Both the position numbers and the translations under genes were made by a program. Shown here one piece after another: positions 1-33,789 of a stretch of 33,789 nt of DNA. Location: the IMG/VR virus record IMGVR_UViG_3300023174_000419, positions 1 through 33,789 of that record; one strand, given 5' to 3'. The notes beneath the pieces were generated by a model, which did not search any database, was not told where the DNA came from, and was given only the letters and a program-made list of their open reading frames with translations. This DNA is from a virus. Position 1 is the stretch's first letter, and every line of letters begins with the position of its first letter.

Positions 1-90
1 CAGAAACTGATGCTCTGGTCGGTCGAGTGCGACAAGGATTTTAACGTTTGGAAAGAAGTCAAACCCCGCAAAAGGAGAAAGCGCAAATGA
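1..90 (+). CDS. 3' end of an unknown early gene (partial)
   Basis: An open frame runs from the first base to TGA at 88-90, giving the last 29 residues of a protein that starts outside the window. The visible part ends in a very basic tail (about eight Lys/Arg in the last eleven residues). Its stop overlaps the next start (ATGA at 87-90), so it belongs to the same operon as the replication genes. No family can be named from this fragment. If the genome is circular, the gene would connect with the early block at the right end of the window. Confidence 0.6.
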   Translation, partial: QKLMLWSVECDKDFNVWKEVKPRKRRKRK

Positions 91-278
91 AAGATCTGGG
101 TAAAATTACTTTTGGCAAAGCACGGCCCGCGCCTAAGCAGGTTTTGGTCGACGTAACCTATGACGCAAAAACGGCAAAGGCGTTGCACGCATTTGGGCTG
201 AAGCAGTTAAAAAAAGACGAAGAGGCAGTGATTGAGTACGTGATCGTTAAGGCGCTGGGGGCGTTTGCCAAAAAATGA
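87..278 (+). CDS. Small hypothetical protein before the primase-helicase
   Basis: 63-residue protein, rich in Lys and Ala, predicted mostly helical, with no membrane segment. The start at 87 is preferred over an upstream in-frame ATG at 48 because an AGGAG motif lies at 73-77 and the ATGA overlap with the previous gene is typical of this genome. The stop overlaps the ATG of the primase-helicase by 4 bp, so the two are probably translationally coupled and the protein may act in replication. No recognised domain. Confidence 0.65.
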   Translation: MKDLGKITFGKARPAPKQVLVDVTYDAKTAKALHAFGLKQLKKDEEAVIEYVIVKALGAFAKK

Positions 279-2230
279 TAGCACTGCCCCCAGCTACCGA
301 GGCCGTTTACCACAACGGGGCGCCGGAAGGTGAGCGCAACAATCAGCTGTTCCGCATGGCGCTGCAATTCCGTGATCAGGGATTGTCGCAATTTGATGCG
401 GAGTCAGAGGCAGAGATCTGGGGCTTTAAGAATGGATTAACCCAGAATGAATGCGTGGCAGCAGTAAAATCCGCTTACAGCAAACCAGCCAGGGAGCCAT
501 GGAGGCCGAAGGCGAAGTATGGCTATCAAAACGGGGCAATCGTGAGGGAGGATCTGCCAGTACCGCCCATGCCGATCAGCGTGGAGAGCGGGCCGGTTGA
601 TAAGTTTCTGACTACCTGTTTCGACGTAGGCGATTACATAAACATCTGCCGATCGATCAAAGACGGCGACCGCGAGCGGCCCGACGGTGCCGGCGAAACG
701 CGAAGCCGTGAGGAATGGCTAGAGCTGTTTAAGGGCGATGGATTAAAGGAGTGGCAGGGCGATGCAGTGGGCGTCTATGTGTCAATTAACGCTAACAATG
801 GCAAGAACCGCAAGGCCGAGTCGATTACCAAGTTTCGCCATTGCCTGATTGAGTTTGATGAAAGCACGTTGCAAGAGCAGTGGGCGATTATTAAGCGCAG
901 TGGGTTGCCTACATCATCGATTATTAAGAGCGGGGCACGCAGTCTGCACGCATGGGTGGAGATTCGGGCTGCCAATGCCAAGGAGTTTGCTGAACGTGTG
1001 GATTTTATTTACAAGCACTTAGAACACAGCAAACCCGATCCGGCCAACAAGGACGCAGGCAGGCTGTCGCGGTTGCCCGGTGCGATGAGGACGGCCACAG
1101 GCTTGCAGCAGGAGTTAGTCGAATGTGGCGCACCGACGCTGACCTATATGGAATGGCAGGAGCGCACGATCTACGGTGATATTCCTGAGCCGTACAGCTG
1201 GGAGCAGTTGGTAAATTTTAAGGAGGATGCCGACATAACGCAACTGTTAGGCAAGCGTTGGATTTGCCGTGGTGGTTCGGCGTTGTGGGTGGGGAGCAGC
1301 GGCTTGGGTAAGAGCGTGCTGTGCTTACAGGCAGCAATCACATGGGCGGCCGGGCGTGATCTATTTGGCATATCGCCACACGGCAAGCCGTTGAAGTCGC
1401 TGATCGTCCAAGCAGAGAACGATGAAGGCGACGTGGCAGAGGCATTGCAGGGCATTCTAAGGGCTCTCGATCTGACCGCAGAGGAGCTGGAACTGGTGAA
1501 GCAAAACATTGTGATCGTGCGTGATTGCACGTCGACGGGCGAGCGGTTTGTCGATCGGATGCGTCGCCTAGGTGATAAGCATAAGCCTGATTTAGCCTGG
1601 GTAGATCCGTTGCTGGCGTTTATCGGTGGCGACTTGTCCAGCCAAGAGACGGCCGGTGGCTTTTTGCGTAATTTGCTTAACCCGCTTGCGTTATCAGGAG
1701 GATGGGCGTGGATGTTGATGCATCATACTCCAAAGCCAACACGCGACGGCAGCGGTTACCAAGGGCACGACAAGGCGTATAGCGGATTTGGATCGAGCGA
1801 GCTGACGAATTGGGCAAGAGCCGTTTTAATGCTGTCGCCTTGCGGTCAGGATGAGCAAGGAACGTACACATATAAGCTGGAAGTAACCAAACGCGGAAAG
1901 CGGTCTGGCTTGCGTCCTGGCGTTACTGCGAGCGATTTTATAGCCAGCAAAACGCAGCCTTTAGTCCACTTAAAGCATGCCGATAGGGGGATGGCGTGGA
2001 TTGAAGTAGGGGCGCCTGAAAAGTCAGTGGGCAGAAAGGCTATGTCGATTGATTGGGGCAAGTTACCCGAAGGGGCTAAATACAGCCAAGTGGTCGCATT
2101 TGTACAACAGGCCACTGGCTTGCAGGAACGGCAAGCGAAGGCCCGTGTGAAGCAGGCCAAAGAGGACGGATTGATTGAAGAAACTGAAGCTGGTTTATTC
2201 AGCAAAAAGGTGACAAATGAGCCCTTTTAA
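275..2230 (+). CDS. Phage primase-helicase (AEP primase plus RecA/RepA-like ATPase)
   Basis: 651 residues. The middle part (about 185-275) resembles archaeo-eukaryotic primases: an acidic motif IEFDE (192-196), a SGARSLHAW motif with H225, and a downstream RLSRLPG motif. The second half is a RecA-fold ATPase of the RepA/AAA_25 type: Walker A GSSGLGKS with K346, Walker B hydrophobic stretch ending in D444, and an HHTPKP motif that fits a sensor loop. The last 60 residues look like a winged helix. Such fusions prime and unwind DNA at phage origins. The start is set by the ATGA overlap with the preceding gene. The cluster of near-palindromes directly downstream (2233-2364) is a natural candidate for its origin or for control of this operon. 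Function is inferred from motifs only. Confidence 0.85.
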   Translation: MIALPPATEAVYHNGAPEGERNNQLFRMALQFRDQGLSQFDAESEAEIWGFKNGLTQNECVAAVKSAYSKPAREPWRPKAKYGYQNGAIVREDLPVPPMPISVESGPVDKFLTTCFDVGDYINICRSIKDGDRERPDGAGETRSREEWLELFKGDGLKEWQGDAVGVYVSINANNGKNRKAESITKFRHCLIEFDESTLQEQWAIIKRSGLPTSSIIKSGARSLHAWVEIRAANAKEFAERVDFIYKHLEHSKPDPANKDAGRLSRLPGAMRTATGLQQELVECGAPTLTYMEWQERTIYGDIPEPYSWEQLVNFKEDADITQLLGKRWICRGGSALWVGSSGLGKSVLCLQAAITWAAGRDLFGISPHGKPLKSLIVQAENDEGDVAEALQGILRALDLTAEELELVKQNIVIVRDCTSTGERFVDRMRRLGDKHKPDLAWVDPLLAFIGGDLSSQETAGGFLRNLLNPLALSGGWAWMLMHHTPKPTRDGSGYQGHDKAYSGFGSSELTNWARAVLMLSPCGQDEQGTYTYKLEVTKRGKRSGLRPGVTASDFIASKTQPLVHLKHADRGMAWIEVGAPEKSVGRKAMSIDWGKLPEGAKYSQVVAFVQQATGLQERQAKARVKQAKEDGLIEETEAGLFSKKVTNEPF

Positions 2231-2232
2231 CG

Positions 2233-2364
2233 TTAGTGCAGTAACCCTTATTGCACTAGTGCAGTATTGCGGAGCATGTAGGTGCAGTAATAAAGGCCCT
2301 TTAGGGCCTATTATTGCACTAATGCAGACGACCGTTTCCATTACTGCACTAACGACTGCACTTA
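2233..2364. repeat. Cluster of seven TTANTGCANTAA near-palindromic 12-mers
   Basis: The gap between the primase-helicase and the HTH gene is filled with copies of a 12-mer close to TTANTGCANTAA: 2233-2244, 2248-2259, 2256-2267, 2279-2290, 2311-2322, 2341-2352 and 2353-2364. Two overlap to form the perfect palindrome TGCACTAGTGCA (2252-2263). The symmetry fits a dimeric DNA-binding protein, and the density fits an operator region, replication-origin iterons or a partition-type site. The HTH protein encoded at 2380 is the closest candidate binder. The repeats are directly visible; the role is inferred. Confidence 0.8.
2282..2319. repeat. Long inverted repeat inside the 12-mer cluster
   Basis: GTGCAGTAATA plus AAGGCCC (2282-2299) is mirrored by GGGCCTATTATTGCAC (2304-2319) with one extra A in the left arm and one mismatch. 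The centre is a perfect AGGCCC-TTTA-GGGCCT hairpin (2294-2309). There is no T-run after it, so a simple intrinsic terminator is less likely than a cruciform or a two-sided operator, though some termination after the primase-helicase gene is possible. Confidence 0.7.
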
Positions 2365-2379
2365 GAGGGTTAATCTAAT

Positions 2380-2871
2380 ATGATAGATCAGCAAGCGTTA
2401 GAACGGATCCCATGCGGTTCAGCCCACATATCCACCCGGATTGATGGGATAGCGGATTTAGTGCATGAGGCGTTCTATGAGCTGGGCCTAACTGTTACAA
2501 CGTCGTCAGTGGCTTTGACCACCCAGGTGTTTCATTACCTGATAACTAAGGCTCCAGACCATCCAGCGGTTCAGAACATGGCCGATACCTTGGAGCAGTC
2601 TGTGCTGGCGGTCGTGCTTAACAGATCGACCAAGTCCATGACCCAGCTCGCAAAGGAGCACAAGATTACCAAGCAGGCTTTTAGCAAGCGGGTGCTCAGT
2701 TTAACTGATCGCCTTGGCTTGCCTGTCAGAGCACAGAAAAGCCAAAAGGCTCGTGAGGCATACGACCTCAGAGCAAGGAAGCACCACGACAAGCGGCGTC
2801 GTCAGATTCCTAAGTTTAACAACGCCGCACTATTGAAAGGCAGGGACAGATGCAAGAACTCAAAGAAGTAA
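2380..2871 (+). CDS. HTH DNA-binding protein (sigma-region-4-like helix-turn-helix)
   Basis: 163 residues. A helix-turn-helix is visible around residues 88-115 (SMTQLAKEHKITKQAFSKRV), resembling the region-4 fold of sigma factors or a resolvase-type HTH. The C-terminal 50 residues are very basic, as in non-specific DNA contact tails. A GAGGG sequence at 2365-2369 could serve as ribosome binding site. The gene follows directly after the TTANTGCANTAA cluster and may encode the protein that binds it, either as early regulator or as replication initiator. It overlaps the next gene by 22 bp. No close family is recognised. Confidence 0.7.
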   Translation: MIDQQALERIPCGSAHISTRIDGIADLVHEAFYELGLTVTTSSVALTTQVFHYLITKAPDHPAVQNMADTLEQSVLAVVLNRSTKSMTQLAKEHKITKQAFSKRVLSLTDRLGLPVRAQKSQKAREAYDLRARKHHDKRRRQIPKFNNAALLKGRDRCKNSKK

Positions 2872-3311
2872 TTAAGAAGCTAAACAAGAGACGTACCGAA
2901 ACGCTTGAGCAGATGGGTGAGGTGATTGGCCTGGCAGCACAGGCCGGTGCCATCATATCTAACGCAAGGGCTAAAGGTGAGAACGTGTCTGCGTTGCTAG
3001 AGTCGGTTGATCTAACTGATGAGCAAGGCAAACGGTTAGAACGTGTAGCGGCACATCAGAAGAAACTGCAAGACGGTGACCCAGCCGCCTTGCGTCAGAT
3101 CATGTTGTGGACAGAGATGCTACCTGATCCGATCACGACATCCGTACCAAGCGAACGCAAACCGTTCTTCTTTCCGCTGATTAAGGTTAGTCAGTGGTTT
3201 CTTAACAGATCCAAGCCTGAAGCCTGGACATCCGACATGCGTACAGAGTTCATCCGATACGCAGAGCCGATCGCTAAGAAGTACACTGAGCTGACGGGCA
3301 AAGGCTCTTGA
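2850..3311 (+). CDS. Helical hypothetical protein of the early operon
   Basis: 153 residues. The first half is strongly helical and charged, with coiled-coil character (about residues 1-80); the second half has aromatic residues and a conserved-looking Trp-rich stretch. A loose resemblance to DUF3102-type phage proteins exists, but I cannot confirm it. The start lies 22 bp inside the HTH gene, with AAGGCAGGGA upstream as ribosome binding site. The stop codon is formed by the first copy of the TCTTGAGTA repeat. Confidence 0.65.
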   Translation: MQELKEVIKKLNKRRTETLEQMGEVIGLAAQAGAIISNARAKGENVSALLESVDLTDEQGKRLERVAAHQKKLQDGDPAALRQIMLWTEMLPDPITTSVPSERKPFFFPLIKVSQWFLNRSKPEAWTSDMRTEFIRYAEPIAKKYTELTGKGS

Positions 3312-3488
3312 GTATGAACGGGCAAATTATCTTGAGTAAACAGGCACAGATTCTCTTGAGTAGAGCGTGGCTTTTTCTCTTGAGTAGGACACGCCAAAAT
3401 CTCTTGAGTAGAAATTTTTTTTCTACACTAGGAGTCTCCTTGAGTAGAAACATCGCGGTGGAAACGACTCCCGTAAATTTCTTGAGTG
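3306..3488 (+). repeat. TCTTGAGTA direct-repeat array; candidate packaging (cos/pac) or origin site
   Basis: Seven direct copies of TCTTGAGTA: exact at 3306, 3330, 3354, 3378 and 3402 (period exactly 24 bp), then CCTTGAGTA at 3438 and TCTTGAGTG at 3480. All spacings are multiples of 6. A T-tract (about 3415-3422) lies between copies five and six, and an inverted pair GGAGTC (3431-3436) / GACTCC (3466-3471) flanks a CG-rich near-palindrome (3451-3460). The array ends 24 bp before the TerS start, the position of cosB in lambda, where terminase-binding repeats and a bend site precede nu1. Iterons for replication are the main alternative. The frame through the array is open only because the spacings are multiples of three. 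Confidence 0.8.
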
Positions 3489-3511
3489 TAACCCCCCGAT
3501 AGTTGTGTCTT

Positions 3512-3991
3512 ATGGGTAGGCCAGTTAATCACGACGTGAAGAGGGCGATGGCGGCTACGGGTAAATCCCGTGCCACCGTCTACCTTCAGCGTAAGAAGGT
3601 CGAGGCCCAGCCGCTCGTGAAGGCGAAGGGCGGCGGGCTGGACGTGGAGATCCAGCGGCTTGAGGATCTGGCAGCGAGCCTGGGCGAATCTGCAAAGGAC
3701 GACACAAGGGCCGACCGCTCTGAACTGATCAGCAACTACACAAAGCTGGTCGAGGCGTTGCGTAGGATGAAGGGCGACCGGCCAGACATCGACCAGGCAG
3801 AGGGTACGATGGTGCCAGTCGACGAAGCCGACAAGGTGCTGGCGGCAAGGGACAACGCACTTGTCCCGCTACTCAAAGGAATGGCAAAGCGGTTGGCTCC
3901 GATCTGTGCCAATCGCCCAGCGGTTGAGGTGGAGGCAGAGGTCGAGAACGAAGTCGGCCAGATCATGCGTCAGGTTGAGGCAGCTCTGTGA
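3512..3991 (+). CDS. Terminase small subunit (TerS)
   Basis: 159 residues. The N-terminus (about 1-30) is a short HTH of the kind that recognises packaging sites in Nu1-like subunits; the middle is helical and probably mediates oligomerisation; the C-terminus is acidic and would contact the large subunit. Identity rests on this architecture and on its place directly before the GpA-type large subunit, with a GTGA overlap. ATG 3512 is chosen over an in-frame TTG at 3503; neither has a clear ribosome binding site. The repeat array just upstream is the natural binding target. Confidence 0.75.
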   Translation: MGRPVNHDVKRAMAATGKSRATVYLQRKKVEAQPLVKAKGGGLDVEIQRLEDLAASLGESAKDDTRADRSELISNYTKLVEALRRMKGDRPDIDQAEGTMVPVDEADKVLAARDNALVPLLKGMAKRLAPICANRPAVEVEAEVENEVGQIMRQVEAAL

Positions 3992-5727
3992 CGAAGGCTC
4001 AAGACGAGCTGCGCCGACGAGCACGGATCCGCTGGCACTACGAAAAGCCGCCAGGTGTGATTGAGTGGGCGGAGCGAAACATCCAGTTAGATAGCAGGCT
4101 GACGGCTCGGCCGGGTTTATATAACACGACGTGGACGCCTTATGTGCGGGGCGTGCTGGAAGCATTGGCCGATCCAGGCGTTCACACGGTCACCCTTTGC
4201 TGGGGATCGCAAACTGGCAAGACTCTGACGCTTGCTATTTGGCTGGCTTATAGAATTGCGAACGATCCAGCGCCGGCGTTGCTGGTCATGCCTAATGCGG
4301 ATCTGGCTAGGTCATACAGCGAGACGCGACTGACTCCGATCTTTGAGAAGTGTAAGCCGGTGAAGCGACTATTCCCGCAGGATCTGGACGACCTGAAAAT
4401 CTTAGAGATGCAGTTTGCGACGATGACTCTTTCCCTGGTCGGTTCAAACAGTCCGGCCAATCTTTCCTCACGCCCGATCTGCATCGCCGTTCTGGACGAG
4501 CTGGATTCTTTTGCTGCTCCATCCGAAAAGGACGCAGCCGCTTACTCGCTGGCGTTGGAACGCACAAAGGCGTTCCCACAACGTAAGCACGTTCTGACGT
4601 CTACCCCCACGCTGAACACCGGCGACATTTGGATCAACTATCAGGCTGGGACGCAGGAAACTTTCCACGTCCCTTGCCATGCTTGCGGAGAGTTTCAGGC
4701 GATGGAGTTTGGGCAGATCCGATGGGATGAAACGGCACGATCGGAGGATGGCAAATGGGACATGCGAAAAGTGACAGAAACCGCCGCTTACTACTGCATC
4801 AAGTGCGATGCACCGTGGAGTGAACGCAACCGCCGCCAGTCGATCGAGCAGGGCAAGTGGGTGGCGGCAAACGCAAGCTCCGAGGCTGGCCGTCGATCGT
4901 TCCGGCTGCCGAGCTGGTACTCTCCGACGATCACGTTTGCGGATTGCGCCAAGAAGTTTCTGACGGAAAAGCATTATCTGCACGGCTTGCAAGGATGGGT
5001 GAACGGATGGTCTGCGATGCCGTGGGAGGATCAGTTCGACGACAATGAGCTAAACAACATCCCGCCCGGAGCCTTTGCCAAAAAGCAGGAATGGGAGACG
5101 GATCACATCAAACTGGCCGCAATCGACAGGCAGATCGACGAGTTTTGGTTTGTGGTGCGTGCGTTCGCTAGGGACGGATCGAGTCGACTAATCGAAGAAG
5201 GCCGTCGGAGAACGATTGAGGACATCGCTCACACGCTGGCCGAGCTGGGCGTTAGGAACATTCACACCTGCATCGACTCAGGCTACGAAACCCAAGACAC
5301 CTATCGCATCGCCGCACGTTACGGATGGACGGCGATCAAAGGTGAGGAGCGCCAATACTTTTACATCGAAAGCCAAGCCGGGCGGATGAAGTCGGTGCAT
5401 AGCTCAGATCAGCCGACGGATGCAGGCTGTCGCCTGCTCCTTCTTAGCTCGCCAGCCTGCCAAGATTTGCTGGCTTGGTTGCGTCGAGGACAGGGGCCGC
5501 TGTGGGAAGTTGCACACGACGTCAGCCCAGAATACCGCGAGCACATGGCCAGCCATCGTAAGGCTCATCGAATAAACAGAAAAACGGGCAAGGACGTTTA
5601 TGAGTGGATTCGGGTAAAGGGCAGACAAGACCACTTATACGATTGCGAAACTTACCTGGCTGGATTTGCAGTGTGGGGAAAGGTGATTCAGGCCGAGGCT
5701 GCGATGGCTCAAGAGGCAAAGGTATGA
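3988..5727 (+). CDS. Terminase large subunit, lambda GpA family
   Basis: 579 residues; lambda gpA has 641. The ATPase half carries the P-loop variant WGSQTGKT (W72-T79) and a Walker B-type VLDELDSF (168-175) followed by a TSTP coupling motif. Two CxxC pairs (about 227-275) resemble the zinc-like insertion seen in GpA members. The nuclease half shows D430 in CIDSG and D552 in LYDCETY, consistent with a metal-dependent endonuclease that cuts the concatemer. It packages DNA into the prohead. GTG 3988 overlaps the TerS stop. The GpA family usually goes with cohesive-end packaging. Confidence 0.93.
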   Translation: MTKAQDELRRRARIRWHYEKPPGVIEWAERNIQLDSRLTARPGLYNTTWTPYVRGVLEALADPGVHTVTLCWGSQTGKTLTLAIWLAYRIANDPAPALLVMPNADLARSYSETRLTPIFEKCKPVKRLFPQDLDDLKILEMQFATMTLSLVGSNSPANLSSRPICIAVLDELDSFAAPSEKDAAAYSLALERTKAFPQRKHVLTSTPTLNTGDIWINYQAGTQETFHVPCHACGEFQAMEFGQIRWDETARSEDGKWDMRKVTETAAYYCIKCDAPWSERNRRQSIEQGKWVAANASSEAGRRSFRLPSWYSPTITFADCAKKFLTEKHYLHGLQGWVNGWSAMPWEDQFDDNELNNIPPGAFAKKQEWETDHIKLAAIDRQIDEFWFVVRAFARDGSSRLIEEGRRRTIEDIAHTLAELGVRNIHTCIDSGYETQDTYRIAARYGWTAIKGEERQYFYIESQAGRMKSVHSSDQPTDAGCRLLLLSSPACQDLLAWLRRGQGPLWEVAHDVSPEYREHMASHRKAHRINRKTGKDVYEWIRVKGRQDHLYDCETYLAGFAVWGKVIQAEAAMAQEAKV

Positions 5728-5749
5728 TTGACACGATGGGAACGGAGTC

Positions 5750-6067
5750 GTGGATCGTGCTCTCCTTTTTTCCCTTTGGATTCAGAGCAGCAAAAACGCA
5801 ACCGCGTTGCTGCTTGCCTTGGAAGCTATTGCCGCAGGGCAGGCGTCCGTTTTCCAAAACGGAGGCCGGACAATGATCTCCGCATCGGTCGCCGGCAAAT
5901 CGTTTTCATACCAGCTCACGTCAGGCATCACCCCGGTGGAAGTTGCAAAAGCAGCTTTGGACGGCTGGCGCCTGATCCAAGGAAAGAACGACGCCGAGGT
6001 GGCCGCAATCTTCACAGGCGATCAGAGTCTCGTTACTTACCCACGGTTTAAGGAAACCACTTACTAA
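5750..6067 (+). CDS. Small head-tail joining protein (gpW-like)
   Basis: 105 residues as drawn. The centre has the gpW-type pattern of an N-terminal helix (ALEAIAAG), a short beta hairpin and a C-terminal helix; gpW-like proteins plug the capsid vertex after packaging and sit between terminase and portal in lambda, as here. The start is uncertain. GTG 5750 keeps the full helix and is preceded by TTGACA (22 nt upstream); an internal ATG at 5873 has a GGAGG site at 5861 but would remove the first helix. It ends 1 bp before the portal gene. Confidence 0.7.
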   Translation: MDRALLFSLWIQSSKNATALLLALEAIAAGQASVFQNGGRTMISASVAGKSFSYQLTSGITPVEVAKAALDGWRLIQGKNDAEVAAIFTGDQSLVTYPRFKETTY

Positions 6068-6068
6068 A

Positions 6069-7676
6069 ATGGACATCGTCGGCAAAGTGATTTCGAGCTG
6101 GTCGCGTATGGTTCAGGCCGCTCGGCACGATCCACGCAAACGCCGCTGGGTAGATGCGCAACTGGCCGACACAAAGCTGGATGTCAGCTCTGCATCCCGA
6201 CAATCGATCGCAGCTCTTTCTCGCTGGCTTTGCTACAACTCGGCTATCGTCCGTGGCGCAATCGATACGATGACGCGGAACGCGATCGGCGCTGGCATTA
6301 AGTGCCAGGCCAGGACAAAGGACGAAGGCTGGAACAAGGCGACAGAGGAGTGGCTTGCTATGTGGGAAGGCTCTTGCGACGTTCGCGGGATCCTCACTTA
6401 CCAAGCGATGCAGGCAGTGGCCACCCGCACGATGTTGCGCGATAATGAAATCTTCATACTTCTAACCGATAACGGCGACGGCTGGCCGATGTTGCAAATG
6501 GTTGAAGGGCACCGCTGTGAAACTCCATCTTACGTGAAGGACGACGCCAAGATTTTCGACGGCGTTCGTATGAACAAGTTCGGTCGCCCACTGAGCTACT
6601 ACATCCGCACCGGGATAAACGGCGACACGTTCACAGAGGTGCAGGCCACCGACGTGATTCTCCTGGCGGAACGGGATAGGGCAGACGAAGTGCGGTCGCT
6701 GTCGAAGCTGGCATCGTGCATCAATCTGCTGTTGGATCGGGACGAGATTCTGGATTACGAGATGCTGGCCTGCAAGAGGGCAGGGCAGATCGGGATGGCC
6801 ATTGAATCCACGACTAACTCTGGCCCTGGGTTCTTTAACCCGACAGAAACCGATTCAACAAACTTAACGACCGACAACCTTTTCGGCGGTGGCGCCCTGG
6901 TCAACGTTCCGATGGGCAAGACGCTGCGGGAGATCAAAAACGATCGGCCCAGCCAAAACTTGCAGCAGCACATGGATCAGTACATTCGGGCAGTGGCGTC
7001 CGGCCTTGGCGTGCCTTACGCCTACATCTGGTCGCCTAACGAGCTGACCGGCCCCAGCCAGCGGTTCGTTCTTGCCCAGGCTCAACGCCGATTCGATGAG
7101 ATTTCAGACGCAGTGATCGAGCAGATGCTGAAACGTGTTCGCAAGTGGGCGTTGGCAAAGGCGATCAAACGCGGTGATCTGACTCCGCCCAAGGGAATGG
7201 CGATGTGGTGGGAAGCGGTCTATCACACCCCAGCCCGCACCACGATCGATGCCGGCCGAGACAGCGCAGCCGACCGTGAAGATCTGAAGATGGGCATCAA
7301 GACCCTCGCCGATATCAGCGCGGAGCGCGGATCCGACTGGCAAGAGGTCGTGAATCAGAAGATTGCCGAGCAGACCTACATCAGAATGAAGTGCGAGGAA
7401 GCTGGCATCAGCCCGGCTGAAATTCAGATGACTGGCGCTCCCGTGACTCCCGCTGCACCCATCTCGGCCACTCCACCGGCCGCACAGCTTCCAGAGGATT
7501 CGACCGTCCAGCCTCAACTTGAGGAAGTGATTGAGCCAGCGCAGGCATCAGTTCCCACAACGGAAACCTTTACAATGCGTGACGAACCAGATTTTAACCT
7601 TACCCCAAAAGAGATGAACATGCTTGTCAAGGCGATCGGGATTGGCGCAAAGCCTAAAACAAAAAAGAAAAAATAG
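6069..7676 (+). CDS. Portal protein, lambda gpB family
   Basis: 535 residues, close to the 533 of lambda gpB. Typical family features are a region around WLCYNSAIVRGAIDTM near the N-terminus, a conserved NEIFILLTDNGD segment, and the GPSQRFVLAQAQRRF stretch of the stem. The last 90 residues are Pro/Ala-rich and end in a Lys run. Twelve copies form the ring through which DNA enters and leaves; it binds terminase and the gpW-like plug. AAGGAAA upstream of the ATG can act as ribosome binding site. Confidence 0.93.
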   Translation: MDIVGKVISSWSRMVQAARHDPRKRRWVDAQLADTKLDVSSASRQSIAALSRWLCYNSAIVRGAIDTMTRNAIGAGIKCQARTKDEGWNKATEEWLAMWEGSCDVRGILTYQAMQAVATRTMLRDNEIFILLTDNGDGWPMLQMVEGHRCETPSYVKDDAKIFDGVRMNKFGRPLSYYIRTGINGDTFTEVQATDVILLAERDRADEVRSLSKLASCINLLLDRDEILDYEMLACKRAGQIGMAIESTTNSGPGFFNPTETDSTNLTTDNLFGGGALVNVPMGKTLREIKNDRPSQNLQQHMDQYIRAVASGLGVPYAYIWSPNELTGPSQRFVLAQAQRRFDEISDAVIEQMLKRVRKWALAKAIKRGDLTPPKGMAMWWEAVYHTPARTTIDAGRDSAADREDLKMGIKTLADISAERGSDWQEVVNQKIAEQTYIRMKCEEAGISPAEIQMTGAPVTPAAPISATPPAAQLPEDSTVQPQLEEVIEPAQASVPTTETFTMRDEPDFNLTPKEMNMLVKAIGIGAKPKTKKKK

Positions 7677-7685
7677 TTGATTAAG

Positions 7686-7704
7686 CCTGCTTGGTAGGAG
7701 CAGG
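7686..7704 (+). promoter_or_regulatory. Hairpin holding the ribosome binding site of the small membrane protein gene
   Basis: CCTGCT (7686-7691) pairs with AGCAGG (7699-7704) around a 7-nt loop. The likely Shine-Dalgarno stretch TAGGAG (7695-7700) is partly in the loop and partly in the stem, so the hairpin could limit translation of the gene at 7713. No T-run follows, arguing against a terminator. Confidence 0.4.
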
Positions 7705-7712
7705 TTAATGGT

Positions 7713-7910
7713 ATGGAAGGACTTGGAATGTTTAGCGCACTTTGCCTGATAGTTGTGGCTATCGTATTGGGCATTTTAATTCTTCTCTTGCCCGTGTTCG
7801 TTTTTCAGATTTCAAACTCATCGCTACGTACCGAGGCACTACTGAAAAAGGCCGTAGCAGAATTAGAAAAGATTAACGCCCACCTAACTCCGCCTCCTCC
7901 GCAGGAGTAA
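7713..7910 (+). CDS. Small single-pass membrane protein between portal and protease
   Basis: 65 residues: a strongly hydrophobic segment (about residues 8-32), then a short amphipathic helix and a Pro-rich end. No signal peptidase site is evident. The place between portal and prohead protease is unusual for a membrane protein. A superinfection-exclusion or membrane-anchoring role is possible but unsupported. The ribosome binding site may be masked by the hairpin at 7686-7704. Confidence 0.65.
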   Translation: MEGLGMFSALCLIVVAIVLGILILLLPVFVFQISNSSLRTEALLKKAVAELEKINAHLTPPPPQE

Positions 7911-7931
7911 TTTGACACGCCATGCGCGGGC

Positions 7932-8819
7932 ATGGCTCAAAAACTATTTAAAGGAATTTCTGTCATCACTGCTGGCCCTGCTTTGGGTCACGGGATGGTC
8001 ATCGACGCTGATACGCTCGAACAAGTTGTTCAAGCTGGAAACGATCTAGGACAAGTAAAGGTACTGTCTGACCATAGCTCTAGCGTTTCCAATATCATCG
8101 GATACCTAGAAAATTTTACCATGGACGGCGGCCGTGTCCGTGCGGATCTCACCTTATTTGAAAGTCACGAGGGCTTTGCCTATTTCAGCGAACTGATTGG
8201 CACGCTCCCTGGGCAGATCGGATTCTCCATCAGCTTCAGTGGCGTGCCCAGAATTGCAGAGGACGGAACGCAACTGGCTGACGTCAGCACGCTCTACTCA
8301 GTTGACCTAGTGACCACACCAGCAGCCAACCCCACAGGCGTTTATTCCGCACGAGTTGACACACGCAAATCGCTTAATATGGAAACATCAGTCAAGGAAT
8401 CAGCGCCGGTGATCGAAGCCGCGCCCGAAGCACCGGCGGCCCCGGCGTTTAACGCCGAGCTGGCCATCGCCGCTCTCTCCGCCCGCATCGACGAACTGGT
8501 CGGCAAATTTGCCGCTAAGTTTGAAGTGGCTGTGGAAGAAGCTCCTGCCGTTGCGGAAGTTCCCGCCGCTGTGGAAGCACCCGCTGTCGAAGCAGCACCC
8601 GAAGCCAGCGCTAATCTGGAATCCAACGACAAGATCGTCGCTCTCGAAACCAAACTGGCTCGCTTGACTGTCGAGCTGGAAGCCAGCAAAGGCACCCAGC
8701 CCGTAGAGATCAGCGAATCCAAACCCCTTTCTCGTAATGAACTTCTCGCGAAGTTTAACGCAGAAAAAGATCCCCGTCGTGCGGCGGAGATTTTCAACCA
8801 AATCAAGCTCGCACGATAA
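7932..8819 (+). CDS. Prohead protease with C-terminal scaffold domain
   Basis: 295 residues. Residues 1-145 look like a serine prohead protease: KVLSDH with H48 and GQIGFSISFSG with S99 (or S101) are candidates for the catalytic pair. Residues 150-295 are Ala/Pro/Glu-rich and then coiled-coil, as in phage scaffolds. It would shape the procapsid and then cleave the scaffold and itself. TTGACA lies 20 nt before the ATG, no Shine-Dalgarno is visible, and the ATG sits in a GCCATG/CATGGC hairpin (7919-7936). An in-frame ATG at 8379 may start a separate scaffold, as Nu3 does within lambda C. Confidence 0.82.
   Translation: MAQKLFKGISVITAGPALGHGMVIDADTLEQVVQAGNDLGQVKVLSDHSSSVSNIIGYLENFTMDGGRVRADLTLFESHEGFAYFSELIGTLPGQIGFSISFSGVPRIAEDGTQLADVSTLYSVDLVTTPAANPTGVYSARVDTRKSLNMETSVKESAPVIEAAPEAPAAPAFNAELAIAALSARIDELVGKFAAKFEVAVEEAPAVAEVPAAVEAPAVEAAPEASANLESNDKIVALETKLARLTVELEASKGTQPVEISESKPLSRNELLAKFNAEKDPRRAAEIFNQIKLAR
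8379..8819 (+). CDS. Probable nested scaffold protein (in-frame internal start)
   Basis: ATG at 8379 is in frame with the protease gene (Met150) and would give a 146-residue protein made only of the Ala/Pro/Glu-rich and coiled-coil region. It lies exactly at the domain border. TTGACACA lies 23 nt upstream (8356), the same signature found before seven independent gene starts in this window. The arrangement copies lambda C/Nu3. No Shine-Dalgarno is visible, and internal initiation is inferred, not shown. Confidence 0.5.
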   Translation: METSVKESAPVIEAAPEAPAAPAFNAELAIAALSARIDELVGKFAAKFEVAVEEAPAVAEVPAAVEAPAVEAAPEASANLESNDKIVALETKLARLTVELEASKGTQPVEISESKPLSRNELLAKFNAEKDPRRAAEIFNQIKLAR

Positions 8820-8840
8820 CCAAGAAAGAAGGATACAACT

Positions 8841-9719
8841 ATGGCAAACAGCCTCGCAACAACGAGCAACGGCAAAGTCGTGGCGCAGCGCGCTCTCGAA
8901 TTGCTGGTTGAAAACTACTCATGGATCGCTTCCGGCGTTTCCGATTTCTCGGACGCTACCGCCCGCAAGGGTGACGCGATCGTAACCCACACCGTCTCCA
9001 TCCAATCCGCCTCGGATTATTCCAGCACGGCCGGATACGTGGCAGGCGATGCAACTCAAACCGATGTGGTTGTCACACTGTCAAATTTCAAACACGTCTC
9101 CTACGCTTTGAATGATGACGAGCGCACCAGCTCCTCGATCAACTTGGTCGAGCGCTTTGCAGCGCAAGCGGCCCACGCTCTCGGAAAGAGCATGATTGAT
9201 ACCGTTCTCGCGTTGGTCACCAACACCAACTACACCACGACCGCCACCATCGCGGCCGGTGCAGTGACCTTTGGTTCCATCGTCGACATCGCGGCTCAAC
9301 TCAACACCGCAAAGGCTCCTATGGGTGGACGGTTCGCCGTTCTCAGCCCCACCAACTACGCCAACCTTTCCAAGGATAGCGTTGTGGTGGCAAACGGCCA
9401 GCGCTCCACCGACCTAGTCGGCGGCGCCAGCCTCGGCGAAGTTCACGGCGTCAGCATCTATAACTATCCTTCTTTGCCCTCTGCGGTATCGAAAGGATTC
9501 ATGGCCCAACAGGAAGCGATCATCGTGGCGGCTCGTCTGCCCGAAATCCCGAATGTTGAGTTCAGCGGCACCGTTGCCAACGTGACGGAAGCCAAGAGCG
9601 GTCTGTCGCTCCAGGTTCGCGAGAGCTACTCGCTCGTGACCGGCAGCGTCCAGCGCACCTACTGCCTCATCTACGGTGCGGCAAAGGGATCGGCCGGTTC
9701 GCTCGTTCGGATCGTGTAA
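8841..9719 (+). CDS. Major capsid protein
   Basis: 292 residues, without membrane segments or obvious catalytic motifs, rich in Ala/Thr/Val as usual for coat proteins. The LSPTNYANLSKDSV segment and the position directly after the protease-scaffold gene fit an HK97-fold shell protein. AAGGA at 8830-8834 is a good ribosome binding site, one of the best in the window, in keeping with high expression. A strong hairpin follows the stop. Family assignment is by context; the fold was not tested. Confidence 0.83.
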   Translation: MANSLATTSNGKVVAQRALELLVENYSWIASGVSDFSDATARKGDAIVTHTVSIQSASDYSSTAGYVAGDATQTDVVVTLSNFKHVSYALNDDERTSSSINLVERFAAQAAHALGKSMIDTVLALVTNTNYTTTATIAAGAVTFGSIVDIAAQLNTAKAPMGGRFAVLSPTNYANLSKDSVVVANGQRSTDLVGGASLGEVHGVSIYNYPSLPSAVSKGFMAQQEAIIVAARLPEIPNVEFSGTVANVTEAKSGLSLQVRESYSLVTGSVQRTYCLIYGAAKGSAGSLVRIV

Positions 9720-9739
9720 GTTACAGAATCATCCGGGTT

Positions 9740-9773
9740 GCCCGGACGCATCGGGGGGTGCGTCCGGGCTTTC
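9740..9773 (+). terminator. Strong hairpin, probable terminator after the capsid gene
   Basis: GCCCGGACGCA (9740-9750) pairs perfectly with TGCGTCCGGGC (9759-9769) around an 8-nt G-rich loop, followed by TTT. The T-run is short, so termination may be partial or the stem may protect the 3' end of capsid mRNA. It separates the head module from the glycosyltransferase cassette. Confidence 0.7.
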
Positions 9774-9786
9774 CCACTTTAAAAAT

Positions 9787-11934
9787 ATGAATAACCCCCT
9801 AGTGTCTCTTGCTTTAATCGTCGGCCCGAATGAGGGCGACATCCTTAAACGCCTTATCCATTCTGCCCGCGACCTATGGGACGAGGTGGTCGTGGTGGCG
9901 GCAGTCGGCAAAAATGAGGCGCACAGTGTGCGTATTTGCGCTCAGGAGGCCGCTGGCGAGGCTTTGGTCTGGGGGGAATACCAGAACAGCCCAGACCACA
10001 GGGACTGGCCCCATATCGATAATTTTGCCGCTGCCCGTAATCAGGCGTTTAACCTAGCGAAAGGCAAGTACGTTATCTGGGCAGATTGCGATGACTTGTT
10101 CGACGGCGACCAGGCTAAGATCCACCGGCAGGTTATTGAGGAACGGGAAAAAGTAGACAAAGGCTGGGAAATCCTAGTCACCCGGTACGATGTGCAAAAT
10201 AGTGGGATGCGGCAAAACCGCAGAGAGAGGATCTTCCGACGGCAGGCCGACGGGTTCCTGCCGGCTATCTGGGAACGTCCAATTCACGAGCGGGTCAAGC
10301 CGATTGAAAAAATGGAAGTCGGATTGGCAGATCATCTGGTGATTGTCCATGCCCCCAACAACTGCAAAAAAAACTCAAGCGAAAGAAACAAGCGAATCCT
10401 AAACAGCGTCTTAGAAGGCGCTGGCATGAACTGGTACTACATCGGCATGGAATCGTTTTTGCGGAACGATTATCAAAAAGCCATCGGCCCTGTCCTTCTT
10501 GCCTTAGAGCATCCTGATCTAGGTATTACCGAACGCTACCAGCTCTTGTGCATGGCTGGCGTGATGTGTGCCGATCCAGCCAAACGCAGAAAATATCTAG
10601 GCGAGGCGGTGATGATACAGCCCACGCGGCGCGAGGCGTATGGCCACTACGCAACGCAACTAATGGACGACGGAAACTACTATGAGGCAGTGCGCTTACT
10701 TCAAATGATTATGACACTGACGCAGCCGGCAGGAGTTGTCTGGAATCTGGACGCCAAGTGGTACGGCAACATGCCACACTTTTTACTGGAACAATCGCTC
10801 CGTGTAGTCGGCCAAACAGCCGACGCAGATCGATGCCTAAAAGAGGCTTTCCGCGCAGCTTGGGGTCAAGTCACGATCATCTATCAGGGGGATCTGCCTG
10901 ACGTAGTTCGCACATCAAAAATGATGATGGACACGGCAGATCAACCCGCTGGCCTGCAACATCTTTTCATCACAAACCCAGGTGAGGACAAGTTTGCAAA
11001 GCGGCTGAACATTTGCACGAGCGTTGAGGACGCGATCAGCAAAACCTTGGGCAGGATCTTGCTGCACATCAAATGCGGAAAAGAAGTTGTCGTGCCTAGC
11101 TTGCGTTGGGATATGGATCTTCTGTCACAGGGCACACTGCCAGTCGGCGCAACACGCTTGCCAGATCCGATCGATCACAAGGGCAAAGTCATCGTCGGCC
11201 TTACCACCACGCCGACGAGAATCGGTAAGATCATGCCTACAATTCAGAGCTTGCTTACACAGTCTCGCCCAGCGGATCAGATCATTTTGTCTGTGCCTGA
11301 GAAACTGGCACGCACAGGAGAGCGTTTTGGCGACATGCCAAAAGAGATATTGGATCTGGCTGAAGCTGGTAAATTGCAGATTCACCGCACGAAGGACTAC
11401 GGGCCTGCGACCAAGTTCATCGGCCCGCTGGAAGTTGGCGGAGATCCTGACGACAAAATTTGCTGGCTGGATGACGACATACTCTACAGCCCACTGCTTT
11501 TGCAGACCCTCGCCGAAGAACTAGATACAAGACCCAAAACGGCGCTAGGCGTCTGCGGATTTTTTATGACAGGCGCTACTGGCTACGCCATCGCCCCAGA
11601 TCACGGCGGCCAAGCCGAGATACTGGAAGGATTTGGCGGCGTGATGTGTCGTCGTTCGGACATGCCGAAAGCCGATCTGTGGCCAGCTATCCCAGCCAGC
11701 GAGTTTGCTGGCTTGAGTGCAACAGCTCGCGCCCGTTTTCTTGCCGACGATTATATGATCAGCACGGAACTGCGGAAGGCTGGGACAGCTACGCTTGTCT
11801 GCAACACGCCTGAATTAAATCGTGGAAACTCACTCAAAATTAGGCCAGAAGGACTAGGCGCTGACGCTTTGCAAAACAACAAAGGCACAGGCGGGAACCT
11901 TGCAGCCTACGCCTTGCTCAAGGCGAATGGATAA
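9787..11934 (+). CDS. Two-domain glycosyltransferase (GT-A fold) with TPR-like linker
   Basis: 715 residues. The N-terminal domain (about 1-230) is a family-2-type transferase with a DCDD metal/nucleotide-sugar motif at D100-D103. A helical repeat region resembling TPRs follows (about 210-340). The C-terminal domain (about 455-715) starts with a beta strand TTTPTRI and carries a second acidic motif LDDDI at D562-D564. It would transfer two sugars, or extend a chain, onto phage or host surface molecules. ATG 9787 is preferred to the longer open frame, which overlaps the capsid gene and the hairpin. It is inserted between head genes and head-tail connectors, with two further modification genes. 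Confidence 0.85.
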   Translation: MNNPLVSLALIVGPNEGDILKRLIHSARDLWDEVVVVAAVGKNEAHSVRICAQEAAGEALVWGEYQNSPDHRDWPHIDNFAAARNQAFNLAKGKYVIWADCDDLFDGDQAKIHRQVIEEREKVDKGWEILVTRYDVQNSGMRQNRRERIFRRQADGFLPAIWERPIHERVKPIEKMEVGLADHLVIVHAPNNCKKNSSERNKRILNSVLEGAGMNWYYIGMESFLRNDYQKAIGPVLLALEHPDLGITERYQLLCMAGVMCADPAKRRKYLGEAVMIQPTRREAYGHYATQLMDDGNYYEAVRLLQMIMTLTQPAGVVWNLDAKWYGNMPHFLLEQSLRVVGQTADADRCLKEAFRAAWGQVTIIYQGDLPDVVRTSKMMMDTADQPAGLQHLFITNPGEDKFAKRLNICTSVEDAISKTLGRILLHIKCGKEVVVPSLRWDMDLLSQGTLPVGATRLPDPIDHKGKVIVGLTTTPTRIGKIMPTIQSLLTQSRPADQIILSVPEKLARTGERFGDMPKEILDLAEAGKLQIHRTKDYGPATKFIGPLEVGGDPDDKICWLDDDILYSPLLLQTLAEELDTRPKTALGVCGFFMTGATGYAIAPDHGGQAEILEGFGGVMCRRSDMPKADLWPAIPASEFAGLSATARARFLADDYMISTELRKAGTATLVCNTPELNRGNSLKIRPEGLGADALQNNKGTGGNLAAYALLKANG

Positions 11935-12601
11935 AACGCTCACCATATCTGGCTACAACCGGCCGGACTATTTTGCCCAGGTAATCAAGGCGCTGGCTTG
12001 GTGCGACGGGGTGGGCGAGTACGAGATCACGGCCATTCTGGATCCGTCTGACAAAACGGCAGAGCTTTCTGAAATTGCAAAAGGGCACGGCATTGGCGTT
12101 CACATTCCAGATCATCACATGGGATGCGGATCTGCCATTCAGTACGCGATGACGTACGGGTTCAGAAAATCGGATTATCACATTCATTTGGAGGACGACA
12201 CCGTTCCCAGCCCAGACTGCTTGCGTTGGTTTGAGTGGGCAGGGCAAAACGCTGGCTCAAAAGTGCTGACGGTATCTGGCTACAATCAACACGGCGGTGA
12301 CGCAGCAAACGACGCCAGCGGATTCAGAAACTGGTTTACCCCTTGGGGATGGGCGACTTGGCGAGATCGATTTGAAAGACATCTGATCACAGCTTGGGAT
12401 TGTAACTTTTGGGACGGCTCCGTTCAGCGAGTCAGGGAACAGACTGGCATGGGAGAACTATTCCCGCACGTCAGTCGGATTCAAAACATTGGTGCAGAGG
12501 GCGGCACGTTTTGTCCAGGGCCAGAGTTTCACAAAGAACATCAACACTCCACCAGCGTGGCCAGAGCCAAGGAAACAAAATGGAAAAACTACAGCACCTA
12601 A
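11927..12601 (+). CDS. Glycosyltransferase (GT2/GNT-I-like)
   Basis: 224 residues. An N-terminal SGYNRPDYF strand begins a GT-A fold; HLEDDTV (H87-V93) contains the acidic D90-D91 motif that holds metal and nucleotide-sugar; WGWATW near the middle is characteristic of bacterial transferases of this group. It overlaps the preceding gene by 8 bp and the following one by 22 bp, so the three are made together. The acceptor is unknown; capsid or tail proteins, or host cell-surface glycan, are possible. Confidence 0.82.
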   Translation: MDKTLTISGYNRPDYFAQVIKALAWCDGVGEYEITAILDPSDKTAELSEIAKGHGIGVHIPDHHMGCGSAIQYAMTYGFRKSDYHIHLEDDTVPSPDCLRWFEWAGQNAGSKVLTVSGYNQHGGDAANDASGFRNWFTPWGWATWRDRFERHLITAWDCNFWDGSVQRVREQTGMGELFPHVSRIQNIGAEGGTFCPGPEFHKEHQHSTSVARAKETKWKNYST

Positions 12602-13131
12602 ACATTGGCGGTGAGGACTGGTTCAGCTTTCCAGATCTGTACCGGCGCCTAGTGGCCGATTGCCCGATGGATGGAAAAATCGTGGAGGTGGGAAGCTGGA
12701 AGGGGAAGTCTACTGCGTTTCTACTGGTCGAGGCTTGGAACAAATCGCCACGGATTGAGATCTACGCTGTCGACACTTGGCTGGGTAGCGAGGAACACGC
12801 GGGCGAGGAGTGCATTAAGAACGGCACGCTGTACGACGAGTTTCTGGCAAACGTGAAACCAGTCTCCCGCCAGCTGGTGCCGTTACGGATGACGAGCCTC
12901 AAGGGCGCCAACTTCTTTCCCGATCAATGCCTAGACTCCGTCTTTATCGATGCCGCACACGACTATGAAAACGTGAAGGCGGACATCTTGGCTTGGCTAC
13001 CCAAGGTAAAAAAAGGCGGGCTGATCGGCGGGCACGATTATCAGTGCGGCTGGGGCGGGGTAGATTTAGCCGTGCAACAAACCATAGGCGAAGTGGAAGC
13101 GCTAGAAAACTCTTGGCTAAAACAACTTTGA
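12580..13131 (+). CDS. SAM-dependent methyltransferase (class I, Methyltransf_24 type)
   Basis: 183 residues with the class I pattern: motif I VEVGSWKGKST, an acidic end of strand 2 in YAVDTWLG, and FIDAAHDYENV as motif IV followed by GGLIGGHDY. Relatives in this group methylate sugars or small natural products, so a role in methylating the sugars added by the two adjacent transferases is likely. It starts inside the preceding gene, and the in-frame upstream extension from 12409 is an overlap artefact. Its stop codon lies within a TTGACA motif before the next gene. Confidence 0.82.
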   Translation: MEKLQHLNIGGEDWFSFPDLYRRLVADCPMDGKIVEVGSWKGKSTAFLLVEAWNKSPRIEIYAVDTWLGSEEHAGEECIKNGTLYDEFLANVKPVSRQLVPLRMTSLKGANFFPDQCLDSVFIDAAHDYENVKADILAWLPKVKKGGLIGGHDYQCGWGGVDLAVQQTIGEVEALENSWLKQL

Positions 13132-13147
13132 CAACGGGCTTTTAACC

Positions 13148-13456
13148 GTGACCGAACTCCAAACCCTCATGACCACGGGCGTGGCTGATATGATCTCCGC
13201 TTTGCCCACCACCGCCACCATATCCGGCCTAGCCGTTCAGGGCGTCTACACACCCAGCGAACAGACTGCAGAGCTGGGCATGGGCGGATTCGTAAATCCA
13301 CAAAATGCGGAGTTTATCTGCCTGTCGGCCGCCGTCAGCCTGCCCGCACTAATGACGATCGTGACGGTGGGCGGATCGCCTAAAAGACTTACCGGCGTAC
13401 AATCTGACCAAGGCGTCACGACTCTTATCTTGGCAGATCCAGAGGACGTGCGATGA
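13148..13456 (+). CDS. Head-tail connector / head completion protein candidate
   Basis: 102 residues starting with GTG, mostly beta-strand in pattern, no membrane segment. Size and place (after the capsid and before a gpU-sized protein) match lambda gpFII-type joining proteins. No Shine-Dalgarno is seen; TTGACA lies 20 nt upstream and overlaps the methyltransferase stop. ATGA overlap with the next gene. Named by order only. Confidence 0.6.
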   Translation: MTELQTLMTTGVADMISALPTTATISGLAVQGVYTPSEQTAELGMGGFVNPQNAEFICLSAAVSLPALMTIVTVGGSPKRLTGVQSDQGVTTLILADPEDVR

Positions 13457-13851
13457 GCTTACGCCTGACTAGCGAGGACGGCTTGGCCGCCTACCTCACG
13501 GCCGCCAGCAAACCATCTGGCTTATACGTTCAAGCAGGGCACAGAATTGCGGATCTGCAACTACCCGCCTGCATCGTCCACGCAGAGTCCAGCGTGCCGG
13601 TTGTGGAAGGATCTCTGGCTACCACCCGCAAAGTTACTTTTACTTGTTCAATTATGACGCCTCTGGAAGTGGGCAGCACGGTGACGGCTCATCGGACTAA
13701 CTTCGACTGGCTTAACACAAAATTGGCGGCGGTAACTACCATAGCCGGAGCAACCCTGATGGGCGGCTACTTGGGCGAAGAAAGCACTGGGAGCAACGAC
13801 AAGGTGATGGAAGATTCGGTAAAATTTACCGCCTTCGTCACGCCCAGTTGA
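13453..13851 (+). CDS. Tail terminator candidate (gpU-like size and position)
   Basis: 132 residues, against 131 for lambda gpU. Mixed alpha/beta pattern, with a central long helix (HRTNFDWLNTKLAAV). Tail terminators cap the tube and join it to the head; the position between the connector and tail-tube candidates supports this. No sequence motif proves it. The stop codon overlaps a TTGACA motif before the next gene. Confidence 0.6.
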   Translation: MSLRLTSEDGLAAYLTAASKPSGLYVQAGHRIADLQLPACIVHAESSVPVVEGSLATTRKVTFTCSIMTPLEVGSTVTAHRTNFDWLNTKLAAVTTIAGATLMGGYLGEESTGSNDKVMEDSVKFTAFVTPS

Positions 13852-13870
13852 CACGTAAAGGAACGACAAT

Positions 13871-14137
13871 ATGGCGATGACATACGGAGTGACGGCTGGA
13901 ATTTCCCAGAACATCAGCAACACGGACGAGTACGTCTATATTACGGGAACAGACGGCACCGTAGTAAAACACTTTAAGAAGTACAAGAGAGTGGAAACGG
14001 TGACTGAAACTTTGCCAGATTCTTTTGCTCACCCTGGTGTGTCTGGCGCCACAGCTTTCCGCCAAGAACTCCGCTTATCCAATACAGATTTTGCCAGGCT
14101 TACCAATACGGCCGTCACCTTCAGCACGATCGCCTAA
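13871..14137 (+). CDS. Small tail-region structural protein, unknown
   Basis: 88 residues, beta-rich, no recognised domain. TTGACACG lies 23 nt upstream and AAAGGA precedes the ATG. Located between the tail-terminator candidate and the tail-tube candidate, it may be a tube or head-tail adaptor protein. Confidence 0.6.
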   Translation: MAMTYGVTAGISQNISNTDEYVYITGTDGTVVKHFKKYKRVETVTETLPDSFAHPGVSGATAFRQELRLSNTDFARLTNTAVTFSTIA

Positions 14138-14149
14138 GGAAAAAATTAT

Positions 14150-14470
14150 ATGCCATACAAAGGATTTACAGGGGTAACGAGCATTACTGGGATTGAGGAA
14201 TTTATTTCGTTAAGCATCACTGGTGAACTAACGGAGATCGTTATCGATCCTGGCACATCCAACACTGCTCCCACGGTTACCACTTACTACAACCCTCGCT
14301 ACAATGTTTCGATTGAGGGCATTAGCTCTGGTGCTTCTGTTCCTGCCACCTTTACCGTTGGCGGCAATAGCTATGTTAAGACCGGCGAATCCTATACCAA
14401 GACCGTCGGCGATGTGGTCAAGGTTAGCGTTACTGGCGTCTATAATCCGAACAGCACGCTAGGCACGTAA
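14150..14470 (+). CDS. Major tail (tube) protein candidate
   Basis: 106 residues rich in Thr, Ser, Val and Gly with an alternating beta pattern, like the Ig/tube-fold subunits of long-tailed phages, though short. The position before the chaperone-like gene and the tape measure fits the tube protein. The start has a purine-rich AAGGAAAAA upstream. The 88-residue gene before it is an alternative candidate for the same role. Confidence 0.55.
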   Translation: MPYKGFTGVTSITGIEEFISLSITGELTEIVIDPGTSNTAPTVTTYYNPRYNVSIEGISSGASVPATFTVGGNSYVKTGESYTKTVGDVVKVSVTGVYNPNSTLGT

Positions 14471-14484
14471 TCGGAAGGGCGGCG

Positions 14485-15048
14485 ATGAATCGCCACTTTG
14501 CCGAATCATTCCTGAATCGTCAGGATCACCGCGTCCTAGGCTTGCCACTGCTGCCGCTTTCCTTGTGGCACATGTTTAATCTTGAGGTCGCTCAATCGCC
14601 CTACTTTATTGGAGGATCTTTTCCATCAGCCAGGGATCTGCGCCTAGCGGTGAACATTTGCCGGACGCCGTTTCCTACTCTCCCAGATCTATCCGATCGC
14701 CGGCTGTGGCTGGATTGGATGAAAAGCTGGCGCTGCGACTTTTTAATCGAGACGGCAAAGTTCCGCGCCTATCTGGATGACTTTAATGCGTTGCCCCAGT
14801 TATGGCAGCCAGAGAAAAAGAGGGGCGGCGGCCGGGAAGCCACGGGCTTACCCTGGTCACTGGCCATTGTGTCCGGCGTGTGTGGGGCGACCGGGTGGGA
14901 CGAGGCAAAGGTGTGGAACATGCCGATCGGGCAGGCGTACTGGTACCACGTAGCGTTCGCTATGCAGAACGGTAGCACTGTGGATTTGCTCAGTGAGGGC
15001 GAGTTGCTGGCGATTGAGGCCGTCCGCGCTAGGAGGGCAGGGAAGTGA
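14485..15048 (+). CDS. Tail assembly chaperone candidate
   Basis: 187 residues, helical and Trp/Leu-rich (about ten Trp), which is typical of proteins acting between tube and tape measure genes. In lambda this slot holds gpG/gpT, expressed by a frameshift. Here the next frame begins with its own GTG (GTGA overlap), and the sequence before the stop has no clean X-XXY-YYZ heptamer, so frameshifting is not supported. Function by position only. Confidence 0.55.
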   Translation: MNRHFAESFLNRQDHRVLGLPLLPLSLWHMFNLEVAQSPYFIGGSFPSARDLRLAVNICRTPFPTLPDLSDRRLWLDWMKSWRCDFLIETAKFRAYLDDFNALPQLWQPEKKRGGGREATGLPWSLAIVSGVCGATGWDEAKVWNMPIGQAYWYHVAFAMQNGSTVDLLSEGELLAIEAVRARRAGK

Positions 15049-15848
15049 TTACCATGAAAATGGATGATGTTGACTTTAGCTATCAGCTCAAGCGATACGC
15101 CCTAGCCAAGAAAATATCTTTTGCAAAGGCAATCAAACAGCAGGGGCGATTAGTTGCCGTGAATCTTGCGTTTCAGACTCAACCATTGGGGGACGGCGGC
15201 AAGGCCAAGTCGCAAGGAGAAGGCGCGGCAAGGAGAGATATTGATCGCGTCTACAAGTCTGGGAAACAGACAACCACTGTCATTAAAGAAAGCGGAATAC
15301 CAAACGGAAAAACTACAACTCAAAACGCAGAACAAGCTGCCAAAGCATTTGCTATGTATGTGCTAAAAGGTCAGAACTATGCTGCCACAACCATTTTACA
15401 GCGACTGCACATTCCAAAATATCACGACACTGTAGTAAAACCAATGGACGCAGGCAGTGCTCACAAAGCATCTAGGCATGGGGCACGCCGCGGAGTTCCG
15501 AGAAACACATTTGTTAAAGTCTCTGTTCCCCGTGAGGCTCAAATTGATTCTTACGTAAAACAAATAACACAAAGAGTCGGCATCGCAAAAGCCGGCTGGG
15601 CGCACTGTGCCCAGCAATTAGGCGGTTCCCGTGGAATCCCGCAGTGGGTTACGCGGCACGCAGGCAAGAGGGCGACTGGCTCTGTAGTTGATAATTCAGA
15701 GGCATCGGCTGGGGAGCAATATGTGACTATGACCAATCAAGTTCCGTGGATCGATAAGTGTCTGAACGCAGGGCAGATACAGAGGGCTCTTGACATGCAA
15801 AAAGAAAAGATGACCAAGGCCATTGAAATAGCTCTCAGCAAGGCGTAA
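15045..15848 (+). CDS. Basic tail-region protein of unknown role
   Basis: 267 residues, strongly basic, with many Lys/Arg and Gln, helical at both ends. It starts at GTG 15045 in a GTGA overlap; an ATG follows three codons later. Its place between chaperone and tape measure is where minor tail proteins are encoded. Codon use is more A/T-rich than in the head genes, which may mark a different mosaic block (15045-19719). Confidence 0.6.
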   Translation: MITMKMDDVDFSYQLKRYALAKKISFAKAIKQQGRLVAVNLAFQTQPLGDGGKAKSQGEGAARRDIDRVYKSGKQTTTVIKESGIPNGKTTTQNAEQAAKAFAMYVLKGQNYAATTILQRLHIPKYHDTVVKPMDAGSAHKASRHGARRGVPRNTFVKVSVPREAQIDSYVKQITQRVGIAKAGWAHCAQQLGGSRGIPQWVTRHAGKRATGSVVDNSEASAGEQYVTMTNQVPWIDKCLNAGQIQRALDMQKEKMTKAIEIALSKA

Positions 15849-15850
15849 CC

Positions 15851-17305
15851 ATGGCTGATCTAAAAGTAAAAGTTGGTGTTGATAAGTCTGGTTTTACCAC
15901 TGGGCTTGCGTCCATGGAAAACTCCGTAAAGGGGTTCGGAACTAAAGTTGGCGGAATACTAGCAGGCGCTTTTGCATTTGATAAAATCATACAAGGGTTT
16001 TCAAATGCCATAGACAAAGGCGACCAGCTACAAGACCTAGCGAATCGGTTTGGAGTTGCGGCCAGCAGCTTGCAAGAGATTGGAAACGCCGCCAGCACTT
16101 CAGGAGCTGGGCTAGAGGATGTGGCAAGTGCCATGAATAAACTAGCCAAAAACGCAGGGGCAGCCATTGGCGGAAATGAGCAAATGGCTGAAGCGTTCAA
16201 CAAAATTGGATTAAGCGTTGAACAGTTAAACGGAATGAGTCCGCAGGATCTATTTTTTGCATTATCTAAGGCCGTCGCCTCTGGCGCTCTAGGTATGCAG
16301 GATTTTACGATTGCACAAGAGCTGGCTGGGAAAGGCGCAGGGGTGTTAATGGAAACTTTGCGTATGGGGCCAGAGGTAATTGCAGCCAACGGGCAAGCCA
16401 TGGGCGTCTGGACTGATGAAACCATTGCAAGGCTATCAGAAGCATCCGACGCAATAAAAACATTTCAAAATACAATGACGATTGCTTTTGGAGGCATAGC
16501 ACAGATTGCGGTGCCATTGATAAAGACATTTCAAGACATAGCACAACTAGCGGCCATGCTAGGCTCCGCAGGCGTTTCAGCTTTGGCCGGTGATTTTGCT
16601 GGCGCAGCAGAGATAGCAAAAGAGGCGTCAAAAATAAAAAGCCGCAGGGACGCTGAAGAGGCTGCAGCAGCGAGGCAAAAGGCTGGCCGTGTTTTAAGTA
16701 CAGATGGATCAGTCGGATCTATGTCCGACAAAGACTTTGCCAAAAGTGAACAAGAGGCCGCCAAGCAAGAGCTGAAGCTAATCGATGCCCAGGTTCAAGG
16801 GAAGGAGCAGGCCGAGAAAATGAAGGCCGACATCGAAGAAAAATACCGCCAGCGCAGCTTGGATCGCGAGATCGAGATGGAGAAAAAGAAGAACGAGCAG
16901 AAACTGCGCTTGCAAGATCTTCTGGCCAAAGAGGGCGGGCCGCAGGCTCAAATCGGACTCCTTGAGTCAAGGGCGCAAGACGCCGCAAAGGCGTTCAAGG
17001 ACATGCCCAGCACCGATACTGCCACGGCCCTAGCGGAAGCACGTGGAGCGTTAAAAGATGCGCTCGTGCAACAAATCAATGATCAACCTGGCACGGCTCC
17101 AAAGGGTTTTGCAGAAAGCGAGGCACAAAGGAAGCTCACGCAAAAAGGACTTAGCGCGGATCTGTCTGGCTTTGCTCAGAAGTCCGAACAGTTCCGCCCA
17201 TTAGAAAAACTGCCAGATATGGCCGTTCAACTGGCAGGAGCCACAAAAACACTAGAGCAAATACTTGAAGAAATTAGAAGGGGGGACGGAAGCGTTTTCC
17301 GTTAA
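15851..17305 (+). CDS. Tail tape measure protein
   Basis: 484 residues. The N-terminus (DLKVKVGVDKSGF, 3-15) is the usual opening of tape measure proteins; a hydrophobic stretch (about 205-250) could cross the membrane during DNA injection; a long charged coiled coil covers about 270-360. The length predicts a tail of roughly 70 nm, using the known near-linear relation of about 0.15 nm per residue. It sits 2 bp after the previous gene with no Shine-Dalgarno. Confidence 0.85.
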   Translation: MADLKVKVGVDKSGFTTGLASMENSVKGFGTKVGGILAGAFAFDKIIQGFSNAIDKGDQLQDLANRFGVAASSLQEIGNAASTSGAGLEDVASAMNKLAKNAGAAIGGNEQMAEAFNKIGLSVEQLNGMSPQDLFFALSKAVASGALGMQDFTIAQELAGKGAGVLMETLRMGPEVIAANGQAMGVWTDETIARLSEASDAIKTFQNTMTIAFGGIAQIAVPLIKTFQDIAQLAAMLGSAGVSALAGDFAGAAEIAKEASKIKSRRDAEEAAAARQKAGRVLSTDGSVGSMSDKDFAKSEQEAAKQELKLIDAQVQGKEQAEKMKADIEEKYRQRSLDREIEMEKKKNEQKLRLQDLLAKEGGPQAQIGLLESRAQDAAKAFKDMPSTDTATALAEARGALKDALVQQINDQPGTAPKGFAESEAQRKLTQKGLSADLSGFAQKSEQFRPLEKLPDMAVQLAGATKTLEQILEEIRRGDGSVFR

Positions 17306-17311
17306 TACATT

Positions 17312-18109
17312 ATGGCAAGAGGAAGCAGCAAGACGCAAAATACACCATCAGCAGCAGATGATTACGAGATGATTCAATCAGGCGGGCAGGTCGATAATTC
17401 GGGCAGATTTACAATAAGCCGAAAATACTATGCAACAAATGAAGGTGATCTGCTAAAAACACCAGACAACTTAAAATACGCGGGTCAAACGATGATCCCG
17501 TCATCATTGTCATTTCAAAAAATTTCAGGTGGGATATGGGAAAAGAACATAGAATTTACCGCAGCCGTTGGATCTTCGCAGACAGGAGTAGTGCGAAATC
17601 TAAGCCCCGATGGGAAACTAATTGAGGGTAGGGTGCAGCTAGAAGTTTCTGCCGAACTGGCTCCAATAGAGCAGCACCCAGAAATTGATGAAATTATTAA
17701 AAAATACAATGGATTTGCTGAAAAGGGCAAGGTCTTATTCCCCAAAACATATACTGGAACTGGAACTGGAACATCAGGAGGCAGTCCAAAGCCAAACCCG
17801 TTTTTTGGCATGCGTTATTATTACCAACCATCAGCAACCCTTCGCCACACTTACAATGTAAACAAGATGCCTAGTGATCTTTTTACCAACGTATTTAATA
17901 TTGTGGACACAAAATCTCTGCCAGGCGGGCTTCCAAACCTTACCGATCTAGCAAATAAAGCAGGCGTAACTCTTAAATACTTTTGGCAAATACAAATGCC
18001 ACAAATAACCGTGACAGGAGAACGGATAGAAATAACGAAAATATACACACTATTAAAGCCTATGACTCAACAGGCGGCTGCGGATATGAACAAAATAGTC
18101 AACATTTAA
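17312..18109 (+). CDS. Distal tail protein of unknown family
   Basis: 265 residues, beta-rich in the first half, with a Thr-Gly repeat linker (about 149-155, encoded by ACTGGA repeats near 17755-17772) and a helical end. Directly after the tape measure gene, it is expected to belong to the tail tip or hub. No recognised domain and no Shine-Dalgarno. Confidence 0.6.
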   Translation: MARGSSKTQNTPSAADDYEMIQSGGQVDNSGRFTISRKYYATNEGDLLKTPDNLKYAGQTMIPSSLSFQKISGGIWEKNIEFTAAVGSSQTGVVRNLSPDGKLIEGRVQLEVSAELAPIEQHPEIDEIIKKYNGFAEKGKVLFPKTYTGTGTGTSGGSPKPNPFFGMRYYYQPSATLRHTYNVNKMPSDLFTNVFNIVDTKSLPGGLPNLTDLANKAGVTLKYFWQIQMPQITVTGERIEITKIYTLLKPMTQQAAADMNKIVNI

Positions 18110-18111
18110 AA

Positions 18112-18702
18112 ATGATTGCAGATCTTGAGGTAAAGCCTGGGGATAAGATATGGCCAAAATGGCAACTTTTACTGGACTGGATTAGCCGACAAAAACATCA
18201 ATGCCCAAACGCCAGCATAACTTATACGCCATCTGGCGCCAGAATCATTTGCGAGCCAGATCCGATTTATCAGAAAATAAACTTTGAGGTCAGTCTTGAG
18301 GGCGACAATGTCCAAATCGGAGATGGCACCATCAATGGAATAGTGCCGACAATAAAAAACATTCCGATTACCGGCGGCGTGAATCCGCCTTCTCCTCCGC
18401 CAAAACTAAAACTAATTCCACCAGATCAGAATGGGGTTGTTTTTATTTGCATTAAGACGACGCACAAAAAAACAGGAGACTTAGAATCAGCGACCATTGT
18501 TCCAATGCTACAGAGCAACATTCCAGGTGCGTTGCGTGCCGACTTTTCGGCTGGAATAAACGGATATATTCCAATCGCTCTGATCCGGCATCATCCGCAA
18601 ACGAGAAAGCCGACCGCCGTTCACCAGCATTCCTGCCACAATCTTCAGTGCAGGGCGTATAAGTCTGGGAACACAACTAGGATTGTGTACTGGGCAGCTT
18701 AA
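18112..18702 (+). CDS. Tail-tip protein with C-terminal His/Cys cluster
   Basis: 196 residues. A Pro-rich linker (about 112-118) joins two halves; the C-terminus contains a His/Cys-rich segment, H160, H161, H171, H173, C175, H176 and C180, which could bind a metal ion. Some tail spikes carry iron held by histidines, so a tip role is possible. The start ATG 18112 follows the previous stop by 2 bp; the longer frame from 17983 is overlap. Family unknown. Confidence 0.6.
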   Translation: MIADLEVKPGDKIWPKWQLLLDWISRQKHQCPNASITYTPSGARIICEPDPIYQKINFEVSLEGDNVQIGDGTINGIVPTIKNIPITGGVNPPSPPPKLKLIPPDQNGVVFICIKTTHKKTGDLESATIVPMLQSNIPGALRADFSAGINGYIPIALIRHHPQTRKPTAVHQHSCHNLQCRAYKSGNTTRIVYWAA

Positions 18703-19719
18703 ATGAAAATCAAGGCAAGCGAATGGAACGAAGCCATGCGGATTCTTTCGTCTCGCTACCCAATCAGCGTCAAAGTCGATGTCCCCACAACGCCTCTGCA
18801 TGCTTGGGCTGTTGAAACAATATACGATGGAGACAGGAAAAAATGGACAGCCAGAATCAGGCCGGGGTCTGTGAATTGCAGAATTGCAACTGTTGCGATG
18901 CCATTTTCAAGGGCACCAGAAAAATTTAAGGACTATATTCGTGCAACAAAGGCAAGCCAATCATTCCAACCATCCACTATGGTTCATGTTCCCCTGGACT
19001 TTGATCCTGTGCTGGATCTTGCCTGGCGGGAAATAGGTGGAGACGCTGCTCCCGTCAGCACAACAGCAAGTGGAGATGACGGCATTAAAAACACGTACGA
19101 AACAGTGCCAGCCTATTTTCGCAAAAAGGGTGTCGTTCAGCCTGGTTCACCAAATGTTGACCCTAACAATCAGCGCAGGCTATATGCATGCGATATCGTA
19201 GTTTCAATGCCGCGTCCCTATTTGGTGAATGAGATCAGTGTTTTGCCTGGCGGCCTACTTGGCGGATCTATTATTAGTGTTGACGCAAAGCCAGTCACTC
19301 CTCCCGACATATCCGAACCGCCAACCGTCTATGCAACTTCGAGATATGTTATCCCAACAATTCAAAATTCGTTTGAGGACGTATTCTTTCAGAGATTTAT
19401 TGATGAGCCAAAAGATGATCTGCATTTATCAACAGTCTATGCGCTAAGTCAATCTGCTGGATCCAGCGCCGGGAGCGATGGAGTGGATGGGGCGCACGTA
19501 CTTGAGACGAGATATTACTGCCACTACAATCTGGCGCACGCCACCCAGACTGTTGTTCCACGCAAAGTTGCCCCGCCATTAACATTAGTAACTGGACTCG
19601 CCGCCGGCCTTGGCGATGTTCTTTTTAATTCTATCCTGAGCGCGCAAAACGATTTTGCCCAGTCTGTTGTAGATTTATATAACCAGCGATCCTTGCGTGG
19701 AATGTTTTGGGTTGTATGA
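18703..19719 (+). CDS. Tail-tip / baseplate hub candidate
   Basis: 338 residues, without membrane segments or catalytic motifs. It begins immediately after the previous stop (TAA then ATG) and ends in an ATGA overlap. Position between tape measure and fibres, together with its two neighbours, suggests hub or fibre-attachment function. The family is not recognised. Confidence 0.6.
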   Translation: MKIKASEWNEAMRILSSRYPISVKVDVPTTPLHAWAVETIYDGDRKKWTARIRPGSVNCRIATVAMPFSRAPEKFKDYIRATKASQSFQPSTMVHVPLDFDPVLDLAWREIGGDAAPVSTTASGDDGIKNTYETVPAYFRKKGVVQPGSPNVDPNNQRRLYACDIVVSMPRPYLVNEISVLPGGLLGGSIISVDAKPVTPPDISEPPTVYATSRYVIPTIQNSFEDVFFQRFIDEPKDDLHLSTVYALSQSAGSSAGSDGVDGAHVLETRYYCHYNLAHATQTVVPRKVAPPLTLVTGLAAGLGDVLFNSILSAQNDFAQSVVDLYNQRSLRGMFWVV

Positions 19720-19898
19720 GCCTTGATAAATCCACCCGCCTCTACTACAGGCGCCTTGCAAAAATTGCCGTAGCACAAGTCGAGGAAAAGATAAACGCCC
19801 AGGATGTATATGAATTTTCAATCCCAGGATCCCAATGGTTCGATCCGTCGTTCTTCCCTGGCTTTTTGGATGATCCCGATGAGCTTAGGTCTGATTGA
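19716..19898 (+). CDS. Small acidic tail protein
   Basis: 60 residues, with a basic, helical N-terminus and an acidic, aromatic C-terminus (several Phe, Pro and Asp). Start chosen at the ATGA overlap with the hub candidate rather than the in-frame ATG at 19707. The stop overlaps the TTGACA motif before the large fibre gene. Function unknown; possibly an adaptor or chaperone for fibre assembly. Confidence 0.6.
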   Translation: MSLDKSTRLYYRRLAKIAVAQVEEKINAQDVYEFSIPGSQWFDPSFFPGFLDDPDELRSD

Positions 19899-19919
19899 CA
19901 TGCATGCTGGCAAGTAACC

Positions 19920-22286
19920 ATGGCCACACTACTTTACGGAAATATATCGCAAAAGACTGCCAGTTTCACGATTGATCCTGCCAATATAGCCCTGCCAACT
20001 GTTGTGCAGGGCGACACGTTCACAGTGGCCGTTCGCCTAACTGAGACGAGCAATAATATAACCACAGTAACGGCTCCATCGATCTACTCCGCCCGTCTTA
20101 GCTATGGCCCGGTGGATGTGGCGCCTACGTCTGGAACGTTCAAGGTGCGGGTCAACGCAGTCACATCCAGCGTCATTACATTAGGAGCATCCGCCGCCAG
20201 CGTGGCCGCTGTACTAAACAGCATCTCGGCAGCTACTGGCTGGACTGTTAGTGAGGATCAAGGTTCCTACATCGTCGGCAGGACAGCGAACTGGGTCACA
20301 ACTAGCGGAATCACGATCGTAGAAAACAACCTTACGCCAGACAGCTTTGTCCGGGTGACTAGCTACTCTGCAAACAATACTTTTTATCAAGAGCTGCGGC
20401 CGATGCAGTCTCCCCTAGCTTATACAAGTGCTTTTGGTTTAATCGTTCCGCCGCCACCTACCATTCGGAGAGTGGTGACTGGATACAGCGATAGCCTCAC
20501 AGGCGTCTATGTGAATGAAGTCCAGCGGCTGTATATTCCGCCAGGGTTTGATACCACGTATCAAATTTATCGTGGCACAGCACGCACTGGGCTATTAAAC
20601 AAGGACGACGGAGCTACTGAAATTGAAGAAGCCATGATGCAAGGGTGCGTCACGGCCCTGGCGGGAGAAGTATTCATTGTTTCAAATCCGCAAGATTATA
20701 CAGCCGACATCGAGTTTGCTGGCTCCATGAGCGGGGCTACGCACGATCTTTTGACTGTAGCTGTGCCTATCTCCCCGCAAGGCGACGTGACGTTCGATCT
20801 TGATCTAAACACCCAAGGCATGTTGGCCGCCTTGCGCGGCGATTTTGAGGTCACTCATCCGCTGACTTGCGAGATTGGAATTAACTACGGAACAGTGGCT
20901 ACGCCCAACGTGCAGTACGTCACAGTGTTTCAACAGAACATGACTGTGCAGGCAGACGGTGCATGGACAGGATTGGCGGCCGCCCAGCGGATCAACTGGC
21001 TTAACCCGCCACAGCCAGTCAACTATATCCCTTTTACATTAGACCAAGTCATTACTGGGATTCAAAGCTACACAAAAGTAGTGACAGGCGCAGGCCCATG
21101 GACGATTGCCCACAATCTTGGGACAGAAGCGATTCACGTCACTTTGCGCGAAAACATCTCAAGCGGATATCTCCTAGCGAACGAAAACGATTACACAGTT
21201 CAAACGGCAACAAGCCAAAGCGTGATCGTCACAAAAGTGTCGGGCACCGTTCCAACCGCCGGCTGGGCCGTGATGATTTCCTCGGCAGGGCCGACGAGCG
21301 CGTTTCAGGCGCACACGCACACGATTGCGCAGGTTGTCTCCCTACAGGATCAGCTCAATTCATTAGCGGATAGGATATCTAATGTTGAAGATATTCTACC
21401 AGCCGTAGGATATACGGGCACGAGCACAACTACGCTGCCCTATGTGATCCCTGTTTCAGAGAAAGGCGAGGTTCTATTCAGCTCAACACCGTTTGATTCA
21501 GCCATTGGCGCCATTCCAAATAACGAATCCACGCCTTACATGCTTCGCGCTCTATCGGTCACAGTCAGTACGGCTGCAAGTATGAGCTTAATTTCTGCCA
21601 GCACGGTAAACATTGTTTCAGCTTATACTACTGGCCTTGATCTTGTGATCCCACGGATAGGTGCAATTCCAGGCGCCAAGCTACCCACGGGCATAGCTTA
21701 TGTTGGCGCAGAATCAACGCGATCGCTCGTGTATCAAGTTCAGCCTTACCAAAACAATCGAACCTACTATCCGTCTGCATTTGAAAAACCGCTATTTGAG
21801 GTGGCTATTAACGACAAGATGTTCCGCGCAAATCAGCGGCTGTCATTCAACTTTGACGTGCTGCTTCAAACGAAAAATGCTACTGCTACGCCGCAATGGT
21901 GGGTCATCGTAGACGTAGGTGAAGCGACAACTGCATCTATCCCCACGCCACAAAGCGCAAATATCACCGGCCTTACTTTCAATAGCACTCCTATATTGGC
22001 GCAGCCGCTGCTTGTTACCCCTGAAGCGCAGCGGCATCCGCTAGGGATTGAGATTTTGGCTACTGCTACAACAAACAGCGTCGTGATGAGCGCAAACCAG
22101 CTCGCCTACGGCGTGTTGGCCAGCTCCCCGTCGGCAGCTCCTAGCGGCAGGAATTTCATTCTACGCGGGCGCCTTGCGAATTTTGACGTTGCTGATCAGT
22201 TTAGCGATCCGCGCGGATATATCGGCTATGCAATTAAACAGCCGCCCATGAATGGAGACACTCCGCTTTCCATCAGAATTGAGTAA
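19920..22286 (+). CDS. Large tail fibre / receptor-binding protein
   Basis: 788 residues, Thr/Ser/Val-rich beta structure. The N-terminal part likely attaches to the tail. The centre contains WTIAHNLG and HTHTIAQV motifs and then a short heptad-repeat helix (SLQDQLNSLADRISNVEDIL, about 479-498) typical of trimeric fibres. The C-terminal 290 residues are probably the receptor-binding head. TTGACA is 25 nt upstream and no Shine-Dalgarno is present. Trimer formation is inferred from the heptad segment. Confidence 0.72.
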   Translation: MATLLYGNISQKTASFTIDPANIALPTVVQGDTFTVAVRLTETSNNITTVTAPSIYSARLSYGPVDVAPTSGTFKVRVNAVTSSVITLGASAASVAAVLNSISAATGWTVSEDQGSYIVGRTANWVTTSGITIVENNLTPDSFVRVTSYSANNTFYQELRPMQSPLAYTSAFGLIVPPPPTIRRVVTGYSDSLTGVYVNEVQRLYIPPGFDTTYQIYRGTARTGLLNKDDGATEIEEAMMQGCVTALAGEVFIVSNPQDYTADIEFAGSMSGATHDLLTVAVPISPQGDVTFDLDLNTQGMLAALRGDFEVTHPLTCEIGINYGTVATPNVQYVTVFQQNMTVQADGAWTGLAAAQRINWLNPPQPVNYIPFTLDQVITGIQSYTKVVTGAGPWTIAHNLGTEAIHVTLRENISSGYLLANENDYTVQTATSQSVIVTKVSGTVPTAGWAVMISSAGPTSAFQAHTHTIAQVVSLQDQLNSLADRISNVEDILPAVGYTGTSTTTLPYVIPVSEKGEVLFSSTPFDSAIGAIPNNESTPYMLRALSVTVSTAASMSLISASTVNIVSAYTTGLDLVIPRIGAIPGAKLPTGIAYVGAESTRSLVYQVQPYQNNRTYYPSAFEKPLFEVAINDKMFRANQRLSFNFDVLLQTKNATATPQWWVIVDVGEATTASIPTPQSANITGLTFNSTPILAQPLLVTPEAQRHPLGIEILATATTNSVVMSANQLAYGVLASSPSAAPSGRNFILRGRLANFDVADQFSDPRGYIGYAIKQPPMNGDTPLSIRIE

Positions 22287-22294
22287 GAAATTAT

Positions 22295-23167
22295 ATGGCG
22301 TTTGGCTTTCCTGATTCCATTACTCAGCCCACCGCGTTTGCTTTTCTTAATAGTTACTATCCTTACTGCCAACGCATAACCGTAAGGCTAAACGATCGGT
22401 CGGTAGCCGTACAAAAACCAGAGATTCTCAACCGGGAACCTGCTCCAACAATCAACACCGTTACTGCCGGGCAAATTCTGAAAAATCCAGACGGCAGTTT
22501 GTCGGTATTGACTGCAGGACTTTTTTCTGGCGTTTCGACTGTCTACGTTCCAACAGCAGGACTACTAATCCTTGACGATGGAAGGATTACAACCACCACT
22601 CCAGGTCTGTTAATGCACCCGGCGGGGAACAACTTAGTACCCACGGCAGGACTTCTGTTGCATGCAGACGGTACTCTTTCAATCCCTAAATTAGAAACTA
22701 CATCAGATTCAAGTGGCAGCACTTCTGACGCTACTTCAGACCTTTATTTGCATCCAGAAGGCACAAACTACTACTCCGTTGCGTTTTATACAGGTGCCAC
22801 AGTAAGCAGCCTTTCGCATTCATATGCGCCACCAACCACGGCAAGCCTTACAATCCGAGCCTATGCAGGAGCCATTGACTCCATTTATAGCGTGACCACT
22901 GTAAACTCAAATCACGCAACACATAGTATTTCATGGAGTAATGACAGCGGGTCGTCTTTTGAGAGCGGCAACAACTGGTACTATTTTACGTTTGTAGTGT
23001 CTGAGCCATCTCTTGCAGTTCGCGATTTGTGCAGATCTGCCTTGCCATCCAGATCAGTTCCTTTGCTTGGTGAAATTAAGCTAGAACAAGCAGATGGACG
23101 CAGCTTTACATCAAAATCTTTTCCGATTACCTGTTTTATCCCAGTAATTAGATCGGAGCAGTTCTAA
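22295..23167 (+). CDS. Fibre-associated protein with short beta repeats
   Basis: 290 residues. Residues about 55-135 contain repeats of the form TAGLLLHADGTLSI roughly every 20 residues, suggesting a beta-solenoid or stacked hairpins; the C-terminal half is Ser/Tyr-rich beta structure. It follows the large fibre gene by 8 bp and is A/T-richer than it, in the same direction. Probably a second fibre or tip component; no family recognised. Confidence 0.6.
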   Translation: MAFGFPDSITQPTAFAFLNSYYPYCQRITVRLNDRSVAVQKPEILNREPAPTINTVTAGQILKNPDGSLSVLTAGLFSGVSTVYVPTAGLLILDDGRITTTTPGLLMHPAGNNLVPTAGLLLHADGTLSIPKLETTSDSSGSTSDATSDLYLHPEGTNYYSVAFYTGATVSSLSHSYAPPTTASLTIRAYAGAIDSIYSVTTVNSNHATHSISWSNDSGSSFESGNNWYYFTFVVSEPSLAVRDLCRSALPSRSVPLLGEIKLEQADGRSFTSKSFPITCFIPVIRSEQF

Positions 23168-23168
23168 T

Positions 23169-23834
23169 ATGTCTTTTACCGCATTTACAGCAGTCACAGG
23201 TTACCCACTGCAAGGCATTGATCTCTACCTTATGAGCAGCACAGGAGCCGTATTAAACACACGCTCCAATCTTGAAGTTCGTCACAATGAAACTAATAGA
23301 TTCTTTGCGGTACCTCACAGCCCGTCATTGAGTTTTAGAAATTTGTATCCAGGCGCAAATTTTGAATCTAACTTTATGAGCATAGCTACAAACGGCAGTG
23401 TCTTTAGCGTATACGGCCGCCACTTTATGATTAGCGCAACTATTGCTGCTAGAACGCTTGAAAATAGTGGTGATTACGCATTTTATGCCTCCACAACAAC
23501 CAAGATAGTTGACTCAGCTCTTTTTCACAATTCCCCAGAAAACTCAATCAACTACCCAGGTCAATCCCAAAAAAACGTCGGCACCTTTTGTACAAATGTA
23601 GCTCAATTTGTTGTTACGAGTATGAGTTCTCAGGTTCTCGAATTATCCCGATCCAGCCTAGTAGCAGGAGGCGACGGCAGCGTGCCACTTGTAGCCCAAG
23701 TTATGTACGTTGCTGGGGTACAATTTGGCGGAGGTTTTGAGCCAAACAGGTTTCAAGGAACAGTGAGCACCATATTTTCGCAGCCATTTGATATCAAATA
23801 CGTTGCGCCTCTGCATCGCACCTTGGCTTATTGA
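23169..23834 (+). CDS. Fibre-region structural protein, unknown
   Basis: 221 residues, beta-rich, with many Ser, Asn and Phe. It starts 1 bp after the preceding gene and ends inside a TTGACA motif. The C-terminal halves of this and the preceding protein have a similar style (ending near residues predicted to form beta strands), so distant duplication is possible but not shown. Confidence 0.6.
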   Translation: MSFTAFTAVTGYPLQGIDLYLMSSTGAVLNTRSNLEVRHNETNRFFAVPHSPSLSFRNLYPGANFESNFMSIATNGSVFSVYGRHFMISATIAARTLENSGDYAFYASTTTKIVDSALFHNSPENSINYPGQSQKNVGTFCTNVAQFVVTSMSSQVLELSRSSLVAGGDGSVPLVAQVMYVAGVQFGGGFEPNRFQGTVSTIFSQPFDIKYVAPLHRTLAY

Positions 23835-23850
23835 CAAGCCTCAGTTTCCT

Positions 23851-24186
23851 ATGGCCGCATCTTATGATATTACGATTGAGCAGGGAACGGATTGGACGCG
23901 GGACTTGTTTCTCACCACGGCAACCCAAGGCACGATCAGCCTAGCGGGCCGAACGTTCACCGCTCAGATCCGCCAGATGCCAGGGGGCACTGTGGTGACG
24001 CAGATTGCGACGAGCGTGGTATCAGCGGCCGGTGGCCAGCTCCGCCTTACCGTCACATCAGCAGCCAGCCTGCTCGTTCCTACCAGCGGAGCGAAGTACG
24101 ATCTGGTGCAAGTAACTAGCGCTGGGATCGCAACCCGCCTGCTGGAAGGCGTGGTGACACTATCCCCCAGAATTACAATACCATGA
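23851..24186 (+). CDS. Small beta-sandwich phage structural protein
   Basis: 111 residues with the pattern IEQGTDWTRDLFL, then AGRTFTAQIR, then a YDL strand and a terminal LLEGVVTLSPRIT strand. This plan is common among small tail or fibre-base proteins of many siphoviruses that precede the fibre genes. ATG 23851 is chosen, with TTGACA 20 nt upstream and no Shine-Dalgarno; the in-frame upstream ATG (23788) lies inside the previous gene. ATGA overlap with the next gene. Confidence 0.68.
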   Translation: MAASYDITIEQGTDWTRDLFLTTATQGTISLAGRTFTAQIRQMPGGTVVTQIATSVVSAAGGQLRLTVTSAASLLVPTSGAKYDLVQVTSAGIATRLLEGVVTLSPRITIP

Positions 24187-25412
24187 GCGATATTTATCTT
24201 CAGATCACCGAAACGCCCACCGTAGTCACACTATCTGCACCCGTTGTATCCGGGGCGTTGGCATCAACCGTTACCGTGGCTAATACCGTCACCGTGGCGC
24301 TGGACAGCAACAGTCTGAGTGCGTTGGAGAACGTGACCGTAACAGTCGGTGCAGCAATCACTGGCACAGTCACAGTTTCCAATTTCCCAGCATCGCAGGC
24401 CGTTACATTTTCAGCGGTAAGCATTTCAAACCTTCCAGCCACGCAAGCCGTTTCTCTCTCATCCGTCCCCACTCATGGCGTTACACTTGCTAGCACGACA
24501 GTCACAGTCAGTTCCCTCCCCGCCATCTCTGGCACGGTGACGGCGAATGTTTTTGGAAGAGTGATTGATGGTACTGGTAATTTTCTTCAGATACCAATTA
24601 TTCCTTATGATCAAGATATAACCTCCGCAAGCGATCAATATGCAGTACCAGTTCAAATTTCAACTCTTAATGGAAGTGTTGGATCTAGCACTCCTCTCCC
24701 CATCTCTGGCACGGTCACCATCGGCTCCGCCCTCCCCGCTGGCACAAACCGCATTGGAGTGGTGACGATTGGAGCAGGCACAGTCACCATCGGAGCAGGA
24801 ACGGCACAGATCGGCTCAGTCACAGCGAGCATATCTAACTTCCCAGCCACGCAGGCTGTTTCACTAACTACGCTACCAGCGTTAGTCGCAGGCACTGCAC
24901 AGATTGGAAGCGTAACGGCATCCATCAGCGGGACTGTCCCCATCAGCATCTCATCCGTTACGGTAGGTAACAGCGTCACTATTGGATCGCTTCCAGCTCT
25001 TGCGGCTGGCACAGCTCAGATTGGTTCTGTTACGGCCAGCATCAGCGGGACTGTTCCAATCAGCATATCCTCAGTAACGGTTGGAAACTCAGTTACCATC
25101 GGATCGCTTCCTGCAATTAGTGGGACGGTGACGATCAATCCGTCAATCTCATCTTCGGCTATCACTTCGGGCAGTTTTACTTCACTCACATCAGCCACAC
25201 TCGTCCCTGCAAACGCGGCCCGCAAGATGGCCACCGTCTACAATCTTGGTGCAGGCCAATTATTTATAAATGCAGGAGTAACAGCAACAACTCTTGGTGG
25301 CGGTTTTATGGTTTCATTATATAGCGGTGATTTTTATGAGTGCGACTACACCACTACAACGCTTTCTGCGATTTTTGCGACAGCCGGAACTGCTTCTTGG
25401 GTGAGTCATTAG
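24183..25412 (+). CDS. Repetitive tail fibre protein (VT/SNFPATQ-type repeats)
   Basis: 409 residues, nearly all Val, Thr, Ser, Ile, Gly and Ala. The repeated elements TVSNFPA, ATQAVSL and GTAQIGSVTASIS alternate and culminate in two 39-residue units (237-275 and 276-314) whose first 36 residues are identical. Such repeats usually form extended beta fibres. The C-terminal 90 residues are non-repetitive and may be a head domain. Coupled to the preceding gene by ATGA. Confidence 0.75.
   Translation: MSDIYLQITETPTVVTLSAPVVSGALASTVTVANTVTVALDSNSLSALENVTVTVGAAITGTVTVSNFPASQAVTFSAVSISNLPATQAVSLSSVPTHGVTLASTTVTVSSLPAISGTVTANVFGRVIDGTGNFLQIPIIPYDQDITSASDQYAVPVQISTLNGSVGSSTPLPISGTVTIGSALPAGTNRIGVVTIGAGTVTIGAGTAQIGSVTASISNFPATQAVSLTTLPALVAGTAQIGSVTASISGTVPISISSVTVGNSVTIGSLPALAAGTAQIGSVTASISGTVPISISSVTVGNSVTIGSLPAISGTVTINPSISSSAITSGSFTSLTSATLVPANAARKMATVYNLGAGQLFINAGVTATTLGGGFMVSLYSGDFYECDYTTTTLSAIFATAGTASWVSH
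24891..25115 (+). repeat. Tandem 117-bp fibre repeat, protein-identical but synonymously diverged
   Basis: Unit 1 (24891-25007) and unit 2 (from 25008) encode the same 36 residues. Comparing codons, 21 of 36 differ and every difference is synonymous, including Ser switches between AGC and TCN codons. Only the last three residues of each unit differ in protein. This is an old duplication under strong protein-level constraint, or one selected against DNA identity. Confidence 0.85.
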
Positions 25413-25424
25413 GAGCATTGAGCG

Positions 25425-26246
25425 ATGCCCTTGTATCGCAAACAAGTTGTTAAGCCAACGGCAGACCTTGGTGCAGTTGGATATATTGGAATTAACAACG
25501 TCACAAATGTATCACAACAAAATGCCATAAATGATTTTGCTTTAGGATTAAAAGCGCTCGGTCTTTATTCAACGTCTGTTTTTTATCCGTTGCGCAGCGG
25601 ACAAAGCATAGCAAGCGGCACAACTGCATACAGCGTGGGTGGCCTTGGAACATACAACGCAACAATCAGCACAACTCCAACTTGGGGTTCTGATGGAATA
25701 TCTTTTTCTGGAAGCGGCAACCTTCTCAATAATTCTCTGGCAACAGTCATAAGATCGGCAAACTCTTATTCAACCATATTAGTTTGTTCCAATGCTTCAA
25801 CCGGGACAATAAATTTTGGCGTATTAAAGGGTGGTGGCTCAAATCAAACTGGCGACAATTATACTGCGTTTGCAAGGCAGTATAATTTTCTTGCTCAATC
25901 GCAAATATATTTAACTGGTGGAGATAATACCAGAAACTTTGGAAGTTTATCTTTTAGTGCTTCTGGCTTTCAATTCTTTGGTTCTGCTAGAAATGGGCTT
26001 ACCGCACCTTCAACCGATACTGGGTCAGTCACATTAAACGCAACAACAAATTCAACACTTTCTGGCACTGGTTCATTGCCATCCACTAATCCATTCGGAG
26101 ATAATTTTTATTTGTTTGGTCAAAGCGCAACTGGGAATACTTATGCTTTTGTTATGATTACCACATCAGCAATATCGTCGGCAAATATGCAGAGCATTCG
26201 CTCACTTTATATTTCCACCCTAGGAATTGGTTTAGGATTACCATAA
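25425..26246 (+). CDS. Fibre-tip protein, probable beta-sandwich (LamG/concanavalin-like)
   Basis: 273 residues. The middle (about 65-270) has a pattern seen in carbohydrate-binding lectin-like domains: GISFSGSGNLLNN, then SYSTILVCSN, then repeated beta strands ending in an ANMQSIRSLYIST helix. It is the last structural gene before lysis and A/T-rich. It probably recognises the host surface; ligand unknown. GAGC upstream of the ATG is a weak ribosome binding site. Confidence 0.6.
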   Translation: MPLYRKQVVKPTADLGAVGYIGINNVTNVSQQNAINDFALGLKALGLYSTSVFYPLRSGQSIASGTTAYSVGGLGTYNATISTTPTWGSDGISFSGSGNLLNNSLATVIRSANSYSTILVCSNASTGTINFGVLKGGGSNQTGDNYTAFARQYNFLAQSQIYLTGGDNTRNFGSLSFSASGFQFFGSARNGLTAPSTDTGSVTLNATTNSTLSGTGSLPSTNPFGDNFYLFGQSATGNTYAFVMITTSAISSANMQSIRSLYISTLGIGLGLP

Positions 26247-26365
26247 TGCCCCTCCTTTTCTTCACCCTTTTGCTCTGCTCCTGCTCGCCACGGCCGGCCG
26301 AGAACACCGGCCTGCCTCGATATTCAGATATGTCTGCGGCCGAGGATGCGGGAAAGGCCAAGTGA
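26246..26365 (+). CDS. Tiny lipoprotein (lysis region)
   Basis: 39 residues: a short hydrophobic start (FFTLLL), a lipobox-like LCSC ending at C13, then a Pro-rich and acidic tail. It would be a lipid-anchored outer-membrane peptide, similar in size to o-spanins. The ATG shares its A with the preceding TAA. A second lipoprotein with the same LCSC box is encoded at 27104. Confidence 0.55.
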   Translation: MPLLFFTLLLCSCSPRPAENTGLPRYSDMSAAEDAGKAK

Positions 26366-26521
26366 ATGACTTTGCCCGACGATCGCAACACGCCCGGCTG
26401 GCGTGAATTTATGGCCAGCCTGCTCTGGTTAGAGGCGGAAGGCTTCATTGAGCTTTTTTACAATGAACAGGGCGAGGAGATGGTGCGGATCGCAGAGGGA
26501 GCTGAAAACGCCACCCTATGA
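26366..26521 (+). CDS. Small acidic protein of the lysis operon
   Basis: 51 residues; a Trp/Leu helix (about 14-24) is followed by an acidic tail. It starts directly at the base after the previous stop and overlaps the next gene by ATGA. No membrane segment long enough to span. Function unknown. Confidence 0.5.
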   Translation: MTLPDDRNTPGWREFMASLLWLEAEGFIELFYNEQGEEMVRIAEGAENATL

Positions 26522-26778
26522 GCACGGATCAAGTCGCCGAACTATCAGAGCGTTTAAGCCTAGTCCGAGAATCAATCGCCAGAATAGAAACCCGCCAGTC
26601 GGTCATTCTGGATTTACTAGAACGCTCCCAAGCCAGCCTGGGGGAGTATCACGGTCGCCTAACCAACATGGAGAGGGACGCCCACACCATCAAAACAAAG
26701 CTGTGGCTTGTGGCGCTGGTATCTGGAGCCGTGTTTAGTACAATCTGGGAACTGATTAAGCGCCGCATCAGCCTTTGA
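26518..26778 (+). CDS. XhlA/holin-like protein (coiled coil plus C-terminal membrane anchor)
   Basis: 86 residues: a heptad helix (about 1-60) and one hydrophobic segment (about 63-80) ending in Lys/Arg. This is the layout of hemolysin XhlA and related phage lysis proteins, which act with holins at the inner membrane. Its stop TGA is part of a TTGACA motif ahead of the next small membrane protein. Confidence 0.65.
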   Translation: MSTDQVAELSERLSLVRESIARIETRQSVILDLLERSQASLGEYHGRLTNMERDAHTIKTKLWLVALVSGAVFSTIWELIKRRISL

Positions 26779-26793
26779 CACCCCGCCAAGGGC

Positions 26794-26964
26794 ATGGAAA
26801 CAATCATCCCCGCACTATTAAAGGTCGATTGGCTTGGCGCCCTTGGCGCACTTACCGCACTGCTGGCAGCCGTTGCCGCCGTGGCCACGTTCATCCCCGG
26901 CGATGAGCCTGAAAAGACTCTGCAAAAGATCGTCGATTTTCTTTCCAAGTTTTCCAAAAAATAA
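26794..26964 (+). CDS. Small holin-like membrane protein
   Basis: 56 residues with a hydrophobic helix (about 12-34, Leu/Ala/Val-rich) and a charged, Lys-rich C-terminus, as in class II/III holins. TTGACA is 19 nt upstream; only a weak AAGGG is near the start. It probably controls membrane permeabilisation together with the preceding XhlA-like protein. Confidence 0.6.
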   Translation: METIIPALLKVDWLGALGALTALLAAVAAVATFIPGDEPEKTLQKIVDFLSKFSKK

Positions 26965-26970
26965 CGACCA

Positions 26971-27138
26971 ATGATCGCCGGCATCTTAACGGCGCTGGGC
27001 GGGATAATCGGGATCGTGCTGTGGTTTTTAAAGCGAAAATCACCGCTTCAGCGTAATTTTGAGTCGATTGAACTAGAACGCAGGAAAAGACAGAGAGACA
27101 TAAATGCTTGGTGGACGCATCGCCCTCCTACTGATTAG
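26971..27138 (+). CDS. Small membrane protein, possible i-spanin
   Basis: 55 residues: N-terminal hydrophobic helix (about 2-20), then a very basic and acidic helical tail. Its 3' end overlaps the downstream lipoprotein gene in another frame (27104-27138), the Rz/Rz1 arrangement known from lambda. It is shorter than typical Rz, so a holin-related role is also possible. Confidence 0.55.
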   Translation: MIAGILTALGGIIGIVLWFLKRKSPLQRNFESIELERRKRQRDINAWWTHRPPTD

Positions 27139-27349
27139 CGCTCTGGCGCTGTGCAGCTGTGCCACGACGCAAACGCAGGACGGCCCGCCGCCTAGCCCGG
27201 ACAGCATCAGCTACTTCATCTACGCCTGGGACAAAGCCGAACGCACCAACCCACCCTGCCCACAGGCTTACCGAGATCTGTTTGCGGAATCGCTCAAAGC
27301 GCTTTCTGATAGCCTGGCAGAAACTCAACGCGAGCGAGCGAGGCAGTGA
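27104..27349 (+). CDS. Rz1-like outer-membrane lipoprotein (o-spanin candidate)
   Basis: 81 residues. Signal peptide (GGRIALLLISALA) leading to a lipobox LCSC at about residue 19, then a Pro-rich segment (PPPSPDS) and a helical end. Pro-rich lipoproteins partly nested in the preceding membrane gene are the hallmark of o-spanins, which fuse inner and outer membranes at lysis. This points to a Gram-negative-type host envelope. GTGA overlap with the endolysin. Confidence 0.68.
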   Translation: MLGGRIALLLISALALCSCATTQTQDGPPPSPDSISYFIYAWDKAERTNPPCPQAYRDLFAESLKALSDSLAETQRERARQ

Positions 27350-27864
27350 CCAGCCTAGCTGAAGCTAGCTCCCGCACCCTGCGGGCGATTGATACATTAG
27401 ACGTCGGCTTTGAAAAACAGGTAAGGGGCTGGGTCAACGAAATGGTCACCAGCCGGATCGAGCCGCTGATCTACTGCGGCCGTCGCACCATGGAGGAGCA
27501 GGCTGCGCTTTATGCAAAGGGTAGGACGAGCAAAGGCAAGATCGTGACCAAGGCCAGACCAGGGGAAAGTTATCATAATTACGGCCTCGCGTTCGATTGG
27601 GTGCCGCTAAAAAAGACGGCAAAGAATGCGGATCTATGGGTCGCAAATTGGGACGATGAAACCGCTTTTCGCCTAGGCGAGCACGTAGGTCTGAGCTTTG
27701 GGCTAGTCGGCATCAGCTGGGAGACTGGCCACTTGCAAACAAGTTTATACAAGACATGGCGTGACATTCCACGCAACCCTGTGGAACAAGTAAGGGCCAA
27801 GGATATCCCGCAAAAAACAAAGGCAACTAACCTAGTCCGTAGTCGGCCGTGGAGTAGCCGGTGA
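27346..27864 (+). CDS. Endolysin, M15-type peptidase (VanY/L-Ala-D-Glu peptidase-like)
   Basis: 172 residues. SYHNYGLAFDW supplies zinc ligands H77 and D84, and WETGHLQ supplies the catalytic E126 and third ligand H129, the standard set of M15 peptidases that cut peptidoglycan peptides. No signal peptide, so it needs the holin. GTG start overlaps the lipoprotein stop (GTGA). The basic C-terminus may aid binding to the wall. It is the clearest lysis gene of the cluster. Confidence 0.9.
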   Translation: MTSLAEASSRTLRAIDTLDVGFEKQVRGWVNEMVTSRIEPLIYCGRRTMEEQAALYAKGRTSKGKIVTKARPGESYHNYGLAFDWVPLKKTAKNADLWVANWDDETAFRLGEHVGLSFGLVGISWETGHLQTSLYKTWRDIPRNPVEQVRAKDIPQKTKATNLVRSRPWSSR

Positions 27865-28175
27865 CGCCTGAACACGAGAAGCATTTGGCTGGAATCATTC
27901 GCGATTTAACCAATGACGTGGACGCTAAATACCGCAAAGGCCAAGAGGAGCACGGTGGTGCGTTGTGGCGCAGACCTGTGTGGAAGGACGCGTGGATGGA
28001 GGTACTGGATCTTTGCACCTACGTACACACATTAAAGATGCAGCTTTCCGTGATTGCGGAGCTTGCGCTGATGGGTGCTGCTGACGAAAGCGTAGTGGCG
28101 GCACAATCGCGTGAAAGTTGCAGGCAAATTCTAGCCGTATTGCAGGGCTTTCCATCTGCCCAAGACAAAAAGTGA
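27861..28175 (+). CDS. MazG-like / all-alpha NTP-pyrophosphohydrolase-like protein
   Basis: 104 residues, all helical. KYRKGQEEHGG followed by DAWMEVLDLCTYV resembles the E-rich, EhG and E..D motifs of dNTP/NTP pyrophosphohydrolases of the MazG superfamily, often carried by phages to manage nucleotide pools or alarmone levels. The catalytic helix appears short. GTG start in a GTGA overlap; GTGA overlap again with the phosphoesterase. Confidence 0.62.
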   Translation: MTPEHEKHLAGIIRDLTNDVDAKYRKGQEEHGGALWRRPVWKDAWMEVLDLCTYVHTLKMQLSVIAELALMGAADESVVAAQSRESCRQILAVLQGFPSAQDKK

Positions 28176-28921
28176 AAGTCATTCGGAAATGGAAAAAGTG
28201 GCTGGCGGTCAGCTGCTCTCACGGTCACCTGGCGAACGCGGCCGCTTGCAAAGCAGCTTTAGAGATGAAAAGGCGGTGGCAACCAGACGCAGATTCTATC
28301 CTTCACCTAGGCGATTTTGTGGATCTGTCTGGGCTAATGGGTAGCGCAAGGAAAGATCCTGACTCTCCCGAACGCACGGCATCAATCCGTGAGGACTTCG
28401 ACGCTGGCCTTAATTTCGTTCGAGAACTGGCGCCACGTTACATATTTGAGGGCAACCATGAGCACCGGCTAACCGCCCTGCAATACTCGCCTAGCGCCAT
28501 TGTGGCGCATTGCTGCACCTCTGCTAAATCTGAAATTTACAACATGTGCAAAGATCTAAGGGCGCAATACGTGCCCTACGATATTGAGAAGGGGTGGCGG
28601 GATCTGGGCGGGACTGCGTTTGGTCATGGCTTTATGTTCTCAGAGGCAGCCGTTCGTGACCATGTAGAGATGCTTAGAAAGCCTGTTGTGATGGGCCACC
28701 TACACCGCGTTGATCGCGTGGCTGGCCGTAGCATCGGTGCGCCCGTGGGCTGGTCGATCGGTTGCCTAGCCGATATCGCCAGCATGCACTACGCCCGGCG
28801 CCAGCGGTCGGTTACCCGGTGGCAGCATGGAGTAGCCTGGGGCGAGTACGTAGAGAGCGGGGAAGGGTGTACGGTGAACGTACTGTCGCCCATAGGAGGC
28901 GTGTGGCGCTACCCACTGTAA
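28172..28921 (+). CDS. Metallophosphoesterase (calcineurin-like)
   Basis: 249 residues. GDFVD (D48), GNHEHR, FGHGF and MGHLHR form the usual metal-binding series of this superfamily. The first motif is unusual: SCSHGH has Cys15 where the canonical SDxH carries a metal-binding Asp. The protein may cut nucleic acids, cyclic nucleotides or phosphoproteins; the substrate cannot be read from sequence. GTG 28172 overlaps the stop of the MazG-like gene, suggesting a nucleotide-metabolism pair. Confidence 0.82.
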   Translation: MKVIRKWKKWLAVSCSHGHLANAAACKAALEMKRRWQPDADSILHLGDFVDLSGLMGSARKDPDSPERTASIREDFDAGLNFVRELAPRYIFEGNHEHRLTALQYSPSAIVAHCCTSAKSEIYNMCKDLRAQYVPYDIEKGWRDLGGTAFGHGFMFSEAAVRDHVEMLRKPVVMGHLHRVDRVAGRSIGAPVGWSIGCLADIASMHYARRQRSVTRWQHGVAWGEYVESGEGCTVNVLSPIGGVWRYPL

Positions 28922-29193
28922 AAGATTGGGCAGTAGCTCTGGACGCCTACGTGGCCGGAGATCGGGAGGAGGTGGTGCCGCCAGGGTGGTTTACAAAAAT
29001 TGAGATTTCAAAGCAGTGGGGCAAGTCGGACGTTTATACAAACAAGGTTTTAACCCGCATGATTAAGGCCGGCGGGGCAGAGAGAAAAGTATTCTCGATC
29101 AAAATCAAAATATGCAATCGGGGCAGTAAAGTAGGGCATTGTCGCAGGGTGCCGCACTATCGGCTTACGCCTGTTAAAGCAGGCAAAAACTAG
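28903..29193 (+). CDS. Small basic protein, winged-helix-like
   Basis: 96 residues from GTG 28903, preceded by AGGAGG (28894-28899) at short spacing; an alternative GTG at 28867 exists. It contains a helix-turn-helix pattern (about 34-55, EISKQWGKSDVYTNKVLTRM) and a basic C-terminus. It overlaps the phosphoesterase gene by 19 bp and ends tail-to-tail with the ribbon-helix-helix gene on the other strand (4-bp overlap). Confidence 0.58.
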   Translation: MALPTVKDWAVALDAYVAGDREEVVPPGWFTKIEISKQWGKSDVYTNKVLTRMIKAGGAERKVFSIKIKICNRGSKVGHCRRVPHYRLTPVKAGKN

Positions 29194-29201
29194 CGTTTTT
29201 T
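29169..29201 (+). terminator. Hairpin at the convergent gene junction, possible terminator
   Basis: GCCTG (29169-29173) pairs with CAGGC (29180-29184), followed by a second symmetric element AAAAAC-TAGC-GTTTTTT that ends in a T-run on the + strand. It sits where the late + strand operon meets the - strand repressor gene, so termination there is expected. Confidence 0.45.
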
Positions 29202-29333
29202 CTGTTTATCCAGCTCTTTGACCAGCAAAGTGGTGATATATGCCGAAAGGGATAATCCGCTTTTTTGGGCAAGTCGTTCACCGTTGCGCTTTACTTTTGG
29301 ATCAATCGTAAGGTTTGTTTTTGCCTTTTTCAT
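29190..29333 (-). CDS. Small ribbon-helix-helix DNA-binding protein (repressor candidate)
   Basis: 47 residues, Arc/CopG-like: an N-terminal beta strand KTNLTID, then helix LAQKSGLSLSAYITTLLVKEL with the typical GLSLSAYI turn. Very basic ends. Divergent from a second such gene at 29440, with operator-like repeats between them. A candidate promoter (TACAAT at 29346-29341) places transcription start at the ATG itself, so the mRNA would be leaderless, as for lambda cI. No Shine-Dalgarno is present, which fits. Likely the lysogeny repressor or its antagonist. Confidence 0.72.
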   Translation of the reverse strand: MKKAKTNLTIDPKVKRNGERLAQKSGLSLSAYITTLLVKELDKQKKR

Positions 29334-29340
29334 AGGGAGC

Positions 29341-29369
29341 ATTGTATGCGTAATTTATGCGCCGTGCAA
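29341..29369 (-). promoter_or_regulatory. Candidate promoter for the - strand repressor gene
   Basis: On the - strand, TTGCAC (29369-29364) and TACAAT (29346-29341) are separated by exactly 17 bp. The -10 matches consensus in five of six positions, the -35 in three. Seven bases separate the -10 from the ATG, so the message would begin at the start codon. The pair of ATGCG sites lies inside the spacer and -10, allowing direct repression. Confidence 0.5.
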
Positions 29370-29427
29370 GTTTGAAAGAAACTTTAACAACTCAAAAGAA
29401 AGTTATGGACAATGCGCAAAGAATGCG
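29346..29427. promoter_or_regulatory. Operator-like ATGCG pairs between divergent ribbon-helix-helix genes
   Basis: ATGCG occurs at 29346-29350 and 29357-29361, and again at 29412-29416 and 29423-29427. Within each pair the spacing is 11 bp, and the pairs are 66 bp apart (six times 11), so all four face the same side of the helix. One pair adjoins each divergent start. Tandem half-sites about one turn apart are typical for Arc/MetJ/CopG-type proteins, and phasing allows looping. Confidence 0.62.
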
Positions 29428-29439
29428 TAGTCAAGGCGT

Positions 29440-29601
29440 ATGGCTCGCCCACCTCTCAACGGTAAAAAAGCGGAAAAGACGAACATTGTTTTGCCGTCGG
29501 CATTAAAAAGAGCAGCACAAAAACTAGCCGCTCTTCGTCGTATTTCTCTTTCCCAGCTTATCACTCAACTGCTCGCAAGAGCGGCGGGAGAGCAAAGCTA
29601 G
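29440..29601 (+). CDS. Second ribbon-helix-helix protein, divergent
   Basis: 53 residues. After a Lys-rich start, KTNIVLPSALKRAAQKLA is followed by RRISLSQLITQLL, the strand-helix-turn-helix order of CopG-like repressors. Paired with the - strand homologue and sharing the operator region, it resembles the two-repressor switch of temperate phages. It is followed 6 bp later by the excisionase-like gene, so it probably heads the rightward early transcript. No Shine-Dalgarno. Confidence 0.7.
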   Translation: MARPPLNGKKAEKTNIVLPSALKRAAQKLAALRRISLSQLITQLLARAAGEQS

Positions 29602-29607
29602 ACATTT

Positions 29608-29973
29608 ATGAGCTCAGTGCGTCTTAACGACTCGGCCATGAATCTGCGGAAGCAGGATCGAGCTCTTTCCCTTCGCCAGCTAGGCGCCGCTTACGGCCTC
29701 GGCTATGTGCGGATTAAGCAAATGCGGGAACTGTCAGGCTTTCCGCTGATTGCGGGCAAGGTAATTCCGTCTGACTTTGATCAGTGGAGGCTGATGCAGA
29801 CTGGCCTAAATTTACCGCGTCCCGCAGATCGTCTACGCAGTGCCGTTGGTAAAGCTCGTGAACTAGCGTCGAGGAGTGATTCACGAGTCTCATGGCAACG
29901 GATTGCGAGCACCCTGAAAGACGAAGCCTGGTTACACGAGTTACACGCAGGGAGTGAAAGCAGTGACGTTTAA
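29608..29973 (+). CDS. Excisionase-like HTH protein, antisense to the integrase 3' end
   Basis: 121 residues. LSLRQLGAAYGLGYVRIKQM followed by a beta turn (LIAGKVIPSDFDQW) resembles AlpA/Xis-type MerR-like helix-turn-helix proteins, which direct excision. The gene lies 6 bp after the ribbon-helix-helix gene. From 29714 on, its codons are antisense to the integrase catalytic region, including H286 to Y321. The N-terminal HTH lies partly outside the overlap. Because the integrase frame is certain there, part of this ORF may be fortuitous; the gene could also be shorter. Confidence 0.48.
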   Translation: MSSVRLNDSAMNLRKQDRALSLRQLGAAYGLGYVRIKQMRELSGFPLIAGKVIPSDFDQWRLMQTGLNLPRPADRLRSAVGKARELASRSDSRVSWQRIASTLKDEAWLHELHAGSESSDV

Positions 29974-30811
29974 GCCCGCAAATATCCAGCAGGCGACGCC
30001 AGCAAAGCGAGGCCCGCGTGCGGGGCACTTCGCAAGTGATCTCGCGGCCCTCGGCTTTCATTCTAGCCAGCATGGGTTCGATGGCGGCCGGGATAGGAAT
30101 CGAGAAGGATTTGCCGGTGCCACCCTTGGGGCAGGGGAAGGTAAGGACGCGATTTTTGAGATCCACGCACTCAAGCGGAATCTGTGTCTCACGAAGTCGG
30201 CAGCCGGTAGCCAGGGCGATCTCAAAGCTGACTCGCATCCATTCGGGCACACCTTCAACGGCCAAGGCTTTCCGGGTGATTTTAATTTCATTGTCCGAAA
30301 AGACAGGCTTAACGCGGGCAATCGGGCCTCTTTTAATTCTGTAATCCAAAAGGGCAACGGAGTCCATTTTGCCCAGCAGTCGGCCTTGGCGGTGGATCCA
30401 CTTAAGAATCTTCAGATCTTGGCAGGCTTGGTTTCTGCCCGCCTTGCCGCCGGACGTGCGGGGAAGGCTCTGACGCCATCGCAAATAAATCTCACAATCA
30501 TTTGCAGAAAACGCTTGCAGGCTAATCTTTTTCTCACTAATAAATCTCGCCAGATGACGCCAGCAATTTCTATAATAAACTTTTGTCAGAGGGGAAACGG
30601 GGTGATTTTCAATCAAATCATCAACCCAGTCGTGGCCGCAATCTTTTCGCTTTTCGTTAACGCCAAGTCGAGCTGCGTCAGCCGTTGCCTTGGCGCGATG
30701 CAGAGTATTGTCGATTCGGTAGCGGGTGCTTTTGCTGTGCCATTTTCCAGTCGCGTCTTTAAAGCGAATGTAGAACCACGGATTGCCTTTCTTAATGTAG
30801 GAATAGGCCAT
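29714..30811 (-). CDS. int: Tyrosine recombinase / phage integrase
   Basis: 365 residues from ATG 30811; the longer open frame upstream crosses the attP region and is discounted. N-terminal arm-binding part (about 1-60), SAM-like core-binding domain (about 65-150), catalytic domain from about 165. Candidate residues: R205 in TGCRLRE, H286 and R289 in HSLR, H312 in VNHSS, nucleophile Y321. The C-terminal 40 residues are low-complexity. It catalyses site-specific insertion at a tRNA gene; a tRNA 3' fragment lies 81 bp from its start. No clear Shine-Dalgarno. Confidence 0.93.
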   Translation of the reverse strand: MAYSYIKKGNPWFYIRFKDATGKWHSKSTRYRIDNTLHRAKATADAARLGVNEKRKDCGHDWVDDLIENHPVSPLTKVYYRNCWRHLARFISEKKISLQAFSANDCEIYLRWRQSLPRTSGGKAGRNQACQDLKILKWIHRQGRLLGKMDSVALLDYRIKRGPIARVKPVFSDNEIKITRKALAVEGVPEWMRVSFEIALATGCRLRETQIPLECVDLKNRVLTFPCPKGGTGKSFSIPIPAAIEPMLARMKAEGREITCEVPRTRASLCWRRLLDICGLKRHCFHSLRVTRVTRLRLSGCSQSVAMRLVNHSSTLVHELYQRHCVDDLRDAVNLGQSASASTDQSQTELPCPQSAESLTVPAFA

Positions 30812-30820
30812 AGTTACAAG

Positions 30821-30978
30821 GGTAACATTTGGGCAGTTTAGCGCAATAATATACAATGACCCCCCAAAGCATAATAGATCAAATCGAATCAGGTAATTGT
30901 ACCGTGGGTTCAAATCCCACCCCGTCCGATGCTTATGGTTGCAAGGACTTACGCCGAAATGGTAACACGGTAGTAACA
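30821..30978. repeat. GGTAACA repeats flanking attP, possible integrase arm sites
   Basis: GGTAACA occurs at 30821-30827 and 30961-30967, and AGTAACA at 30972-30978, on both sides of the tRNA-like core. Short direct repeats at such distances resemble arm-type integrase sites. The 7-mer is too short to be conclusive. Confidence 0.35.
30892..30928 (+). other. attP: attP-like core: 3' part of a type II (serine-like) tRNA
   Basis: GGTA-ATTG-TACC (30892-30903) folds as a long variable arm, GTGGG-TTCAAAT-CCCAC (30904-30920) is a perfect T arm with canonical TTCAAAT loop, CCCGTCC (30921-30927) is the 3' acceptor strand, and G30928 is the discriminator. The long variable arm plus discriminator G point to tRNA-Ser. 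No matching GGACGGG 5' acceptor strand or anticodon arm is found upstream. This is what a phage carries to rebuild a tRNA gene after integration, so it marks attP rather than a host gene. The surrounding 283 bp (30812-31094) hold no gene. Confidence 0.8.
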
Positions 30979-31094
30979 AATGATTCCAAGCTAAAGCACT
31001 ACCAGCAAAATTCTCTTTTAATTCGCGGCGGGTACACGGCGGAGCCTGCTTACCACCCCAACCCCTCCGTCGCCCGCATGTGGAGCGCCCAGCG

Positions 31095-31256
31095 ATGATC
31101 TCCTGGGAACTTTTGCGCGACCTGTCGCAACTCTCCGGCTTCATCGTGGGCTGGGCGTTGTTTGTTGGGGCAGGCATCGGCGGCCTTGTGGTTTGCCTTC
31201 TTACTCTTTGCTGGGTGATCGATGTAGTCCGAAAACATTTTAAGGACTGGTTATGA
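31095..31256 (+). CDS. Small membrane protein at the head of the right early block
   Basis: 53 residues with one strong membrane segment (about 16-42, rich in Val, Gly, Leu, Cys) and a basic C-terminus. It ends in an ATGA overlap with the next gene. First gene after attP; possibly superinfection exclusion or host-takeover, but nothing in the sequence decides this. No Shine-Dalgarno. Confidence 0.55.
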   Translation: MISWELLRDLSQLSGFIVGWALFVGAGIGGLVVCLLTLCWVIDVVRKHFKDWL

Positions 31257-31519
31257 TTTACGCTTCTGGATCGGGTGCCCCCGCACCCACCCAAGGCGGC
31301 GTGGCCGGGGCGTTCTATCCGCCTGCGGCTACTGTGCGTGACCTAGAAAAAGAGGGCGTATTGCCAGCCACCGCCAGCCAGAGCTACGGATCGGCTCAAC
31401 TTTCCCAAACTACCGCGCTGATCGATCTGCAGACCAAGCATCGTGAGCTACGCAATCGCCTTGAACGAATTGAGGATATCCTAAAAGGACTAATTGAAAA
31501 GCAGGGGGCAAGTCTATGA
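31253..31519 (+). CDS. Small protein with C-terminal coiled coil
   Basis: 88 residues: a Gly/Ala/Pro-rich disordered first third, then a heptad helix (about 53-83, LIDLQTKHRELRNRLERIE). Linked by ATGA overlaps on both sides. Function unknown; oligomerisation is likely. Confidence 0.6.
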   Translation: MIYASGSGAPAPTQGGVAGAFYPPAATVRDLEKEGVLPATASQSYGSAQLSQTTALIDLQTKHRELRNRLERIEDILKGLIEKQGASL

Positions 31520-31851
31520 GCGCCCTAGCCGCCAAGTTTGAGATGCTTTGGAAAGCGGCCAGTGGCCCGGAGCTGGTGGCCGAGCACACGTTTCATCCTA
31601 CCCGAAAATGGCGTTTTGATTTTGCCTGCAAAGCCGCCCGCTGTGCAATCGAGCTGGACGGTGGGGCGTTTTTGCAGTTTGGCGGCCGTCACGGCCGTGG
31701 GATGGGGATGGTTAAGGACTGCGAAAAGTACCGTGCAGCCGCCGACCTGGGCTGGCGCATCTGGCGATTTACAACCAAGTGCCTGACGGCTGAAGCAGTA
31801 GCGATGACCGCCAAGTCGTTCCGCCTGTCGATTAAGGAGAAAACAAAATGA
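31516..31851 (+). CDS. PD-(D/E)XK-type nuclease (DUF559/Vsr-like phage endonuclease)
   Basis: 111 residues. HPTRKWRFDFA with D35, and CAIELDGG with E46 and D48, followed by GRHGRG, match a small phage nuclease family with a restriction-endonuclease-like fold, where the acidic residues bind metal. Such proteins act in recombination, Holliday-junction or mismatch-type DNA processing. It sits upstream of the ssDNA-binding and exonuclease genes. The exact substrate is unknown. Coupled by ATGA on both sides. Confidence 0.75.
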   Translation: MSALAAKFEMLWKAASGPELVAEHTFHPTRKWRFDFACKAARCAIELDGGAFLQFGGRHGRGMGMVKDCEKYRAAADLGWRIWRFTTKCLTAEAVAMTAKSFRLSIKEKTK

Positions 31852-31988
31852 GCGAATCAAAAGAACCCACTAAATTTGAAAACGAGAAGCCTGACTACGA
31901 AAACGAAGTCTATGAACGTGAAAAGGCTGACTCTGATTACCAGTTTCAGCGTTTCTGTGATTACTACGGCAACAACAGGCGGGGCTGA
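31848..31988 (+). CDS. Small acidic protein
   Basis: 46 residues, very charged (many Glu, Asp, Lys) with several Tyr, probably disordered or single-helix. ATG overlaps the nuclease stop; ends 2 bp before the next gene. Acidic small early proteins sometimes mimic DNA to block host nucleases, but no evidence here goes beyond composition. Confidence 0.55.
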   Translation: MSESKEPTKFENEKPDYENEVYEREKADSDYQFQRFCDYYGNNRRG

Positions 31989-31990
31989 TT

Positions 31991-32206
31991 ATGACTGACC
32001 TGACGAAATTTCGACTGATCGAAAACATTGAAGTTATGGCCTGCCGCAACTCAGCCGAGCGAGTGGTCAAGGCGCTGAACCGTGGCGAAGTGGAACAAGC
32101 AAAGGATCTGGCCCGCAAGCATGAGATCGCGTGGCACATCACCGATCGTGAATTTCAAAACCTAAACGAACCGCACCGAAATAACGATTTTTGTGACGAT
32201 GAGTAG
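31991..32206 (+). CDS. Small helical hypothetical protein
   Basis: 71 residues, helical, with an acidic C-terminus. No motif recognised. Starts 2 bp after the preceding stop, and its end overlaps a tiny basic ORF by 8 bp. Part of the early block with nuclease and ssDNA-binding candidates. Confidence 0.58.
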   Translation: MTDLTKFRLIENIEVMACRNSAERVVKALNRGEVEQAKDLARKHEIAWHITDREFQNLNEPHRNNDFCDDE

Positions 32207-32258
32207 TCGTCGCAAATCCAAGAAACAAAAACAAAGAAACCAAGAAAGGAAATCCTAG
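32199..32258 (+). CDS. Possible 19-residue basic peptide or leader ORF
   Basis: ATG 32199 to TAG 32258 encodes a peptide made almost only of Lys, Arg, Gln and Ser. It ends 1 bp before the next gene, and the AAAGGA ribosome binding site of that gene lies within its last codons, so its translation could regulate the downstream gene. Composition bias alone could also explain it. Confidence 0.35.
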   Translation: MSSRRKSKKQKQRNQERKS

Positions 32259-32259
32259 T

Positions 32260-32742
32260 ATGCCAATCGTAGCATCAAGAGGGGGCACATATACGCCAGC
32301 CCCGGAAGGGAATCACGACGCAGTGTTCTGCGACGTTGAGGATCTCGGCGTAATAGAAACGCAGTACGGAAAGAAACATCAGATCCGCCTGGTATGGCAG
32401 ATCGCTGAGAAGATGGAGGACGGGCGGCCGTTCACCATCGGCCGGCGTTACGGGCTGAGCCTGCATGAGAAAGCAGCTCTGTTCAAAGATCTGAAATCCT
32501 ACGCCAAAAAGGCGCCACCGCAGAATCTGGATCTGGAAACCTTAATCGGTAAGCCGTGCCAGATCCTTGTGACGCATGCGGAGCGTGATGGATCCACCTA
32601 CGCCAACGTGCAGGCGGTACTGCCCGCAGGAGCGAACAAAGTGAAAGTCGACAAAGACTTCGTCAGGAAATGCAATCGCCCTGGCGCACCGAAACCAGCC
32701 GTCGTCGAGTTAGATGCCGACGGAACACCCATGCCGTTCTGA
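32260..32742 (+). CDS. Probable ssDNA-binding (OB-fold) replication/recombination protein
   Basis: 160 residues. PEGNHDAVFCDVEDLGVI and HQIRLVWQIAEK resemble the beta-barrel start of a widespread phage family (DUF669/ssDNA-binding-like), with a Pro/Val-rich segment and an acidic tail ending in F, as in SSB C-termini that recruit partners. Good AAAGGA site at 32245-32250. It lies next to a RecB-like exonuclease, the typical company of phage recombination modules. Assignment by pattern; not certain. Confidence 0.62.
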   Translation: MPIVASRGGTYTPAPEGNHDAVFCDVEDLGVIETQYGKKHQIRLVWQIAEKMEDGRPFTIGRRYGLSLHEKAALFKDLKSYAKKAPPQNLDLETLIGKPCQILVTHAERDGSTYANVQAVLPAGANKVKVDKDFVRKCNRPGAPKPAVVELDADGTPMPF

Positions 32743-32748
32743 GCATTT

Positions 32749-32777
32749 GGCCGAGGTGGTTCTATCCCGCCTTGGCC
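32749..32777. other. Stable hairpin between early genes
   Basis: GGCCGAGGTGG (32749-32759) pairs with CCGCCTTGGCC (32767-32777): all 11 positions pair, two as G-T wobble, around a 7-nt loop. No T-run follows, so processing, attenuation or mRNA protection is as likely as termination. It starts 6 bases after the stop of the ssDNA-binding candidate. Confidence 0.55.
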
Positions 32778-32793
32778 AGAAAGAATACCCCCC

Positions 32794-32889
32794 ATGGAAA
32801 TCCTATCAATCGTAGTTAAAATAATGTTACCGCTGCTAGCCGTAGCGCTGGGCCTGCAACTGATGCCTGCAATCGGAAGGTGGAACTGA
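32794..32889 (+). CDS. Tiny membrane peptide
   Basis: 31 residues, almost entirely one hydrophobic helix (about 3-25), ending IGRWN. The stop TGA overlaps the ATG of the exonuclease by one base (TGATG). Coding is likely from the coupling, but at this length evidence is thin. Confidence 0.42.
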   Translation: MEILSIVVKIMLPLLAVALGLQLMPAIGRWN

Positions 32890-33671
32890 TGGCGCCGATC
32901 ATCGTCACCGCAAAAACGGAATCGGCGCATTACTACCTAAAGTCAGGTGAGTCTTGCCACGGCGATCTGCGATCCGCCCGCAAAGTGGGGGCGTTTCCGT
33001 CGGTAACTACAATCCTCGGAGCGGCTGGCCCTAGTAAACAGGGGCTAATGAATTGGAAAGAAGAGCAGGCGATTCTATCCGCTTTGTCGCTACCACGGAA
33101 CGATGGCGAGGCCGACGGCGACTTTGCCAAACGAGTCGTATTGGACAGCAGAAAGGAAGTGGAGGCCGCAGCTGCCCGCGGGACTCACATTCATTCCTTG
33201 GCTGAAATGATAATCAATCGGCAAGAGCCGGGTGAACTGGTTAAAGGCTACGAGGAGCATTATGCGGGCCTAAGGGAATGGCGCGAGTGCTGCGTGACTA
33301 AAGTGCATGAAAGCGAGTCTGTCCTAGTCAATGAGGCGGAAGGATACGCAGGCAGAGTGGATTTGATCGCCCAGATTCACGGCGAGATGGAAGTAATAGA
33401 TTTTAAAACTAGAAAATTTAAAACAGATGCAAAAGGCGTCTCAAAAGCATCAGGCTACGAAACCGATCTGCTTCAGCTCAGCGCCTATGCGTACGCTTTC
33501 ACGGACGAGGGGATGGCTTGCCGCAACATTCTGATCGATCCGGTCACCGGCCAGTTGCAGGACGTCCGCTACACCGCAGAGCAAGTTGCCCAGGCGTTTG
33601 AGGCGTTCACGTCCATCTGCAAGGTGTGGCGCTGGCTGAAAAAGTACGATCCGCGTGAGGTGAAGCTATGA
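32889..33671 (+). CDS. RecB/Cas4-like PD-(D/E)XK exonuclease
   Basis: 260 residues from ATG 32889, with GGAAGG at 32875-32880 as ribosome binding site. HIHSLAEMI is the family's N-terminal His motif; GRVDLIAQ gives D158, and EVIDFKT gives D171 and K173, the catalytic motif; LLQLSAYAYAF supplies the Q-x-x-x-Y motif. These proteins degrade one DNA strand and work with ssDNA-binding or annealing proteins in phage recombination. Coupled to the next gene by ATGA. Confidence 0.88.
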   Translation: MAPIIVTAKTESAHYYLKSGESCHGDLRSARKVGAFPSVTTILGAAGPSKQGLMNWKEEQAILSALSLPRNDGEADGDFAKRVVLDSRKEVEAAAARGTHIHSLAEMIINRQEPGELVKGYEEHYAGLREWRECCVTKVHESESVLVNEAEGYAGRVDLIAQIHGEMEVIDFKTRKFKTDAKGVSKASGYETDLLQLSAYAYAFTDEGMACRNILIDPVTGQLQDVRYTAEQVAQAFEAFTSICKVWRWLKKYDPREVKL

Positions 33672-33789
33672 GTCAAAATCAAATTATGTTTGATTGCCGA
33701 AGCATTCCTGAAGCTCAGAAGCTTTTTTCATATATAGCTAAGCGTGCCTTGAAGTTAGAGTTTGAGAATGCTCAACTAAAACGAGAGAG
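33668..33789 (+). CDS. 5' part of a gene running off the window
   Basis: ATG overlaps the exonuclease stop, and the frame is open to the last base (40 codons). The visible part is helical and charged with no recognised motif. If the genome is circular or the window is permuted, this gene or its neighbour would continue toward the replication genes at position 1. Confidence 0.55.
   Translation, partial: MSQNQIMFDCRSIPEAQKLFSYIAKRALKLEFENAQLKRE

What the first reader, a model, noticed from the sequence alone, without database searches (positions are those of the whole stretch)
9787..13131. Glycosyltransferase-glycosyltransferase-methyltransferase cassette inside the structural operon
Three overlapping genes (a two-domain GT, a GT with WGWATW and a SAM methyltransferase) sit between the capsid gene and the head-tail connectors, bounded by a strong hairpin upstream and a TTGACA start downstream. 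The late position suggests they decorate virion proteins, or remodel host surface glycan at late times, with methylated sugars. I know of no standard name for this combination at this locus.
Basis: partly seen in the sequence, partly recalled or inferred. Interest (0 to 1): 0.58.

Follow-up and report, generated by a model that had tools for sequence, protein, structure and literature searches.

The report
Swappable sugar-coat locus beside phage capsid
Right after its capsid gene this phage carries soluble sugar-attaching enzymes that look built to put a sugar chain on its own particle; relatives always keep the first enzyme but swap the genes that decide the sugar.

Summary
The three overlapping genes are real (GT1 9787-11934, GT2 11927-12601, MT 12580-13131) and under purifying selection. 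GT1 is a GT-A domain, a TPR array and a second GT-A domain. Its N-half matches enzymes that glycosylate proteins or peptides: GmaR by profile, SunS/ThuS by fold. GT2 is GT13-like (POMGnT1/GnT-I); MT is a Methyltransf_24 protein. GT1 is itself mosaic: its TPR part follows the capsid type, its C-half follows GT2. Best reading: a cytoplasmic system that glycosylates a virion protein, most likely the major capsid protein, with an exchangeable glycan. Target, sugars and benefit are inferred; no glycan was observed. The hairpin is a covarying element of the capsid gene's 3' end, and TTGACA is conserved but has no -10 partner, so neither is a special border of the cassette. Virion glycosylation by phage GTs is known from mycobacteriophages; this is a new variant of a known kind.

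The parts
8841..9719 (+). Major capsid protein gene, the presumed target
   Evidence: phrog_283 major head protein 4.2e-24; target role inferred
9740..9769 (+). 13-bp hairpin with GGGG loop after the capsid gene (capsid 3' element, not a cassette border)
9787..11934 (+). GT1, 715 aa chimeric glycosyltransferase
9787..10374 (+). GT1 residues 1-196: N-terminal GT-A domain, invariant D100, D102, D103
10375..10857 (+). GT1 residues 197-357: TPR-like helices, follow the capsid type
10858..11175 (+). GT1 residues 358-463: small alpha/beta part, zone of the mosaic breakpoint (about 440-480)
11176..11931 (+). GT1 residues 464-715: second GT-A domain, KfiA-like, follows GT2 type
11927..12601 (+). GT2, 224 aa, GT13-like glycosyltransferase with invariant EDD
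12580..13131 (+). MT, 183 aa, Methyltransf_24 methyltransferase (exchangeable slot)
13128..13133 (+). Conserved TTGACA at the junction with the first connector gene, role unknown
13148..13456 (+). c1, head-closure-like gene that ends the variable slot
   Evidence: phrog_82, 0.0068

Best explanation
The locus encodes a soluble, cytoplasmic system that glycosylates a virion protein, most likely the major capsid protein, during late infection. The N-terminal GT-A domain of GT1 puts the first sugar on the protein, guided by its TPR array (inferred from GmaR, SunS/ThuS and FlmG). The C-terminal GT-A domain of GT1 and GT2 extend the chain, and MT methylates a sugar (inferred). Across relatives the capsid-facing half of GT1 stays with the capsid type, while the C-half plus the downstream genes are exchanged as a module, changing the glycan and so the particle surface. 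Shown here: gene content, domain folds, constant position, modular exchange, purifying selection. Inferred: target, sugars, order of reactions, and benefit (receptor tuning, shielding or stability).
For: GmaR profile match 1.7e-12 over residues 3-210 and TPR matches at about 215-327. SunS/ThuS are the top Foldseek rows (2.7e-13), VIA Z 16-17 over residues 2-296. GT2: POMGnT1 1e-8 by profile, top by fold. GT1 directly or closely after the capsid gene in 26 of 26 and 36 of 36 loci with at least 300 nt downstream. TPR type against capsid type: 13 of 14, 10 of 10, 16 of 16; AMI TPR-capsid 0.83, C-half-GT2 0.91, TPR-C-half 0.51; TPR-capsid stays correlated given the catalytic part (0.64) or portal (0.54). 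15 arrangements behind GT1 in 58 intervals. dN/dS 0.03-0.09. No clear membrane segment in 277 slot ORFs.
Against: No glycan or activity was observed. L014 has the window's capsid (100%) but a different TPR type. TPR also follows portal and connectors beyond the capsid (partials 0.48-0.63), so the capsid cannot be singled out, and linkage of neighbouring genes explains part of the signal. The GT1 model has pTM 0.50 and the SunS/ThuS alignments have rmsd near 13, so domain arrangement is uncertain. The capsid has no obvious Ser/Thr-rich tail by eye.
Confidence: 0.6

Rival explanations
1. The enzymes remodel host surface glycans (LPS or capsule) late in infection or in lysogens, for superinfection exclusion or receptor masking.
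For: The phage is temperate (integrase); some slot enzymes (epimerases, heptosyltransferase-like, GT47) resemble surface-polysaccharide genes; GTs of temperate phages can change host serotype (passage).
Against: No clear membrane protein in the slot. GT1 is fixed beside the capsid gene. Its fold and TPR array resemble protein and peptide GTs. The TPR part follows the capsid type.
Confidence: 0.2
2. The enzymes glycosylate phage DNA to block restriction.
For: MT hits a PHROG labelled DNA methyltransferase (3.4e-21); DNA glucosylation is a known role of phage GTs (passages).
Against: MT's Pfam match is Methyltransf_24. No base-hypermodification enzyme among the proteins searched (not every ORF was searched). 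GT2 resembles glycoprotein GTs. Co-segregation with the capsid type is not expected.
Confidence: 0.05
3. The target is a virion protein other than the capsid protein (portal, connector or tail), or a small peptide made by the phage as in glycocins.
For: TPR also correlates with portal, c1, c2, c3 and c5 given the capsid (0.48-0.63); SunS and ThuS modify peptides (names of rows).
Against: The capsid gene is the constant neighbour; where connectors are of one type (c1-c5 type A) but capsids differ (A or B), the TPR type follows the capsid, though portal differs too.
Confidence: 0.15

Closest known systems
Mycobacteriophage virion glycosylation (Che8, Corndog, Myrna; Freeman et al. 2023, seen only through citing passages)
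   Same: Phage GTs said to glycosylate capsid and tail tube. Che8 genes 108-110 hold GT parts and a methyltransferase part (gp108 is a GT-MT fusion by PHROGs) in a row, so GT+GT+MT is not new.
   Different: Che8's GT genes lie near the genome end, not beside the capsid gene. GT1 has no usable match to them (5.8 bits); GT2 has a weak partial match to gp110 (13.7 bits) in a three-protein test. No swapped slot was examined there.
GmaR, Listeria flagellin GlcNAc transferase
   Same: N-terminal GT followed by TPR domain; sequence match over residues 3-210; protein substrate (passages).
   Different: GmaR has an antirepressor domain instead of a second GT and acts on flagellin.
SunS/ThuS glycocin S-glycosyltransferases
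   Same: Top fold matches of GT1 over GT-A plus following helices.
   Different: Peptide substrates; no second GT-A domain; about 14% identity.
FlmG, Caulobacter flagellin O-glycosyltransferase
   Same: TPR domain binds the protein target and gives specificity in the cytoplasm (passages).
   Different: TPR first, then a GT-B domain; working analogy only.
POMGnT1 / GnT-I (GT13)
   Same: GT2 matches by profile and fold; EDD motif invariant in A2.
   Different: Eukaryotic Golgi enzymes; GT2 is a small soluble phage protein, 16-18% identity.
Verrucomicrobia phage P8625
   Same: Nearest annotated capsid (25.8%) and same gene order terminase, portal-like, protease, capsid.
   Different: No GT annotated between capsid and connectors; PHROGs searches of five next genes give none.

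Membership tests
Phage virion glycosylation system (as in mycobacteriophages) | Sugar on virion proteins | not testable with these tools
   Needs mass spectrometry
Phage virion glycosylation system (as in mycobacteriophages) | Phage-encoded GTs (with or without MT) | tested here: met
Phage virion glycosylation system (as in mycobacteriophages) | Homology of GT1 to the Che8 GTs | tested here: not met
   5.8 bits at best with gp108, over 30 residues
GmaR-like protein GT | GT2-fold domain followed by TPR | tested here: met
GmaR-like protein GT | Transfer of GlcNAc to a protein | not testable with these tools
   Biochemistry needed
SunS/ThuS S-glycosyltransferase | Fold of GT-A plus helical domain | tested here: met
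   Foldseek 2.7e-13, Z 16-17 but rmsd about 13
SunS/ThuS S-glycosyltransferase | Glycocin precursor peptide gene nearby | not tested
   No dedicated search was made
GT13 | GT13 fold and EDD motif | tested here: met
   Pfam GNT-I just below its cut-off
GT13 | GlcNAc transfer from UDP-GlcNAc | not testable with these tools
   Biochemistry needed
Gtr-type seroconversion cluster | Membrane flippase and polyprenyl-sugar GT (recalled) | tested here: not met
   277 slot ORFs scanned, highest hydropathy window 1.61 (crude method); no such family

The most novel reading that the evidence does not exclude
The locus is a 'glycotype' switch of a virus particle: a chimeric GT1 whose TPR half is co-adapted to the capsid and whose other half, with the genes behind it, is traded like an O-antigen or flagellin glycosylation island, so that phages with nearly the same capsid display different sugars.
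Probability: 0.4. Interest if true: 0.8.

Novelty: new variant of a known kind. Interest (0 to 1): 0.58.

Why it matters
If right, a group of uncultured phages, possibly of Verrucomicrobiota, builds a variable glycan on its own particles with a compact cytoplasmic pathway. It gives a natural set of TPR-guided glycosyltransferases paired with different capsids, which makes the match between a TPR array and its protein target testable, and it would carry virion glycosylation beyond actinobacteriophages with a visible route to surface variation.

Tried and rejected
The hairpin as a cassette border was rejected: it covaries but goes with the capsid gene. TTGACA as a sigma-70 promoter was not supported: no site reported there, and at 19-21 nt before the start codon a normally spaced -10 would fall inside the gene.

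Host search: two genome-contig scans (GT1 alignment; capsid alignment) confirmed no relative. The only host hint is the 25.8% capsid match to a Verrucomicrobia phage. ARAGORN found no tRNA gene in the window.

DNA modification and seroconversion were considered and ranked low (see rivals). Homology of GT1 with the Che8 GTs was tested and not found; Corndog could not be fetched.

Literature: ten searches, listings only except where passages are cited. None of the listings showed a paper on a swapped glycosylation locus beside a phage capsid gene; most subscription papers are not in that library.

Limits of the counts: 43 loci with a truncated interval were left out of the 58; duplicates were removed only if identical; classes rest on tblastn to one representative each. 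2 of the 15 arrangements differ from another only by an unassigned stretch. Several loci lie on the same contigs as loci. Loci with under 300 nt downstream were set aside (12 of 38, 4 of 40). Allele types use 80% identity single linkage on the 48 GT1 sequences with over 85% coverage and no internal stop. dN/dS used pairs with dS 0.15-1.5 only. The covariation test used 12 of 57 distinct hairpin sequences. An earlier count gave slightly wrong type counts; those here are recounted.

Full report
Observation. The window is a whole virus record of 33,789 bases. They lie between a major head protein and a weak head-closure match, in a phage with an integrase. Median dN/dS of the cassette regions is 0.03-0.09, so they are maintained.

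What the proteins are. GT1 has a Glycos_transf_2 match at its N-end. A profile of 31 relatives matches GmaR, the Listeria flagellin GlcNAc transferase, at 1.7e-12 over residues 3-210, and TPR proteins over about 215-327. The AlphaFold2 model (mean pLDDT 80.9, pTM 0.50) has SunS and ThuS, glycocin S-glycosyltransferases, as its top Foldseek rows. VIA-align gives them Z 16-17 over residues 2-296, with rmsd near 13, and gives the C-terminal part KfiA at Z 17.2, rmsd 2.4. GT2 matches POMGnT1 (1e-8) and GnT-I (2.4e-6) by profile and both by fold. MT is a Methyltransf_24 protein with only weak solved relatives.

The locus is variable. GT1 follows the capsid gene in 26 of 26 loci of the capsid scan and 36 of 36 new loci of a wider scan that have at least 300 nt downstream; the two sets share contigs. 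In 58 distinct complete intervals there are 15 arrangements behind GT1. Main group (46): GT2-MT in 21, GT2-MT plus an unassigned 317 nt in 3, GT2 with another putative methyltransferase in 7 (1 of them with an unassigned 323 nt), FkbM methyltransferase alone in 5, GT2 with a GT7-epimerase fusion in 4, GT34 in 2, and four single cases. Distant group (12; GT1 about 28% identical): a four-gene set with transketolase-like, radical-SAM and E1-like genes in 6, a methyltransferase with a heptosyltransferase-like gene in 5, FkbM with two GTs in 1. Family names come from Pfam, except the L006-type methyltransferase, the L041 methyltransferase and 'heptosyltransferase-like', which had no Pfam match and are my reading of the sequences.

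GT1 is mosaic. For window against L024, 40-residue blocks are 0.45-0.82 identical up to about residue 480 and 0.85-1.00 after it, with capsid identity 0.56; for L024 against L141 the N-half is 0.85-1.00 up to about residue 440 and the rest 0.60-0.91, with capsid identity 0.99. TPR type follows capsid type in 13 of 14 (A), 10 of 10 (B) and 16 of 16 (C and D together); the 5 remaining sequences are of rarer capsid types. Adjusted mutual information is 0.83 for TPR-capsid (n 45), 0.91 for C-half-GT2 (n 38), 0.51 for TPR-C-half (n 48) and 0.44 for C-half-capsid (n 45). Linkage alone would favour the catalytic part, which lies nearer the capsid gene; instead the capsid follows TPR given the catalytic part (0.64) and not the catalytic part given TPR (-0.16). 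Against this, L014 breaks the rule, and TPR also follows portal and connectors given the capsid (0.48-0.63).

Mechanism. The simplest reading is a cytoplasmic pathway: GT1 docks on a virion protein by its TPR array and adds the first sugar, its second domain and GT2 lengthen the chain, and the slot gene finishes it, here by methylation. TPR docking on the target is shown for FlmG (passages) and proposed for GmaR (passage). No convincing membrane segment was seen in 277 slot ORFs, which speaks against a lipid-linked surface pathway. The capsid protein as target is inference.

Signals. The hairpin at 9740-9769 is real, with 8 of 12 pairs showing compensatory changes, and belongs to the 3' end of the capsid gene. 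TTGACA at 13128 is present in 44 of 44 relatives, although the genes before it and its frame differ, and it also lies upstream of prot (52 of 68), c3 (43 of 43) and t3 (6 of 6), but not of the ten other genes tested. Its role is unknown.

Known and new. Virion glycosylation by phage GTs is known (passages), and Che8 has GT and methyltransferase parts in a row, so the combination as such is not new. What the ten searches did not show is a TPR-guided GT beside the capsid gene with an exchangeable glycan half. P8625, the nearest annotated phage, has no such cassette.

Noticed in passing
7912-7917, 13128-13133, 13848-13853, 19895-19900, 23831-23836: TTGACA is the most enriched hexamer before gene starts (5 of 38 windows, expected 0.35) and is conserved before prot, c1, c3 and t3 in relatives, in or near the upstream gene's stop; too close to the start codon for a normal promoter.
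   Followed up: partly
30895-30930: A stretch that looks like the T-arm and 3' end of a tRNA gene lies next to the integrase, a likely attP core (read by eye).
   Followed up: no
L062:9032-12013: In the distant group the slot holds a transketolase-like, a radical-SAM and an E1-like gene, a possible route to an unusual sugar.
   Followed up: no
L102:5335-13060, L104:5332-12291: Other phages carry relatives of MT and GT2 side by side in the reverse order; in L102 they sit in a larger set of GTs with an IMPDH-like gene, near a clamp loader and a sigma factor.
   Followed up: partly
8841-9719: The capsid gene shows a higher median dN/dS (0.32) than terminase or portal (about 0.04); the pairs were not restricted to one type, so saturation may bias this.
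   Followed up: no
L017, L019, L020, L034, between the slot gene and c1: About 320 nt of unassigned sequence lies before c1 in these four loci.
   Followed up: no
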